Source: Paracidovorax anthurii | Lineage (GTDB): Bacteria; Pseudomonadota; Gammaproteobacteria; Burkholderiales; Burkholderiaceae_C | NCBI RefSeq assembly: GCF_003269065.1 | Contig: NZ_QLTA01000008.1 | Location: forward strand, 55,449 to 119,448 | DNA: 64,000 nucleotides | Reading direction: 5' to 3' | Part shown: positions 1 through 64,000 of the stretch, piece by piece | How positions within the stretch are numbered: the first letter of the stretch is position 1 | Layout of the letters: every line of letters begins with the position of its first letter | Position numbers and translations under genes: made by a program | The notes under the pieces: generated by a model | What the model saw: the letters and a program-made list of their open reading frames with translations, nothing else | Database searches by the model: none | Told to the model about the DNA's origin: nothing

Positions 1-84
1 CGCCATCGCCATCGCCATCGCCATCGCCATCGCCATCGCCATCGCCATCGCCATCGCCATCGCCATCGCCATCGCCATCGCCAT
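1..84. repeat. CGCCAT hexanucleotide tandem repeat (14 perfect units, continues off the left edge)
   Basis: Fourteen uninterrupted CGCCAT units run from the first base to 84. All three forward frames stay open; the frame of the downstream relA start reads Ala-Ile repeated, then Gly-Gly-Gly-Pro before the GTG at 98. A 6-bp unit changes length by two codons per slip, so copy number would not shift frame if it is translated. It may lie in the 5' end or just upstream of relA. The left boundary is not visible. Confidence 0.9.
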
Positions 85-97
85 TGGGGGCGGGCCT

Positions 98-2344
98 GTG
101 AAGAGCATCGCGAGCATCGCCCCGGCGCCCGTGCATGTGCCCGCCGGCCAGGAGGCCGTGCCGCAGCTCATCGCCGCGACCTCGCTGGCCCTGCCCGAGC
201 AGGCGGGAGCGCTCGCGCGCGCGCGGGCGTTCGCCGAGCCGCTGCTGTCGGGCGAGACCCTCGAAACCGGCGAGAACACCTTCGCCCATGCCGAAGCCGT
301 CGCGGCCATTCTCAAGGCCATCGGCGGCTCCGAGGCCATGCAGGCCGCGAGCTATCTCGTGCATGCGAGCTCCCACCTCAACCGGCCGGAGGAAGTCATC
401 GCCAAGGCCTTCGGCCAGAACTTCGCCACCCTGGCGGTGGAGACCACCAAGCTCATGCGCGTGCAGCAGCAGGCGCGCGAGGCGCAGCTCGCCGGGCATG
501 TGGTGGACGATCCGGCCACGCACACCGAGAACGTGCGCAAGATGCTGCTCGCGTTCTCGCGCGACCTGCGCGTGGTGATGCTGCGCCTGGCCTCGCGGCT
601 GCAGACGCTGCGCTTTTATGCGGCCACCAAGCGGCCCGTGTCGCCCACCATCGCGCGCGAGGCCCTGCAGGTCTTCGCGCCGCTGGCCAACCGCCTGGGC
701 ATCTGGCAGATGAAATGGGAGCTGGAGGACCTCTCCTTCCGCTTCCTGGAGCCCGACACCTACAAGCAGATCGCGCGCCTGCTCGACGAGAAGCGCGCCG
801 AGCGCGAGGTGTACATGGAGCAGCTGCGCGGCCGGCTTGAATCCGAGCTGCGCGCGCGCAGCATCAGCGCCAGCGTGCAGGGCCGGCCCAAGCACATCTA
901 CAGCATCGTCAAGAAGATGCGCGGCAAGTCGCTCGACTTCGACCAGGTGTTCGACATCCGCGCGCTGCGCGTGGTGGTGCCCTCGGTGAAGGACTGCTAC
1001 GCGGCCCTCTCGTGGGTGCATTCGCACTTCAAGCCCATCGATGCCGAGTTCGACGACTACATCGCCAAGCCGAAACCGAACGGCTACCAGTCGCTGCACA
1101 CCGTGGTGCGCGACGAGGCCGGCAAGGCCATCGAGATCCAGATCCGCACCCAGGCCATGCACGACCATGCCGAGCACGGCGTGGCCGCGCACTGGGCCTA
1201 CAAGGAAGCGGGCACCAAGGGCTACGGTGGTGTCTCGGCCAGCGGCGAATACGACGCCAAGATCGCCGTGCTGCGCCAGTTGCTGGCCTGGGAGCGCGAC
1301 ATGTCGGGCGCCGTGCAGCACAGGGGCCTGTTCGAGGACCGCATCTACGTGCTCACGCCCGATGCGGCCGTGGTGGAGCTGCCGCAGGGCGCCACGCCGG
1401 TGGATTTCGCCTATGCGGTGCACACCAGCGTTGGCCACCGTTGCCGGGGTGCGCGCGTCGATGGCGCCATGGTTCCGCTCAACACGCTGCTGCAGAACGG
1501 CCAGACCGTGGAGATCGCCACCGTCAAGGAAGGCCGGCCTTCCCGCGACTGGCTCAACCCCGAGCTGGGCTACCTGACGAGCCACCGCGCCCGGGCCAAG
1601 GTGCGCGCCTGGTTCAACGCGCAGGCCACGCACGAAACCATCGCGCGCGGCCGCGAAGCGGTGGAAAAACTGCTGCAGCGCGAGGGCAAGACGGCCATCA
1701 GGCTCGACGACCTGGCCGTGCAGCTCGGCTTCAAGTCGGCCGATGCCCTGTTCGAGGTGGTGGGCAAGGACGAGTTCTCGCTGCGCACCATCGAAACCCT
1801 GCTGCGCCCGCCCGAGCCCGTGCTGCAGCCCGACGACTACCTGCTGCTCAAGAAGGCGCGTGCGCCGGAGGCCTCCTCGCCCAAGGGCGGCGTGCTCGTG
1901 GTGGGCATCGATTCGCTCATGACCCAGCTGGCCAAGTGCTGCAGGCCCGCGCCGCCCGATGCCATCCGCGGCTTCGTGACGCGCGGCAAGGGCGTGAGCG
2001 TGCACCGCGCCGATTGCAGTAATTTCCGCGAGATGGCGGCCCGCAGCGTGGAGCGGGTGATCGACGTCGAATGGGGCACCACGGCACCCGCGGGGCACGG
2101 CCCCTCGGCGGCCGTGTATCCCGTGGACGTGGCCGTGGAAGCCGCCGACCGGCAGGGGCTGCTGCGCGACATCTCCGAGGTGTTCGCGCGCGAGAAGACC
2201 AACGTGATCGGCGTGCAGACCCAGTCCGTGAAGGGCACGGCATGGATGACCTTCACCGTGGAGGTCTCGGACTCCGGCCGCCTCAACAAGGTGCTCGGGA
2301 TCGTCGCCTCGGTGCCGGGCGTGCGTTCCGCCCGCCGCCGCTAG
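98..2344 (+). CDS. relA: GTP pyrophosphokinase RelA ((p)ppGpp synthetase I)
   Basis: 748-residue long RSH enzyme that makes (p)ppGpp from ATP and GTP/GDP when uncharged tRNA stalls ribosomes. The N-terminal hydrolase region is degenerate: the HD pair is replaced by His-Ala at residues 89-90, so hydrolysis should be lost. The synthetase domain (about 260-350) carries GRPKHIYSI and the EFDD motif at 317-320, the acidic form typical of RelA rather than the RxKD form of SpoT. A TGS domain follows (about 413-476), then a Cys cluster (614, 615, 640) and an ACT domain (about 673-748). The chosen start is GTG, preceded by a G-rich stretch that could serve as ribosome binding site. The frame is open upstream through the tandem repeat, so the true start could lie further left. 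Confidence 0.93.
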   Translation: MKSIASIAPAPVHVPAGQEAVPQLIAATSLALPEQAGALARARAFAEPLLSGETLETGENTFAHAEAVAAILKAIGGSEAMQAASYLVHASSHLNRPEEVIAKAFGQNFATLAVETTKLMRVQQQAREAQLAGHVVDDPATHTENVRKMLLAFSRDLRVVMLRLASRLQTLRFYAATKRPVSPTIAREALQVFAPLANRLGIWQMKWELEDLSFRFLEPDTYKQIARLLDEKRAEREVYMEQLRGRLESELRARSISASVQGRPKHIYSIVKKMRGKSLDFDQVFDIRALRVVVPSVKDCYAALSWVHSHFKPIDAEFDDYIAKPKPNGYQSLHTVVRDEAGKAIEIQIRTQAMHDHAEHGVAAHWAYKEAGTKGYGGVSASGEYDAKIAVLRQLLAWERDMSGAVQHRGLFEDRIYVLTPDAAVVELPQGATPVDFAYAVHTSVGHRCRGARVDGAMVPLNTLLQNGQTVEIATVKEGRPSRDWLNPELGYLTSHRARAKVRAWFNAQATHETIARGREAVEKLLQREGKTAIRLDDLAVQLGFKSADALFEVVGKDEFSLRTIETLLRPPEPVLQPDDYLLLKKARAPEASSPKGGVLVVGIDSLMTQLAKCCRPAPPDAIRGFVTRGKGVSVHRADCSNFREMAARSVERVIDVEWGTTAPAGHGPSAAVYPVDVAVEAADRQGLLRDISEVFAREKTNVIGVQTQSVKGTAWMTFTVEVSDSGRLNKVLGIVASVPGVRSARRR

Positions 2345-2385
2345 GGAGCGCGGCGATGGCCGGATATTTGCCGGCGTGCTGCGTT

Positions 2386-2417
2386 TTGCCGGAACCCCGT
2401 TTTTTTGCTGCTACAAT
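2386..2417 (+). promoter_or_regulatory. Candidate promoter for tRNA-Val(GAC)
   Basis: A TACAAT -10 box at 2412-2417 lies 20 bases before the tRNA 5' end. The best -35-like element, TTGCCG at 2386-2391, is at 20-bp spacing, longer than ideal, so only the -10 is well supported. Confidence 0.35.
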
Positions 2418-2437
2418 CCCGCTTCTCGAATACACAC

Positions 2438-2514
2438 AGGCGCGTAGCTCAGCTGGTTAGAGCACCACCTTGACATGGTGGGGGTCGTTGGTTCGAGTCC
2501 AATCGCGCCTACCA
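2438..2514 (+). tRNA. tRNA-Val (anticodon GAC)
   Basis: 77 nt cloverleaf with acceptor AGGCGCG pairing with CGCGCCT, a D-arm starting TAGCTC, anticodon loop CTTGACA (GAC), T-arm GGTTCGAGTCC, discriminator A and an encoded CCA end. It lies alone between relA and a strong terminator. Confidence 0.97.
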
Positions 2515-2531
2515 ACTAACCATTGGTACCC

Positions 2532-2570
2532 AAGCCTTCCAGATCAACGATCTGGAAGGCTTTTTCTTTT
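2532..2570 (+). terminator. Rho-independent terminator after tRNA-Val
   Basis: A perfect 14-bp inverted repeat (2532-2545 and 2549-2562) with a 3-nt loop is followed by a T-rich tract to 2570. It closes the tRNA-Val transcript. Confidence 0.9.
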
Positions 2571-2839
2571 GCCGTCGCGTCACCTGGGGTTTGACCGCTG
2601 TGGCGACAGATCGTGGCGTCCCTGAAGTTCCCCCCCCTGCGGGGCCCCGCACCTTCCCCCGCCCCACAGCGCTTCGCGCGGGTGGCAGGGACAACACTGC
2701 GTGAATCACGGATACGGTGGCTGTTGATCCGCGCTGCATGGGGCTGCGACGGGCCTGGTGGGGCGGGTGCCAGGCCGGACAGAGACCGTCCCTCATGGCA
2801 GACGGTGCAGCCCGAAACGGAGGGGCGGGCGCGGTGGGG

Positions 2840-3541
2840 TCAGTCGGACATCACCGCGCGGACCAGGGTCTCGACATGGATCTCGACGGTGTCGAGGCAG
2901 GGCACCGGGCTGTTGCTGTCGCTCAGGATCAGTGGCAGTTCGGTGCATGCCAGTGCCACATGGTCGATGCCTTCGCGTTGCTGCAGATCCTGGATGAGGG
3001 CCACGAACTCCTGGCGGGTGTCTTCTCTGACGATGCCGTGTTCAAGCTCTGTTTCGATTTTTGCCTGGATACGCGCGATCTGATGGTCGGTGGGCACGAT
3101 GACCCGCATGCCCCTGTCTTCGAAGGGCGTCTTGAAGAACAGGTGGGTCATGGTGAAGACGGTGCCCAGCAGCCCGACCTTCTGTGCACCGCGCTGCCGG
3201 GCGGCATCGCATGTGGCCTCGATGGCGCTCACGATGGGGATGGGCGACAGAGGCAGCACACGGTCCATGACGATGTTGGGCGTGTTGCCGGTCAGCGCCG
3301 CGATGTCCGCGCCGCCCGCCGCCAGGCTGCGCACGGCGCCGAGCACATAGTCGGCCAGCCGGTCGAATTCGCGATGGCGGCAGAGGCTGAATACCGTGAA
3401 GGCGCTGAGGCTTTCGATGGACAGGCGGGGCAGGTTCTCCTTGCCCGCCTGTTTCTGAACGCCGTGGATGATCTTGCGGTAATACGCCACGGTGGATTCC
3501 GGGCCGATGCCGCCAATGAGGCCGAGCTTCTTCATCTTCAT
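2840..3541 (-). CDS. Aspartate/glutamate racemase family protein (one-cysteine, YgeA-like)
   Basis: 233-residue Asp/Glu racemase-fold enzyme. The N-terminus has the phosphate/carboxylate-loop-like LGLIGGIGPEST. The usual first catalytic Cys (CNT motif) is replaced by Thr84 in TGNT, while the second, Cys199 in ALACTELP, is kept. That Thr/Cys pair is the arrangement described for E. coli YgeA (Thr83/Cys197), which prefers L-substrates. I chose the ATG at 3541 because the family start MKMKK follows it and AAGGA lies upstream; the frame is open further upstream but that extension is low-complexity. It is divergent from the LysR gene at 3814, a typical regulator-target layout. Confidence 0.85.
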   Translation of the reverse strand: MKMKKLGLIGGIGPESTVAYYRKIIHGVQKQAGKENLPRLSIESLSAFTVFSLCRHREFDRLADYVLGAVRSLAAGGADIAALTGNTPNIVMDRVLPLSPIPIVSAIEATCDAARQRGAQKVGLLGTVFTMTHLFFKTPFEDRGMRVIVPTDHQIARIQAKIETELEHGIVREDTRQEFVALIQDLQQREGIDHVALACTELPLILSDSNSPVPCLDTVEIHVETLVRAVMSD

Positions 3542-3813
3542 GGTCGTGCTGTTCCTTGGGGTGGTGCGTGGAGGTGGGGGGCGCGAGAGGCAACGACGAG
3601 GCCTCCGTGCTGCCAGCAGGCGAGAGAGGGTGGCGAGAAACCATTGCGGGAGATCGCCCGCGATGGCGCGAATGTCTTCAGGCGGCGTGCCGGCCTGGAT
3701 TCGCAGCAGAGATCGACAGCCCACGAACGATGGAGAAAGTTGACCAAGGCTGCGCACTTTACGGACATGAGTCCATCATGAGAACTGAATAATCATGATG
3801 AAAGAATCATGAA
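3542..3813. promoter_or_regulatory. Divergent intergenic region between racemase and LysR genes
   Basis: 272 bp without a convincing gene. The last 55 bp before the LysR start are AT-rich and hold repeated TCATGA-type motifs (ATCATGAG near 3776, AATCATGA at 3791-3798, GAATCATGA at 3804-3812). Such motifs near a LysR gene may be autoregulatory sites; this is inference. Confidence 0.45.
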
Positions 3814-4689
3814 ATGAGAAAGATAGACCTGGAATCCCTGGCGTTCTTCAAGTCCGTGGTGGACACGGGCAGCGTCACCCAGGCCGCAAAGCAACTGCAC
3901 CGGGTGCAGTCCAACGTCACCACGCGCATCCGGAATCTGGAGGAGCGCCTGGGGGTGCAGTTGTTTTTGCGGCAAGGCAATCGGCTCAGCCTGTCGGCCG
4001 AGGGCGAATTGCTGCGTGGCTATGCCGAGCGGCTGTTGCGCCTGTCGTCGGAGGCCGAGTCCGCCATGCTGCTTCGCGCGCCGCAGGGAACGCTCCGGCT
4101 GGGCACGCTGGAGAGCACGGCGGCCGCGCGGCTGCCGCCGGTGCTGTCGCGGTTCCATGAGCGCTACCCGGACGTGTTCATCGAGCTGGTCACGGGGTCC
4201 ACCACGCGGTTGCTGGGCATGCTGCAGCGGTACGAGATCGATGCCGCGTTCATCTCCGAGCCCTTCCAGGCCCCCGAGCTGGCAACGCAGGAGGCATTCG
4301 ATGAGGAACTGGTGCTCATCGCGGCGCGCTCTGCCACCGATGTGCTGGGCCCGGAGCACCTGCGGCGATGCTCGGTCATTGCGTTCCCCACGGGTTGTTC
4401 GTACCGGCGCATCCTGGAAGAGTGGTTTGCAGGGACCGGCGCCGCCCCGCACCGCATCCTGGAGCTGGCGTCATACCACGCCATCGTGGCCTGCGTCGCG
4501 GCCGGCACGGGCATCGGCATCATGCCGCGCTCGATCCTGAAGGCCGTGCATGCCGAGCCGCAGTTGCAGGTGCTGCCCTTGCCAGCGCGCTACGCCGAGG
4601 TCACGACGCACCTGGCCTGGCACCCGCAGCACGTATCGGCCGCGACGGAGGCGTTGCGGCAACTGCTGGCCAGCGAGCGCGGCGAGTAA
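3814..4689 (+). CDS. LysR-family transcriptional regulator
   Basis: 291 residues. The N-terminal winged helix (about 4-62) has the LysR pattern FFKSVVDTGSVTQAAKQL followed by RIRNLEERLGVQLF. The rest is a type-2 periplasmic-binding-like effector domain beginning near residue 90 (LRLGTLES). It is divergent from the Asp/Glu racemase gene, its likely target, and 158 bp upstream of metE on the same strand. It does not look like MetR in its HTH or effector domain, so I do not call it metR. The start ATG follows an AT-rich leader with only a weak AAAGA ribosome site. Confidence 0.88.
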   Translation: MRKIDLESLAFFKSVVDTGSVTQAAKQLHRVQSNVTTRIRNLEERLGVQLFLRQGNRLSLSAEGELLRGYAERLLRLSSEAESAMLLRAPQGTLRLGTLESTAAARLPPVLSRFHERYPDVFIELVTGSTTRLLGMLQRYEIDAAFISEPFQAPELATQEAFDEELVLIAARSATDVLGPEHLRRCSVIAFPTGCSYRRILEEWFAGTGAAPHRILELASYHAIVACVAAGTGIGIMPRSILKAVHAEPQLQVLPLPARYAEVTTHLAWHPQHVSAATEALRQLLASERGE

Positions 4690-4847
4690 GTCGGGCCCCC
4701 TTGCCTTTCGACCTCCAGCACCACGGCCAGTTACATGCGCTCCAATATGATCAATGAGTGAAATTCATAATTCTGTGAGATAAGACCATTTTACTTCATT
4801 GAATCGCAAGCCTACGATCGGTCGCTTCTGTTTTCTGGGAGCGGCAT
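4690..4847 (+). promoter_or_regulatory. metE upstream region with a TGAA-A-TTCA palindrome
   Basis: 158-bp gap, AT-rich from about 4740 to 4805. It contains the 9-bp palindrome TGAAATTCA at 4759-4767 and TTCATTGAA-like bases near 4795. MetR sites in enterics are 11-bp TGAA-N3-TTCA, so the match is only partial. No riboswitch is recognisable in this length. Confidence 0.35.
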
Positions 4848-7142
4848 ATGACGACCATCCACAACCTCGGCTTTCCCCGCATCGGCGCCCAGCGTGAACT
4901 GAAGTTCGCGTTGGAGTCTTATTGGAAGGGCGAATCCTCGCGCGACGAACTCAAGGCCCTGGGCGGCCAGTTGCGCCAACGCCATTGGGAGAAGCAAGCC
5001 GGCCTGGACCTGGTGCCCGTGGGCGACTTCGCGTTCTACGACCAGGTGCTCGACATGAGCTTCACGCTGGGCAATTTGCCCGAGCGCGTGCGGGGCTTCC
5101 ATGGCGACCCGCTCGACAACTATTTCCGCGTCGCGCGCGGCCGCTCGGCGCGCTCGGCCGAGGAGCACGCCGGCTGCTGCGGTGGCGTGGTCGCCGGCGA
5201 GATGACCAAGTGGTTCGACACCAACTACCACTACATCGTCCCGGAATTCCATGCCGGCACGGAGTTCAGGCTCGATGCCTCGCGCCTGCTGGAGCAACTG
5301 GCCGAAGCCAGGGCCCAGGGCGTGAAGGCCAAGCCCGTGATCGTCGGCCCGGTGACCTACCTGGCCATCGGCAAGGCCAAGGACGACTCCGACAAGCTCG
5401 AACTGCTGCCGCGCCTGCTGCCGGTGTATGCGGAGCTGCTCGACACCCTGGGCGCGCAGGGCGTGGAATGGGTGCAGATCGACGAGCCCATCCTCGTCAC
5501 GGAACTCGACACACCATGGCAGCATGCCTTCAACACGGCCTATCACCACCTGAAGGGCAGCCGCGTGAAGCTGCTGCTGGCGTCCTATTTCGGCCAGTTG
5601 CAGGAGAACGCCTACCTTGTGGCCAACCTGCCGGTGGCGGGGCTGCACATCGATGCCGTCAACGACCGCGAGGGCGTGCTGCCGCTGCTCAACCTGCTGC
5701 CGGTGCACAAGGTGCTGTCGCTGGGCGTCATCAATGGCCGCAACATCTGGAAGACCGATCTGGCGGCAGTGCTCGACTGGGTGGAGCCGCTCGCGCAGCG
5801 CCTGGGCGATCGCCTGTGGATCGCTCCCTCGTGCTCGCTGCTGCACGTGCCGGTGGACCTGGACAGCGAGCGCAAACTCGACGCCGAGGTGAAGTCCTGG
5901 CTGGCATTCGCGCTGCAGAAGCTCGATGAATTGCAGGTGCTGGGCCGGGCCCTGCGCGAGGGCCGCGGTGCGGTGGCCGACGCGCTGGCCGCCAACCGGG
6001 CCGCGCTGGCCGCGCGCCGCGCCTCGCCCCGGGTGAACGATCCCGAAGTCCAGAGGGCCGTGGCCAGGATCAGCCCGCACCTGGGCCGGCGCGAAAGCCG
6101 CTATGCCGAGCGCGCGTCCACGCAGGCGGCCCTGCTGAAGCTGCCGGCCTATCCGACGACGACCATCGGCTCCTTTCCCCAGACCGCCGAGATCCGCCAT
6201 GCGCGCAGCGAATTCAAGGCCGGGCGCCTGGACGATGCCGGCTACCAGGCCGCGATGCGGGCCGAGATCGAGCGCAGCGTGCGCGAGCAGGAAGAGCTGG
6301 GGCTCGACGTGCTGGTGCACGGCGAGGCCGAGCGCAACGACATGGTCGAGTATTTCGGCGAGCAGCTGGAAGGCTATGCCTTCAGTCAGTTCGGCTGGGT
6401 GCAGTCCTACGGCTCGCGTTGCGTGAAACCGCCGATCCTCTTCGGCGACATCAGCCGCCCGAAGGCGATGACGGTCGAATGGATCACCTACGCCCAGTCG
6501 CTGACCGCCAAGCCCATGAAGGGCATGCTGACCGGCCCCGTGACCCTCCTCAACTGGTCGTTCGTGCGCGACGACCAGGCGCGCTCGGCTTCGTGCAGGC
6601 AGCTCGCGCTGGCGATCCGCGACGAAGTACTCGACCTGGAAAAAGCCGGGGTGCAGGTGATCCAGATCGACGAGGCCGCGCTGCGCGAGGGCCTGCCGCT
6701 GCGCAAGTCGCAGTGGCAGGAATACCTGGACTGGGCCGTGGAGAGCTTCCGCATCACGGCCAACGGCGTGCGCGACGAAACCCAGATCCACACGCACATG
6801 TGCTATTCGGAGTTCAACGACATCATCGCGTCCATCGCCGCGATGGATGCCGATGTGATCACCATCGAGACCTCGCGCTCCGACATGGAGTTGCTCGATG
6901 CCTTCGATGATTTCAACTACCCCAACGAGATCGGTCCGGGGGTGTACGACATCCATTCGCCCAACATTCCGACGCAGGAGCACATCGTGCAACTGATGCA
7001 GAAAGCCGCCGAGCGCATTCCCGCCCGGCGCCTCTGGGTCAATCCCGACTGCGGCCTGAAGACCCGCCAGTGGGCGGAAGTGATCCCGGCGTTGACCAAC
7101 ATGGTCTCGGCGGCCAAGGCGCTGCGCGCCAGCGTTGCCTGA
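4848..7142 (+). CDS. metE: Cobalamin-independent methionine synthase MetE
   Basis: 764 residues; 5-methyltetrahydropteroyltri-L-glutamate--homocysteine methyltransferase, the last step of methionine synthesis, cytoplasmic. Both halves of the tandem barrel are present: the N-terminal HNLGFPRIG and the C-terminal catalytic half starting near [11 protein letters not shown]. The zinc ligands are all visible: His650 and Cys652 (HMC), Glu674 (TIETS) and Cys735 (NPDCGLK), the same spacing as E. coli His641/Cys643/Glu665/Cys726. The ATG is preceded by GGGAG about 8 bases upstream. No internal break. Confidence 0.98.
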
Positions 7143-7204
7143 GCTTTCGCTCCGGTCTTTGCGAGGGGCCGTTGCCGGCGTGTCCCGCAGATCGGCTCCG
7201 CGCG

Positions 7205-7648
7205 TCAGCGTCCCTGGCAGGCCGCGCGGAGGATCTTGCCGGCGGGATGGCCGGGAACGCCGTTGAAGGCGACCGGGGCCTCGTTGTCCTTGAATTCGTC
7301 CCTCGCGGTCACGGGGCCTTGCCAGAAAGGTTCCTGGAAATACTGCAGGGAGAGGTACCAGCCCGCACGCGCCTCGCAGTCGAACACGGCCACGCCCTTG
7401 AAAGAGCGGTAGGGCGTCTTGCCGTAGCTGGTGCGCGTGCTGGCGCGCGATACCCGGACATCCACGGTGACCCGGCCCCGCCACGGCACCACCGTGGGGT
7501 TGATCTGCACGAGATCGCCGTCCGGCACTTCCGGAAAGCCGTGGATGGTGAGCCATTCCCCGTCCCGGACCATGGCCGCAGGCTGCGCCTGCGCATGGCT
7601 GGCAAGCAGCGCGGCGGCGACCATGGCTGTGCGGAAAAGGATGGGCAC
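7205..7648 (-). CDS. Exported protein, surface-adhesin E-like domain
   Basis: 147 residues from a GTG start at 7648 with GGAGG four bases upstream. The N-terminus (PILFRTAMVAAALLASHAQA) is a good signal peptide, cleaved after Ala about residue 21. The mature part has alternating beta-like segments, an RTSYGKTPYRSFKGVAVFDC core and two cysteines (in FDCEARA and RAACQG) that could pair. The pattern fits small single-domain exported proteins annotated as surface-adhesin protein E-like; that assignment is from memory and its role is unknown. It is convergent with metE. An ATG at residue 9 is an alternative start. Confidence 0.6.
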   Translation of the reverse strand: MPILFRTAMVAAALLASHAQAQPAAMVRDGEWLTIHGFPEVPDGDLVQINPTVVPWRGRVTVDVRVSRASTRTSYGKTPYRSFKGVAVFDCEARAGWYLSLQYFQEPFWQGPVTARDEFKDNEAPVAFNGVPGHPAGKILRAACQGR

Positions 7649-7836
7649 GGAACCTCCGGGGCGGCCGATGGGCAGGCCGCAAAGCATCTTAGGCGATGCG
7701 GGGGTTGCGCGGTCTTGCGGAACGTCACCTGGGCGATGGTGGAGCAAGGCTCAGGGTAATCCTTCGCGGTGCGGCCACGTGCCGCTCCCTAGAATCCGTC
7801 GTGCTGCCATGTCGTGCAGCCCGAGAGGCCGTCATC

Positions 7837-8403
7837 ATGGCCCACGTGTCCAAGGAGCCCGCCGTGCAAGAACCCACATCCGAATCGCCTTCGCCCAACA
7901 CGCACCAGCGGATCATCAAGAAGTACCCCAACCGCAGGCTCTACGACACCTCCACCTCCACCTACGTCACGCTCGCCGAGGTCAAGCAGCTCGTCATCGA
8001 CGGCGAGCAGGTGGCCGTGCGCGACGCCAAGACGGGCGAGGACCTCACCCGCAGCATCCTGCTGCAGATCATCCTGGAAGAAGAAGCCGGCGGCGCGCCG
8101 ATGTTCACCGAGGCCGTGCTGGCCAACATCATCCGCTTCTACGGGCATGCCATGCAGGGCTTCATGGGCGCCTACCTGGAGAAGAATGTGCAGATGTTCT
8201 CCGACTTCCAGGCGCGCATGGCCGAGCAGTCGCAGGGCTTCACGCCCGAGATGTGGACGCAGTTCATGAGCCCCCAGTCGCCGCTCTACCAGGGCATGAT
8301 GGGCAAATACCGCGAGCAGTCGCAGGCGATGTTCACGCAGATGCAGGAGCAGATGCAGAAGCAGACCGAGCAGATGCTCGGCGCCTTCGGCATCAAGCGC
8401 TGA
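7837..8403 (+). CDS. phaR: Polyhydroxyalkanoate synthesis repressor PhaR
   Basis: 188 residues. The N-terminal PHB/PHA accumulation regulator DNA-binding domain is clear: IKKYPNRRLYDT, then VTLAEVKQLV and DAKTGEDLTRSILLQII. The central PHB-binding region and a Gln/Met-rich tail (MQEQMQKQTEQM) follow. PhaR binds nascent PHB granules and represses phasin and its own gene. The start at 7837 has GAGAGG upstream; the longer upstream reading is not family-like. Confidence 0.95.
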   Translation: MAHVSKEPAVQEPTSESPSPNTHQRIIKKYPNRRLYDTSTSTYVTLAEVKQLVIDGEQVAVRDAKTGEDLTRSILLQIILEEEAGGAPMFTEAVLANIIRFYGHAMQGFMGAYLEKNVQMFSDFQARMAEQSQGFTPEMWTQFMSPQSPLYQGMMGKYREQSQAMFTQMQEQMQKQTEQMLGAFGIKR

Positions 8404-8484
8404 CGGGTTCAGCGCAGGCACGGCGCACCGGCGGCCGGGCCCCGGGCACGGTCCGGCGCGCACCGGGAGCGCGGCCGGTGCCCG

Positions 8485-9498
8485 TCAGGGGCTGCCCAGC
8501 AGGTGGCCACCCACCCTGCGGCCATACATCGAATCGCCCGAGTCGTGGTACTTCTGGCGTGTGCCCTCCACCGAGCCGGTGAAGCGCGGATCCTGGGGGC
8601 GCTCGTGGCTGTTCATGAACATCGCCACGTCCCACGCTTCCTGCGTGCTGAGGGAGCCGCCCTTGCCCAGCGGCATGTTGGCCTGGATGAAGCCCGCGGC
8701 ATTGGCCAGCTGGTGCATGCCCGCCCCCCAGTTGAAAGACTCGGCCCCCCACAGCGGCGGAAACACCTGGGCATCGCCCGAGCGCTGGCCCTGGCCGTCG
8801 GCGCCATGGCACAGAGCGCAGTTCTGTGCATAGACCTTCTCCCCGCGCGCATAGTCGGCCGGTTGCGCCGGCTGCTTGAGCTTGGGGTAGCCGCTGCCCG
8901 GAATGGGCAAGCCCACCGGCGCGCCCTGGGCGAGCCAGAAGGCATAGGTTTGCAATGCGGTCATGATCTCGCTGTCCTGCGGCGGGGCCTTGCCGTTCAT
9001 GCTGTACATGAAGCAACCCTGCAGGCGGGAGGCCAGCGTGTCCACCTGGCCGGTCTTGCTGCGGAAGGCCGGGTAGTGGGCGAAGGCGGCCCACATCGGC
9101 GCGGAATCGGGTTTGCGCCCGGCATCGAGGTGACAGTTCGCGCAGCTGAGGCTGTTGCCCACGTACTGCGCGGCGTATTTGCCGGTCTCCCGGAAGATGT
9201 TCTCGCCCAGGCGGATCACCCTGCCGTATTCGCCGTCCGGCATCGCGCTTTCGGGGGGCGGTGCGAAGGCCGTGCGGGAGGGGGCCGGTGCGGGCGCAGT
9301 GGGGTGCTGGGCCATGGTGGCGGGCTGGGTGGGCGAGGCCGGCGCGGCCTCGGCCAGGGGGCGACGCAGCAGGTGGTCGAACAATCCGTTCGCCCCCACG
9401 GCCACGCCCAGTACCACCGTGACCATGGTGCCGGCGAACCATGCCAGGCCCTTGAAGCCTTGCGGGTCGCCGCCGTTGCGGGTATGCGGCGAGTTCAT
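8485..9498 (-). CDS. tsdA: Membrane-anchored diheme c-type cytochrome, TsdA-like (thiosulfate dehydrogenase)
   Basis: 337 residues. One N-terminal membrane segment (about 17-40) anchors a periplasmic domain with two heme sites, CANCH (119-123) and CALCH (227-231). Cys162, 39 residues after the first heme His, fits the unusual His/Cys-ligated active-site heme of TsdA (43 residues apart in Allochromatium, from memory). Phrases such as NCHLDAGR, GCFMYSMNGKAPP, FPPLWG and NSHERPQDPRF match the TsdA pattern. Such enzymes join two thiosulfates into tetrathionate. The start overlaps the stop of the upstream cytochrome gene by ATGA. A generic cytochrome c role remains possible. Confidence 0.7.
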   Translation of the reverse strand: MNSPHTRNGGDPQGFKGLAWFAGTMVTVVLGVAVGANGLFDHLLRRPLAEAAPASPTQPATMAQHPTAPAPAPSRTAFAPPPESAMPDGEYGRVIRLGENIFRETGKYAAQYVGNSLSCANCHLDAGRKPDSAPMWAAFAHYPAFRSKTGQVDTLASRLQGCFMYSMNGKAPPQDSEIMTALQTYAFWLAQGAPVGLPIPGSGYPKLKQPAQPADYARGEKVYAQNCALCHGADGQGQRSGDAQVFPPLWGAESFNWGAGMHQLANAAGFIQANMPLGKGGSLSTQEAWDVAMFMNSHERPQDPRFTGSVEGTRQKYHDSGDSMYGRRVGGHLLGSP

Positions 9499-10181
9499 TG
9501 CGCGTGTCCTTGGGTGGAGAGGCCGGCCTGCGACGGCAGCATGGCGTAGTAGGCGGCCACGGCATCGATGTCCTGGTCGGAGAGCTTGAGGGCGATGTCC
9601 CGCATCAGCCCCAGCGGCCCGGGGGGGCGGCCGCCGGATTTCCAGGCATGCAGTTGCTGGCTGATGTAGGCCGCGGGCAGTCCCGCCAGCGGCGGGAAGT
9701 GGCTGCCGGTGCCATTGCCACCGGGGCCGTGGCATTGCATGCAGGCCGGCAACTGCGCCGACCAGCGCCCGCGGGTGGCCAGCATCGCACCGCTGTCCGC
9801 CGGGGTGGCCGTGGTGGAGTCTCTGGCCTGGAAGGGCGAGGCCAGTTGGCTGTAGTACCGGGCCAGCGACTGGCGTTCCTGCGGCGAGAGCTTCGTTGCG
9901 AAGGGTTGCATGACCGGGCTCTGCCGACTGCCGTCGGCGAAGGCGTCGAGCTGCGCCTGCAGATAGGCCTGGCCGCTGCCCGCCAGGCGGGGAAAGGCGC
10001 CTGCGCCCTGACCCTGGGCCCCGTGGCAGCCGATGCAGGCGGGCACGCCCTGTGGCGTGCCCTGGGTGGCGATGGCCTGGCCTTCCTGGACGATGCCGGG
10101 CTGCTGGGCCGGTGCGGGCAGGCCCAGGACCGCGGCGGCGAGCCCGGCAATGGCGGGCCACCAGCGGTCATGCGCGCGCAT
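9495..10181 (-). CDS. tsdB: Diheme cytochrome c4-like protein, TsdB-like electron acceptor
   Basis: 228 residues with a signal peptide (RWWPAIAGLAAAVLGLPAPAQ) and two c-type heme sites, CIGCH (49-53) and CMQCH (147-151), each in a repeated cytochrome c4 half (PRLAG...QLDAFADGSR; PPLAG...QLHAWKSGGR). A c4-type diheme protein encoded directly upstream of a TsdA is the known TsdB-TsdA arrangement, where TsdB takes the electrons. AAGGAGG sits ideally before the ATG at 10181. The stop overlaps the tsdA-like start by four bases. Confidence 0.7.
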   Translation of the reverse strand: MRAHDRWWPAIAGLAAAVLGLPAPAQQPGIVQEGQAIATQGTPQGVPACIGCHGAQGQGAGAFPRLAGSGQAYLQAQLDAFADGSRQSPVMQPFATKLSPQERQSLARYYSQLASPFQARDSTTATPADSGAMLATRGRWSAQLPACMQCHGPGGNGTGSHFPPLAGLPAAYISQQLHAWKSGGRPPGPLGLMRDIALKLSDQDIDAVAAYYAMLPSQAGLSTQGHAQ

Positions 10182-10398
10182 GGCACCCTCCTTCCTGCGG
10201 CATGCCGTGCTGCCGCAGGCGCGCGAGGGCCCGCACCGCGTCGGCGCCGAGCACGGTGCGCACCGTGGCTTGCGGCGCGCTGCGCAGCAAATGGCCGGCA
10301 TTGCCACCAGGGCGGGTCAGGGCGCCCGTGGGCGCATGCAGGGGGAGACGCGGCCCGACAGGGGTTTCGGGGGGAACGCTTGCTCGTGCTGCCGTCAT
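10168..10398 (-). CDS. Small hypothetical protein upstream of tsdB-like gene
   Basis: 76 residues, no recognised family. Supporting signs are AAGGT six bases before the ATG and a 14-bp overlap of its end with the tsdB-like gene, which suggests a leader cistron of the same operon. It lacks a signal peptide and hemes. The composition (Arg, Ala, Pro) is that of a chance high-GC frame, so it could be spurious. Confidence 0.35.
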   Translation of the reverse strand: MTAARASVPPETPVGPRLPLHAPTGALTRPGGNAGHLLRSAPQATVRTVLGADAVRALARLRQHGMPQEGGCHARA

Positions 10399-10936
10399 CG
10401 CGGACCTTCCATGGATTCATCTCCACGGGCTGCCATCGACGGGGGAGTGCGGTGCGAAGCCGCAGCGTGATCTCTTCGATGTCGAACCCGTACGAAGCCG
10501 ATTCTCCCGCGGCCGATGATGGCCAGGCCGGTGCGGAGTGTCAAGGTCATGGGGCGGCCGCTCTCGGTGGTGCCGTCCGCACGGCCTTTTCCCGCCGGGA
10601 GATCGCGTGCAGCGGCGGCAAATCAGCCCAGCGCTTACAATCCTGGGCTGTTTGCGCCTGCGCGGCCATCGGCGCGTCCCGTAACGATCGGCCGGGCCTC
10701 TCGGCCACCAGTACCGTTCCTGGCGGCACCCCACCGTAGCCGCCGCCCGGAACACCCTGGGTGCCATGGCGGCGTGCGGACAGCTCTTCTCCGCGTGCCG
10801 CCGGCGCTCATCCAACGCCGATCCAGGGGCCGTGCGGGCCGCGAGGCGTTCGCCATTTCAGCATAGGCCCTGGCAGAGATCCGACAACCGCAGGCGGCCT
10901 CCGACGGGACCGCAACCCACTTGACAGAAAAGAACT
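10399..10936. other. 538-bp intergenic region before rimO with one hairpin
   Basis: No convincing gene on either strand. The only structure seen is an inverted repeat CAGCCCAG (10624-10631) / CTGGGCTG (10643-10650) with TTACAAT in its loop and TTT after it. The TACAAT could be the -10 box of a promoter embedded in the hairpin, reading toward rimO. Confidence 0.4.
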
Positions 10937-12349
10937 ATGTCCACGACCCATGAAGCCGCCTTGGCGGTCGAGCCAAAGCGCCGTGTACCAAGCATCGGCA
11001 TGGTATCGCTCGGGTGCCCCAAGGCCCTCACGGATTCCGAGCTCATCCTCACGCAACTGAGCGCCGAGGGCTACCAGACCTCCAAGACCTTCGAGGGCGC
11101 CGATCTCGTCATCGTCAACACCTGCGGCTTCATCGACGATGCCGTGAAGGAAAGCCTGGACACCATCGGCGAGGCGCTGGCCGAGAACGGCAAGGTCATC
11201 GTCACGGGCTGCCTGGGCGCGCGCGCGGGCGAGGGGGGCAGCAACCTCGTGCGGCAGATGCACCCCAGCGTGCTCGCGGTGACGGGCCCGCATGCCACCC
11301 AGGAGGTGATGGATGCGGTGCACCAGAACCTGCCCAAGCCGCACGACCCGTTCATCGACCTCGTGCCCGGCGGCTTCGGCGTGGCGGGCCTCAAGCTCAC
11401 GCCCAAGCACTACGCCTACCTCAAGATCAGCGAGGGCTGCAACCACCGCTGCACCTTCTGCATCATCCCCTCAATGCGCGGCGACCTCGTCTCGCGCCCC
11501 GTGGGCGACGTGCTCAAGGAGGCCAAGGCGCTGTTCGAGGGCGGCGTGAAGGAGCTGCTGGTCATCAGCCAGGACACCTCCGCCTATGGGGTCGATGTGA
11601 AATACCGCACCGGCTTCTGGGACGGCAAGCCCGTCAAGACGCGCATGCTGGAGCTGGTGCAGACGCTGGGCGAGATCGCCGAGCCCTACGGCGCCTGGGT
11701 GCGCCTGCACTATGTGTACCCCTATCCGAGCGTGGACGAGGCCATTCCGTTCATGGCGACGGGCAAGATCCTGCCGTACCTCGACGTGCCCTTCCAGCAC
11801 AGCCACCCCGACGTGCTGCGGCGCATGAAGCGCCCCGCCAGCGGCGAGCGCAACCTGGAGCGCATCCAGCGCTGGCGCGAGGCCTGCCCCGAGCTGGTGA
11901 TCCGCAGCACCTTCATCGCGGGCTTTCCCGGCGAGACGGAAGAGGAGTTCCAGCACCTGCTCGACTTCGTGCGCGAGGCCCAGATCGACCGTGCCGGCTG
12001 CTTCGCCTACAGCGACGTGAACGGCGCGGCGGCCAACGAGCTGCCCGGCATGCTGCCCATGGAGGTGCGCGAGGAGCGCCGCGCGCGCTTCATGGCCGTG
12101 GCCGAAGAGGTCTCCGTCGCGAAGCTGCAGCGCCGCGTGGGCGCCACCATGCAGGTGCTGGTGGACCACGCGCCCGCCCTGGGCCGCAAGGGCGGCACCG
12201 GCCGCAGCTATGCCGATGCCCCCGAGATCGACGGCGTGGTGCACCTGCTGCCGCCCGAGAAGATCAGCAAGCAGCTCAAGGTGGGCGAATTCACCCGGGC
12301 GCACATCGTCGGGGTGCAGGGCCACGATCTGGTCGCGCGGCCGATCTGA
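10937..12349 (+). CDS. rimO: Ribosomal protein S12 methylthiotransferase RimO
   Basis: 470 residues. Radical-SAM methylthiotransferase that thiomethylates Asp of ribosomal protein S12. The N-terminal MTTase domain has the three iron-sulfur cysteines Cys27 ([12 protein letters not shown]), Cys63 (NTCGFI) and Cys92 (GCLGAR). The radical-SAM site is Cys168/172/175 in [13 protein letters not shown]-terminal TRAM-like segment follows. SLGCPK and the length identify RimO rather than MiaB. The start ATG follows an A-rich leader. Confidence 0.96.
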
Positions 12350-12462
12350 CCTGACCGCCGCCGCGTGCCGCGCCGGCCGTGGCTTGGCAAGGCCGTGGCG
12401 CCTATGCGCGCCATAGCCGCATCCGGCAGACACGGGGCGCCGGGTTTTCTAGGATGGCAGGC

Positions 12463-13785
12463 ATGCCGCCCTTTTCGCTGCCCCGCACCGCCACCGCACC
12501 GTTCTGCCCCTCGGAGGTGAAGGGCAGCGTCCGGATCGATCCCGGCCTGCCCCTGCACAAGAAACTACTGCGCTACGCGGGCCCCGGGCTGCTGGTGTCG
12601 GTGGGCTACATGGACCCGGGCAACTGGGCCACCGACATCGAGGCGGGTTCGCGCTTCGGCTACGGGCTGCTGTTCGTGGTGCTGCTGGCCAGCCTGGCGG
12701 CGATGCTGCTGCAGGCGCTGTGCGTGCGCCTGGGGCTCGTGGCGCGGCGGGATCTGGCCCAGCTTTGCCGCGAGCGCTATTCCCCCGCCGTCAACCGCTT
12801 CCTGTGGCTGGGGGCCGAGCTGGCGATCATCGCCTGTGATCTGGCCGAGGTGCTGGGCGGGGCGCTGGCGCTGCACCTGCTGCTGGGGGCGTCGATTCCC
12901 GTCGGGATCGGCATCACCGCGTTCGACACGCTGCTGGTGCTGGGCCTGCAGGGCGCGGGCTTCCGCCGCGTGGAGGCGATCGTGCTCGGGCTGGCGGGCA
13001 CCATCGCCGCGTGCTTCGCGGTGGAGCTGGCGTTTGCCTGGCCGCTGTGGTCGGAGGTGGCCATCGGCTTCGTGCCCAGCCTGGAGCGCCTGCAGCAGCC
13101 CGGCGCGCTGTATCTGGCGATCGGCATCGTGGGCGCCACGGTGATGCCGCACAACCTGTACCTGCATTCCTCGGTGGTGCAGACCCGGCGGGTGGACGAC
13201 ACCGATGCCGGCCGCCGCGAGGCGATCCGCTTCTGCACGCTGGATGCGGTGCTCTGCCTTTCGCTCGCGCTGCTGGTGAATGCGGCCATCATGGTGCTGG
13301 CCGCCAGCGCCTTTCACCACAACGGCCACCGGGACGTGGCCGACATCGCGGACGCCTACCGGCTCATCGAGCCGTTGGTGGGCAGCGCCCTGGCCGCCGC
13401 GCTGTTCGGCATCGCGCTGCTGGCCTCGGGGCAAAGCTCCACGTTCACGGGCACCATCGCCGGGCAGATCGTGATGGAAGGCTTCCTGGAACTGAAGATT
13501 CCCTGCTGGCAGCGCCGCCTGATCACCCGTGCGCTGGCGCTCGTGCCGGCCTGGGTCGGCGTGTGGTGGCTGGGCGACGAGGGCGTGGGCCGGATGCTGG
13601 TGCTCAGCCAGGTGGTGCTGAGCTTTCAGCTGCCGTTCGCGATGTGGCCCCTGATCCGCTTCACCAGCGACCGCTCGGTGATGGGCGGCTTCGCGAACGG
13701 ATGGGCCCTGAAGGGGCTGGCCTGGGGGCTGTTCGGGGTGATCTCGGCGGCCAACGCGTGGCTGCTGGCGGCGGTCATCGCCTGA
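12463..13785 (+). CDS. mntH: NRAMP-family divalent metal (Mn2+/Fe2+) transporter MntH
   Basis: 440 residues, about 11 membrane segments. The NRAMP metal-site motifs are present: DPGNW in TM1, DLAEVLGG in TM3 and GATVMPHNLYLHSS in TM6. It imports Mn2+ with protons across the inner membrane. I chose the ATG at 12463 because TAGGA lies 8 bases upstream; the in-frame ATG at 12454 is too close to it. A diverged copy of its 3' end lies at 14546-14737. Confidence 0.93.
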   Translation: MPPFSLPRTATAPFCPSEVKGSVRIDPGLPLHKKLLRYAGPGLLVSVGYMDPGNWATDIEAGSRFGYGLLFVVLLASLAAMLLQALCVRLGLVARRDLAQLCRERYSPAVNRFLWLGAELAIIACDLAEVLGGALALHLLLGASIPVGIGITAFDTLLVLGLQGAGFRRVEAIVLGLAGTIAACFAVELAFAWPLWSEVAIGFVPSLERLQQPGALYLAIGIVGATVMPHNLYLHSSVVQTRRVDDTDAGRREAIRFCTLDAVLCLSLALLVNAAIMVLAASAFHHNGHRDVADIADAYRLIEPLVGSALAAALFGIALLASGQSSTFTGTIAGQIVMEGFLELKIPCWQRRLITRALALVPAWVGVWWLGDEGVGRMLVLSQVVLSFQLPFAMWPLIRFTSDRSVMGGFANGWALKGLAWGLFGVISAANAWLLAAVIA

Positions 13786-13915
13786 GATCCACGGCGCCGA
13801 GCGCCACCCGAGGGCGCATGAAACCGGCGCTGCGTCCCCCGTCCGATGGCCGCGATGCAGGCCACGCCAGCCAACGCCGTGGAGCGAGCTTCGCTCGGCC
13901 CCAGGGGGTTGTACT

Positions 13916-14404
13916 TCAGTTGGTCGGGTAGGCCGTGAGCAGGATCCATTGGCCGTTGACCACTTCGAAATCGAGCTGGATGTTGGTGTACTGCGATCTT
14001 GTCTGGGTGGTGCACTGGCCGTTGGCGCCGGCCGCGGTGCAGTTGTAGCCGCCGATCAGGTCTTTCTTCAGCACGCTGTAGACGGTGACCTTCTGGCGGG
14101 CATGGTTGCCCGAGCAATCGACGGCGTTGCCCTTGTATTTCTGCGGGTCCTGGTAGTTGTTCCAGAAACCGGTGTATTCCTCGACGCTGGTGAACAGGGT
14201 CTTGCCGGACTGGCTCAGCCCTGCCGGCGGCGTGGCACCGTAGATGTGCTGGTTGAGGTGGCCACCGGCGGCGTTGTTGTTGCCCGAGATCGCGCTTTGC
14301 TGCACGGAGGCGATGGCCCGGCACTCCACGGCGTGGACGCTGGATGAAAAGCCGGCTGCGACGACGAGCGCCGCGATGGCGGGAATGGCTTTGGCGGTAT
14401 GCAT
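13916..14404 (-). CDS. Exported small protein, possible RNase A-like (CdiA-CT type) domain
   Basis: 162 residues with a signal peptide (cleavage after SSSVHA, residue 25) and GAGGGAGA upstream of the ATG. The mature protein has four cysteines (VEC, VDC, YNC, GQC), a GGHLNQHI segment near its start, LFTSVEEYTGFW in the middle and a C-terminal ILLTAYPTN. A GGH...H start and a TAYP end recall bacterial RNase A-like toxin domains (GGHT..RHV ... TAYP). This is a weak analogy from memory. No immunity gene is visible next to it. It is convergent with mntH. Confidence 0.5.
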   Translation of the reverse strand: MHTAKAIPAIAALVVAAGFSSSVHAVECRAIASVQQSAISGNNNAAGGHLNQHIYGATPPAGLSQSGKTLFTSVEEYTGFWNNYQDPQKYKGNAVDCSGNHARQKVTVYSVLKKDLIGGYNCTAAGANGQCTTQTRSQYTNIQLDFEVVNGQWILLTAYPTN

Positions 14405-14502
14405 GGTGTTGGTCTCCCTCTGTAAAAACTCCGCTGCCATTCTGTGGATGCCGGTGGCGCGGAGCGCTGGAGATCGACTGAATCGTCCTGAAAAGAACTG
14501 AA

Positions 14503-14543
14503 GATCCTGGCGGGCTTGAGCACCTTGCCGGACGTGTCGCCCT
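14503..14543. repeat. 41-bp copy of an internal efp segment
   Basis: Positions 14503-14543 match 16396-16436, inside efp, at 40 of 41 bases in the same orientation on the plus strand. The copy sits immediately before the mntH fragment. It has no coding role here. Confidence 0.85.
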
Positions 14544-14545
14544 GG

Positions 14546-14737
14546 CTGGTGATGAGCCAGGTGGTGCCGAGCTTCCAGCCGCCCTTCGCGATGTGGCCGC
14601 TGATCCGCTTCACGAGCGAGCGCGCGGTGATGGGCCGCTTCGCCAATGGGGGCGGCGTGCGGTGGCTCGCCCGGACGCTGTTCGGGGTGATCCCGGCGGC
14701 CAACGTCTGGCTGGTGGGGGTGGTGCTCACGGGCTGA
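14546..14737 (+). pseudogene. Fragment of mntH (C-terminal ~63 codons, diverged duplicate)
   Basis: The forward frame encodes SQVVPSFQPPFAMWPLIRFTSER and a following tail that align with the last ~63 residues of the intact MntH (SQVVLSFQLPFAMWPLIRF...). The stop is at the same place. Several substitutions hit membrane residues and no upstream part is present, so this is a decayed partial duplicate. It is fused to the 41-bp efp-like piece on its 5' side. Confidence 0.85.
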
Positions 14738-14888
14738 TGTGTTCCCGCGCCGTGGGGGGGGCGGGGCGGGTGGGCGTCGCATGCATACGCAATTCCACGG
14801 ACGGCTTTGGCGAATGGCTGGGCTTTAATTTCAGGGTATCCACTTCTGGACGCGCTGCGTTTTTTCCACCGCGGCATCCTTGTCCCCG

Positions 14889-16205
14889 ATGACTTCCTCC
14901 TCCCATCCCTCCATGGCGGCTTCCGGCGACGAAGCCGCTCCCGCCGCGCCTGCGCCGTCGAAGGCGGCCACCGTCCTGCGCGTGACGGGCGGCAACTTCA
15001 TGGAGATGTTCGACTTTTTCCTGTTCGGCTTCTATGCCACGCAGATTTCCAAGGCCTTCTTTCCTTCGGGCAACGAGTTCGCGTCGCTGATGCTCACCTT
15101 CATGACGTTCGGCGCGGGCTTTCTGATGCGGCCGCTGGGCGCCGTCTTCCTGGGCGCCTACGTGGACCGTGTGGGTCGCCGCAAGGGGCTGATCGTCACG
15201 CTGGCGCTGATGGCGGTGGGCACGCTGCTCATCGCCTGCGTGCCGGGCTACGCCACCATAGGCTTGGCGGCGCCGCTGCTGGTGCTGACCGGGCGGCTGC
15301 TGCAGGGGTTTTCGGCCGGCGTGGAGCTGGGCGGGGTGTCGGTGTACCTTGCTGAAATGGCGACGCCGGGCCGCAAGGGCTTTTACGTGAGCTGGCAGTC
15401 GGCCAGCCAGCAGGTGGCGATCATCGTCGCGGCCGCGCTGGGCTATTGGCTCAACGTCACGTTCGTGCCGCAGGAGATCGCGGATTTCTACTGGCGCGTG
15501 CCGTTCTTCGTGGGTTGCTTGATCGTGCCGGTGCTGTTCATCATTCGCCGCTCGCTCCAGGAAACCGAGGAGTTCAAGGCCCGCAGGCACCGCCCCACGG
15601 TGCGCGAGATCTTCCGCTCCATCCTGTCCAACTGGGGCCTGGTGATCGCGGGGATGATGATGGTGTCGATGACCACGGTGTCGTTCTACCTCATCACCGT
15701 GTACACGCCGACCTTCGGCAAGAGCGTGCTGCACCTGAGCACCACCGATGCCCTCGTCGTCACGCTGTGCGTGGCGCTTTCCAACTTCTTCTGGCTGCCG
15801 GTGATGGGCGCGCTGTCCGACCGCGTGGGCCGCAAGCCGCTGCTGGTGGCCTTCACGGTGCTGACCATCTTCACGGCCTACCCGGCGCTGAAGTGGCTGG
15901 TGGCCTCGCCGGACTTCGCCCGCATGCTGGAGGTGGAGCTGTGGCTGTCCTTCCTCTATGCGAGCTACAACGGCGCGATGGTGGTGGCCCTGACCGAGGT
16001 GATGCCGGTGGACGTGCGCACGGTAGGCTTCTCGCTTGCCTACAGCCTCGCCACGGCGGTGTTCGGCGGCTTCACGCCGGCGGTGGCCACCGGCCTCATC
16101 GAATGGTCGGGCGACAAGGCCGCGCCGGGCTGGTGGATGACGGCGGCCGCCGCCTGCGGGCTGCTGGCCACGCTGCGTCTGTACCGCCGGAGCGCAAGAC
16201 AGTAG
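14889..16205 (+). CDS. MFS citrate/tricarballylate:H+ symporter (CitA/TcuC-like)
   Basis: 438 residues, 12 predicted membrane segments, metabolite:H+ symporter family. Near-diagnostic phrases of CitA/TcuC are present: [66 protein letters not shown] split over 98-150, and [11 protein letters not shown]. It should import citrate or a related tricarboxylate. Start chosen at ATG 14889; a TTG nine bases upstream is in frame. No good ribosome site is seen. It converges on efp with a shared terminator. Confidence 0.85.
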
Positions 16206-16239
16206 TTCGCGCTCAGTGCCATGAAGCGTTGAAAGAAAA

Positions 16240-16277
16240 AAAGACAAAAAAAAGCTCCCGTCCAGCGGGAGCCCTTT
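16240..16277 (-). terminator. Bidirectional Rho-independent terminator between MFS gene and efp
   Basis: GCTCCCG (16254-16260) pairs with CGGGAGC (16266-16272) around a 5-nt loop. An A-run before it makes a long U-tract for the minus-strand efp transcript; CCTTTTC follows for the plus strand. Confidence 0.9.
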
Positions 16278-16299
16278 TCGGTGATCGGTCTGCCGCCGA

Positions 16300-16854
16300 T
16301 CAGACGCGCTTGCGGTATTCGCCCGTGCGGGTGTCGATTTCGATCTTGTCGCCTTGCGAGACGAACAGCGGCACGGCCACTTCGAAGCCGGTGGCGATCT
16401 TGGCGGGCTTGAGCACCTTGCCGGACGTGTCGCCCTTGACGGCGGGTTCCGTCCAGGTGATCTCGCGATCGACGCTGGTGGGCAGCTCGACCGAGATGGC
16501 CTTGCCGTCGTAGAACACCACTTCGAGGGCCATGCCGTCTTCGAGGTAGTTCAGCGCGTCGCCCATGTTCTCGGCTTCGACTTCGTACTGGTTGTATTCC
16601 GTGTCCATGCAGATGTACATCGGGTCGGCGAAGTAGGAGTAGGTGCACTCCTTCTTGTCGAGGATCACGTTGTCGATCTTGTCGTCGGCCTTGAACACGT
16701 TTTCGGTGCCGAAGTTGCCGATCAGGCTCTTGAGCTTCATGCGGACCGTGGCGGCGCCGCGGCCACCGCGGGCGTATTCGGTCTTCAGGACGACCATCGG
16801 GTCCTTGCCGTGCATGATGACGTTGCCGGCGCGGATTTCTTGAGCGATTTTCAT
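16300..16854 (-). CDS. efp: Elongation factor P (Arg32-type)
   Basis: 184 residues with the three EF-P beta-barrel domains. EF-P binds ribosomes stalled at polyproline and helps peptide bond formation. The tip of the domain I loop reads ARGGRGAA with Arg at position 32, not Lys, the form that is rhamnosylated by EarP. The earP gene lies 161 bp upstream on the same strand. A 41-bp piece of this gene is duplicated at 14503-14543. Confidence 0.98.
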
Positions 16855-17015
16855 AGCAGGTTTGCCTGGGTTGAGGCCGCTCAACGCACCGGAGCGCCTG
16901 GTGCCGCACGGTGCGTGCGGCAAGTGGTGGGCGCCGGCGCATGTTCCGCGGCGGGGGGATGCGCCGGCCGGCACGGCAAGGGCGTGCGGCCTTGTTTGGC
17001 GCAAAGCCCCGGATT

Positions 17016-18149
17016 TTAGCTTTTTTCGCGCACGAACCCGAGCAACTGCGTCACGAGGTCGTCCTGCGCGAGCAGCCGGGCCCGGGCGGCCAGGATGCAT
17101 TCGCGCCATTCGCCCAGGGTGGCGGCGGTCAGCGCGGGCAGGGGCGCCGCGGCTTCGATGCCGTTCCACACGTGGTGAAAGCGCCGCAGCGACGGCGGCG
17201 CCTGCAGCCAGCCGAGGAAGGCATCGAGCTTGGCGTGGTGGGCGCCGTCGTCCTGCGGATAGATGTGCCACACGAAGGGCTGGCCGGCCCAGAGGGCGCG
17301 CACCAGCGAGTCCTCGCCGCGCACGCCGTTGAAGTCGCAGGCCCGCAGCATGGCGTCGAAGCCGGGCTGGGGGCAGGGCTGCAGGTATGAAATTGATAGC
17401 AAACTATTGAGGAAAGACGGCGACGTGGGGGCTGAATCGCCTGCAAAACTGCCCGGAGGCGCCTCCAGGGCCGCCCGGACGGCCGCCGTGGCGCGCCCGG
17501 GGGTGGCGAGCAGGCGCGCGCCGGGCCGCCGCGCGAGCTGGGCCAGCAGGCCGGGCAGGCCGGCGGGCTCGTAGCAAAAGAGCGACACGGCCAGATCCTC
17601 CGGCCCCACGCCGTGGCGCGCGCGCCAGTCCGCGCGCCCGGCCTGCGCCTCGTGGCTGGCGGGATCGGGCAGGCCGGGCTCGCGCAGCAGGCCGCCGGTG
17701 CGCGGGGTGAAGCCGGGGTAGAAGAACCAGCGGGTGCGGCCCGCCGCCGGGCCCGAGAAGATGGGGGAGGGCAGGCGGTGGCTGCGCTCCACGTAGCCCT
17801 CGGCGGAGAGGTATTCCAGGTTGATCCACAAGGGTTTTGGCGCCGGTGTCGCCGTATTTGCTACGTTGTTAGCTATGAATTCAGGAGCAATCTCGCAGCC
17901 GAAGGCCTCGATGAGCACGTCGCCCGGGCCGCCCGGCGGTGCGGTGCGGGGCCAGGGCAGCACCTCGACGCCGGGCGCGCCGCCGGGCGCCATCCAGGCG
18001 AGGGCCGAGGCGTCGTCGGTCCACAGCCGCACGCGGTGGCCGAGCGCGCCGAGCTGGGCCGAGAGCCGCCAGCACACGCCGATGTCGCCGAAGTTGTCGA
18101 TGACCTGGCAGAAGATGTCCCAGAGCAGGGGGCGGGTGGGCGCGGTCAT
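17016..18149 (-). CDS. earP: EF-P arginine rhamnosyltransferase EarP
   Basis: 377 residues. EarP transfers rhamnose from dTDP-rhamnose to Arg32 of EF-P. Family phrases are visible: [21 protein letters not shown] at the N-terminus, [31 protein letters not shown], and near the C-terminus [28 protein letters not shown] split over 300-330. Two AT-rich insertions in the gene (coding for [15 protein letters not shown] and for [10 protein letters not shown]-like peptides) interrupt otherwise GC-rich code; see the repeat entries. Start ATG overlaps the stop of the upstream LysR gene by four bases. Confidence 0.93.
17380..17415. repeat. AT-rich repeat-like insertion inside earP (copy 1)
   Basis: A sharply AT-rich island (TATGAAATTGATAGCAAAC and the following bases) in GC-rich coding sequence. 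It keeps the earP frame and encodes part of an SLLSISYL-type stretch. The GATAGCAAA/TATCAATTTCATA pattern resembles small dispersed repeats I recall from Comamonadaceae genomes. Edges are approximate. Confidence 0.55.
17835..17885. repeat. AT-rich repeat-like insertion inside earP (copy 2)
   Basis: Second AT-rich island (GTATTTGCTACGTTGTTAGCTATGAATTCAG region) in earP, encoding about [12 protein letters not shown] in frame between CEIAP and the conserved LWINLEYL. It carries the GCTATGAATT/AATTCATAGC element of the same presumed repeat family. Edges are approximate. Confidence 0.55.
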
Positions 18150-19051
18150 GGCGCGGCCTCCGGCGGCGGGGCGGGGCGCAGGTGGTCCACGAGCAGCCGC
18201 GCCACGCTGGAGAGCGCCTCCACCGAGCGCACGCACAGCGCCAGCCGCCGCCGCGCCCAGGGCTCGGCGAGCGACACGGTGCGCAGCGGCAGGCTGCCCT
18301 GGTAGAGCCGCGCGCTGCCGCGCGGCAGCACGCCCACGCCGAGGCCGGCAGACACCATGAGGCACAGCGCGTCGTAGCTGGTCACCTGCATGCGCAGCCG
18401 CAGCGGCATCTGCGCCTCGGCGGCCGCGCGGATGAGCAGGTTGTTGATGGCGCTGCCCGGGTGCAGGCCCACGAGGTCGCAGGGCAGGGCCTCGGCCAGC
18501 CGCACGCTGCGCCGCCGCGCGAGCGGGTGGCCGCGCGGCGCCACCAGCACCAGTTCGTCCTCGCGGTAGGGCAGCAGGGTGACGCGGTCGCCGTAGTCGC
18601 CGTGGTGGAGGATGCCGACGTCGGCCGCGTTCTCGGCCACCGACTGCGCGATGGCGCTGCTGATCTGCTCCTGCAGCCGCACCTGCACCTGCGGGTGCGC
18701 GGCCATGAAGCGCTGCAGGTCCGAGGGCAGGAACTGGGTGATGGCCGAGATGTTGGCCACCACGCGCACGTGGCCGCGCACGCCGGCGCGGTAGTCGCGC
18801 ATTTGCACGGCGATGCCGTCCAGGTCGTCGAGCACGCCGCGCGCCATGTCCCGCAGCGCGTAGGCGGCAGCCGTGGGCTCGCTGCCGCGGTTGCTGCGCG
18901 CGAACAGGGCGACGCCGAGCGCGTCCTCCAGCTCGGCCAGCCGCCGGCTGGCGGCCGAGGCGGCGATGTGCTCGCGGGCCGCGGCGCGGGCGATGGCGTT
19001 TTCCTCCATCACGGCCACGAAGAGCCGCAGAGACACGGGGTCGAGCTTCAT
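18146..19051 (-). CDS. LysR-family transcriptional regulator
   Basis: 301 residues. Winged helix near the N-terminus (LRLFVAVMEENAIARAAAREHIAASAASRRLAELEDALG spans 9-47), then an effector-binding domain from about residue 90 (GHVRVVANISAI). It is divergent from the CoA-transferase operon at 19174, its probable target. Its stop overlaps the earP start (ATGA), so earP may depend on this transcript, an odd pairing of a metabolic regulator with a translation-factor modifier. Confidence 0.9.
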   Translation of the reverse strand: MKLDPVSLRLFVAVMEENAIARAAAREHIAASAASRRLAELEDALGVALFARSNRGSEPTAAAYALRDMARGVLDDLDGIAVQMRDYRAGVRGHVRVVANISAITQFLPSDLQRFMAAHPQVQVRLQEQISSAIAQSVAENAADVGILHHGDYGDRVTLLPYREDELVLVAPRGHPLARRRSVRLAEALPCDLVGLHPGSAINNLLIRAAAEAQMPLRLRMQVTSYDALCLMVSAGLGVGVLPRGSARLYQGSLPLRTVSLAEPWARRRLALCVRSVEALSSVARLLVDHLRPAPPPEAAP

Positions 19052-19173
19052 GGGGCGCGATGGTAGCGCGCCGTGCGCCAGCCATGCCGGTTTGCGATGG
19101 CACCGTCGCGCATGGGCGTTTTGCGGCCGCCTGGGCGCCGGGCATGATCCCCGCAACACAGGAGACGACACGG
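19052..19173. promoter_or_regulatory. Divergent promoter region, LysR / CoA transferase
   Basis: 122 bp between the divergent starts. It should hold both promoters and the LysR site. No consensus promoter stands out. AGGAG lies 8 bases before the ATG at 19174. Confidence 0.4.
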
Positions 19174-20421
19174 ATGACAGCGACGCAAGCGGCCACGGCA
19201 CCCATGCCCGAGGCCCCCGCCACACCCGCCACACCCGCCGCGCTGGCGGGCGTGCGGGTGATCGAGATGGGCCAGTTGATCGCCGGCCCGTTCTGCGGCA
19301 AGACCCTGGGCGAGTTCGGCGCCGAGGTGGTCAAGATCGAGGCCACCGGCACCGGCGATCCGCTGCGCGGCTGGCGCATGCTGCAGGACGGCACCTCGGT
19401 GTGGTGGCAGGTGCAGTCGCGCAACAAGCGCTCGGTGGCGCTGGACCTGCGCCAGCCCGAGGGGCAGGACATCGCGCGCCGGCTCATCGCCGAGGCCGAC
19501 GTGCTGATCGAGAACTTCCGCCCCGGCACGCTGGAGGGCTGGGGCATGTCGCCCGAGGCGCTGCACGCGCTCAACCCGGGGCTGGTGATCCTGCGCATCT
19601 CGGGCTACGGGCAGACCGGGCCCTACCGCGACCTGCCGGGCTTCGGCGTGATCGGCGAGGCCATGGGCGGGCTGCGGCACCTGACGGGCGAGCCGGGCCG
19701 CGTGCCGGTGCGCGTGGGCGTGTCGATCGGCGACACGCTGGCCGCGCTGCACGGCGCCATCGGCGTGCTCACCGCGCTCTACCACCGCAAGGCGAACGGC
19801 GGGCAGGGGCAGGTGATCGACGTGGCGCTGCACGAGGCGGTGTTCAACGTGATGGAGAGCCTGATCCCCGAATACAGCGCTTTCGGCGCGGTGCGCGAGG
19901 CCGCGGGCAGCGCGCTGCCGGGCATCGCGCCCTCCAACGCCTACCCGTGCACGGACGGCTGGGTGCTGGTGGCGGGCAACGGCGACAGCATCTTCAAGCG
20001 GCTGATGGCGGCCATCGGCCGGCAGGATCTGGCCGATGCGCCCGACCTCGCCGGCAACGCGGGCCGCGTGGCGCGCGTGGACGAGATCGACGCGGCCATC
20101 GGCGCCTGGACGGCGGCGCGCCCGGTGGGCGAGGTGATGGAGACGCTCGCCGCCGCGCGCGTGCCGGCCGGCAAGGTCTACACGGCGCGGGACATCGCGC
20201 AGGACCCGCACTACCGCGCGCGCGGCATGCTGCTGGCCCAGGAAACGCGCGACGGCCACACGCTGGAGGTGCCGGGCATCTGCCCCAAGCTCTCGGCCAC
20301 GCCGGGCTCGATCCGCTCCAGCGCGCCGCGTCTGGGCGACGACACCGACGCGGTGCTGCGCGAGGCGGGCCTCACCGCCGCGCAGATCGCGCTGCTGCGC
20401 GAGAAGGGGGTGGTGCAATGA
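19174..20421 (+). CDS. CaiB/BaiF family CoA transferase (class III)
   Basis: 415 residues. The class III CoA-transferase pattern is clear: LAGVRVIEMGQLIAGPFCGK, LGEFGAEVVKIE, RNKRSVALDLR, DVLIENFRPG with the expected catalytic Asp region, and GQVIDVALHEAVF. It moves CoA between acids. First gene of a three-gene operon with an HMG-CoA-lyase-type enzyme and a TctC-type binding protein, suggesting activation of an organic acid followed by acyl-CoA cleavage. The start was chosen from the AGGAG site; the longer frame is not family-like. The stop overlaps the next start (ATGA). Confidence 0.92.
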   Translation: MTATQAATAPMPEAPATPATPAALAGVRVIEMGQLIAGPFCGKTLGEFGAEVVKIEATGTGDPLRGWRMLQDGTSVWWQVQSRNKRSVALDLRQPEGQDIARRLIAEADVLIENFRPGTLEGWGMSPEALHALNPGLVILRISGYGQTGPYRDLPGFGVIGEAMGGLRHLTGEPGRVPVRVGVSIGDTLAALHGAIGVLTALYHRKANGGQGQVIDVALHEAVFNVMESLIPEYSAFGAVREAAGSALPGIAPSNAYPCTDGWVLVAGNGDSIFKRLMAAIGRQDLADAPDLAGNAGRVARVDEIDAAIGAWTAARPVGEVMETLAAARVPAGKVYTARDIAQDPHYRARGMLLAQETRDGHTLEVPGICPKLSATPGSIRSSAPRLGDDTDAVLREAGLTAAQIALLREKGVVQ

Positions 20422-21398
20422 GCGTGGGCGCGGTGGCGTGGCACGGCGCGGGGCGCCGCATCCACCTGCAGGAGGTGGGCCCGCGCGACGGGCTGCAGAT
20501 GGAGCCGGCCTTCGTGCCCACGGCGGAGAAGATCGCGCTGGTGGATGCGCTCTCGGCCACGGGCCTGCCCGGCATCGAGGTCACGGCCTTCGTCTCGCCC
20601 GCCGCCATTCCCGCGCTGCGCGACGCCGAGGTGGTGATGCGCGAGATCGCGCGCCGACCCGGCGTGCTCTACACGGCGCTGGTGCCCAACGTGCGCGGCG
20701 CCGAGCGCGCCATCGAGTCGCGCGCCGACGGGCTGAACCTGGTCATGTCCGCCAGCGAGACGCACAACCTGGCCAACCTGCGCATGGCGCGCGCGCAGTC
20801 GTTCGCCTCGCTCGCGCAGGTGGTGGCCACGGCGCGGGGCGCGGGCGTGGTGGTGAACGTGTCGCTCTCGTGCGCGTTCGGCTGCCCCATGGAGGGCGAC
20901 GTGGCCGAGGCCGAGGTGTTCGGCCTGGTGCAGCGCTTCGCGGACCTGGGCGTGGGCGGCATCACGCTGTGCGACACCACGGGCATGGCCTACCCCACGC
21001 AGGTGGCGCGCCTCGTGGCCGCGGCGCGCGCGCGCTGGCCGGGCATGGCGTTCACGCTGCACTTCCACAACACGCGCGGCATGGGCCTCGCGAACGTGCT
21101 CGCCGCGATCGACGCGGGCGCCGACCGCTTCGATGCCTCGCTGGGCGGCCTGGGCGGCTGCCCCTACGCGCCGGGCGCCTCGGGCAACGTGTGCAGCGAG
21201 GAGATCGTGCATGCGCTGCAGCTCATGGGCTACGACACGGGCGTGGATCTGTCCGCGCTGGTCGCGGCGGCGCGGCGCCTGCCGGCGCTCATTGGCCACG
21301 GCATCCCGAGCCAGATCGCCCAGGCCGGCGCGCGGCTGGATTTGCACCCGGTGCCCGGCGACTTCGAGGCCATCCGGGCGCGGGCACTGGCGAGGTAG
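20418..21398 (+). CDS. Hydroxymethylglutaryl-CoA lyase family protein
   Basis: 326 residues, HMGL/DRE-TIM barrel. Key features: the DRE-TIM-like QEVGPRDGLQ near residue 20, TALVPNVRGAERA, SLSCAFGCPMEG, LCDTTGMAYP, HFHNTRGMGLAN (metal-binding His pair) and the signature GLGGCPYAPGASGN. It cleaves HMG-CoA or a related 3-hydroxy-3-methylacyl-CoA (for example citramalyl-CoA) to acetyl-CoA plus an oxo acid. The exact substrate is not decided by sequence. It is translationally coupled to the CoA transferase. Confidence 0.92.
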   Translation: MSVGAVAWHGAGRRIHLQEVGPRDGLQMEPAFVPTAEKIALVDALSATGLPGIEVTAFVSPAAIPALRDAEVVMREIARRPGVLYTALVPNVRGAERAIESRADGLNLVMSASETHNLANLRMARAQSFASLAQVVATARGAGVVVNVSLSCAFGCPMEGDVAEAEVFGLVQRFADLGVGGITLCDTTGMAYPTQVARLVAAARARWPGMAFTLHFHNTRGMGLANVLAAIDAGADRFDASLGGLGGCPYAPGASGNVCSEEIVHALQLMGYDTGVDLSALVAAARRLPALIGHGIPSQIAQAGARLDLHPVPGDFEAIRARALAR

Positions 21399-21447
21399 CC
21401 GGCCCGCGCGAAAACGAGCAGAAAAAAACACCCAGGAGACACACGCC

Positions 21448-22452
21448 ATGCCGATGCCCTTTCCCCCCGATGCCATCTCCCTCTCCCGGCGCCGCGCCGC
21501 GCAGGCCCTCGCCGCCGGGCTGTGCGCCCCCGCGCTGGGCGCGCTCGCCGAGGACCGCTACCCCTCCCGGCCCGTCACCCTCGTGGTGCCGCAGGCCGCC
21601 GGCGGCGCCAACGACGCCATCGCGCGGGTGGTCGCGCAGCGCCTGTCGGAGCAGATGGGCCAGAGCGTGGTGGTGGACAACCGCGCCGGCGCGGGCGGCA
21701 CGCTGGCCACGGCGGCCATCGCGCGCGCCAGGCCCGACGGCTACACGCTGCTGCTCACGGCCGACAGCGCGCACGTGATCGGCCCGGCGCTCTACAAGAA
21801 CCCCGGCTTCGATCCGGTGAAGGACTTCGAGCCCGTGGCGCCCGTGGCCACGGCGGGCTACGTGCTGGTCGCGCATCCCTCGTTCCCCGCGAATGACGTG
21901 GCCGGGCTCATCGCGCTCGCCAAGGCCCGGCCGGGGCAGTACGCCATCGCCTCGGCCGGCAACGGCACGCTCAACCACCTCATCGGCGAGATGCTGCAAA
22001 AGGCCGCCGGCATCCGGCTGCAGCACGTGCCCTACAAGGGCTCGGCGGCGGCCGCGACCGACGTGGCGGGCGGGCAGGTGCCGCTGTCGGTGCAGAGCCT
22101 GCCGTCCTGCATCGCCTTCATCCGGGCCGGCAAGCTCAAGGTGCTGGGCGTGGTCAACGACCGGCGCGTGGCCGCGCTGCCCGGGGTGCCGACCATCGGC
22201 GAGACGCTGCCGGGCTTCGGCCAGTCGCCGTGGTATGCGCTCTTCGCGCCGGCCGGCACGCCCGCGCCCATCGTGCTCCGCCTGCAGACCGAGGTGGCGC
22301 GCGCGCTGGGCCAGAAGGACGTGGCCGAGAAGCTGGCCGGCGTGGGTTGCGAGCCGTTCCTGGGCACGTCCGCGCAACTGGGCGCGCTGGTGCGCGCCGA
22401 GCTGCCGCAGTGGGCGCGCGTGGTGAAAGAAACGGGCGCCACCGTCGATTGA
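21448..22452 (+). CDS. TctC/Bug-family periplasmic substrate-binding protein
   Basis: 334 residues. The leader has SRRR followed by a hydrophobic stretch ending at Ala-Leu-Ala, a possible Tat-type signal. The mature Bug pattern is complete: YPSRPVTLVVPQAAGG, DNRAGAGGTLA, PDGYTLLL, YKNPGFDPVKDFEPVAPV and HVPYKGSAAAATDV. Such proteins bind carboxylates; many are orphans without TctAB, as here. AGGAG lies before the ATG. Likely presents the acid processed by the two upstream enzymes. Confidence 0.92.
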   Translation: MPMPFPPDAISLSRRRAAQALAAGLCAPALGALAEDRYPSRPVTLVVPQAAGGANDAIARVVAQRLSEQMGQSVVVDNRAGAGGTLATAAIARARPDGYTLLLTADSAHVIGPALYKNPGFDPVKDFEPVAPVATAGYVLVAHPSFPANDVAGLIALAKARPGQYAIASAGNGTLNHLIGEMLQKAAGIRLQHVPYKGSAAAATDVAGGQVPLSVQSLPSCIAFIRAGKLKVLGVVNDRRVAALPGVPTIGETLPGFGQSPWYALFAPAGTPAPIVLRLQTEVARALGQKDVAEKLAGVGCEPFLGTSAQLGALVRAELPQWARVVKETGATVD

Positions 22453-22728
22453 GGTGGGCGTGGCGCATCCCGGCACTGCCATGCCACCGCGATGCCTCCC
22501 CCGCCGCCGGCACTTTTCGCGCGGCACCGTGCCTTTTTTTTCAGGCCCTGAATCCAGACCGGAAGTCTGCGCGTATGGGGGTGATGGGCACGGAATGCCT
22601 GCCTGGCCTGGGCATCCAGGCCCGGGGGGCAGGCTACCGGCACCCAGGTCGAATCGTCGGGCCGCGCACCGCGTGCGTGGCTGGTTTTTTAAGGGTTTTC
22701 CCCAGCGCGGCAGGCGTGCCGCATGTTC

Positions 22729-22760
22729 AGCCCCCGTGCACCACACGGGGGCTTTTTTTT
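22729..22760 (+). terminator. Rho-independent terminator
   Basis: Perfect 10-bp stem AGCCCCCGTG (22729-22738) / CACGGGGGCT (22744-22753) with a 5-nt loop and an eight-T tail. It ends transcription from the TctC operon, although 277 bp after its stop codon. Confidence 0.92.
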
Positions 22761-22832
22761 GCTGCGCCGCACCATCTTCGTGCCTCGCGAAAACGCTTTG
22801 AATGATTGATTTTTTTCTTTAATATGACGATG

Positions 22833-22850
22833 TTGTAAATTTCTTATCAA
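22833..22850. promoter_or_regulatory. Imperfect palindrome upstream of the RpiR gene
   Basis: TTGTAAATTTCTTATCAA, an imperfect inverted repeat (TTGTAA / TTATCAA) about 50 bp before the RpiR start in the AT-rich promoter region. RpiR proteins often bind TGTA...TACA-like palindromes, so it is a candidate autoregulatory site. Confidence 0.4.
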
Positions 22851-22897
22851 ATATCGTTCGACGCCCCGGGCGCCGGACACCGCTTCTTTCGCTGCCC

Positions 22898-23866
22898 ATG
22901 TCCGACCTTCCAGAAGCCTCCGGCGACACGGTCTCGATCGCCATCCGCATCGGCCGCGCCCGGCCCCTGCTCACGCGCTCGCACCAGCAGATGGCGGACT
23001 ACGTGCTCGCGCATCCGCTGCAGGCCGCCACCATGCCCATCGACGAGCTGGCGGCGGCGGTGGGCGTGTCCATCGCCACGGCCAACCGCTTCGCGCGTGC
23101 CATCGGTCTGGAGGGCTATCCCATGCTTCGCGCGGAGCTGGTCAAGGGTTTCGAGGCCATGCTCGCGCCGATCGAGAAGATGCGCATCAAGCTGGAGAAG
23201 CCCACCTCCATCCGCGACGTGTTCGCCGCGGCGCTCGAAGAGAGCCAGCGCAACATCGCCGCCACGCGCGAGGCGCTGGACCCGGCCGCCTGCGAGGCCG
23301 CGGTGCAGGCCATCCTGGGCGCGCGGCGCATCTACCTGGCGGGCTTCGGCGCGAGCGGCTGGCTGGCCGGGCTGCTGCAGCGCGGCCTGGATGCCCACTG
23401 CGACAACGTGCACCTGCTCGCCGGCGTGGGCGGCGCGTCGTATGGCGCGCGCATGCTGCCGCGCATGGGCGCGGACGACCTGCTGATCGCCATCAGCTAC
23501 CCGCGCTACCTCACCGACACCGTGGTGCTGGCGCAGGGCGCCCACGAGCGCGGCGTGCCCGTGCTGGCGCTGACCGACGGCCCGCAATCGCCCCTGGTGC
23601 CCTTCGCCCACGGGTGCCTCTTCGCGCAGACCGAGAACCAGTACGCGGCCAACTCCGAATCGTCGGCGCTGGCGCTGATCGAGGCGCTGACCAGCGCCGT
23701 CGCCCACCAGGCCAAGGAATCGGTGAAGACCGCCGCCCGCATGACCGAAGCCGTGCTGCCCTGGCTGCACGACAGCGCGCAAAGCCGCCTCGCGCCGCGC
23801 TCCGCCGAGTCCGGCGGCCGCAAGGCGGAGGCCCGCTCCGACCGCGCCCGCAACCGCCCGCGCTGA
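22898..23866 (+). CDS. MurR/RpiR-family transcriptional regulator (HTH + SIS)
   Basis: 322 residues. N-terminal RpiR helix-turn-helix (about 15-90: LTRSHQQMADYVLAHP, IDELAAAVGVSIATANRFARAIG). C-terminal SIS domain (about 128-260: RRIYLAGFGASGWLAGLL, DDLLIAISYPRYLTDTV) that senses phosphosugars or related ligands. The tail is Arg/Ser-rich. It stands 86 bp before iaaA on the same strand and is the obvious regulator of the peptide-salvage operon; amino-sugar or peptidoglycan-derived signals would fit the family. Confidence 0.92.
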   Translation: MSDLPEASGDTVSIAIRIGRARPLLTRSHQQMADYVLAHPLQAATMPIDELAAAVGVSIATANRFARAIGLEGYPMLRAELVKGFEAMLAPIEKMRIKLEKPTSIRDVFAAALEESQRNIAATREALDPAACEAAVQAILGARRIYLAGFGASGWLAGLLQRGLDAHCDNVHLLAGVGGASYGARMLPRMGADDLLIAISYPRYLTDTVVLAQGAHERGVPVLALTDGPQSPLVPFAHGCLFAQTENQYAANSESSALALIEALTSAVAHQAKESVKTAARMTEAVLPWLHDSAQSRLAPRSAESGGRKAEARSDRARNRPR

Positions 23867-23952
23867 GGGCGGCCGCCGCCCTTGCCATCCGTTCCTTTTT
23901 TTTCCATCCCACACGCTCCGCCGCCGGGCCCGTGCCTTCTCCGCCTGCCTGA

Positions 23953-24936
23953 ATGACCGCCGCCATCCTTGCCCCTTCCGCCACCCCCGTGATCGCCATC
24001 CATGGCGGCGCGGGCACGCTCAGCCGCGCGCACATCAGCGCTGCGCAGGAGCGCGAATACCACGCGGCCCTGCAGGAAGTGCTGCGCGCGGGCCAGGCCG
24101 TGCTGGAGCGGGGCGGATCGGCCCTGGAGGCCGTGTGCGAGGCCGTGCGCCTGCTGGAGGATTGCCCGCTCTTTAACGCCGGCCACGGATCGGTGTTCAC
24201 CGCCGATGCCACGCACGAGCTGGACGCGGCCCTGATGGATGGCGCCACGCTGGCGGCCGGCGCGGTGGCGGGCGTGGCCCGCGTGCGCAACCCGGTGCTG
24301 GCCGCGCGCGCCGTGATGGCGCAGGGGCAGCACGTGCTCATGGCGGGCGAGGGCGCCGAGCGGCTGGCGCGCGGCGCGGGCCTGGCGATGGTGGAGCCCG
24401 CGTATTTCTCCACCGCCGCGCGGCGCGAGCAGCTCGAAGCCGCGCGCGCCCGGCAGGCCGGTGCCGTGCTGGACCACGACGGCGCCGCCGCGCTGGCCGG
24501 CCGCGCGCTCGACGAGGACCGCAAGATGGGCACCGTCGGCGCCGTGGCGCTCGATGCGCTCGGCCACCTCGCCGCGGCCACCTCCACCGGCGGCATGACC
24601 AACAAGCGCCCTGGCCGCGTGGGCGACAGCCCGCTCATCGGCGCGGGCACCTACGCCGACGACCGCACGGCGGCCGTCTCGTGCACGGGGCATGGCGAGA
24701 GCTTCATCCGCGTGGCGGCCGCGCACGACGTCTGCGCGCGCATGGCCTATGGCGGCCTCGCGCTCGCCGAGGCCGCCGACGCCGTGGTGCACGGCGCGCT
24801 GCCGGCCATCGGCGGCACGGGCGGCCTCATCGCGGTGGACCGCCACGGCAACGTCCACCTGCCCTTCAACACCGAGGGCATGTACCGCGGCGTGGCCCGC
24901 GCGGGCCAGGCGCCCGAGTCCTTCATCTACCGCTGA
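23953..24936 (+). CDS. iaaA: Isoaspartyl peptidase / L-asparaginase (Ntn hydrolase)
   Basis: 327 residues. Plant-type asparaginase that self-cleaves before Thr194 in [13 protein letters not shown], producing the nucleophilic N-terminal Thr. Other family phrases: [56 protein letters not shown] across 209-235. It hydrolyses isoAsp-X dipeptides and asparagine. In E. coli iaaA precedes gsiABCD exactly as here, which supports both names. Confidence 0.95.
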
Positions 24937-24991
24937 CGGCGCGCTGCCTGCCCTCCGCCGCCCACGACCGAATCCTTTGCCCGGCCCCGCC

Positions 24992-26884
<1,893 letters not shown>

Positions 26885-26925
26885 ATCCGTCCCGCTCCCT
26901 TCCTTCCCTCAAACCGGAGTCCACC

Positions 26926-28476
26926 ATGAAGAAGTCCTCTCCCTCCCGCCGCTTCGCCGAGAGCCTGCTGGCCCTCGCGGCCCTGGCCGCGTCCGGCTCC
27001 GTGCTGGCCGCCGGCAATGCCGTGCTCGCCATCTACCAGCAGCCCGAGACGCTGGACCCCTACAACACCAACACGACCATCACCACGGCCGTGACCAAGA
27101 CCTTCTACGAAGGCCTGTTCTCGTTCGACAAGGACATGAAGGTCAAGAACGTGCTGGCCGAGGGCTACGAGGTTTCCAAGGACGGCCTCGTGTACACCTT
27201 CAAGCTGCGCGCGGGCGTGAAGTTCCACGACGGCACCGACTTCAACGCCGCCGCGGCCAAGGCCAACCTGGACCGCGTGATGGACCCCGCCAACCGCCTG
27301 CTGCGCGCCAACCAGTTCAACCGCGTGGCCAAGGTCGAGGCCGTGAATCCCCAGACCCTGCGCATCACGCTCAAGGAGCCCTTCGGCCCCTTCATCAACG
27401 CGCTGGCCCACGCCTCCGCCGCGATGATCTCGCCCGCCGCGATCGCGAAATGGGGCAGCAAGGACATCGCCTTCCACCCCGTGGGCACGGGCCCGTTCGA
27501 GTTCGTCGAATGGAAGCAGACCGAGGCCATCGTGGGCAAGAAGTTCGCGGGCTACTGGAAGAAGGGCTATCCCAAGGTCGATCAGGTCACCTGGAAGCCC
27601 GTGACCGAGAACAACACCCGCGCCGCCATGCTGCAGACGGGCGAGGCCGACTTCGCCTTCACGCTGCCCTATGAGCAGATCGCCACGCTCAAGAAGAGCG
27701 ACAAGGTGGAGGTCGTGACCGCGCCCTCCATCATCCAGCGCTTCCTGACGTTCAACATGCTGCAGAAGCCCTTCGACAACCCGAAGGTGCGCGAAGCCAT
27801 CGGCTACGCCATCAACAAGGAAGCGCTCGCCAAGGTGGCCTTCAACGGCTATGCCTTCGCGGCCCAGGGCTTCGTGCCGCAGGGCGTGGAATACGCGGTG
27901 AAGATGCAGCCCATTCCCTACAACGTGGCCAAGGCCAAGGAATTGCTGAAGGAAGCCGGCTACGCCAACGGCTTCGAGACGGTGCTCTGGAGCGGCTACA
28001 ACAACACCACCAGCCAGAAGGTGATCCAGTTCCTGCAGCAGCAGCTGCAGCAGGTGGGCATCAAGGTGTCGGTGGAGGCACTGGAGCCCGGCAAGCGTGC
28101 GGAAATGGTCGATGCCTGGCCCGATCCCAAGACCGCCAAGGTGCGCCTGTACTACATCGGCTGGTCGTCGTCCACCGGCGAGGCCGACTGGGCAATGCGT
28201 CCGCTGTTCGCCACCGAGTCCTGGGCGCCGAAGCTGGCGAACTACGCCTTCTACAGCAACCCCGTGGTGGATGAATCCATCGCCAAGGCGCTGGTCACCA
28301 CCGACAGCTCCGAGCGGGCCGCGCTCTACAAGACCGCGCAGGAGCAGCTCGCCAAGGACCTGCCGCGCATCCCGCTGGTGACGGAAGAAGTGCTTTACGC
28401 CCACTCCAAGCGCCTGTCGGGCGTGTACGTGATGCCCGACGGCAACATCAACAGCGACGAAATCTCGCTGAAGTAA
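26926..28476 (+). CDS. gsiB: Glutathione/peptide-binding periplasmic protein GsiB
   Basis: 516 residues, SBP family 5. Signal peptide ends near SGSVLAAG (about residue 28). Mature motifs: [71 protein letters not shown]. It captures peptides for GsiCD. CGGAG precedes the ATG. A strong hairpin after it probably protects the mRNA so this protein is made in excess over the permeases. Confidence 0.93.
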
Positions 28477-28481
28477 GACCC

Positions 28482-28510
28482 AGCCCCCCGCGCGCCGCGG
28501 GGGGGCTTTT
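28482..28510 (+). terminator. GC-rich hairpin between gsiB and gsiC (attenuator/stabiliser)
   Basis: AGCCCCCCGCG pairs with CGCGGGGGGGCT (one bulged G) and is followed by TTTT. In binding-protein operons such hairpins partly terminate transcription or protect the upstream mRNA. Confidence 0.75.
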
Positions 28511-28552
28511 CCCCCGTTTCCCCACATCGCTGCGTACCGCAGCGCCGCATCC

Positions 28553-29473
28553 ATGCTGAACTACTTCCTCAAACGACTGCTGGGGCTCCTGCCCACGCTG
28601 CTGATCGTGGCGGTACTGGTGTTCCTGTTCGTCCACATGCTGCCTGGCGACCCCGCGCGCCTGGCCGCAGGCCAGGACGCCGATGAGGCCACCGTGCAGC
28701 TCGTGCGCCAGGAACTGGGCCTGGACAAGCCGCTGCCCGAGCAGTTCGTGCATTTCTTCTCGCGCATGGTGCAGGGGGATTTCGGCACCTCCATCCGCAC
28801 GCGCCGGCCGGTGGCCGCCGAGATCGGCGAGCGCTTCCTGCCCACGCTGCTGCTCACGATTTCCAGCATGGCCTGGTCGGTGGTGTTCGGCATGGGCATC
28901 GGCATCCTCTCGGCCGTGTACCGCAACCGCTGGCCCGACCGGCTCGGGATGACGCTGGCCGTCTCGGGCATCTCGTTTCCGTCGTTCGCGCTCGGCATGA
29001 CGCTCATGCAGGTGTTCTCGGTGCAGCTCGGATGGCTGCCCACCGTGGGTGCGGACAGCTGGCGGCACTACATCCTGCCCTCCATCACGCTGGGCGCGGC
29101 GGTGGCCGCCGTGATGGCACGTTTCACGCGCGCCTCGTTCGTCGAGGTGGTGCAGGAAGACTTCGTGCGCACCGCGCGCGCCAAGGGCCTGAACGAGCGC
29201 ACCGTGGTCCTCAAGCACTGCCTGCGCAATGCGCTCATCCCCGTCATCACCATGATGGGCCTGCAGTTCGGCTTCCTGCTGGGCGGCTCCATCGTGGTGG
29301 AGGCCGTCTTCAACTGGCCCGGCCTCGGCCGCCTGCTGGTGGACGCCGTGACCATGCGCGACTACCCCGTCATCCAGACGCTGGTGCTGCTTTTCTCGCT
29401 GGAGTTCATCCTCATCAACCTGGTGGTGGACATGCTCTACGGCTTCATCAACCCGACCATCCGCTACAAGTGA
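28553..29473 (+). CDS. gsiC: Glutathione/peptide ABC transporter permease GsiC
   Basis: 306 residues, DppB-type permease with about six membrane segments. N-terminal [19 protein letters not shown] and [11 protein letters not shown] are family-typical. The EAA loop that touches the ATPase is [12 protein letters not shown]-like ([14 protein letters not shown]). The C-terminus ([14 protein letters not shown]) is the usual end of this subunit. Confidence 0.94.
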
Positions 29474-29513
29474 CGCGGGCGGCCCGGCATCCCTTTCCCG
29501 ACGAAGACTCGAC

Positions 29514-30449
29514 ATGACCACGCCCTCCATCCCCACGCCGCCCGACGCCGCGCAGCTCGCGGCCGCATCGGTGGCGCCCGCCGCCGGCGCCACCACGGTG
29601 CGCACGCCCTGGCGCGAGTTTTGGCGCAAGTTCAAGAAGCAGCACGTGGCCGTGGCCGCGCTGGCCTTCGTGGTGCTGCTCGTGCTGGTCGCGGTGCTGG
29701 CTCCGCACATCGTGCCCTACGATGCCGAAGCCTTCTTCGACTACGACCGCATCAACGAAGGCCCCTCGGCCGTGCACTGGTTCGGCGTCGATCCGCTGGG
29801 CCGAGACATCTTCAGCCGCATCCTCATGGGCGCGCGCATCTCGCTCGCGGCGGGCTTCCTGTCGGTGCTCATCGGCTGCCTGATTGGCACCACGCTGGGC
29901 CTGCTGGCGGGCTACTACGAGGGCTGGTGGGACCGCATCGTGATGCGCATCTCCGACGTGCTGTTCGCCTTCCCCGGCATCCTGCTGGCGCTGGGCGTGG
30001 TCGCCATCCTGGGCAGCAGCATGACCAACGTGATCGTGGCCGTGGCCGTGTTCAGCGTGCCGGCCTTCGCGCGGCTGGTGCGCGGCAACACGCTGGTGCT
30101 CAAGCAGATGACCTACATCGAGTCCGCGCGCAGCATCGGCGCATCCGACTGGACCATCATCGTGCGGCACATCCTGCCGGGCACCATCTCCTCCATCGTG
30201 GTGTATTTCACGATGCGCGTGGGCACCTCCATCATCACGGCTGCGAGCCTCTCGTTCCTCGGCATGGGCGCGCAGCCGCCCACGCCCGAGTGGGGCGCCA
30301 TGCTCAACGAGGCGCGCGCCGACATGGTGAACGCGCCGCACGTGGCGCTGTTCCCGAGTCTGGCGATCTTCCTCACGGTGCTGGCCTTCAACCTGCTGGG
30401 CGACGGCCTGCGCGACGCGCTCGATCCCAAGATCGACCGGCAGTCATGA
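29514..30449 (+). CDS. gsiD: Glutathione/peptide ABC transporter permease GsiD
   Basis: 311 residues, DppC-type permease. After a Pro/Ala-rich start it shows [37 protein letters not shown], and the EAA loop [25 protein letters not shown] over 197-221. The end [11 protein letters not shown] is typical. The last four bases overlap the P1 peptidase start (ATGA), so hydrolase and transporter are translationally coupled. Confidence 0.94.
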
Positions 30450-31510
30450 GCCCGCGCGACGCCATGCCCAGCGCGCCGCCGCGCATCGGCCTGCTCGCCA
30501 GCGGCGCGCTCGATGCGATCACCGACGTGCCGGGCGTCACCGTGGGCCACGCGACCCTGGACGAGGGGCCGGTGCAGACCGGCGTGACCGTCATCCACCC
30601 GCACGCCCTCGATCCCTACCGCCACAAGGTGCCGGCCGGCGCGGCCGTGATCAACGGTTTCGGCAAGAGCGTGGGGCTGGTGCAGCTCGCGGAGCTGGGC
30701 CAGATCGAGACGCCGATCGCGCTCACCAACACCTTCTCGGTGGGCGCGGTGGCGCAGGCGCAGATCCGCGACTGCGTGCGGGCCAACCCCGAAACGGGGC
30801 GCGCCTGGCCCACGGTGAATCCGCTGGTGCTGGAATGCAACGACGGTTTCCTGAACGACATCCAGGCCATGGCCGTCGGCGACAGCCACTACCGCAGCGC
30901 CTGCGACAGCGCTGGGCTGCAGGTGGAGCAGGGCTCGGTGGGCGCGGGGCGGGGCATGTCGAGCTTCCAGCTCAAAGGGGGCATCGGCACCGCATCGCGC
31001 CGCGTGCCGATGCGCCACGGCAGCACCTGCACCGTGGGCGCGCTGGTGCTCGCCAACTACGGCCTGCTGCCCAACCTCGTGTGGGGCGGCGCGCCGATCG
31101 GCGAGGCCGTCGCCACCGCGCTGGACGACGAAACCCGCGCACAGGCCGGTCCGGAGAAGGGCTCGATCATCATGGTGCTGGCCACCGATGCCGCGCTGGA
31201 TGCGCGCCAGCTCGGCCGCCTCGCTTTGAGGGCCGCGGCGGGCCTGGCGCGCACGGGCTCCGTCTACGGCCACGGCAGCGGCGACATCGCGATTGCGTTC
31301 TCCACGGCCTGCACGCTGCCGCACCTGCCCGACGAGCCCATGCCGGCCGTGCCGACGGTGCACGAGTCGTTGCTGGACGGCCTCTTCCAGGCCGCCGCCG
31401 ACAGCGTGGAGCAGGCGATCGTCCATGCGCTCTGGCATGCCGAGCCCGTCACCGGCAGGGACGGGCACCACCGCCGCGCGCTGCGCGATCTGCTCGCCTG
31501 CGCGCGCTGA
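30446..31510 (+). CDS. P1-family aminopeptidase (DmpA/BapA-like)
   Basis: 354 residues. DmpA/BapA enzymes are self-processing Ntn-type peptidases that release N-terminal residues, including D-amino acids or beta-amino acids, from small peptides. The self-cleavage site is Gly239-Ser240 in [15 protein letters not shown], making Ser240 the N-terminal nucleophile. Other family features: [40 protein letters not shown] across 72-95, and [10 protein letters not shown]. Its coupling to gsiD suggests imported peptides are its substrates. Confidence 0.9.
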
Positions 31511-31567
31511 GCGCCCCTCTGCGGCGCGACCTTTCTTTTCCATCCATCCGATTCCACGCAGCGTTCC

Positions 31568-32386
31568 ATGAAAATCCTCATCTCCGTCGATATCGAAGGC
31601 GTGGCCGGCGTCTACCACCCCGAGCAAGTGCGGGCCGGCAATCCCGAATACGAACGGGCGCGGCGCCTGATGGCCGCCGAAGCCAATGCCGCCATCGCCG
31701 GCGCCTTCGATGGCGGTGCCTCGGAGGTCTATGTGAACGACTCGCACGGCGGGTTCCGCAACATGCCGCCCGACCTGCTGGACGCGCGTGCCCAGGCCAT
31801 CCAGGGCAAGCCGCGCTACCTCAGCATGGTGTCCGGCGTCGAGCTGGGCATGGACGGCGTCTGCCTCATCGGTTACCACTCGCGCGCGCAGGGGCGCGGC
31901 ATCCTGGCCCACACCATCAACAGCTTCGCATTCGCCAGCATCGCGCTCAACGGGCGCGAGCTGGGCGAGGCCGGCATCTACGGCGCGCTGGCCGGGGCGT
32001 ATGGCGCGCCCGTCATCGCCGCGTCGGGCGACGACGTGTTCATCGGCGAGAACCGCGACCTGTTCCCGCAGGCCCGCTTCGTGCAGACCAAGCGCGCCAC
32101 GGGCGCCAACAGCGGCATCAGCCTCTCGCCCGAGCGCGCCTGCGCCGCGATCCGCGAAGGCGTCGCGCAGGCCATGGCCCATGCGCGCACCGCCCGGCCG
32201 TTCTGCATCGAGGGGCCCGTCACCGTCGAGCTGGTGGCGCAGACGACCGCGCTGGCCGACCTGTTCTGCCAGTGGCCGTCGCTGGAGCGCATGGCCTCCG
32301 ACGCACTGCGCTTCACCGCGCCCGACATCGAATCGGCCGTGCGCATGGTCAACAGCCTCTCGGCCATGTCGAGCATGCTGCGATGA
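31568..32386 (+). CDS. dppA: M55-family D-aminopeptidase (DppA-like)
   Basis: 272 residues. DppA is a zinc D-aminopeptidase releasing D-Ala from small peptides. The zinc ligands match Bacillus DppA almost by number: Asp8 and Glu10 (SVDIEG), His60 (NDSHGG), His104 (GYHSRAQG) and Glu134 (ELGEAG). His115 (LAHTIN) fits the catalytic His. It is followed by a racemase gene overlapping by ATGA. The symbol refers to the peptidase, not to the dipeptide-binding protein of E. coli. Confidence 0.9.
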   Translation: MKILISVDIEGVAGVYHPEQVRAGNPEYERARRLMAAEANAAIAGAFDGGASEVYVNDSHGGFRNMPPDLLDARAQAIQGKPRYLSMVSGVELGMDGVCLIGYHSRAQGRGILAHTINSFAFASIALNGRELGEAGIYGALAGAYGAPVIAASGDDVFIGENRDLFPQARFVQTKRATGANSGISLSPERACAAIREGVAQAMAHARTARPFCIEGPVTVELVAQTTALADLFCQWPSLERMASDALRFTAPDIESAVRMVNSLSAMSSMLR

Positions 32387-33141
32387 GCGCGCTGGATGGC
32401 CTCGCGCCGCCGCCGGCCGCACCGCTCACCGTGGGCATCCTGGCGGGCATGGGCCCCGCGGCGGGGGTGGATTTCGCGCGCCTCTTCGTGCGTGCGTCGG
32501 AGAACTGGCTGCGCTCGCATGGCCGGCCCGTGCTGGACCAGTCGTTCCCCGAGCACTGGATCGCGCAGGTGCCGGTGGTAGACCGCACGCGGGCGCTGCA
32601 TGATCCGCAGGCGCCGCAGCCGCTGGACGGCCTGGCGCTGGCGCTGCAGCGGCTCGCGGCGCTGGGCGCGCGCGCGGTGGCCATGTCGTGCAACACCGCG
32701 CATGCATGGCATGCCGCCTTGCAGGAGCGCGTGGCCTCGGTGGAGCTGCTGCACATCGCCGACGAAACCGCCGCCGAGCTGGGGCGCCGCGGCATCGGCC
32801 GCGCGGCCCTGCTGGCCACGCAGGGCACCTACCGCATGGGCCTGTACGATCGCGCCTTCGCGGCCCACGGCATCCAGTGCGTGCTGCCGTCCGAGGCTGC
32901 CCGCGGCTGGCTGATGCAGGGTATCTACGACGGCGTCAAGGCCGGTGACATGGCGCTCGCGCGCCGCCGTTTCGCCCAGGCCGGCCAGCAGGTGCGCGAG
33001 GCGCACGGCGACGTGGCGCTGGTCATGGCCTGCACCGAGATCCCCCTTGCACTGCCCGATGCGCCCGAGGCCCGCGACTGGACCCTGATCGACCCCTCGG
33101 ACATCCTGGCCGTGGCCCTCGCCAACCGGGCCTACGGATGA
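32383..33141 (+). CDS. Aspartate/glutamate racemase family protein (two-cysteine type)
   Basis: 252 residues. Both catalytic cysteines of the Asp/Glu racemase fold are present: Cys103 in MSCNTAH and Cys217 in MACTEIPL. The N-terminal [14 protein letters not shown] is the ligand loop. It would interconvert D- and L-Asp/Glu, letting the cell use D-amino acids freed by the two peptidases upstream. Last gene of the iaaA-gsi operon, coupled to dppA. It differs from the one-cysteine racemase at 2840. Confidence 0.87.
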
Positions 33142-33196
33142 ATCGCGGATAGCGCGCCGGCGCCTGGCCGTCGGCGTGGCGGCCACAATACGGCCC

Positions 33197-35170
33197 ATGT
33201 CCGATGCGCACTCCGATGAACTGCTCGCCCAGGTGGCCTCGCTGCCGCCGCTGCCGGGCGTCTACCGCTACTTCGATGCCCAGGATGGCCTGCTCTACGT
33301 GGGCAAGGCGCGCAACCTGAAGAAGCGGGTCTCCAGCTATTTCACCAAGACCCATGGCGGCACGCGCATCGGCCACATGGTGGGCAAGATCGCGCGGCTG
33401 GAGACCACGGTGGTGCGCTCCGAGGCCGAGGCGCTGCTGCTGGAAAACAACCTCATCAAGTCGCTGAACCCGCGCTACAACATCCTCTTTCGCGACGACA
33501 AGAGCTACCCCTACCTCAAGATCACGGGCGTGGCCTCCCGCGACGGCACGGGAGAGGCGCCGGGGCAGCGCTTCCCGCGCATCGCCTACTACCGCGGCGC
33601 GATCGACCGGCGCCACCGCTATCTGGGCCCGTATCCGGGCGCGTGGGCCGTGAAGGAAACCATCCTGCTCTTGCAGAAGGTGTTCCGCCTGCGCACCTGT
33701 GAGGACACGGTCTTCGCCAACCGCACGCGCCCATGCCTGCTCTACCAGATCAAGCGCTGCACCGGGCCCTGCGTGGACCTCATCTCGCCCGAGGCCTATG
33801 CCCACGACGTGGCGAACGCGGAGGCCATGCTGCGCGGCGAAACCAGCGAACTGCTGGAGGCGCTGGAGGCGCGCATGATGGCGCATTCCGACCGGCTCGA
33901 ATTCGAGCAGGCCGCGGAGATCCGCAACCAGATCACCGCGCTCGCGCGCGTGCTGCACCAGCAGGCGATCGAGACCGCATCCGACAAGGACGTGGACATC
34001 CTGGCCGTGAAGGTGCAGGGCGGGCGCGCCTGCGTGAACCTCGCGATGGTGCGGGGCGGCCGCCATCTGGGCGACCGGGCGTACTTCCCGGTGCACGTCG
34101 AGGACGCCACGGCGGTCTTCCGGGCCGAGGAGCCGGCGGAGGGGGAGGGCGCGGAAGGCGCGTCCGCGCCGGCATTGCCGCGCACGGTCGAGGTCCAGGT
34201 GCTGGAGGCCTTCATCGCCCAGCACTACATCGGCGTGCCCGTGCCGCCGACGCTCATCGCCAGCGAGCCGGTGGACCGCGCGCTGATGGAGGCGCTCTCC
34301 CAGCAGGCCGGCGTGCGGGTGAACGCCGTGCACCAGCCGCGCGAGCAGCGCCGCGTCTGGCTGGAGATGGCGCAAAAGAACGCCGACATCCAGCTCGCCC
34401 GGCTGCTGTCCGAGGAAGGCTCCCAGCAGGCCCGCACGCGGGCCCTGGCCGAGGCCCTCGACCTGCCCATGGACGATCTCGACGCCCTCGCCATCGAGTG
34501 CTTCGACATCTCGCACACGGCGGGCGAGGCCACGCAGGCGTCCTGCGTCGTCTTCCACCACCACAAGATGCAGAGCAGCGAATACCGCCGCTACAAGATC
34601 GAAGGCATCACCGGCGGCGACGACTATGCCGCCATGCGGCAGGTGCTCACGCGCCGCTACAGCAAGGTGGTGGAAGCGCAGCGCGAGGCCGGAGGGGCCG
34701 AGCCCGCGCCCGGGCAGGCGCGCCTGCCCGACCTGGTGCTGATCGACGGCGGCAAGGGGCAGGTGAGCATGGCGCGGGAGGTGTTCACCGAGCTGGGGCT
34801 GGATCTCTCGCGCATCGTCGGCGTCGAGAAAGGCGAGGGCCGCAAGGTCGGGCTGGAAGAACTCGTCTTCGCGGACGGCCGCGAGAAGGTCTATCTGGGC
34901 CGCGACTCCGCGGCGCTGATGCTCGTGGCCCAGATCCGCGATGAGGCGCACCGCTTCGCGATCACCGGCATGCGCGCGGCCCGTGCCCGGGTGCGGGTGG
35001 GCGGCGGCCAGCTGGAGGAGATTGCCGGCGTGGGGCCCAAGAAGCGTGCGCGCCTGCTGCAGCGCTTCGGCGGCGTGCGCGGCGTGGCGGCCGCCAGCGT
35101 CGAGGATCTGGCCACGGTGGACGGCATCTCGCTGGAGTTGGCGCAGGAGATCTACCGGGCGCTGCGCTGA
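33197..35170 (+). CDS. uvrC: UvrABC excinuclease subunit C
   Basis: 657 residues. Domains in order: GIY-YIG nuclease (about 15-95: [19 protein letters not shown]), a Cys cluster (TCEDTVF...[13 protein letters not shown]), UVR motif (about 228-262), the UvrC/RNase H-like nuclease ([32 protein letters not shown]) and a C-terminal helix-hairpin-helix pair. It makes both incisions in nucleotide excision repair. The ATG at 33197 was chosen over an in-frame ATG seven codons upstream because the family begins shortly before the GIY-YIG domain. Confidence 0.97.
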
Positions 35171-35248
35171 CGGCGGAGCAGGGCGGTGCGGAGCCCGGTT
35201 CGTGCCGCCCGGCGGAAACGGCCACGAGGGCATGACACAATCGCCTCC

Positions 35249-35818
35249 ATGTTCCTGACCATCCCCACCATCATGACCTGGACGCGCATCGTCGCGATAC
35301 CCTTGATCGTGGGAGTGTTCTATGCGCCGCTCGAACCCGCCACGCGCAACCTCATCGCGACGGTGATGTTCATCGCCTTCGCCGCCACGGACTGGCTCGA
35401 CGGCTACCTGGCGCGCCGGCTCAACCAGACCTCGTCCTTCGGCGCCTTTCTCGACCCCGTGGCCGACAAGTTCCTGGTCTGCGCATCGCTGCTGGTGCTG
35501 GTGCACCTGCAGCGCGCCGATGTCTTCGTGGCCCTCATCATCATCGGCCGCGAGATCGCCATCTCCGCGCTGCGCGAATGGATGGCGCAGATCGGTGCCT
35601 CGCGGAGCGTGGCGGTGCACATGATCGGCAAGGTCAAGACCACGGTGCAGATGGTCGCCATCCCGTTCCTGCTCTACGACGGCCGGATCGCCGGCGTGAT
35701 CGACACGGGTGTGTGGGGCACGTGGCTGATCTGGCTTGCTGCGGTGCTCACCGCGTGGTCCATGGTCTACTACCTGCGCAAGGCGCTTCCGGAGATCCGG
35801 GCACGGGTCAAGAAATGA
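35249..35818 (+). CDS. pgsA: CDP-diacylglycerol--glycerol-3-phosphate 3-phosphatidyltransferase PgsA
   Basis: 189 residues, multi-pass membrane enzyme making phosphatidylglycerol phosphate. The CDP-alcohol phosphotransferase signature is complete: Asp48, Asp51, Gly52, Ala55, Arg56, Gly65, Asp69 and Asp73. N-terminal IPTIMTWTRI is typical of PgsA. It lies 78 bp after uvrC on the same strand, a common uvrC-pgsA pairing in proteobacteria. Confidence 0.96.
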   Translation: MFLTIPTIMTWTRIVAIPLIVGVFYAPLEPATRNLIATVMFIAFAATDWLDGYLARRLNQTSSFGAFLDPVADKFLVCASLLVLVHLQRADVFVALIIIGREIAISALREWMAQIGASRSVAVHMIGKVKTTVQMVAIPFLLYDGRIAGVIDTGVWGTWLIWLAAVLTAWSMVYYLRKALPEIRARVKK

Positions 35819-36146
35819 CGCCATCCGCGCACCTGCCCGGTGCGTGGCAGGAGGTGTCAATCGGGGCTTGCGCTAGACGCCACGGACCCGCTGTCCAAAA
35901 CCCCTCGGGGTCTCTGAAACACCCGTAAATTAAGGCTAAAATCCGCCATCGCGCCGTCGCAAAACGGCCCGTTGTATTGACACCCGGAAAGTCGATGGCT
36001 TTAATCTGGCACAGCAGATTCTGCCCCCGTGCCAGCCCTTCCCCCGCCCCATTTTGTGCCCCGCATCAAGCGGCTGGCTTGGCGCGTGTGAAGGCCGCCA
36101 GATTTGCAAAAGACATTCCATCCACTCTTTTCCCAAGAGGCTCCTT
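35819..36146 (+). promoter_or_regulatory. 328-bp intergenic region with sigma70 promoter for hupB
   Basis: A near-consensus promoter is visible: TTGACA at 35977-35982 and TTTAAT at 36000-36005 with exactly 17 bp between them. Transcription would begin about 36012 and give a leader of about 135 nt before hupB. AAGAGG precedes the GTG start. No gene is seen in the gap; a short CCCCTCGGGG palindrome near 35902 has too small a loop to be a terminator. Confidence 0.8.
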
Positions 36147-36419
36147 GTGAATAAAACCGAACTGATTGAGCACATTGCTAACAATGCCGATATCTCCAAG
36201 GCCGCAGCCGCTCGCGCGCTGGAGTCCACGATCGAGGCAGTGAAGAAGACCTTGAAAAAAGGCGGTACGGTGTCTCTCGTCGGTTTTGGTACCTTCGCGG
36301 TGGGCAAGCGCGCTGCGCGCACGGGCCGCAATCCCCGCACCGGTGATACGATTAAGATCAAGGCTGCTAAAGTTCCGAAGTTCCGTCCTGGCAAGGCATT
36401 GAAAGATGCCCTGAACTGA
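36147..36419 (+). CDS. hupB: DNA-binding protein HU-beta
   Basis: 90 residues. Histone-like nucleoid protein with the standard [11 protein letters not shown] start (here from GTG), the helical pair, and the DNA-binding arm [22 protein letters not shown]. It ends GKALKDALN. It is followed after 18 bp by tRNA-Val and then ppiD, so one transcript may carry an mRNA and a tRNA. Confidence 0.98.
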
Positions 36420-36437
36420 GGCTCGAGGTTCAAGGTG

Positions 36438-36513
36438 GGGTGCTTAGCTCAGTTGGTAGAGCGGCGCCCTTACAAGGCGTAGGTCGGCGGTTCGACCCCG
36501 TCAGCACCCACCA
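36438..36513 (+). tRNA. tRNA-Val (anticodon TAC)
   Basis: 76 nt; acceptor GGGTGCT pairs with AGCACCC, anticodon loop CTTACAA (TAC), T-arm GGTTCGACCCC, encoded CCA. It lies 18 bp after hupB with no promoter of its own visible and is closed by a terminator. Confidence 0.97.
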
Positions 36514-36519
36514 CCGATC

Positions 36520-36550
36520 AAAAGGCGAACGAGAGTTCGCCTTTTCTTTT
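36520..36550 (+). terminator. Rho-independent terminator after tRNA-Val(TAC)
   Basis: AAAAGGCGAAC (36520-36530) pairs with GTTCGCCTTTT (36535-36545) around GAGA, followed by CTTTT. It sits just 22 bp before ppiD. Confidence 0.9.
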
Positions 36551-36571
36551 GTCGCCATTGAAAGATTGACC

Positions 36572-38494
36572 ATGTTCGAATCCATCCGCAAGCACTCCAA
36601 GATCGTCATGGTCGCGTTGTTCTTGCTGATCATTCCGTCGTTTGTGCTGGTGGGCATCGACCGCAGCTATTTCTCCGACAAGAGCCCGGTCGTGGCACGC
36701 GTCGATGGTCACGACATCAAGCAGGACGAGTGGGACAACGCCCATCGGATGGAGACGGACCGCATCCGCGCCCAGTCGCCATCGGTGGATCCGAAGCTGC
36801 TGGATTCGGCCAGCGCGCGCTACGCAACGCTGGAGCGTCTGGTGCGTGACCGGGTGCTGCAGGCTGCCGCCGCCAAGATGCACCTCACCGCCAGCGATGC
36901 GCAACTGGCCCGCACGCTGCAGGACATTCCCGCCATCGCCGCGCTCAAGCGGCCGGACGGCTCCCTCGATGCCGATGCATACCGCGCCCTCGTGGCTGCG
37001 CAGGGGCTCACGCCCGAAGGCTTCGAGGCCAACGTGCGCCGCCAGCTTTCGATCAATCAGGTGATCGGGGGCGTCATGGGGTCCGCGTTCGCCGGCCAGT
37101 CGCAGTCCCGGCTCGCACTGGACGCGCTCTACCAGCGCCGCGAGATCCAGGTCGCCCGCTTCAATGCCGGCGACTTCACGGCCAAGGTCACGCCCTCCGA
37201 TGCCGATCTCGAGGCCTACTACAAGGGCCACGAGTCGCAGTTCAGGCAGTCCGAGCAGGCCAGCGTCGAGTACGTGGTGCTGGATCTCGATGCCGTGCGT
37301 GCGGGCATCACCTTGAGCGACGACGACCTGAAGACCTACTACAAGGAAAACCTGGAGCGCCTCGCCGGCAAGGAAGAGCGCCGTGCCAGCCACATCCTGA
37401 TCAACGCCACCAAGGACGCGCCTGCCGCGGAGCGCGAGAAGGCCAAGGCCCGCGCCACTGAATTGCTGGAGCAGGTGCGCAAGGCGCCTGGCACGTTCGC
37501 CGACGTGGCGCGCAAGTCCTCGCAGGACACCGGCTCGGCGCCGTCCGGTGGCGACCTGGGCTTCTTTGCCCGCGGTGCGATGGTCAAGCCGTTCGAAGAT
37601 GCCGTGTTCTCGATGAAGAAGGGCGACATCAGCGACGTGGTGGAAAGCGATTTCGGCTACCACATCATCCAGCTCAACGACATCAAGACGCCCAAGCAGC
37701 CTTCTTTCGAAGAACTGCGCCCCAAGCTGGAAGCCGAGGCCCGGCAGCAGCAGGCGCAGCGCAAGTTCGCCGAATTCGCCGAGGTCTTCACCAATGGCGT
37801 GTATGAGCAGTCGGACAGCCTGCAGCCGGTGGCTGCCAAGCTGAAGCTGAAGGTGCAGACCGCCACCGGCGTCACCCGCACGCCGCGTGCGGATGCCAAG
37901 GGCCCTCTCGCGAATGCGCGTTTCCTCGAAGCCCTGTTCGCATCCGACTCCCTGGAGCACAAGCGCAATACGGAAGCCATCGAAACGGCGCCGAGCACGC
38001 TCGTCGCTGGCCGCGTGACGGCCCACACGCCCGCACAGACCCTGCCTTTCGAGCAGGTGAAGGCACGCGTGCGCGAGCTCTACGTGGCAGAGCAAGCCAC
38101 CGAACTGGCCCGCAAGGAAGGCGAGTCCAAGTTGAACGCATGGAAGAGCGCACCGGCCAGCGCCTCCGGGCTGACCGCCGCCGTCACCATCTCGCGCGAC
38201 AAGCCGCAGAATCTGCCGCGCCAGATCATCGATGCCGCACTGCAGGCGAATGCCGACGCACTGCCGACCCTGGTCGGCGTGGGCCTGGGGCCGCAGGGCT
38301 ATGCCGTGATCAAGGTCAACCGCATCGTCGCGCGCGAAGAAGCCGACCCCACCGTCGCGCGCCAGCAGCACCAGCAATATGCCGAGGTGGCCGCTGCCGC
38401 GGAAGCCATGGCGTACTATGAACTGTTGAAGGATCGCTTCAAGGTCCAGTTCAAGGTGCCCCGTCCGGCGGCCAATGCTGCGCCGGAAAATTAA
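36572..38494 (+). CDS. ppiD: PpiD-like periplasmic peptidyl-prolyl isomerase/chaperone
   Basis: 640 residues. One N-terminal membrane anchor (about 11-30, IVMVALFLLIIPSFVLVGI) then a SurA/PpiD-type chaperone domain and one parvulin domain (about 268-370: ASHILINATKD, GGDLGFFARGAMVKPFEDAVF, ESDFGYHIIQL). PpiD helps proteins leaving the Sec translocon. hupB-ppiD adjacency is also found in E. coli; here a tRNA lies between them. Confidence 0.94.
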   Translation: MFESIRKHSKIVMVALFLLIIPSFVLVGIDRSYFSDKSPVVARVDGHDIKQDEWDNAHRMETDRIRAQSPSVDPKLLDSASARYATLERLVRDRVLQAAAAKMHLTASDAQLARTLQDIPAIAALKRPDGSLDADAYRALVAAQGLTPEGFEANVRRQLSINQVIGGVMGSAFAGQSQSRLALDALYQRREIQVARFNAGDFTAKVTPSDADLEAYYKGHESQFRQSEQASVEYVVLDLDAVRAGITLSDDDLKTYYKENLERLAGKEERRASHILINATKDAPAAEREKAKARATELLEQVRKAPGTFADVARKSSQDTGSAPSGGDLGFFARGAMVKPFEDAVFSMKKGDISDVVESDFGYHIIQLNDIKTPKQPSFEELRPKLEAEARQQQAQRKFAEFAEVFTNGVYEQSDSLQPVAAKLKLKVQTATGVTRTPRADAKGPLANARFLEALFASDSLEHKRNTEAIETAPSTLVAGRVTAHTPAQTLPFEQVKARVRELYVAEQATELARKEGESKLNAWKSAPASASGLTAAVTISRDKPQNLPRQIIDAALQANADALPTLVGVGLGPQGYAVIKVNRIVAREEADPTVARQQHQQYAEVAAAAEAMAYYELLKDRFKVQFKVPRPAANAAPEN

Positions 38495-38501
38495 GGGGAA
38501 G

Positions 38502-38520
38502 GCCCTCGAAAGGGCTTTTC
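38502..38520 (+). terminator. Short terminator after ppiD
   Basis: GCCCT (38502-38506) pairs with AGGGC (38511-38515) around a CGAA tetraloop, followed by TTTTC. The stem is short but the loop is stable. Confidence 0.6.
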
Positions 38521-38526
38521 TCTGGT

Positions 38527-38532
38527 TATAAT
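38527..38532 (+). promoter_or_regulatory. -10 box of the tRNA-His promoter
   Basis: A perfect TATAAT lies 11 bases before the tRNA-His 5' end. No good -35 box is seen 17 bp upstream, where the ppiD terminator lies. Confidence 0.55.
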
Positions 38533-38542
38533 TTGAGGCTAC

Positions 38543-38619
38543 GGTGGCTGTAGCTCAGTTGGTAGAGTCCAGGATTGTGATTCCTGTCGTCGTGGGTTCG
38601 AGTCCCATCAGCCACCCCA
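38543..38619 (+). tRNA. tRNA-His (anticodon GTG)
   Basis: 77 nt including the extra G at -1 opposite C73, as tRNA-His requires. Acceptor GTGGCTG pairs with CAGCCAC, anticodon loop TTGTGAT (GTG), T-arm GGGTTCGAGTCCC, encoded CCA. Its 3' part is the likely integration site of the prophage to its right. Confidence 0.97.
38580..38619. other. Putative attL core within the 3' half of tRNA-His
   Basis: The integrase gene ends 74 bp beyond the tRNA and chromosomal genes stop here, the usual layout for integration at a tRNA 3' end. The core boundaries cannot be fixed without the matching attR, which lies outside the window. Confidence 0.45.
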
Positions 38620-38626
38620 GATAGAT

Positions 38627-38672
38627 AAAGCCGCTACAGCTATGAAAGTTGTAGCGGCTTTCTTATTTTATT
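38627..38672. terminator. Bidirectional terminator between tRNA-His and integrase
   Basis: A perfect 12-bp stem, AAAGCCGCTACA (38627-38638) with TGTAGCGGCTTT (38650-38661), followed by CTTATTTTATT. It ends the integrase operon on the minus strand as well as the tRNA transcript. Confidence 0.85.
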
Positions 38673-38692
38673 CCCACCGTGGGAATATTCGC

Positions 38693-39760
38693 TCAAAGGG
38701 CCTCGCGCGGGATCTCCCTTGAGCGGTCGTACACCTGGGCTGTGACTGCTGCATTTTTGTGCATGTCGGGCAGGTGACCGCGGTCCTTCTTGTGCATCGT
38801 GGCGTAGTAGGCGCGGAGGTCGTGGAAGGTGAACCGGTCCTCCTTGGTGAGCACCTTTTCCTCGATCGCCAGAAGAACGCACCGTTGCCACAGGGTCTTG
38901 AAGCCGCGGGCCGTGTAGGCGTTGTTGTCCCTGGTAGGAAACACATAGAGGCAGTCCAGTCCCCGTTGAGCACGCAGCGCCTTCAGGCGGTCGATAAGCC
39001 TCTGAAGGTTCGGCGTGAACTTGATGACCTCGATCACCTCACCGCGCATCTTCCCGCGCTGCTTGGCGCGCTTCGTCCGAACCTCGCCAGAGCCCTCATC
39101 GACCTGTGTCCAGCACAGGTCCAGGAACTCCACTTTCCGGTTGCCGGCCAAGCTCGCGTACTCGGCGGCCATGCCGATGATTCGTCGCTGAGGCGTCTGC
39201 TTCTCCAGCCACGCCAGATAGCGGCCAAGCACGGCCGGATTGACCGCCACCGTGCGAGATTCGCTTCCGTGGGGCTCCACGCCTGTGGTGGGGTTCACTG
39301 AGCAGACGCCGAGGATGATGGCGTGGCCGAAGAGCCGAGACAGCAGGCTCTTCTCAATATCGGCCCGCCGCGGCGAGTCGGCCCGCTCCACGTGGATGTA
39401 GCGGGCGACGATGGCCGTAGTGATCTCGCCGACGTGCATATGGCCCAGCCGATCATCCAACTGCTTCCATGCGCTCTCGTAGTCGTCCCGGGTGGTCTGG
39501 GCGTATTTCTTCCACCTTGGGCTGCTGGTCTTGAAGCTCTCCCACACCCAGCGCAGCGTTCCCACGGGATCGGGGCCGCCTGGCTGGCCGTTCATGTCCA
39601 GCACCTTGCGCAGTGCGGCGGCCTTGTCCGTGCCCAGGTTCACCGGCCTTTTGCCCACCGGGTGGTAGCGGTAGGTGACGGTCTTGCCGTCCGCCCACAA
39701 GCGCGCTTCCATACGGGGCAAGAGGCCAGCGGCGCTGGCGCGGTCGCGTGTTCTTCCCAT
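38693..39760 (-). CDS. int: Prophage tyrosine recombinase/integrase
   Basis: 355 residues. Arm- and core-binding region (about 60-170), then a catalytic domain with Arg in GNRKVEFLDLCW, the box HDLRAYYATMHK (His-x-x-Arg) and the nucleophilic Tyr in AQVYDRSR close to the C-terminus. It catalyses attP x attB recombination at tRNA-His. It is the last gene of the leftward operon, six bases after the small DUF4224-like gene. Confidence 0.95.
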   Translation of the reverse strand: MGRTRDRASAAGLLPRMEARLWADGKTVTYRYHPVGKRPVNLGTDKAAALRKVLDMNGQPGGPDPVGTLRWVWESFKTSSPRWKKYAQTTRDDYESAWKQLDDRLGHMHVGEITTAIVARYIHVERADSPRRADIEKSLLSRLFGHAIILGVCSVNPTTGVEPHGSESRTVAVNPAVLGRYLAWLEKQTPQRRIIGMAAEYASLAGNRKVEFLDLCWTQVDEGSGEVRTKRAKQRGKMRGEVIEVIKFTPNLQRLIDRLKALRAQRGLDCLYVFPTRDNNAYTARGFKTLWQRCVLLAIEEKVLTKEDRFTFHDLRAYYATMHKKDRGHLPDMHKNAAVTAQVYDRSREIPREAL

Positions 39761-39766
39761 GCTGCG

Positions 39767-40009
39767 TTACCCAGCCGCTGCTGTCTTCCAGCGCGGCCCG
39801 TTGCTGGGCTGCGCGCTGGTGGCCAAAGCCTGCGGCGCTTGGCGGGTGGCGTAGTGGCGCTCCCACTCAGCACGAGCGACCAGCGGTCGGCCGTTGGGGC
39901 GACGGTCCACGCGCAGGCCCAGGCTGCGCAGATAGCGCACTTTTGCCGCGCTCTGGGTCAACCCGGCGCAGATGCGGTCGATCTCTTCGTCGGAGAGGTC
40001 GGGGGTCAT
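39767..40009 (-). CDS. Small DUF4224-like prophage protein next to integrase
   Basis: 80 residues. The pattern LSDEEIDRICAGLTQSAAKVRYLRSLG followed by RVDRRPNGRPLVARAEW over 5-48 resembles the DUF4224 family found beside phage integrases (possible DNA-binding or excision helper). The function is inferred from position only. Start overlaps the preceding stop by ATGA. Confidence 0.65.
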   Translation of the reverse strand: MTPDLSDEEIDRICAGLTQSAAKVRYLRSLGLRVDRRPNGRPLVARAEWERHYATRQAPQALATSAQPSNGPRWKTAAAG

Positions 40010-40254
40010 ACTGCTTCCAGAGGTGAGGGCCCCGGGCTATGCAGCCTGCGGGATTGCGCCCTGCGAATCGCGTTGACCTTGCGAAGCGCGCGTCTCGCGG
40101 CGAGGAGGCGCACTCTCTCAGCCTCGTACTGGGCGCGCTCCTCGTCATCCTTGAAGCCTTCGCGGCTCATCTCGCGCACCACGGTGGCCATCCATTCCAC
40201 GGCGTGCCAAAGGGCTACGGTGTCGGCCGCGGCGAGAAATGGGGTGCTGGTCAA
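40006..40254 (-). CDS. Hypothetical prophage protein
   Basis: 82 residues, not recognised. Mostly helical, rich in Arg/Glu (DDEERAQYEAERVRLLAARRALRK). It overlaps both neighbours by ATGA, which argues that it is translated. Confidence 0.6.
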   Translation of the reverse strand: MTSTPFLAAADTVALWHAVEWMATVVREMSREGFKDDEERAQYEAERVRLLAARRALRKVNAIRRAQSRRLHSPGPSPLEAV

Positions 40255-40643
40255 AGCGCGCCTCCTTCCGTGTCATCAGCCGGCACCCTGCAGAACGCCG
40301 GTGCGCCGTAGCCCATTCGGTTGCCGAACGGCAGCACGCTGCACAGCTCTACCACTCCAGGGGAGGGCGCGTGGCTGCGACGCGGCGGAAGTGGCCGGTC
40401 CTCGGGGAGAGGCGGGGGACGCTCCGGCCCTAGACAATAGGTGCCGCCGGTGTCTTTGCGCGGATGCCACTCGAGATAGTCGAAGTCGCAGGCCGTGACG
40501 AGTTGATCGTGAACGTTGCGCATGTCGGCGAAACCGACGAAGCGCGAGACGATCTCGCTTACTGTGAGTGATGCTTCCGGGTTGCGCGTGAGGTAGTCGA
40601 TCACGCGAGCCGCCAGGGAGGAAGGGGCGGGGCGGTAGGTCAT
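40251..40643 (-). CDS. Hypothetical prophage protein with winged-helix-like N-terminus
   Basis: 130 residues. The first 60 (VIDYLTRNPEASLTVSEIV, then VHDQLVTACDFDYLEW) read like a winged helix; the rest is Pro-rich. Function unknown. Overlaps both neighbours by ATGA. Confidence 0.6.
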   Translation of the reverse strand: MTYRPAPSSLAARVIDYLTRNPEASLTVSEIVSRFVGFADMRNVHDQLVTACDFDYLEWHPRKDTGGTYCLGPERPPPLPEDRPLPPRRSHAPSPGVVELCSVLPFGNRMGYGAPAFCRVPADDTEGGAL

Positions 40644-41218
40644 GGCGCCAGTTCCTCCCGCTCGGCTTCGTACAGTTGGCGGGCCATCTCCAGAAGGCGT
40701 GTGGGGCCAGGGCCGATATGATCCCCTTCCGCCTGTGCGGCGATCTCATTGGCAAACTGAGCGGCCAGAGCCTCCTGCTTCGCCGACATGGCTTCGAACC
40801 GCGGGTGCCATTCTTCCAGCGCCTGGAGGTATGCCAGTTCTTCGGTGAGCACCTGGACCTTGGCCCGTGCTTCCGCCAAGCGCTCGTAGGGAATGGAGTG
40901 CTTTCCGTCGCGGGCGAGCACACGCGGCACAGACGGGCCCGCGATCTTGACCGTGTGCGCCATCAGGTCTGCATGCGTCTGGCCCAGCGAATGGATCACG
41001 CGCTGGGTCTGCTTGCTCACGGGCGCGGCGGCCACACGCTTGATGGCATGGTGCAGGAACTGGTGTAGCAGGGCGGTATGCTGCGAGTACCAGGCCGCAA
41101 CATCCACGATCTCGGGCACGTCAGCCAGGGCATCGGCTGCAGGACGGGCCCGCCGCTTCGCTGCTTCGTCCGCGAGCATGGCAGCCACCAGGCTTCTGGG
41201 TTTGGGCTGGTTAGGCAT
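40640..41218 (-). CDS. Hypothetical prophage protein
   Basis: 192 residues from the ATG at 41218, which has AGGAGG upstream. Not recognised. Helical with a coiled-coil-like centre (YERLAEARAKVQVLTEELAYL). Overlaps the upstream gene by 8 bp and the downstream start by ATGA. Confidence 0.65.
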   Translation of the reverse strand: MPNQPKPRSLVAAMLADEAAKRRARPAADALADVPEIVDVAAWYSQHTALLHQFLHHAIKRVAAAPVSKQTQRVIHSLGQTHADLMAHTVKIAGPSVPRVLARDGKHSIPYERLAEARAKVQVLTEELAYLQALEEWHPRFEAMSAKQEALAAQFANEIAAQAEGDHIGPGPTRLLEMARQLYEAEREELAP

Positions 41219-42008
41219 GGCCGGCCTCCTGGGCGGATTCGCAGTAGGAAGCGGCCATCTCGAGGAGCGAGGCTGCGGCATGGATCAGCACATGGTCATC
41301 GTGTTCGGCGACGAGGTACAGGATCGACAGCACGCACGCGATGTTTGCAGCGCTGTCTGTGCACGCAGTTTTTTTGGCTTTCTCCGCGTCTGCGCAGGCC
41401 TGCATCTCATCGGCCAGCCAGTCTGCAAGCCGCACCAATCCCCAGATCGGATCAGTGCCGGAGCCTTCTGCGAGCATCCGCAGCACCGCCCTGGCCTCTC
41501 CCACCTTGGACAGAGCGTCAGAGAGCCAGTCCCGTGGCCGTGCAGGCTCCGGCTCCGGCTCTGCCGCGGCGGCTGCTGTGCGCGGGTAGGTTTCCCAGCC
41601 GTCCAGAACCGTGGCGCAGTCGGTCAGCCCGACCAACGGCGCGCGAGCCTGCTCAATGAAGGCCAGACGCTCGGCGGTAAGGCAATCCCCCGGCACTTGC
41701 AGTGCGGCCTTTACCAGTGATGCAATCGTGAAGGATTCGTCCCCCGCTGGCCCATCCAGTTCGGCATCGGAACTGGTGGCCAGGCGCGCGGAAATCTCAT
41801 ATGCCACTCCCAGGAGTCGGTCGCTTTCTCCAGAGTAAAGGTGGGGGCAATCAGCATTAGCTGCGGCATTGAGTGCCTTCGCCAGATCTGCCAGCCACGC
41901 ACGGTCTTGTTGCCGGGTCGTGGTGGCGGGGACGGCAGGTGCCGATGCCGGTGAGGTGGGGCGAGCAGCTTTTGCATCGCGGCTGGTGGGAGTAGCTACG
42001 GCGCTCAT
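41211..42008 (-). CDS. Hypothetical prophage protein
   Basis: 265 residues, not recognised. Ala/Pro-rich N-terminus, then helical segments (ADWLADEMQACADAEKAKK). General build resembles the neighbouring 42005-42817 product (Ala/Thr/Pro-rich head, helical body), though no clear homology is visible by eye. Start overlaps the upstream stop by ATGA. Confidence 0.65.
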   Translation of the reverse strand: MSAVATPTSRDAKAARPTSPASAPAVPATTTRQQDRAWLADLAKALNAAANADCPHLYSGESDRLLGVAYEISARLATSSDAELDGPAGDESFTIASLVKAALQVPGDCLTAERLAFIEQARAPLVGLTDCATVLDGWETYPRTAAAAAEPEPEPARPRDWLSDALSKVGEARAVLRMLAEGSGTDPIWGLVRLADWLADEMQACADAEKAKKTACTDSAANIACVLSILYLVAEHDDHVLIHAAASLLEMAASYCESAQEAGHA

Positions 42009-42817
42009 GCTGCACCCCCGTCGGTCTGGAGGCTGCTGTCGATCGCCCACTCGGCCGGGCCGCCTGCCACGTCATAGTTCACCATCTGGTCACACACCGA
42101 ACCGATGAAGGCGCACAGGTATTCCGCCATCAAAAAGTCATTGCAGGCTTTCAGGTGGTTGCCAGTGCGCTCCACATCGTGTCGGGCTCCCAGCAGGAAG
42201 TCGCGGAGCGTGGATGCTTGGTTTGCGAGTTCGGAGAACACCCTCTGGGTGTCATTCACAGAGTGCCGCGCCGCTTCCGGCTCGCGCCGGATCGGTGGCC
42301 GGGGCTTTTCCTGGAAGGGCTTGGGGATCGCCGCCGGCTGAGCTGCCACGTACTTCTGGAGCGCGGTGAGCTGGTCATTGGCCGCCGTGAGCAGGCCGAA
42401 GGCCTCGGACGTGCTCGCCGCCCATCCCCGCAATGCGCCCAGTTCTACCGCGGCACGCAGGCTCTCGAACGGCCAGAGGATCGCGTCCCACATCGTGATC
42501 GAGCTCGCCCACGCATCCTCGCCGTCCTCCTGCCGGAGTATGTTGTTCACCCGGCGCGCCGCATGGCTGATCAGCTCTGTCGGCGTGTCGGTGGCTCCCC
42601 AGCCGGGAGCCGGTTCCTCGAGTTGGTCCAGGAGGCCGGCGATCTGGGTCAATGCTGTGCGGACCGGGCGCTGCCAATCTGCTGCCCCCGCCGCAGGAGA
42701 GATGGGCGCCTGCGTCGTGGGCGGCACACCGACTGCCGGCTTCTCGGCCTTGCTTTTCCGTGCCGCGGGCGTGGCTTGGGTTGCGCTCTCCGGGGAGCGC
42801 GAGATAATCGCGGTCAT
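42005..42817 (-). CDS. Hypothetical prophage protein
   Basis: 270 residues, not recognised. Low-complexity N-terminus, then helical (AARRVNNILRQEDGEDAWASSITMWDAI covers 86-113; a conserved-looking RVFSELANQASTLRDFLLGA near 190). AAGGAA precedes the ATG. First large gene of the leftward chain after the Arc-like repressor. Confidence 0.65.
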   Translation of the reverse strand: MTAIISRSPESATQATPAARKSKAEKPAVGVPPTTQAPISPAAGAADWQRPVRTALTQIAGLLDQLEEPAPGWGATDTPTELISHAARRVNNILRQEDGEDAWASSITMWDAILWPFESLRAAVELGALRGWAASTSEAFGLLTAANDQLTALQKYVAAQPAAIPKPFQEKPRPPIRREPEAARHSVNDTQRVFSELANQASTLRDFLLGARHDVERTGNHLKACNDFLMAEYLCAFIGSVCDQMVNYDVAGGPAEWAIDSSLQTDGGAA

Positions 42818-43012
42818 GGTTCGTTTCCTTGTGAGAAGGGTTTCGAGCTAAGAGGCTTGATCGGTTGGCGCCGATCGTTCTTCGGGCAAAGGCTGGCAGT
42901 TGGCGCTGCTGGCCTTTTGCTTTTCTGGAGTTCACTTTGCCCCGGTCGGCGGGGCCTCTCATGTGAGGATCGAAGGGGTCCTCACCCATGTGTGTGAAAT
43001 GCGCAGTCATTG

Positions 43013-43201
43013 CTACGGTCCTTTCTGCTGGGATTGCTGGCTGCGCCTCCCCTTGAAGGATGCGCGCAGGCGCGCCAGGATCTCCCCGTTGTAGGTCCGC
43101 TCACCCTCTGCGGCCGCTTCGTGCAAGGCGGCGTGAAGGTCGGGCGGCAGACGCAAAGCGGTTTTCACGTAGTCCTTCTGGCTGGGTTTCTTTATTGTCA
43201 T
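43013..43201 (-). CDS. Arc-like ribbon-helix-helix DNA-binding protein
   Basis: 62 residues from the ATG at 43201 (GGAAG upstream). The Arc pattern is clear: DYVKTALRLPPDLHAALHEAA gives the DNA-contacting strand and helix A, then NGEILARLRASF helix B. It is divergent from a paralogous Arc-like gene; both start beside a phased operator array, so autoregulation is likely. It heads the leftward operon that ends with the integrase. Confidence 0.85.
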   Translation of the reverse strand: MTIKKPSQKDYVKTALRLPPDLHAALHEAAAEGERTYNGEILARLRASFKGRRSQQSQQKGP

Positions 43202-43213
43202 TTGTGCTTCCTT

Positions 43214-43297
43214 GATGGAGGCATGAAGTGATGATAGAGGCATATTTCCATGATGGAGGCAATAGCCGACTTGTGATAGGGACTATCATGGAGGCAT
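43214..43297. promoter_or_regulatory. Arc-type operator array between two divergent Arc-like genes
   Basis: Four copies of an 11-bp element close to GATGGAGGCAT lie in the same orientation at 43214, 43233, 43252 and 43287; the first three are exactly 19 bp apart. The 43233 copy sits in ATGATAGAGGCAT, close to the P22 Arc operator half-site ATGATAGAAGCA (from memory). A 15-bp palindrome TGATAG-GGA-CTATCA occupies 43274-43288. The last copy includes the GGAGG ribosome site and ATG of the rightward gene. Confidence 0.8.
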
Positions 43298-43805
43298 GGC
43301 TACCAGCATCGACCAAAAGAACTTCGTCAAAACGGCGCTCCGGCTGCCGCCCGAATTGCATGCAGCTGTGCACGAGTCGGCACAGAAGAATGGGCGCAGC
43401 TACAACGCTGAATTGGTAGAGCGCATCCAGAGCTCCTTCGAGACCGCTGAACAAGCCTCTGCCGAGGCATTGATGCTGGAGATGCGACGCACACAGCTCT
43501 TGCTGCGCCGTTCGCAGGTTCAGGCTGATGCCAGTCGCGTTTTCTTTTCTGCCAGCGACGATGCGAAGAAAGAGCGCGCTTATCGCGAGGCCAATCCTGA
43601 TCCTCGTGAAATTGAAGAAGCGAAGAAGGCCGAAAAGACGGCGAGGCTGAAAGCCGGACATCTCAGGCAAGAGATCATGAGTATCGATGGCCGTCTGTTG
43701 GAAATTGAGCAGCGGTTGCGAGAGCTCGGGCACACCATGGAGTTCCTCCCTGTCGAAGATCCAAGCGATCACGCAGTACGCGTCCTGAACAAGCCGAAGC
43801 TTTGA
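43296..43805 (+). CDS. Arc-like DNA-binding protein with coiled-coil tail
   Basis: 169 residues. The N-terminal ~50 (NFVKTALRLPPELHAAVHESA, YNAELVERIQSSF) are a paralog of the 43013-43201 protein. The remainder is a charged helical tail (KKAEKTARLKAGHLRQEIM, LLEIEQRLRELG) likely to form a coiled coil. Its own ribosome site is part of an operator repeat, so binding there would block both transcription and translation start. Confidence 0.8.
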   Translation: MATSIDQKNFVKTALRLPPELHAAVHESAQKNGRSYNAELVERIQSSFETAEQASAEALMLEMRRTQLLLRRSQVQADASRVFFSASDDAKKERAYREANPDPREIEEAKKAEKTARLKAGHLRQEIMSIDGRLLEIEQRLRELGHTMEFLPVEDPSDHAVRVLNKPKL

Positions 43806-43820
43806 ACCATTGAAACGTCT

Positions 43821-44018
43821 ATGACCCAAGACGAAGCGAGACAACAAATCACCAGCCTGTGGATGGATTGGCTGGCGGCCAGAGAGCGCACCACTCCCTC
43901 TCAGGACATGCTGGTGTTCTACTCCCAGCTTCAGAAACAGCATCCAGAAGTGCTGTCCTTCCGAGTCGCTGGCGACAGATGGCAAACGGTGAAGAGCTGG
44001 ATTCAGGATCGTTACTGA
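43821..44018 (+). CDS. Small hypothetical prophage protein
   Basis: 65 residues, not recognised. Helical, Gln/Trp-rich (TQDEARQQITSLWMDWLAARE). It lies 15 bp after the rightward Arc-like gene and is probably cotranscribed. Codon use looks like its neighbour. Confidence 0.6.
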   Translation: MTQDEARQQITSLWMDWLAARERTTPSQDMLVFYSQLQKQHPEVLSFRVAGDRWQTVKSWIQDRY

Positions 44019-44095
44019 TCCCAGACGTTGGCAGTCCCGACTGGCAGAGAATTCGCCCGTGACGGCTGGCTGATGCACGTCGGTGCTCATGTCGA

Positions 44096-44701
44096 TCACA
44101 CAGCTCGCCCGGCCAAGCGCTCCATCAGCGGCCGCTCGCGGTACTCGCCGAAAGCACCACCGAAAAACTCGTTCGCCTCATCGTGGATGGCTCGGTCGAA
44201 CTTGGCGTTGGTGGTCATCTCGCGCATGAACGCCATGGTGTGGCACCACTTCAGCGGCTGCAGCATTGGATCTGTCGAATCCTCATTGCGCGTGCTCGCT
44301 GAGTTCTCCAGGTCCAGCACGCAGATCAGCCGGTGGCTCTTCTCGCCGTACTTGCGCACCAGGTCGGTGTCTCGATCGGCTGAATTCGTGTTGATCGCGT
44401 CAAAGATTTGTGCGCGTGTCGCTTTCAGGTCCAAGGCGGAGCACAGTGGAAGTAGGTATTGGCCGATTTCTATCTCCGCCGACGCCAGCAACAGCTCCCG
44501 TTCGTTGATATCTGCCAACTCTGCCGTCGCGCTTGCCTGCATGGCGCCGTCGGCGGCATTGTCTCGGCGGCGCTCTAAGTGGGCACGAGACCGGTGACTT
44601 GCTGCAAGTGCTCTGGTGATGCGGCGCGCCGCGTGTCGCAGAGCCACCAACTGCTTGATGAGCTGCTCACCTGTTTCGGTCCCGTTGAGCTCGAAGTTCA
44701 T
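44096..44701 (-). CDS. Hypothetical prophage protein
   Basis: 201 residues from the ATG at 44701, with AGGAAA upstream; an in-frame ATG nine codons earlier is possible. Not recognised. Helical, with an RRITRALAASHRSRAHLERRR basic stretch and a Cys-poor C-terminal half. Last gene of the operon driven from PL at 45605-45651. Confidence 0.65.
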   Translation of the reverse strand: MNFELNGTETGEQLIKQLVALRHAARRITRALAASHRSRAHLERRRDNAADGAMQASATAELADINERELLLASAEIEIGQYLLPLCSALDLKATRAQIFDAINTNSADRDTDLVRKYGEKSHRLICVLDLENSASTRNEDSTDPMLQPLKWCHTMAFMREMTTNAKFDRAIHDEANEFFGGAFGEYRERPLMERLAGRAV

Positions 44702-44724
44702 GTGCGTGTTTCCTCGTTGAATGA

Positions 44725-44910
44725 TCACAACCGCTGCCGCGTGGCATGCTCGACTGCAGCGCGTCGCTCAATGTGGCGATGGCGGCGGGTGATCTGGTGG
44801 TCGCGCCAGAGAAGGCCGGCAGCCCAGGCGAGGGCGGCGGGCACGCTGGCGCCAGTGCGGCGGCGCATGGCGGTGAGGCGGAAGAGGGCGCCGAGCAGAC
44901 TGGGCTTCAT
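44725..44910 (-). CDS. Small basic prophage protein
   Basis: 61 residues, not recognised. N-terminal half is hydrophobic (LLGALFRLTAMR, VPAALAWAAGLLW) and the tail strongly basic (RDHQITRRHRHIERR); a single membrane segment is possible. ATGA overlap with the upstream gene. Confidence 0.55.
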   Translation of the reverse strand: MKPSLLGALFRLTAMRRRTGASVPAALAWAAGLLWRDHQITRRHRHIERRAAVEHATRQRL

Positions 44911-45146
44911 GAAGCGCCCTTCTGCTCGAGCTTCAGCTGAAACTCGCTGGCGATGGCCGTGGCTCGGATGAACTGCGCTGCCAGCGCGGCGATGGTCGCA
45001 GCTTGATCGGCTTGATGAACAGCGTCCGCGAGCCTTGCGCGCTCGACCATCTTTCGCGTGCCTGGAGGCATGCTGTCGAGATCGACATCGGCCCAGAGGT
45101 CTTTGCCTCCAGCGAAGGGGGAGGGAAACAGCGGGTTGGGGATCAT
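44907..45146 (-). CDS. Small hypothetical prophage protein
   Basis: 79 residues, not recognised; helical Ala-rich C-terminal half (ADAVHQADQAATIAALAAQF). Overlaps both neighbours by ATGA. Confidence 0.6.
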   Translation of the reverse strand: MIPNPLFPSPFAGGKDLWADVDLDSMPPGTRKMVERARLADAVHQADQAATIAALAAQFIRATAIASEFQLKLEQKGAS

Positions 45147-45562
45147 GCTGCCGCTCCTGCAGATGCTGCAGTGTCCTGCTGCTGGGCGGAGAGCACGCCA
45201 TTCATGGCGCGGCGCACCCGCAGGGCATGTTCACGGCCGAGGCTGTGGGCCAACGCCATCAGGCCGGCCTCGAGGGATTCGAGCGTGGGCCCGCCGACAG
45301 GCAGCAGTGCCGCCTGACAGCCTTCCGGCATCGGAACGGGGACAGCGGAGTAGGCCCGGCCGCACTCGGCCTGGGTATCGCACCAGTTCGCGAGCTGGCG
45401 GGCGCGCCGGGCCCATTCTTCGACGAGTCCGGCTGCGCTGCGGAGCCCGCATGCGGCGGCTGGCCAGCGGCTGGATTCAATCGCGCTCAATGCCAGCGCA
45501 CAGCGGCGGGTGTGCTGGCCGGGTTCCGCCCCAAGCAGGGCGGGAAGATCTGTGGTCTGCAT
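45143..45562 (-). CDS. Hypothetical prophage protein, first gene of the PL operon
   Basis: 139 residues from ATG 45562; ATG 45565 and GTG 45568 are in frame and GGAG spacing favours the innermost. Not recognised; several cysteines (RRCAL, AACGL, WCDTQAECG, GCQAA). It starts about 50 bp after the PL -10 box. Confidence 0.6.
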   Translation of the reverse strand: MQTTDLPALLGAEPGQHTRRCALALSAIESSRWPAAACGLRSAAGLVEEWARRARQLANWCDTQAECGRAYSAVPVPMPEGCQAALLPVGGPTLESLEAGLMALAHSLGREHALRVRRAMNGVLSAQQQDTAASAGAAA

Positions 45563-45604
45563 CATCACTCCATCTAGGCGCCATGGATTGGGGCGCGGTG
45601 GAGT

Positions 45605-45651
45605 GAAGTTTATAACTACGTAAACAAAATCGTCAATCTATTTATAAACTT
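45605..45651 (-). promoter_or_regulatory. PL promoter with two overlapping repressor operators (OL)
   Basis: Read on the minus strand: TTGACG (45636-45631), 16 bp, then TATAAA (45614-45609). An 18-bp palindrome with GTTTAC/TATAAAC arms (45608-45625) covers the spacer and -10; a second GTTTAT...TTGAC element (45632-45649) covers the -35. The outer arms AAGTTTATAA / TTATAAACTT are a perfect 10-bp inverted repeat. The same GTTTA half-site occurs upstream of the repressor gene. Confidence 0.8.
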
Positions 45652-45675
45652 TCGGCGATTCAACGTTGCTGGGAG

Positions 45676-46359
45676 TCAGGGCGCTTTCCTGTATCGGCGC
45701 TGCTCAACCATTGTGCCGATCAACAAGAGCGGCTGAACGTCTGAGGACAAGATGGGAAAGTCGTCGTTCAGAGCGGACAACTCGTAGACAACCCGGCCTT
45801 CTGCATCAAGCCTGCGAGGCCTGTATTTCCTGAGGATGGCTGGATCTGGTCCGTTGGCGGCCGCAACGTAGTCCCCTGGCGCCGGAATCACTGCGGGGTC
45901 GATGATGACCTGATCGGATGGCCTGAACTCGTTGAGCATCGAGTTGTCGCGGACCTCCATGGCAAACGCAACAGAGGACAGTGCCTGCTCGGTCAGAAGG
46001 AAAGTCATGTTCTCGTGGGGCTCGAAGGCGTCTACTAACTCAGACCACCGGGATGCTTGGGACGCGCTGATGAGGGGAATTGGCCTAGTGCCAGCCATGC
46101 CAGCGAGGATGTCCCGCGACGAATTGTGCATCGCTGTGAATTCGTGTCCTGACTCAAAGTAGTAAGGCGAGAGATCCAGCTTCAGGGCTAGGTTGGTGGC
46201 CGAACGCTCACCGAAGGCATGTTGCTCGTCGAGCAGTTGGTTGATCCGCCCTTTGGACAATCCAGCATGTCGGGCGAACTCAGCCTGGTTGCCGGAGAAC
46301 GGTGGTCCATCGATGAGTGCGCGAAGGCGCTCCTTGCGGTGCTTCGTAAGAGAGTCCAT
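45676..46359 (-). CDS. Prophage CI-type repressor (HTH + S24/LexA-like peptidase)
   Basis: 227 residues. N-terminal HTH (NQAEFARHAGLSKGRINQLLD), linker, then an S24 peptidase domain with the nucleophile Ser in RDNSMLNEFRPSDQVIID and the Lys general base in ILRKYR, as in self-cleaving CI/LexA repressors. The usual Ala-Gly cleavage pair may be in the ILAGMAG segment near 85. It keeps the prophage silent by binding OL and OR and would be inactivated with RecA. Divergent from the Cro-like gene. Confidence 0.92.
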   Translation of the reverse strand: MDSLTKHRKERLRALIDGPPFSGNQAEFARHAGLSKGRINQLLDEQHAFGERSATNLALKLDLSPYYFESGHEFTAMHNSSRDILAGMAGTRPIPLISASQASRWSELVDAFEPHENMTFLLTEQALSSVAFAMEVRDNSMLNEFRPSDQVIIDPAVIPAPGDYVAAANGPDPAILRKYRPRRLDAEGRVVYELSALNDDFPILSSDVQPLLLIGTMVEQRRYRKAP

Positions 46360-46431
46360 GGTTTACAAGGATAGCGACGGTGGTTTACGAAAGTCTAGTC
46401 AATATGGTTAGATTGGTCTAAACTGCTGTCT
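46360..46431. promoter_or_regulatory. OR region between CI-type and Cro-like genes
   Basis: 72 bp. GTTTAC half-sites start at 46361 and 46383, and GTTAGATTGGTCTAAAC (46407-46423) is an imperfect palindrome with GTTA/TAAAC arms. These match the half-sites at OL. No consensus -35/-10 pair is obvious for either direction. Confidence 0.65.
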
Positions 46432-46707
46432 ATGAAACTCAAGACTTGGCTTTTGGCTGGGCGAGGCCGTACGGTCGCGCTGTCCCGGCATCTGGGCGTC
46501 AGCAAAGGCCGAGTTAGCCAAATGGCCGACTCTGGTGTGCCTCCCAAGTACATGCTTTCGGTCCGTGACTTCACTGGGGGCGAAGTCACCGTGGAGTCTC
46601 TTGTCCAGGATCGCACGCCTTCGACCTCCGACCTTCTGACTCAGCCAACAAACGGTGTCGCAGCGCTTGCACCTCCTGCCCCAACTTCCGAGGTGAGCCA
46701 TGGCTGA
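46432..46707 (+). CDS. Cro/YdaS-like repressor
   Basis: 91 residues. MKLKTWLLAGRGRTVALSRHLG followed by VSKGRVSQMADSGVPPKY over 1-40 is the Cro/YdaS-type HTH, with the second helix placed on GRVSQMAD. The Pro/Thr-rich tail is disordered-looking. Divergent from the CI-type gene, in the position of cro. Confidence 0.8.
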   Translation: MKLKTWLLAGRGRTVALSRHLGVSKGRVSQMADSGVPPKYMLSVRDFTGGEVTVESLVQDRTPSTSDLLTQPTNGVAALAPPAPTSEVSHG

Positions 46708-46720
46708 GCAGCACGACCGG

Positions 46721-47209
46721 TCAGTCGATACCCGCGCTGAGGCGCTGGCGACCTTTGCCGGCTTGCAGGGCGACACGCAGATGACAAGCAGGGCAGTAAG
46801 CCTCCCCTGTGTTGATGAGAAGGACAGCCTTCTGCTTGCGGACATCGAAGCAAGGCTGACAGAGGAAATGCGGGGGCTCGCCCTGACGCTCCAGCAATTC
46901 GCTTTGCGCACGAAGGCGATACGCGAAGACATCCCCGGCAGTGCCAAGTTTTGCAAGCTCGTAACGGGCTTTCTCCCGCTCGTCGCTTTCCAGTTCGCGG
47001 ACGCGATCCTGCGCTGCCCGAAAGGCTTCACGTTCGAGGACGACGGCGCTCTGTACCTCCAGCAGCTTGGTCTGGAGGTCGAGGATTTTGTCCGTGAGTT
47101 CGATCTTGAGGGCCGCAAGTTTCTCGCGGTCGCGTTCTTGGACAAGAGCGGCCGCGATGTTCTTGATCGTTCCGCCGATGGGAATGAGTTGTGACAGCTC
47201 TGAAAGCAT
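46721..47209 (-). CDS. Prophage protein with coiled coil and C-terminal zinc-ribbon-like cysteines
   Basis: 162 residues from ATG 47209 with GGGAGGGG upstream. N-terminal amphipathic segment (LSELSQLIPIGGTIKNIAAALV), long coiled coil (DKILDLQTKLLEVQSAVVLERE), then two Cys pairs (LCQPCFD and YCPACH) that could bind zinc. The layout is one I associate with accessory phage proteins of unknown function. The overlapping plus-strand frame (46700-47194) is less protein-like. It is antiparallel to the Cro transcript. Confidence 0.7.
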   Translation of the reverse strand: MLSELSQLIPIGGTIKNIAAALVQERDREKLAALKIELTDKILDLQTKLLEVQSAVVLEREAFRAAQDRVRELESDEREKARYELAKLGTAGDVFAYRLRAQSELLERQGEPPHFLCQPCFDVRKQKAVLLINTGEAYCPACHLRVALQAGKGRQRLSAGID

Positions 47210-47597
47210 TTTTGCCGGCCCCTCCCGGTGATGGTTGTGTAGGAACTTCCATCGTAGCCCGGGAGAGGGCGGGCGCCCATCTCCATCACAACGCACCTCG
47301 CCCGCGGCGTGCCGCTCGATCGCCCGCCATCTCCACGCGGCTGCTATGGCAGCGCACGCACAGTTCCCCACCCACCCACCCCATCAGCAGCCGGCTGGTC
47401 GACAGCACCTGCGTGCGCCGGCCTGTGTCCAAGTCTGTGTTCTGCGACAGCACGGTGCGAGTGCTGGTGTGGAAGGGCTGGCCGACGACCAGGGCGGAGG
47501 AGGGGTTGCGTGAGGTGTTCATGGAAATGAACTGTCCTTTTTTTTGCCCCGATCAACGAGACATGACGGCGCAAATGATTTGCGGAGGCTTGAACCG
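47210..47597. other. 388-bp stretch without a firm gene
   Basis: The only candidate is a 78-codon minus-strand frame (47286-47522) with one CVRC pair and no convincing ribosome site. A run of T (about 47537-47544) lies on the plus strand. Otherwise nothing recognised. Confidence 0.4.
47286..47522 (-). CDS. Possible small prophage protein
   Basis: 78 codons, unrecognised. Contains ELCVRCHSS. It lies upstream of, and on the same strand as, the zinc-ribbon-like gene, so it could be cotranscribed. Weak evidence. Confidence 0.25.
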   Translation of the reverse strand: MNTSRNPSSALVVGQPFHTSTRTVLSQNTDLDTGRRTQVLSTSRLLMGWVGGELCVRCHSSRVEMAGDRAARRGRGAL

Positions 47598-48020
47598 ATG
47601 AACCAATTTGAGTTGAGTGCGCGTCCACCGATGCACGCCGTCGATCCCGCACTGATCGCCCGGCAACCGACCCTGACCAAGGCGCTGCAGCTCTGCCAGA
47701 CCCTAAGCGGCCTGGACGACAAGGCATTCGTGGGCACAGGTGGCGTGGTGAAGGACGCCGCGCAATGGTCCCGAATCATGGGCTCCGGCCAGCACAACTT
47801 CCCGCAGGACCAACTGAACAAGTTCATGGACATGGCCGGGAACGAGGCGCCAATGCTGTGGCTCCTGAACTCCCGCGGCTACGACATCACTGCGCTGCGG
47901 AAGCTGGAAACCGAGACCGAGCGCGCGTTGCGCCTGGAGCGCGAACAGACAGCCAAGCTCCGCGAGCGCCTGGCCTATGCAGAAGCGATCCTTCAAGGTC
48001 GCGGGACGGTGACGGCATGA
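47598..48020 (+). CDS. Prophage regulatory protein (CII-like position)
   Basis: 140 residues from ATG 47598, with GGAGG 10 bases upstream. SGLDDKAFVGTGGVVKDAAQWSRIMGSG and FPQDQLNKFMDMAGNEAPMLWLLNSRGYD over 54-113 look like an HTH of the type seen in early phage regulators; the tail is helical. I infer a CII-like or other early regulator. First of a chain of overlapping rightward genes. Confidence 0.6.
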   Translation: MNQFELSARPPMHAVDPALIARQPTLTKALQLCQTLSGLDDKAFVGTGGVVKDAAQWSRIMGSGQHNFPQDQLNKFMDMAGNEAPMLWLLNSRGYDITALRKLETETERALRLEREQTAKLRERLAYAEAILQGRGTVTA

Positions 48021-48148
48021 CACGCCCCACGGTTGAAGAACTGCGGGCACTGCTGGCAGCCGCCCGGGCCGAGGTGGAACGGCTCGCCGCCGCGCTGGAA
48101 CAGGCCGAGTGGATTCAGGAATACGAACAGGAGGCAAATCCCTCATGA
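48017..48148 (+). CDS. 43-residue helical prophage protein
   Basis: Short gene overlapping both neighbours by ATGA. One long amphipathic helix (TVEELRALLAAARAEVERLA, continuing AAALEQAEW) with leucine spacing of a coiled coil. Unknown function. Confidence 0.6.
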   Translation: MTRPTVEELRALLAAARAEVERLAAALEQAEWIQEYEQEANPS

Positions 48149-48444
48149 GCGATCCATGGCAGAACCTCAGGGAGAGAAAGTGGATGGTGGTGGATGACCA
48201 GACGCTGCGGCTGGCTCTCCAGCCTACCGACGCTGCCACGCTGCTTCTGAGCTTCCAGCGAGACGTAGACCCGGCGCCGATGCAGCTCGTTATCGCGAAG
48301 GATGAACTGCCGTTTTTCATCGGTCAGATGCAGCACGCCCATCAACTGCTTGAGCAGCATGCGGCGCAGCAACTGGAGTTCCGGAGCGCGCTGGAGGTCG
48401 ACGATCTGATCGAACGCATGAGGGGAGGCCAGAGATGGATCTGA
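48145..48444 (+). CDS. Hypothetical prophage protein
   Basis: 99 residues from ATG 48145 (ATGA overlap). Contains a beta-rich centre (WMVVDDQTLRLALQPTDAAT, MQLVIAKDELPFFIG) and a helical end. Not recognised. Confidence 0.6.
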   Translation: MSDPWQNLRERKWMVVDDQTLRLALQPTDAATLLLSFQRDVDPAPMQLVIAKDELPFFIGQMQHAHQLLEQHAAQQLEFRSALEVDDLIERMRGGQRWI

Positions 48445-49059
48445 TCAAGCCGCTAGTCATTGCCTCCAGGCTCGCGCCGAGAGGGCGGTGCAGAGTGGCT
48501 GTCGCGCTGGCCGAACTGCACGACACCTCTGCAGGAGAGATCACTGCCTCGATGGCACTCATCGCCGAGCTCGCGTCCCTTTCCACGGCGCAGGCGCGCA
48601 AGCACGTGCACGCCCTTGTATGGCGGCGCGCCTGGCATCACCCCCGTGTACGCATTCGACCGAGCCTTGCTGGAGCAACTGGCCGGCCGCGCCCCTGAGC
48701 TCTTCATGCACTACGGAGAGTTGGAGCACAGCGCCGGCACCAGCGAGGGATACCAGTTCAGCTCCGGCGGCGCTCAGTTCCTCGCCTACCTGACGGGAGA
48801 TCCCGGGGCTCGGCGCGTAGTGTTCTGGCGCCTGGATGGTTCGCATCGGACCAGCTATGGAGATGTGCGCCTGAAGACCCTTCTGCGGGACTACCGGGGC
48901 CGTCGGGGATGGCATTGCCATCTGGCCATAGATGGGAACGAAGAAGCACCGATCGAAACGATGGTGGGTATGACGCCTGCCGAGACCGCCGCGCTTGCGG
49001 CATGGGCCCAGGCCGCCGCACTGGGCCGGGCAGAGAGCTTGGTGATCCATGAGCTTTGA
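48435..49059 (+). pseudogene. Broken HTH-type prophage gene (frameshift near 48618)
   Basis: The first frame (from ATG 48435) encodes an HTH-like part ending LSTAQARKHVHALV; it then runs out of sense. A second frame, shifted by +1, opens at about 48619 with YGGAPGITPVYAFDRALLEQ and continues to 49059 as a coherent protein (FSSGGAQFLAYLTGD, GWHCHLAIDGNEEAP). Together they look like one protein of about 205 residues with a wing that may have lost some bases at the break. A sequencing error or programmed frameshift cannot be excluded. Confidence 0.65.
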
Positions 49060-49600
49060 CGCAATTGCCTGGGCGCTAGAGCAGCCGGTTCGTCCGTCAT
49101 CTGCCAAGTTCGTGCTGGTGGCGATGGCCGACTGCGTAAACGGCGAAGGAGTGGCCGACATGGTGTGCTTCCCATCGCTTGCACATCTGGCCCGGCGAAC
49201 CGCGCAGGATGAAAAAACTGTTCAAGCCAACATCCAACGGCTCCGGGAATCTGGGTTCATCACCGACACCGGAGAGCGCAGGGGGCAGACCGGCCAAGTG
49301 ATTGTGTACCGCCTAAATACCCCCGAAATAGGTGCTGTTTCGGAAGCTGTAGCCAGTTTGAAAGACCCCCAAATTTCCGGTGAAAGACCCCCAAATTTGG
49401 GGTCGTTGGTCAAGCCCGAAACACCCCCAAATTTCCGGGATAACACCCCCGAATTTCCGGTGAAAGACCCCCAAATTTCCGGTGAAAGACCCCCAAATTT
49501 GGGGTACGGAACCAGTAATAGAACCAGTGATGAAGGTAGCGCGCAAGAGGTCGAGCTTCGATGCGCTGACCGTCGAGCTGCCGGAATGGCTGCCGGCTGA
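49049..49600 (+). CDS. O-like replication initiator, HTH domain (contains iterons)
   Basis: 183 residues. An N-terminal winged-helix domain of the phage replication type (FVLVAMADCVN, CFPSLAHLARRTAQDEKTVQANIQRLRESGFI over 40-72). After residue ~100 the DNA becomes an array of repeats, giving the peptide pattern KDPQISGERPPNLG. The last ~30 codons overlap the start of the next gene in another frame. In lambda the origin also lies within gene O. Start overlaps the preceding gene by 11 bp. Confidence 0.75.
   Translation: MSFDAIAWALEQPVRPSSAKFVLVAMADCVNGEGVADMVCFPSLAHLARRTAQDEKTVQANIQRLRESGFITDTGERRGQTGQVIVYRLNTPEIGAVSEAVASLKDPQISGERPPNLGSLVKPETPPNFRDNTPEFPVKDPQISGERPPNLGYGTSNRTSDEGSAQEVELRCADRRAAGMAAG
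49366..49504. repeat. Six iteron-like repeats; candidate prophage replication origin
   Basis: Six copies of CCCCC(A/G)AATTT followed by CCGG or GGGG start at 49366, 49388, 49424, 49446, 49468 and 49490. Spacing is 22 bp except one 36-bp gap. Copies 2 and 6 are perfect palindromes (CCCCAAATTTGGGG). Because 22 is not a multiple of 3, conservation is at the DNA level, not the peptide level, as expected for initiator-binding iterons. Confidence 0.85.
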
Positions 49601-49997
49601 AGCCTGGACCATGTGGGTCAGAGACCGTGCGGATCGGAGAAAACCCGTAACCGCGGCAGGAGTGGCATTGCAGTTGCGTTCGCTGACCAAGCTGCGAGAC
49701 GCAGGGGAGGACCCGGTGTTGGTGATCGAGAACGCGATCGAGCGAGGGTGGCAGGGGCTGTATGCCGGTGCAAACGGAAGCACGAGGGCTGGTGCGAAAG
49801 AAGGGAAGTCTCTGAACCACGCAAACCCGGAGTCCGCCGCCATCAAAGCCCAGCTCGCCGCTTTGCCTGCCAACTGGTTCGAGTTGGCCGGCTTCGAGAC
49901 GAAGTACGACGCCAACGGGTCGGGGTGCCACTGGATGAACTACACCGAGTTCCGTGACCGTGAACGCATCGTGCCGAAGAAGGGGGTGCCGGCGTGA
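49530..49997 (+). CDS. Replication-associated prophage protein (O C-terminal-like domain)
   Basis: 155 residues from ATG 49530; a GTG at 49482 inside the iterons is an alternative start. The segment LPEWLPAEAWTMWVRDRADR followed by VIENAIERGWQGLYAG resembles C-terminal parts of phage O-type initiators. It overlaps the HTH-containing gene by 71 bp in another frame, so the initiator may be split between two genes here. The stop overlaps the primase start (GTGA). Confidence 0.65.
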   Translation: MKVARKRSSFDALTVELPEWLPAEAWTMWVRDRADRRKPVTAAGVALQLRSLTKLRDAGEDPVLVIENAIERGWQGLYAGANGSTRAGAKEGKSLNHANPESAAIKAQLAALPANWFELAGFETKYDANGSGCHWMNYTEFRDRERIVPKKGVPA

Positions 49998-51832
49998 ACG
50001 TGGCAGAGATCAAGGACCACCTGGCGCAGCGTGCGGGCGATGTGGCGCAGTACCTGTTGCCGGGCGGAAAGCGTGCTGGCAAGGAGTGGAAAGCCGGTAA
50101 CGTGAGCGGTGAGGCCGGGAACAGCCTGTCCGTGTGCATCGGCGGCGCGAGGGCCGGGGTCTGGAAGGACTTCGCATCCGACGAGGGGGGCGACCTCCTG
50201 GACCTGTGGATGGCGTGCCGAGGCCTGGCGCTTACCGAGGCAATGCGGGAGGCCAAGGACTACCTGGGCATCCGCGAGGTAGCCCCGAAGCCGCCGGAAC
50301 GCACCTACCGCACGCCCGAGAAACCGCGATGCAGGACGCCGAAGGACCGCGTGCACGACTGGCTCACCGGCCCGGCGCCGGACGGCCGCTGCCTGACGGC
50401 GGAAACGCTCAAGGCGTTCAAGATCGGCGAGCAGGTGGAGAACGGAAAGACCTTTGCAGTGTTCCCGTACTTCGACGAGACGGGCGAGCGGCTGCTGAAC
50501 GTGAAGTACCGCAACCCGGACGCGAAGGCCGATATGCGGCAGGAAAAGGGCGCCATGCCTTGCCTGTTCGGCTGGCACCTCATCGACCCGAAGGCCCGGG
50601 CTGTCACGATCTGCGAGGGCGAGATCGACGCAATGACGCTCCACCAGATGGGCATCCCTGCGCTTTCCATCAACCAGGGTGCGGGGAACCACCAGTGGAT
50701 CGAGAGCGACTGGGACCGGCTGGAGCGGTTCAGCGACATCACCATCTGCTTCGACCACGACGAGGCCGGCGACAAGGGCGCGCCGGAGGTGATGCGCCGC
50801 CTTGGCATCGAGCGCTGCAGGCGGGTGATGCTGCCCGAGAAAGACCCGAACGCCTGGCTGCAGTACGGCGCGGAAGCCTACGACTTCCGGACTGCCATCA
50901 ACGAAGCGAAGTCGATGGACCCCGAGGAACTGGTCAGCGCTGACGACCGGACCGAGGCGGTGATCGCGGAGTTCTACCCGAGTGCCGACGGAAGGCGCTA
51001 CCCGTCGCTCTACGTGGACAAGCACCTCGACTGGTTCGAGTTCCACGAAGGCGAGTACACGGCGTGGACCGGCTGGAACGGGCACGGCAAGAGCTTGTTC
51101 CTGGACCAGGTGCTGCTGGGCCTGATGCACCAGGGGCAGCGCGTGGTGGTGTTCTCTGGCGAGCTGACGGCGGTGCGACACCTTAAGCGCATCCACAAGC
51201 AAGCCGCGGGCCTGGACCGACCGACGCCGGCCTACCTGCGCGCCATTGGCGCGTGGCTGCGCGACAAGCTCTGGATGTTCGATGTGGTCGGCAATGCGAA
51301 GTTGGACAGGTTGCTGGAGGTGTTCGGCTACTCGGCCCGCCGGTATGGAGCCAAGCACTTCGTGGTGGACAGCCTGATGATGCTCGACGTGCCTGTCGAT
51401 GGTCCTGGTGCTCTATCGGCGCAGAAGATCGCCGTGCAGAAGATCTGCGCGTTCGCCCGGGCCTACGGGGTGCATGTTCATCTGGTTGCGCACCCGCGCA
51501 AGGGCCGGGATGAGAACCTCCCCCCTACCAAGATGGACGTGGCGGGCAGCCTCGACATCATCAACGCGGCCGACAACGTGTTCACCGTGTGGCGCAACCG
51601 CAAAGACGAATCCCCGCCAGATGCTTCCGACGAGGCCGCCATGGCGAAGTGGACCGCCCAGCAGGGCGAGCCCGATGGCCGGCTGATCCTGTCGAAGTAC
51701 CGCCATGGTGACTTCCAGGACTACACGCAGGCCCTGTGGTTCCACAAGGAATCCATGCAGTACCGGACGCAGCACCGCCGGTTCCCCCTTTCCTTCGTCC
51801 CGTTTTCCATTGAGGAGACTCCCCATGGCTGA
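49994..51832 (+). CDS. Prophage primase-helicase (TOPRIM + DnaB-type ATPase)
   Basis: 612 residues from GTG 49994. N-terminal region looks like a degenerate CHC2-type primase module without zinc cysteines (GVWKDFASDEGGDLLDLW). A TOPRIM fold follows (VTICEGEIDAMTLHQMG about 200, FDHDEAGDKGAPE about 250). The C-terminal helicase has Walker A GWNGHGKS near residue 360 and a Walker B-like HFVVDSLMML. Overall like T7 gp4: primes and unwinds at the fork. Coupled by GTGA overlap to the previous gene. Confidence 0.9.
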   Translation: MNVAEIKDHLAQRAGDVAQYLLPGGKRAGKEWKAGNVSGEAGNSLSVCIGGARAGVWKDFASDEGGDLLDLWMACRGLALTEAMREAKDYLGIREVAPKPPERTYRTPEKPRCRTPKDRVHDWLTGPAPDGRCLTAETLKAFKIGEQVENGKTFAVFPYFDETGERLLNVKYRNPDAKADMRQEKGAMPCLFGWHLIDPKARAVTICEGEIDAMTLHQMGIPALSINQGAGNHQWIESDWDRLERFSDITICFDHDEAGDKGAPEVMRRLGIERCRRVMLPEKDPNAWLQYGAEAYDFRTAINEAKSMDPEELVSADDRTEAVIAEFYPSADGRRYPSLYVDKHLDWFEFHEGEYTAWTGWNGHGKSLFLDQVLLGLMHQGQRVVVFSGELTAVRHLKRIHKQAAGLDRPTPAYLRAIGAWLRDKLWMFDVVGNAKLDRLLEVFGYSARRYGAKHFVVDSLMMLDVPVDGPGALSAQKIAVQKICAFARAYGVHVHLVAHPRKGRDENLPPTKMDVAGSLDIINAADNVFTVWRNRKDESPPDASDEAAMAKWTAQQGEPDGRLILSKYRHGDFQDYTQALWFHKESMQYRTQHRRFPLSFVPFSIEETPHG

Positions 51833-52124
51833 CCCCACGTTCAACCCGTCTGCAGACGTGCGCCCCCTCGACGCCTCGAAGACGTGGGTGCTCCTCTGGA
51901 GCCAGCAGCAAGGCATGCTGCACATCGAGACCCTGGCGGAAATGCTGGCCAAGAACGCCAAATGCTTCCGCAATGCCATTGCGTGCCAGTACATCCCCCT
52001 GGTGATCGGCAGCGAGGACATGGTGGAGCGCACCGCGGAGAGCATCCGCCCGATCGTGGCGCAACGCTTCGACGCGGCCAGCAGTGGCAATCCGCACGCG
52101 CTTCCATACGCGGCCTTGCCGTAA
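51825..52124 (+). CDS. Hypothetical prophage protein
   Basis: 99 residues with GAGGAG before the ATG; overlaps the primase-helicase stop by 8 bp. Not recognised. Contains KTWVLLWSQQQGMLHIETLA and a Pro/Ala-rich end. Confidence 0.6.
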   Translation: MADPTFNPSADVRPLDASKTWVLLWSQQQGMLHIETLAEMLAKNAKCFRNAIACQYIPLVIGSEDMVERTAESIRPIVAQRFDAASSGNPHALPYAALP

Positions 52125-52136
52125 GAGGAGCACGCC

Positions 52137-52355
52137 ATGGCAGCACTACCCGACCAACAAGACGCATCCCTGCGCGACCTCTTCGACGCTGCCAAGCTGG
52201 CGTGCGAGCACTGGAAAGACAGACCGGCTGCTCTCCAGGCCATGGAGCAGGAGTGCCGGGCCGTGTCTCCGCACCAGCGAGCCGAGCTGATCGAGCATTT
52301 CCAGTCGGCCTACCTCATCCCCACCATCGACGAAGCCAAGGAGTCCACTGAATGA
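52137..52355 (+). CDS. Small hypothetical prophage protein
   Basis: 72 residues, GAGGAG before the ATG. Helical (LRDLFDAAKLACEHWKDRPA). Not recognised. Overlaps the next start by ATGA. Confidence 0.6.
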   Translation: MAALPDQQDASLRDLFDAAKLACEHWKDRPAALQAMEQECRAVSPHQRAELIEHFQSAYLIPTIDEAKESTE

Positions 52356-52870
52356 AAACGTCAAACGAGACCAAAAAGAACCCTGGCGCCAACGGTAACC
52401 TCATCTGGCGCACCATGGAGAAACTGCGGGAAAACCGCCAGTCGATCACACGCAAGGTGCTCGGGGAACTCACCGGACTGCCCTACACAATCGTGGACGA
52501 CCACACATCTCGCTGGATCGACAACGGGCGCCTGCGGCGGATTTCTGATGGCGTTTATGAATTACCAGAGGCCGTCGGTGAGCCTCGCTCTATATCCGTC
52601 ACTGTGTTGCCCAATGGAACGCACGTCGTCGAGATGGGGGATGAGGAGTTGCGGGGTACGGTGGAGGAGATGGACACGCTTGGCCGGCTCCTGCAGGGCG
52701 GCGCCATGCGCTATGTTGCCCTGGGCAATCAGCATCAGGTGGGGGCAGTCGTCACGGAGGCTTACGTCCGGAACCGCCAGCTATCGGACCGCATCAGCGA
52801 CTTGGAAAGAGCGTTGCGCGCAGCCCAGGCTGTGCGGAAGCAGCAGGGCGGCGATCATGTGCAGTCGTGA
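52352..52870 (+). CDS. Prophage winged-helix-like protein
   Basis: 172 residues. RTMEKLRENRQSITRKVLGELTGLPYTIVDDHTSRWIDNG spans an HTH/winged-helix-like stretch (20-59), followed by a beta-rich centre and a C-terminal coiled coil (LSDRISDLERALRAAQAV). Possibly a late regulator. ATGA overlap with the preceding gene. Last gene before the AT-richer insert. Confidence 0.6.
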   Translation: MKTSNETKKNPGANGNLIWRTMEKLRENRQSITRKVLGELTGLPYTIVDDHTSRWIDNGRLRRISDGVYELPEAVGEPRSISVTVLPNGTHVVEMGDEELRGTVEEMDTLGRLLQGGAMRYVALGNQHQVGAVVTEAYVRNRQLSDRISDLERALRAAQAVRKQQGGDHVQS

Positions 52871-52956
52871 CTCCTGATCTATGAGGCTTGCCTCCGTGTC
52901 CCTGCGGGAGCCTATTCGTGATGAGCTGTCGTAGCATTGCTGCAGAGGGAGGCAGC

Positions 52957-54177
52957 ATGCTCAAGGTCTATCTGGACAGTCAAGACTATTCCGTTCTTTC
53001 GGGAAAGGCTCTCACGCCTGAATTGGCCCGGGTTAAGAACACGCTCCTCGGTTTTGCGGAGTCTGGACACGTCCGTTTTGTCTTTTCGAGCATCATTGTC
53101 TGTGAGGTAGCCCCGACGGGGCCGCATGCGGTGCAGTACGCGATAGAGCGAGGTGATTTGCTCACTCAGTTATGCCGACGTAACGCGTTGGTGTATCCCT
53201 TTCAACTTTTGGAACTTGAGGCGCGAGCGCTTGCTAGTCTTTCGCTCCTGTCTGCTGCGGTTGTGGCTGAAACTCAGGACTGGTTTCCCTCGTTCGAATT
53301 CGATGAGCCTACTCCGTTGTCTGAATCGTTAAGACAGTGCTTTCATTCGGATCCCATGTTTCAGGCAATGACCAGGCCCCAACGCCGTGAGGCAGAGCGC
53401 AAGCTATTTAAGAAGGGTGGTCTGCGGCCAGAGGTTCGTGATGCGATCTACTCTGCCGCGGGGCAGAATTATGTGGATGCGATTCTGGCTAAGTGGCCAA
53501 TGGACCGAGCGCACGCAGACGTATTCAGGTGCTACGCCTTGGGTGAAGCGACTCAAGACGAAGCCTCGGAAGCTATGAAGGCGTCGTTGAGAGACCCGTT
53601 TCGGCTCATGCTGTGGTTTTCTGAGAATCCAGAGCTTGCAGTGCCCTTGGTAGATCTTGTCCGTCAGCCAGGCAAAAAACTAGGTGCTCAGATGCGCCAA
53701 TTAGTGGATCTCACCGAGCAACTGAAAAGTTCAATTGGAGACACTGGGCCAGCTACGAGTCGTTGGCAGGAGCTACCTATGAGCACCAAGCGGGACTGGG
53801 AACGCAGAGTGAGCGAGCAAGTCCTGGGAGTCGTGCATGGGGTTGCCAGGCAATGCGATGTACAGCTCAATGCAGCCGTCAACTCGAAAGATGTCGCACA
53901 GTATTGCCCCGGCATAGATGCCGCCCTGCGCTCCATGATGTCCTCGTTATGGGATAACGTCGGTGGCTCTCGTCGTGATTTGCCGAGTGATAGCCAGTTT
54001 CCCGATGCCAGGCATGCGATGTACGCGCCCTATGTGGATATTTTCAGGGCGGATAGATTCATGGCGCCACACATCCGTAAACAGGTGCAGCACCATGGAA
54101 CTTCGGTGGTGGCAAAGCTTACTGAGCTTGTTCCGGAGATCGAGCGCCGGTTGGAGAAAGCATGTGCGAATTCATAA
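52957..54177 (+). CDS. PIN-like nuclease-type protein (accessory, moron candidate)
   Basis: 406 residues from ATG 52957 with GAGGGAGG upstream. Starts KVYLDSQDYSVLSG, the first-strand acidic motif of PIN-like domains (Asp7, Asp10). A later acidic/His patch, DARHAMYAPYVDIFRADR near residue 360, fits the second half of that fold (Asp...His...Tyr...Asp). The middle is helical. Visibly richer in A+T than the phage genes around it. It is not a standard head or replication gene and sits between those modules. The PIN call is by motif only; catalytic residues are not proven. Confidence 0.6.
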   Translation: MLKVYLDSQDYSVLSGKALTPELARVKNTLLGFAESGHVRFVFSSIIVCEVAPTGPHAVQYAIERGDLLTQLCRRNALVYPFQLLELEARALASLSLLSAAVVAETQDWFPSFEFDEPTPLSESLRQCFHSDPMFQAMTRPQRREAERKLFKKGGLRPEVRDAIYSAAGQNYVDAILAKWPMDRAHADVFRCYALGEATQDEASEAMKASLRDPFRLMLWFSENPELAVPLVDLVRQPGKKLGAQMRQLVDLTEQLKSSIGDTGPATSRWQELPMSTKRDWERRVSEQVLGVVHGVARQCDVQLNAAVNSKDVAQYCPGIDAALRSMMSSLWDNVGGSRRDLPSDSQFPDARHAMYAPYVDIFRADRFMAPHIRKQVQHHGTSVVAKLTELVPEIERRLEKACANS

Positions 54178-54189
54178 CTTGGAGCAAAC

Positions 54190-54714
54190 ATGAAGCTGTC
54201 TAGTCCCGAGAGGCTCATTTTGTCCATGCTCGCTTCTCTGCACGAGCGGCTGGACATTGAATCAGAAACTGCGAAGCTGATCTCCGAAGCGATTCATACC
54301 GACAATACCTGGGCGCTGACTTGGGCGCTCCCAGGTATTGTCGGCGAGCGCGTCGAAGAAGACCCCAAGGAAGTCACCGATGTCGTCAATTACCTAGACA
54401 TGTGGAGCTTTGTTGAGGAGGGTGTCAAAGCACTGTTGCCAGAAGTCCGAACAGAGCTTGAGGCCACTGTGCAAAGACCTACGAGCTTCCCGGGCTTCGA
54501 CGGAAATAACGAAGCGGAGCATCTCAGCATCGCTTACTTTCTTGTCGGCCCCTTAAAACGGTTTCAGAGTTTTGCGGGAAGAGATCTGAATTCCCATTAC
54601 CCCACATTGCACCGTTATGCGGCGATGTATGCGGTCTTTGAGCCGATGAGGCAGCATCTGGGCCTTAGGCGGCCGTTGATTCGGGAAGAACTTACTCGGA
54701 TCTTGTCCGTGTGA
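54190..54714 (+). CDS. YfbU-family protein
   Basis: 174 residues, 12 bp after the PIN-like gene and surely cotranscribed (TTGGAG before the ATG). N-terminal SSPERLILSMLASLHE and C-terminal TSFPGFDGNNEAEHLSIAYFLVGPLKRF, YPTLHRYAAMYAVFEPMR match the pattern of E. coli YfbU (LGFDAATEARYLGYVRFMV ... MWEKYQRMLNVW). YfbU has no settled biochemical role. Pairing with a PIN-like protein in a phage suggests a two-part toxin, exclusion or defence unit. Confidence 0.7.
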   Translation: MKLSSPERLILSMLASLHERLDIESETAKLISEAIHTDNTWALTWALPGIVGERVEEDPKEVTDVVNYLDMWSFVEEGVKALLPEVRTELEATVQRPTSFPGFDGNNEAEHLSIAYFLVGPLKRFQSFAGRDLNSHYPTLHRYAAMYAVFEPMRQHLGLRRPLIREELTRILSV

Positions 54715-54732
54715 TGTCCCCCGCGTAGGGTT

Positions 54733-55004
54733 TCGTACTTCGTACCATCCCCGGCACTCTCCGGGGCATGGCATCGGCAGAGCATCCCCCTATAGAAAAG
54801 GGCTTCCCAAACTGGGAGGCCATCGAGCGCGACTTCCGCATGGGAGTTCGCGCCGTCACCGCAATTGCCACTGAGCACGGTATCACGGAAGGTGCCATTC
54901 GCAAGCGCGCCAAGCGCGACGGCTGGGTCCGCGACCTCAATGCCAAGGTCCGCGCCAAGGCCGATGACCTGGTACGAAAAGCTGAGGTACGAGCCCAGGT
55001 ACGA
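54733..55004. repeat. GGTACGA/TCGTACC repeats around the small-terminase start
   Basis: Two TCGTAC units (54733-54738, 54740-54746) lie just before the small terminase gene; three GGTACGA units in the opposite orientation (54971, 54986, 54998) lie inside it. The inner ones could be terminase recognition (pac/cos-like) sites. They also encode a repeated Val-Arg pattern. Confidence 0.45.
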
Positions 55005-55415
55005 AGCGACCAACGGCTGACGGAGAGCCGGCAGATCGAGGTTGAGGCCACGATCCAACGTGATGCTCGCCTGGCTCAAAAGTCGGACATCAAACGCGCT
55101 CGCACCCTGTGCATGAAGCTGCTCACGGAACTGGAGCAGCAGACCGATCAGATCCCCGAACTGCACGAACTGGGCGAGTTGCTGCGCCGGCCTGATGACA
55201 AGAGCCAGGACAAGCTGGGTGACATCTACCAGGCCGTGATCAGCCTGCCGGAGCGCACCAAGACCATGAAGGCGCTGGCGGAGGCGCTGCGCATTCTGGT
55301 GGCCCTGGAGCGCGAGGCTCTCGGCATTGACGCGCACCCGGACGCTGGGGCCGGAGGCGAGAAGGACTTTCTGGAGAGGCTCTTGCATGCCCGCGCCCGC
55401 GTTGCCAACCGGTAG
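54768..55415 (+). CDS. Terminase small subunit
   Basis: 215 residues. N-terminal HTH of the terminase small-subunit type (WEAIERDFRMGVRAVTAIATEHGITEGAIRKRAKRDGW over 17-54), then a helical body. It recognises the packaging site and recruits the large subunit, whose gene overlaps its 3' end by 29 bp. Confidence 0.85.
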   Translation: MASAEHPPIEKGFPNWEAIERDFRMGVRAVTAIATEHGITEGAIRKRAKRDGWVRDLNAKVRAKADDLVRKAEVRAQVRSDQRLTESRQIEVEATIQRDARLAQKSDIKRARTLCMKLLTELEQQTDQIPELHELGELLRRPDDKSQDKLGDIYQAVISLPERTKTMKALAEALRILVALEREALGIDAHPDAGAGGEKDFLERLLHARARVANR

Positions 55416-56895
55416 GGCTCGGTTGGCGCGGCCGGTGCAGGCCGAGGCGCAACTGGTGGACGACATCGGTGGGTTCTTCAACGATCCCGAGGGGTTCGTG
55501 CGCTACGTCTTCCCTTGGGGACAAGCCGGCACGCCTCTGGCGAGCGAGGATGGGCCCGACGAGTGGCAGCGCGAGGTAATGGGGGAGATTCGGCAAGCGC
55601 TGGAGCACGGCGCCGACGTGCAGACCGCTATACAGATCGCGGTCTCCAGTGGCCACGGCATTGGCAAGACCGGCCTGGTGGCCTGGATCATCCTGTGGTT
55701 CATGAGCACGCGGGATTTCCCGCAGGTGGTGGTGACCGCCAACACCAAGACCCAGCTCACCACGAAGACATGGCGCGAGCTGTCGAAGTGGCACAAGCTC
55801 AGCATCAATGAGCATTGGTTCGCCTGGTCAGCGACGAAATTCCACCATGTCCTCTATCCGGAAGTCTGGTTCGCTGCGGCTATTCCATGGACCGAGCACA
55901 ACAGCGAGGCGTTCGCCGGCACCCATGAGAAGCACGTCCTGGTGATCTTCGACGAGGCCTCGGCCGTCGCGGACAAGATCTGGGAGGTGACGGAGGGTGC
56001 CATGACCACGACCGGCGCCATGTGGCTGGCCTTCGGCAACCCCACGCAGACCACCGGCCGCTTCGCCCAGTGCTTCGGCAAGTTCAAGCACCGCTGGATC
56101 ACGCGCCAGGTGGACAGCCGCACGGCCAAGATGGCGAACAAGGCCCAGATCCAGAAGTGGATCGACGACTACGGCGAAGACCACGACTTTGTGCGGGTGC
56201 GGGTGCGCGGCGTCTTCCCACGGGCCGGCAGCCTGCAGTTCATCGGCCTGGACACCGTGGCCAAAGCACAGCGCCGCAAGGCCGAGGGCTACCAGCACTT
56301 CGCCAAGGTGCTGGGCGTGGACGTGGCTCGCCATGGGGATGACCAGTCCGTGTTCACCCGCCGGCAGGGCAACCACGTTTGGCCGCAGAAGAAGGTGCGT
56401 CAACCCGACCTGATGGTGCTGGCCGACCTGGTGGCCATCGAGATCCACGAGTTCAAGCCGGATGCAGTGTTCATCGACGCGACCGGGCTGGGCTGGGGCG
56501 TGATCGACCGTCTGCGCCAGATGGGCTTCGGCAAGCTGGTCTTCGCAGTGCAGGTGGGCGAGAAGGCCACCAACGATGGCCGCTACTGGAACAAACGCTC
56601 CGAGCTCTGGGACCAGGGCAAGACCTGGCTGGAAGAGGGGGGCTGCCTGCCGGCGGATCCTGAGATGGAAGCCGACCTCACTGGGCCGCAGTACGGCTAC
56701 GACCGCCGCATGCGCATCGTCATCGAGAGCAAGGACGACATGAAGGCCCGGGGCCTGCCCAGCCCCGATTGCGCCGATTCGCTCCTGCTCACCTTCGCAT
56801 CGCCCGTCGCCAGCACCACCGCCACGCCGGCCAAGAGCTGGCGGGACCGCCTGGGCATGGGCTCCGCCCGTTCTTGGGATCAATCAGCAGCATGA
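55387..56895 (+). CDS. Terminase large subunit
   Basis: 502 residues from ATG 55387 with GGAGAGG upstream. ATPase: Walker A-like SSGHGIGKT (about 86-95), Walker B VLVIFDEAS (about 182-190), coupling motif FGNPTQTTG. RNase H-like nuclease: Asp in VDVARHGDDQS, FIDATGLGWGVIDRL and PDCADSLLLTF. It pumps DNA into the prohead and cuts it. Its stop overlaps the portal start by ATGA. Confidence 0.94.
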   Translation: MPAPALPTGRARLARPVQAEAQLVDDIGGFFNDPEGFVRYVFPWGQAGTPLASEDGPDEWQREVMGEIRQALEHGADVQTAIQIAVSSGHGIGKTGLVAWIILWFMSTRDFPQVVVTANTKTQLTTKTWRELSKWHKLSINEHWFAWSATKFHHVLYPEVWFAAAIPWTEHNSEAFAGTHEKHVLVIFDEASAVADKIWEVTEGAMTTTGAMWLAFGNPTQTTGRFAQCFGKFKHRWITRQVDSRTAKMANKAQIQKWIDDYGEDHDFVRVRVRGVFPRAGSLQFIGLDTVAKAQRRKAEGYQHFAKVLGVDVARHGDDQSVFTRRQGNHVWPQKKVRQPDLMVLADLVAIEIHEFKPDAVFIDATGLGWGVIDRLRQMGFGKLVFAVQVGEKATNDGRYWNKRSELWDQGKTWLEEGGCLPADPEMEADLTGPQYGYDRRMRIVIESKDDMKARGLPSPDCADSLLLTFASPVASTTATPAKSWRDRLGMGSARSWDQSAA

Positions 56896-59018
56896 ACATG
56901 AACAGCATCACCGTCATCAGCACCGGGGACGAGGCCGCACGTACCACCTGGCTGCGCTACCAGTACGGGAAGGATCGCGGGCACCTGGACTATCTGCAGC
57001 AGGCCGCACGCTGCGAGGATATGTACATGGGCGGCGGTAGGCAGTGGACCGAGGCGGCACGGGCCCAGCTTGCTCTGGAGCGACGCCCGTTCTACGAGCT
57101 GAACGGCATCAAGCCCAGCGTGAACAGCGCGGTGGGCTACCAGATCCACAACCGGTTGGACATCGCGCTGAAGCCCCGCGGCGGAGACAGCGACCTCGAC
57201 ACCGCCACCATCCTGTCCAAGGTGGTCATGCAGGTGGCGGACCTTTGCAATCTGCACTGGCACGAAACGCAGATGTTCAGCGACGGCGTGATCCAGCAAC
57301 GCGGTTACTACGACGTGCGCATGGACTTCAATCGGAACATCCAGGGCGAGATCGAGGTGTCCACGCTTGACCCCATGGATGTGGTGCCGGACCCCGACGC
57401 GAAGAGCTATGACCCGGACGACTGGGGCGATGTGATCGTCTCGCGGTGGCTGACCCTGGACGAGATCGAGCAGCGCTATGGGAAGAAGGCGCGCAAGGCG
57501 GCCGAGGAGTCGCACGACGCCGGCCAGGACTTCGGAGACATCGACGACGAAGTGGAGCGCAGCAAATTCGCTTCGCGCGACCGGATGGGCCACTTCTTCG
57601 ATGCGTGCGCGAAGAAGGAAGACGGCCTGGAGCGCTACCGCATCCTCGACCGGCAGCGGTTCGTGTACGAGCTCACGGACTGCATTGTCTGGCCGCGCAC
57701 CGGTGACGTGCAGGTGGAGGAGGTGATGGCGCAGGAATCGATCCTGGATGCTCTGCAGAATGGCGCGGTGCGGGCCCGCCGCATGCAGCGGCGCGTGAAG
57801 TGGACCGTCACCACCTTCACCGCCACCCTCCACGACACGTACAGCCCGTACGAGCACTACACCGTGGTGCCGTACTTCGCGTACTTCCGCCGCGGCAAGA
57901 CAGGCGGCATGGTGGATGACGCCATCGGCCCGCAGGAGATCCTGAATAAGGCCATGAGCCAGTACATCCACATCGTCAATACGGCGGCCAACAGTGGCTG
58001 GACGGTGGAGGAAAACACATTGACGAACATGACCCTGGACGAGCTCCAGGCTCGCGGCGGCCAGACGGGGTTGGTGGTTGAGTACAAGAAGGGATCCACT
58101 CCGCCGCAGAAGATCCCGCCCAACCAAGTGCCTACGGGCGTGGACCGGCTGATCGACCGGGCCGACAAGGCGCTGAAGGATGTGACCGTGCCCGATGCCA
58201 TGCGCGGGCAGCAGGGGCCCGAAGTGTCGGGCGTGGCCATCCAGTCGAGGCAGTTCGCGGCGCAGCAGCAGCTCGCCGTCCCGCTCGACAACCTGAACTA
58301 CACGCGCCACCTGCTGGCCGTGCGCCTGGTCAAGCTGATTCAGCGGTACTACGACAGCTATCGCATCTTCCGCATCACCGAGACTGACCCGATGACGGGC
58401 AAGCCCCAGGAGAAGGTGGTCGAGATCAACAAGTTCGACCCGGCGACCGGGCGCTATCTGAACGACGTCACCGTGGGCACCTACGACGTGGTGATCACCG
58501 AGCAGCCCATGCAGGTCACGTTCCAGAACAGCCAGTTCCAGCAGGCCATGGAGATGCGCAAGGCCGGCATTGCGATCCCAGATCCCGCCGTCCTGCGCTA
58601 CAGCAACCTGGCCGACAAGCAGGAGATCCTGGCCTCCATGCAGCAGGCCGGGCAGCCGCCGGCAGATCCGACGCTGCAGGCCAAGGCCGACCTCCTGCAG
58701 GCCCAGACGCGCGAGACAGACGCCCGCACACGCAGAACCGACGCCCAAGCCACGGATGTCGCCGTGAAGACCCAGTACAGCGGCGCGCAGACGGCCCAGG
58801 TGATCGCCCAGAACCCCGCCGTGGCACCGCTCGCGGACAGCCTGCTGCGCTCTGCCAACTACAAGGACCACGACGCGGCGCCCATCGTGCCCCAGCCGGC
58901 CGGCGCGCTGCCCGCTCTGGACATGCCGCGCAACACCGATCCCCTAACGCCGTCCAGCCCCGAGCGAGGGGTGAATCGAGGCATTGAAACCCAGGCCGCC
59001 GATGGCCTGCAAACCTGA
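56892..59018 (+). CDS. P22-type portal protein
   Basis: 708 residues. Portal features of the P22 group: RPFYELNGIKPSVNSAVGYQIHNR near the start (over 60-84), DPMDVVPDPDAKSYDPDDW, MVDDAIGPQEILNKAMSQYIHIVN over 338-361, and a long helical C-terminal barrel-like part rich in Gln/Ala. It forms the ring through which DNA enters and the short tail attaches. It points to a short-tailed phage. Confidence 0.9.
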   Translation: MNMNSITVISTGDEAARTTWLRYQYGKDRGHLDYLQQAARCEDMYMGGGRQWTEAARAQLALERRPFYELNGIKPSVNSAVGYQIHNRLDIALKPRGGDSDLDTATILSKVVMQVADLCNLHWHETQMFSDGVIQQRGYYDVRMDFNRNIQGEIEVSTLDPMDVVPDPDAKSYDPDDWGDVIVSRWLTLDEIEQRYGKKARKAAEESHDAGQDFGDIDDEVERSKFASRDRMGHFFDACAKKEDGLERYRILDRQRFVYELTDCIVWPRTGDVQVEEVMAQESILDALQNGAVRARRMQRRVKWTVTTFTATLHDTYSPYEHYTVVPYFAYFRRGKTGGMVDDAIGPQEILNKAMSQYIHIVNTAANSGWTVEENTLTNMTLDELQARGGQTGLVVEYKKGSTPPQKIPPNQVPTGVDRLIDRADKALKDVTVPDAMRGQQGPEVSGVAIQSRQFAAQQQLAVPLDNLNYTRHLLAVRLVKLIQRYYDSYRIFRITETDPMTGKPQEKVVEINKFDPATGRYLNDVTVGTYDVVITEQPMQVTFQNSQFQQAMEMRKAGIAIPDPAVLRYSNLADKQEILASMQQAGQPPADPTLQAKADLLQAQTRETDARTRRTDAQATDVAVKTQYSGAQTAQVIAQNPAVAPLADSLLRSANYKDHDAAPIVPQPAGALPALDMPRNTDPLTPSSPERGVNRGIETQAADGLQT

Positions 59019-59032
59019 AGGAGAACCACGCT

Positions 59033-59947
59033 ATGACGACCCAGAACGACAGCGCCCTCACCGACGACGAGTACGACGCCCTCCCGGCCGACGAGCGCAG
59101 CCGACTGCGTGGCGACGGCGAAGCGAGCCCGCCTGTCCAGGCGCCGGCCCGTGTTGCGGCTGACGCGGATGATGGCTCCTCGTCCGAAGACGGCCAAGCC
59201 GAGGACGGCAAGAACAGTCCCGGCATTCCCCGCTCGCGCCTGAACGAGGTGACGCAGCAGCGCCGTGAGGCAGAGCAGCGGGCCCAGGCCATGGAAGCGG
59301 ACAACGCACGACTGCGTGCTCAACTCGCTGAGCTGGCAGCGGGCCGTGCTCCTGTTGCGCAGGCTCCGGCAGCCCCAACTGCCCCAGCATCGCCGGCCTT
59401 CGACGTGGACGAGGCCGAAGAGCAGTATGCCCAACTGCTGATGGAAGGAGACACGAAGGCGGCAGCAGCGGTTCGCCGGCAAATCAACCAAGCCATCGAG
59501 ATGTCCGCCTTCAACCGCATGGCGCAGACCACCGCGTCCCAGCAGTCTCAGCAGGTTGCGATCCAGACGGTGGACGACCTGCTGGTGCAGCACCCGTGGC
59601 TGGGCACCGAGGACGGCCAGGAGGCGCTGGATCTAATCGAAGCATCGGCCTTCATGAAGGTGCAGCGGGGCGTGCCCCTTGCAGAAGCTCTGCGCGAAGC
59701 AACACAGCGCATCGCCCCGCGGTTCGCTCCCCCGGCTGGGGGTGGTCAAGGTGGGGGCCAATCTGTTGATATACGGGTTCAGAGAGCCATTGAACGTGGC
59801 GCTGCACATTCCCTGATGCAGCCCGCGAACACGGCAGCCGGCATGGGCAACCGTGCCACGCCACCGAACGTGGACACGTCGACGCTGAGCGACGACGAGT
59901 ACATGGCGCTCCCGGAAGCCGAACGCCGTAAGGCGCGCGGGGACTGA
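59033..59947 (+). CDS. Head scaffolding-type protein with duplicated end motif
   Basis: 304 residues, acidic, Ala/Gln-rich with a coiled-coil centre (RREAEQRAQAMEADNARLRA), in the usual scaffold position between portal and capsid. The first ~21 residues (LTDDEYDALPADERSRLRGD) reappear at the C-terminus as LSDDEYMALPEAERRKARGD. Scaffold proteins bind capsid through terminal helices, so the duplicated ends may both contact coat. Confidence 0.8.
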   Translation: MTTQNDSALTDDEYDALPADERSRLRGDGEASPPVQAPARVAADADDGSSSEDGQAEDGKNSPGIPRSRLNEVTQQRREAEQRAQAMEADNARLRAQLAELAAGRAPVAQAPAAPTAPASPAFDVDEAEEQYAQLLMEGDTKAAAAVRRQINQAIEMSAFNRMAQTTASQQSQQVAIQTVDDLLVQHPWLGTEDGQEALDLIEASAFMKVQRGVPLAEALREATQRIAPRFAPPAGGGQGGGQSVDIRVQRAIERGAAHSLMQPANTAAGMGNRATPPNVDTSTLSDDEYMALPEAERRKARGD

Positions 59948-59960
59948 GAGCCAATCCGAC

Positions 59961-60043
59961 CGCCGAGGAATCACCCACCTCGGCGGCGCAAATTCAACGG
60001 GTGCATTCGCCCTGGGCAAGGCGTTAAAGGGCCCTGCGCCCTT
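59961..60043 (+). other. Two hairpins in the capsid leader
   Basis: CGCCGAGG (59961-59968) pairs perfectly with CCTCGGCG (59978-59985); AAGGG (60027-60031) pairs with CCCTT (60039-60043). Neither has a T-run, so they are more likely mRNA stabilising or processing structures ahead of the highly expressed capsid gene than terminators. Confidence 0.5.
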
Positions 60044-60119
60044 GGCCGCACCCCAAGCCATGTCTCGCAGTTGGGCGGCGTGATGTCCCGAAAAGAAACC
60101 CACCTTTTTGGAGCCTGAC

Positions 60120-61223
60120 ATGGCAGAAACCAACTTCGCGGCGCTGACTCCGCAACAGAAACTCAACTGGGCCCGTGAGACCTGGAGCGCCGCGCGCGAC
60201 CAGATGTTCATCAGCCGGTTCATGGGCAAGGGCTCGAACAACGTGATTCAGCGCATCACTGAGCTGACCAAGACCGAGAAGGGCGAAGCCTGCATCTTCC
60301 AACTCGTGGCCGATCTGGTCGGTGACGGCGTGACCGGCGACGACGAGCGCGAAGGCAACGAAGAGGCGATGGACTCGCACAGCCAGATCATCACCATCGA
60401 CCAGCTGAGCCATGGCGTGCGCAGCAAGGGCAAGATGGCAGAGCAGCGCACGGTCATCAACTTCCGCGAGGAAGGCCGCGACAAGCTGTCCTACTGGCTC
60501 GCCAACCGGTGCGACCAAGCAGCCTTCCTGACGCTCTCTGGCATCAGCTACGCCTTCAACAACGATGGTTCTCAGCGGTTGAACTCCAACCTGCCGAACC
60601 TGGAGTTCGCGGCGGATGTGAGCGCGCCCACGGCCAAGCGCTCGCTGATGTTCGACGGCACCAGCCTGCAGTTCTCCAACACTGGCAGCATCACGACGGC
60701 CTACGTGCCGAAGTACACGATGATCGTGGACCTCATCGCTTATGCGAAGGAGCACCGCGTGAAGCCGCTGATGGCCGGCGGCAAGCCTTACTACGTGCTG
60801 TTCCTCGCTCCTGGCTCCCTGGCCGCGCTGAAGAAGGATCCCGACTACCAACGCGCCGTGGTTCAGGTGGCGGCCAAGGCCGGCATGGATTCGCCATGGT
60901 TCACCGGTGCGACCGTGACCGTCGACGGCGCCGTGCTCCACGAGCACAACCTGGTGTACACGACCAAGGGGGCAGCGGCCGGTGCCAAGTGGGGCGCGGG
61001 CGGCAACGTCAACGGCACCCGTTCGCTGCTGTGCGGTGCGCAGGCCCTGGCAATGGCCGACCTGGGCCCCGGCAACTGGGTGGAAAAGTTGTTCGACTAT
61101 GACAACAAGGTCGGTCTGAACATCGACAAGATCCTCGGCATGCTGAAGCCGAAGTTCCCCTCCATCTACGACAAGTCCACCGAGGACTTCGGCGTGGTGG
61201 CCGTGGACCACTACATCCAGTGA
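60120..61223 (+). CDS. Major capsid protein (N4-gp56 family type)
   Basis: 367 residues from ATG 60120 with GGAG upstream. Patterns of the N4-gp56-type coat: KLNWARETWSAARDQMFISRFMG near the start (over 14-38), ITELTKTEKGEACIFQLVADL, DQLSHGVRSKGKMAEQR, and FGVVAVDHYIQ at the end. It would build the T=7-like shell with an HK97-type fold. Confidence 0.87.
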   Translation: MAETNFAALTPQQKLNWARETWSAARDQMFISRFMGKGSNNVIQRITELTKTEKGEACIFQLVADLVGDGVTGDDEREGNEEAMDSHSQIITIDQLSHGVRSKGKMAEQRTVINFREEGRDKLSYWLANRCDQAAFLTLSGISYAFNNDGSQRLNSNLPNLEFAADVSAPTAKRSLMFDGTSLQFSNTGSITTAYVPKYTMIVDLIAYAKEHRVKPLMAGGKPYYVLFLAPGSLAALKKDPDYQRAVVQVAAKAGMDSPWFTGATVTVDGAVLHEHNLVYTTKGAAAGAKWGAGGNVNGTRSLLCGAQALAMADLGPGNWVEKLFDYDNKVGLNIDKILGMLKPKFPSIYDKSTEDFGVVAVDHYIQ

Positions 61224-61291
61224 TCCATCAGCCGGCGGCGCGCGGTGTGCCGCTGGCTCTCTCTCCCCCTGATGTTGAAAGGAGCCTCCCA

Positions 61292-61693
61292 ATGGCCATC
61301 AAACGCATTTCCGGCCGCCAGGAACTCATCGTGGCGCACCTCACCCTGGGCTACGCGGATCCCGCTGTCTACGGCACCGCCGAGGCCGCCTTCGACCTTC
61401 CCGCCAACGCCATCATCACGGGCGGCGACGTGGTGGTGGGCACGGCCTGGAACAGCGCCACCACCGCCACGCTGAAGCTGGGCGACGCCGCTGACGACGA
61501 CCGCTACACCGCGGCAGCGATCGACCTGAAGACGGCGGGCCGCACTGCACTGACGGTGACGGGCCTCAAGTACCTGACGGCCACAACGCTGAATGCCCTC
61601 GTGGCGCAGACTGGAACGGCTGCGACGGCCGGCTCTGCCCGCGTCTGCATCCACTACTACGTTGAAGGCCGCGCTGCCTTCAGCCAGGGCTGA
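61292..61693 (+). CDS. Hypothetical head-associated protein (decoration/completion candidate)
   Basis: 133 residues, AAAGGAG before the ATG. All-beta-looking (ITGGDVVVGTAWNSATTATL, YTAAAIDLKTAGRTALTVTG), ending with an AFSQG tail. Directly follows the capsid gene, where decoration proteins usually lie. Function inferred from position. Confidence 0.6.
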   Translation: MAIKRISGRQELIVAHLTLGYADPAVYGTAEAAFDLPANAIITGGDVVVGTAWNSATTATLKLGDAADDDRYTAAAIDLKTAGRTALTVTGLKYLTATTLNALVAQTGTAATAGSARVCIHYYVEGRAAFSQG

Positions 61694-61767
61694 TTCGTGG
61701 TCCGGCCAGCAATGGCCGCTTCCCCCGGCGGCCCGTGCCGTCGGGGACTTTCTTGAAGGACGCCATC

Positions 61768-62118
61768 ATGAAATTCCGTTCCCCTTCCGAAGAACCGATC
61801 CACGTGGGCCTGCTGACGGGCCACACGGCCCTCATCACCCCCGAGGGCGTGGAGCTGCCCCCCATGTTCCACAAGGAGGCCAGCGCGCGCGGTGCCATCG
61901 CCTCCGATGAAGGTCCGGCTGCCGCCGTGCTGGTGCCCGCCGTGGACCGCCAAGCCGCCATCGCCGCTGTGATCAAGGTCATGCTGGACGGCAGCGATGC
62001 CGACGACTTCACGGCAGACGGCAAGCCCAACCTGTCCAAGGTGAAGGCCCGCGCCGGCTTCGCGGTGACGCGCGAGGAGGCCGATGCCGCCTTCCTGGCC
62101 GTGGTGCCTCAGAAGTAA
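61768..62118 (+). CDS. Hypothetical head-module protein
   Basis: 116 residues from ATG 61768. Not recognised. Starts with a beta-hairpin-like segment (HVGLLTGHTALITPEGVELP), then a helical C-terminal half. Possibly a connector or minor head protein. Confidence 0.55.
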   Translation: MKFRSPSEEPIHVGLLTGHTALITPEGVELPPMFHKEASARGAIASDEGPAAAVLVPAVDRQAAIAAVIKVMLDGSDADDFTADGKPNLSKVKARAGFAVTREEADAAFLAVVPQK

Positions 62119-62124
62119 GTCACC

Positions 62125-62796
62125 ATGCAAGTCAGCGACATCATCAGCCGGTTCCGCGAAACGGTGGACGACTGCCATGCGCCGCACTTCTGGTCGGATG
62201 ATGTCGTCGTCCGCTACCTCAATGAGGCGGTGCAAGAGGCATGCGAGCGCGCGAAGCTGATCGAGGATCGGAACACGCCCGCGGTGTGCGCCCTGGCAGT
62301 GATCGCCGGCCAAGCGCGCTACGCCCTGCATCCCAGCGTTCTGCTTATCAAGCGCGCTACCCTGAATGGCGCGCTGGTCCACGAAACCAGCGTGGAGGAT
62401 CTGGACGACGAATCCTCACGCTGGGAGACCCGCGTGGGAACGCCTCGTCGGTTCCTGTTCGAGCAGGCCATCGGCGGTGCAGCGCCTCATCTGCAACTCG
62501 TCTCCATTCCCGCAGCTTCGGGCACTGTCGGCCTGACGGTCTACCGCGGACCGCTCAAGCCGCTATCCGCCGACCGTTCGAATGAGGCGCCGGAGATTCC
62601 CGCCCGCTACCACGCGCGGCTGCTGGACTGGATGTACCACCGGGCCTACATGAAGCAGGACGCCGATTCTTTCGACGCCAGCAAGGCCGCCCAGTCGCTG
62701 ACGCTGTTCGAGCAGGCCTTTGGAGAGCGGCCCGATGCCAACGTGCAGCGTAAGCAGGCCGACCGGCAGCCGCCGATCGTGCACTGCGCGTGGTGA
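62125..62796 (+). CDS. Head-tail adaptor-like protein
   Basis: 223 residues. QVSDIISRFRETVDDCHAPHFWSDDVVVRYLNEAVQEACER over 2-42 is the typical opening of phage adaptor/neck proteins of short-tailed phages (DUF6682-type, from memory). C-terminal YHARLLDWMYHRAYMKQDAD is also helical. Six bases after the previous gene. Confidence 0.65.
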   Translation: MQVSDIISRFRETVDDCHAPHFWSDDVVVRYLNEAVQEACERAKLIEDRNTPAVCALAVIAGQARYALHPSVLLIKRATLNGALVHETSVEDLDDESSRWETRVGTPRRFLFEQAIGGAAPHLQLVSIPAASGTVGLTVYRGPLKPLSADRSNEAPEIPARYHARLLDWMYHRAYMKQDADSFDASKAAQSLTLFEQAFGERPDANVQRKQADRQPPIVHCAW

Positions 62797-62807
62797 AGGG
62801 CAGGGGC

Positions 62808-62903
62808 CTACTTCTTCGGTGGGTTGTTCCCGCGGCCCGGCCCGGATGGATTGCCTGGGTTCTTGCTGGGCCAGTTGGGATTCGGTGGGTTGCTCGCGTG
62901 CAT
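62808..62903 (-). CDS. 31-residue Asn/Pro/Gly-rich miniprotein on the opposite strand
   Basis: Short minus-strand gene in the 213-bp gap between two rightward late genes. GGAGTA lies seven bases before its ATG. The product is strongly patterned: NPPNPNWPSKNPGNPSGPG then RGNNPPKK. NWPSK...GNPSG...RGNNPPK is a pattern I remember from tiny hypothetical phage proteins. Function unknown; disordered and basic at the end. Confidence 0.6.
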   Translation of the reverse strand: MHASNPPNPNWPSKNPGNPSGPGRGNNPPKK

Positions 62904-63009
62904 GTCGGCTACTCCAGTGGTTGGGAGCACCAGTCTATCCACCCCTGCGGGGTTTCCATTGCGGAAGCTCCCGATGAAAACTTATCTCAGTTGACCTGAA
63001 AGGCTACCC

Positions 63010-64000
63010 ATGAACACCGGCATGTCCAACGCCCGCCGCCGCCTGTTGGCCCTGGCGAACCTCCCCAAGTACCGTGACGGTGGGCCCGTGCGTGGTCCCG
63101 GCACCGGCACGTCCGATGAAGTGCTGGACGAGGTGCGGCCCGGTAGCTACATCGTGCCCGCGGACACCACCGAGAAGGTCGGCCCGCGCACCCTCAGAGA
63201 CGTGGCCCGCAACCTCATGCCGGAAGACGAGGGCGGGAAACGCATCCCCGTGCGCCTGAGCAATGGCGAGTACAAGCTGTCGCCGGAGCAAGTCCACGCC
63301 ATCGGCGTGCGGGCGCTCGACCAGATGAAGAATGCGACCCACAAGCCAGCCGGCGCCGCGCCGCGACTGAGCGCCAGGGACCGTCTCTTGCGGCTGGCCG
63401 ATGGGGGCATGGTCAACGAGGTCACGCGCGAGGGCAACAGCTACAGCGGCGGCAACGTGGGGGGCAATATTTCGATCAACGGCGCGTCGGCCGGCGGCAC
63501 TGTGTCCAGTGTCCCTTCTGCGGCGCCCGCGCCGGCCGCCCCTGCGGTCCCCGCTCCCGAACCCGCGAGCTCGGCCAACGCCGCGGCACCCGCAGCTCCC
63601 CAGCCCGGCGCTCCTACCGCTGCAGCCGCCACCACCCAGTCTGCCGCCGCTGGCACGCCCGCAGTAGGTCAGCAGGCTGCGCCGCAAGGCTGGGCGGAAC
63701 GCAACGCGCAGCGCAGCCTGGAGGTGACTGCCAGCTCCATCAAGCCGAGCCGCGAACGTGATGCCGCTCAGGCTCAGCTCAGTTCCATGACGCCCCCGGG
63801 TGGCGGGCGCATGAACGCTTTCAACGATCCGCGGAGTACGACCAACGGCGCGAATCCCTACGCGGCAGGCAACACCGCCAAACTTGCCGGGCTCGGCGCT
63901 TCTATCGGGTCTCGCGGTGTGGTCGAACTGGGGCGCCCAGCAGCTCCGCAACCTGCAACGGCACGCAACAGCTTCGGCGATGCTGCTGCGGCCACGACCA
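63010..64000 (+). CDS. Phage structural protein, 5' part (runs off the right edge)
   Basis: At least 330 codons, open to the last base. ATG 63010 has GAAAGG upstream. It has two copies of a motif common in phage structural proteins: GGPVRGPGTGTSDEVLDEVRPGSYIVPAD (23-51) and a later RIPVRLSNGEYKLSPEQVHAIG. A second DGGMVNEVTREGNSY block follows, then a long Ala/Pro linker and a mixed C-terminal part. Likely a tail/ejection or virion-associated protein; the end is not visible. Confidence 0.75.
   Translation, partial: MNTGMSNARRRLLALANLPKYRDGGPVRGPGTGTSDEVLDEVRPGSYIVPADTTEKVGPRTLRDVARNLMPEDEGGKRIPVRLSNGEYKLSPEQVHAIGVRALDQMKNATHKPAGAAPRLSARDRLLRLADGGMVNEVTREGNSYSGGNVGGNISINGASAGGTVSSVPSAAPAPAAPAVPAPEPASSANAAAPAAPQPGAPTAAAATTQSAAAGTPAVGQQAAPQGWAERNAQRSLEVTASSIKPSRERDAAQAQLSSMTPPGGGRMNAFNDPRSTTNGANPYAAGNTAKLAGLGASIGSRGVVELGRPAAPQPATARNSFGDAAAATT

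Follow-up and report, generated by a model that had tools for sequence, protein, structure and literature searches.

Do two tightly spaced genes lodged between the replication and packaging modules of a Paracidovorax anthurii prophage act together as one exclusion or defence unit, or are they independent passengers of the phage? A first-pass annotation of the locus had proposed the former, with a PIN-like nuclease encoded by the first gene (gene A) and a YfbU protein by the second (gene B). The features of the 64,000-nucleotide stretch of DNA that was analysed (the window) on which the answer depends are as follows:

45679-46359, minus strand: repressor (phrog_4)
49049-49600: replication gene
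49994-51832: primase/helicase (phrog_239)
52352-52870, plus strand: phrog_8117 gene (E 8.3e-37), left flank of the cargo slot, its gene order kept in relatives
52957-54177, plus strand: gene A, 406 aa
54190-54714, plus strand: gene B, 174 aa, phage-type YfbU-domain protein (PF03887, phrog_6084)
54725-54767, plus strand: right junction, TAGGG followed by a short tandem repeat (54725-54747 within it), matching relative L043 as DNA
54768-55415, plus strand: terminase small subunit (phrog_1206, E 5.7e-62), right flank of the slot
after the small subunit: terminase large subunit (phrog_2)
after the large subunit: P22-type portal (PF16510, E 3.8e-95)

The position originally assigned to the two genes, between the replication and packaging modules, is borne out by the primase/helicase and phrog_8117 genes on the left and the terminase and portal genes on the right. 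Both genes are intact, and their tight spacing was described correctly, at 12 bp; the gap preceding gene A is also real, its length on recounting being 86 bp (52871-52956) rather than the 87 bp first given, and gene B is followed by a further 53 bp before the terminase small subunit gene starts (54768). Their AT-richness relative to the flanking genes is evident from both GC content (54.3% for gene A and 53.3% for gene B vs 60.5-67.1% across seven other genes) and GC3 (57% and 61% vs 73-89% in the same seven). The gene A homologue on phage contig L008 is likewise low in GC (56.1%, GC3 60%), and an IMG/VR viral contig of 35.9 kb carries an identical gene A with the same neighbours as in the window. 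At gathering thresholds, Rfam returned nothing between positions 50000 and 57000.

To place the two genes in the context of related phages, the content of the interval between the phrog_8117 and terminase small subunit genes was measured in relatives between profile matches to these two genes. The terminase loci examined were the best 80 of 316, and 25 loci with both flanking genes on one strand made up the slot count; standing outside it are L001, L006, L007, L010, L040, and L122, all six being copies of the locus in the window, L042, which is also the window's own, and L072, which has no terminase match. The slot is closed (24-82 bp) in 9 of the 25 comparable loci, among which L047/L050, L059/L060, L075/L076, and L100/L104 are near-duplicates, and in the other 16 it contains inserts of 568-3652 bp that differ in sequence, these lengths being approximate since the terminase ORF was taken from its first possible start codon. 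Genes inside filled slots are mechanical ORFs. Contents include gene A without YfbU (L008), YfbU with other ORFs and without gene A (L123), and, as judged on visual inspection, a ParB-like protein in L069 and small membrane proteins in L063, L071, L083, and L100. Among named phages, H66 and D14I have the slot closed at 50 bp, while in AP1 it spans about 2.3 kb and holds six genes. The cargo ("moron") position first suggested for genes A and B is thus upheld by a slot that is closed in some relatives and otherwise filled in the rest, by the foreign composition of the two genes, and by a sharp border on the right side. That the genes might instead be conserved essential parts of this phage group, a possibility the first-pass annotation had allowed for, is contradicted by relatives that lack both. 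The interval is a real feature of a known kind, namely, a phage cargo slot. As a site mainly for YfbU, it was considered and rejected, since besides the window only L123 among the 25 comparable slots contains this gene.

On the right side, the cargo ends abruptly. Among the terminase genes, that of L043 is the nearest to the window's (82%); L043 has the slot closed, and positions 54725-54898 of the window match L043 4958-5131 as DNA, beginning 10 bp past the end of gene B. The right-junction pattern occurs once within the window. A similar short sequence lies upstream of the terminase gene in L044, as counted with the pattern, and by eye also in L008, L041, L043, L083, and L123, whereas for several other loci the stretch examined stopped short of the region upstream of the gene start. 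The tandem-repeat sequence of this junction is kept in relatives whose cargo differs or is absent. On the left side, the phrog_8117 gene ends of the window and L043 fail to align as DNA.

Defence hotspots of P2-like phages and P4-like satellites are described in the available text of PMC9122126, that of P2 being located between a replication gene and the portal gene and containing validated defence systems. The present slot resembles the P2/P4 hotspots, as this text presents them, in being a temperate-phage slot that lies between replication and packaging/portal genes and accommodates many different gene sets. In contrast, it belongs to another phage group with a P22-type portal, and it is situated beside the terminase small subunit gene and not the cos site. 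The P2/P4 hotspots have also been surveyed at a larger scale and with validated defence, whereas the present slot is described by its gene content in relatives.

Gene A represents a family that is rare in the samples and has no name in Pfam, PHROGs, NCBIfam, or PADLOC; searches of all four libraries, with E values of up to 1 admitted for PHROGs and up to 10 for PADLOC and NCBIfam, gave nothing for it. Within overlapping genome samples of the order, class, and phylum, it was found in its own genome only (1/250, 1/369, and 1/398, respectively), and named phages and plasmids gave no match to it; the diverged members had no match in phages, and L009 had none in plasmids. Relatives were nevertheless recovered from a viral contig (L008, 61% aa identity), a metagenome-assembled member of the Pseudomonadota (L002, 33%), Polynucleobacter (L003 and L004, 32%), Pelomonas (L005, 31%), a second viral contig (L009, 25%), and an Azospirillum plasmid (L235, 23% in alignment), the last reached via one weak plasmid match of L003 and read as a shorter relative. 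Residues 50-108 of the Azospirillum protein show similarity to a short part of a Tritonibacter plasmid (L236 3000-3400), where no full-length ORF is listed. The best library matches across the seven members are to phrogs without function (E 0.003-0.005), in one or two of the seven. Between gene A and the homologue in L008, 61% of third and 20% of second codon positions differ; for gene B and the homologue in L123, the respective figures are 68% and 29%. This far greater divergence at third positions indicates that both genes are more than chance ORFs. The portal of L008 is 92% identical to that of the window, while gene A is 61% identical.

Outside phage contigs, gene A occurs in L002, L003, L005, and L235. 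In three of these (L002, L005, and L235), it stands alone between ordinary genes, with flanks recognized by eye as ammonium transporter and urease genes in L002 and L005, and with neighbours taken from the annotation in L235. The Polynucleobacter island (L003 3227-16387) contains cytosine methylase, ATPase, HNH, and type I restriction genes together with the gene A relative. There, the relative follows, at a distance of 25 bp, a gene that neither Pfam nor PADLOC recognizes, having on one side the cytosine methylase, the ATPase (with restriction-enzyme-like PADLOC matches), and the HNH gene, and on the other a type I restriction enzyme gene. Taken together, residence in phage cargo, restriction genes as neighbours in one genome, and solitary copies elsewhere are compatible with a protein that acts by itself in defence or exclusion, making gene A a candidate for such a role as judged from context.

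Is gene A then a PIN nuclease? Across seven family members (the others being 23-60% identical to gene A), D7, D10, E50, D213, D350, D361, and D366 are invariant, acids being modestly enriched among the invariant columns (7 of 25; binomial P 0.03). Of these, D7, D10, E50, D350, D361, and D366 follow a PIN-like order. PIN proteins start with a hydrophobic-LDTN motif, and gene A starts with hydrophobic-LD[ST]xD, which reads literally LDTN in the relative L235. The PIN-like acidic motifs attributed to gene A from the outset are therefore present and invariant in the seven members. Both ends of the protein are more conserved than its middle (mean pairwise identity in the seven members of 36% and 42% vs 26%), which is variable and partly missing from the short members. 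Conserved acidic ends around a long variable middle are what a PIN-like core split by an insert would look like, without amounting to proof of one.

Sequence and profile searches, for their part, reached no PIN family above cut-off for gene A. One of the seven members, L009, touches PIN_12 (PF16289) over residues 26-80 (55 residues; E 0.0025, 18.7 bits vs a cut-off of 32), and an hhalign comparison of the gene A family with five PIN_12 proteins found no similarity. Among solved structures, there was no credible match to gene A. These results favour the alternative that gene A is not a nuclease, with its acids belonging to another fold and its cargo function lying elsewhere, such as in host takeover or lysogen fitness. 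This alternative is considered unlikely, albeit deserving of serious weight: the acids, in both their order and their invariance, and the hydrophobic-LD[ST]xD start resemble those of PIN proteins, and the negative profile comparisons have little power because few effective sequences (2.6-2.7) underlie the alignments. Compared with VapC-like toxins and PIN_12 proteins, gene A shares the PIN-like order of acids and the PIN-like protein start, and differs in its length (406 aa), its long variable middle, and its lack of a match above a PIN cut-off; the gene A relatives also share no antitoxin-like neighbour. Titles and abstract openings in the literature searched yielded no described match to a stand-alone PIN-like defence protein or to a PIN domain in a prophage or superinfection setting.

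The identification of gene B as a YfbU protein stands, given a full-length match above the curated cut-off of PF03887 (profile positions 1-164 of 166; E 5.5e-20, 72.5 bits vs a cut-off of 25). Gene B also matches phrog_6084 (E 4.3e-27) and scores 55.1 bits against the YfbU equivalog NF003936, below its 90-bit cut-off; two YfbU structures gave weak single-sequence matches (E about 0.1), and PADLOC gave 0 families at E up to 10. E. coli yfbU is reported, in the available text of PMC2646832, as a "death gene" that acts downstream of MazF and is required for the MazF-linked death of cells with damaged DNA. Gene B has the same domain over its whole length as the E. coli protein, from which it differs in falling below the equivalog cut-off and in being prophage cargo. 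In a 398-genome phylum sample, 23 of the 27 YfbU-bearing genomes belong to two families of another order, and the phage YfbU of L184 has no near copy in the E. coli genomes searched.

Phage-type YfbU was confirmed at 145 places in a viral collection, of which the best 80, many near-identical, were used. Besides that of the window, 81 YfbU loci were examined, comprising 79 viral contigs, Yersinia phage L011, and the genome locus L036; YfbU is at the contig edge in five of the 81. A membrane/coiled-coil gene (~170 aa) overlaps or closely precedes YfbU in L036 (661-1742, minus strand), L145 (4477-5552), L157 (4456-5558), and L167 (4486-5552), as grouped by eye, and possibly forms a real YfbU-containing pair with it; the L145 copy touches SLATT_1 (E 0.039, below cut-off). 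In L142 (1379-3684), an IrrE-type gene, a DUF4411 gene (PF14367, E 5.2e-36), and YfbU stand in a row. On viral contig L124 (4818-5522), a weak ribbon-helix-helix match (E 0.002, below cut-off) is fused to YfbU in one ORF, and the gene on the facing strand was recognized by eye as that of a terminase large subunit.

With both genes characterized, the question of a single unit can be addressed. None of the other gene A relatives found (L002, L003/L004, L005, L008, L009, and L235) has YfbU adjoining, no YfbU was found in the host genomes of L002, L003, and L005 (0/3), and no gene A relative lies in the fetched stretch of the other YfbU loci (0/81). Since gene A occurs alone in the slot of L008, YfbU occurs without gene A in that of L123, and the two co-occur in none of the 81 loci, two independent cargo genes are indicated rather than a unit, and this independence is supported across the loci found. 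The joint unit envisaged in the first-pass annotation therefore fails to recur, either beside other gene A relatives or at other YfbU loci, in what was searched.

The explanation preferred, tentatively and at somewhat less than even confidence, is that genes A and B are separately acquired slot cargo, gene A being a stand-alone PIN-like anti-phage nuclease and gene B an unrelated YfbU passenger. Under this explanation, the two genes would have entered the variable slot between the phrog_8117 and terminase small subunit genes in separate events. Gene A would encode a metal-dependent nuclease, probably an RNase, in which the acidic residues of the two ends come together in a single active site, a trigger possibly being sensed by the variable middle (~250 residues). 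In the lysogen, it would act against competing phages, through growth arrest or the destruction of nucleic acid, while gene B would have a role of its own in host stress or cell death. An anti-phage function for gene A is a reasonable suggestion by analogy, because the P2 hotspot holds validated defence systems, according to the available text of PMC9122126. Counting in favour of this explanation are the variable slot, the separate occurrence of the two genes, their foreign composition, the invariant PIN-type acids and better conserved ends of gene A, the contact of L009 with PIN_12, and the restriction genes around the L003 copy. Counting against it are the sub-cut-off score of that PIN_12 match and its restriction to one of seven members, the negative profile comparisons, the lack of a credible match among solved structures, the modest enrichment of acids, the lack of a PADLOC match, and the lack of a promoter-like site, and the tight spacing and like composition of the two genes fit joint arrival equally well.

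A rival explanation is a genuine two-gene system, either toxin-antitoxin or effector-regulator, in which a nuclease (A) and its YfbU partner are produced from one message. Such a system is improbable: its components are found apart in the same slot (L008 and L123), and the joint recurrence by which type II toxin-antitoxin pairs are recognized is lacking among the other YfbU loci. The observations in its favour are the 12-bp spacing, shared strand, and like composition in one phage, a same-strand ORF no more than 60 bp upstream of YfbU in 14 of the 76 other loci in which any ORF was called before it (these ORFs including the membrane/coiled-coil gene of four loci), and the DUF4411 gene 127 bp upstream of YfbU in L142.

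Little probability is likewise assigned to the proposal that genes A and B serve the phage during lytic growth, being read from upstream as late genes, and not in the lysogen. Both are oriented as the late genes are (plus strand), gene A has the same orientation in L008, and no sigma-70-like promoter was found near the cargo (0 vs 1.0 expected by chance), so that expression of the cargo in the lysogen is without sequence support. Against a lytic role, phages of this group manage without the cargo, as the nine closed slots attest; gene A also resides outside phage contigs; and YfbU is oriented opposite to the packaging genes both in L123 and in 13 of the 81 loci, in which it directly neighbours an oppositely oriented terminase small subunit gene at a distance of 64-87 bp, many of these loci being near-identical. 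Finally, the notion that YfbU of the phage type serves as an exchangeable partner or regulator and can be coupled to varied effectors (the PIN-like nuclease, the membrane/coiled-coil protein, and the DUF4411 locus) is improbable.

Temperate-phage cargo slots are a source of new anti-phage systems, as stated in the available text of PMC9122126, and one such slot is now defined in a phage group with a P22-type portal; titles and abstract openings of the literature searched contained no described match to it, nor any mention of YfbU as phage cargo. The gene A family, which occurs on phage contigs, singly between ordinary genes, and in one case in a restriction neighbourhood, is a good candidate for single-gene testing. 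If YfbU were an exchangeable partner after all, gene A would be a new single-protein nuclease effector, and YfbU, reportedly linked to death after DNA damage, would be tied to phage-host conflict. Phage-type YfbU, as frequent cargo at 145 confirmed viral places, provides a new handle on a protein family without a settled function.
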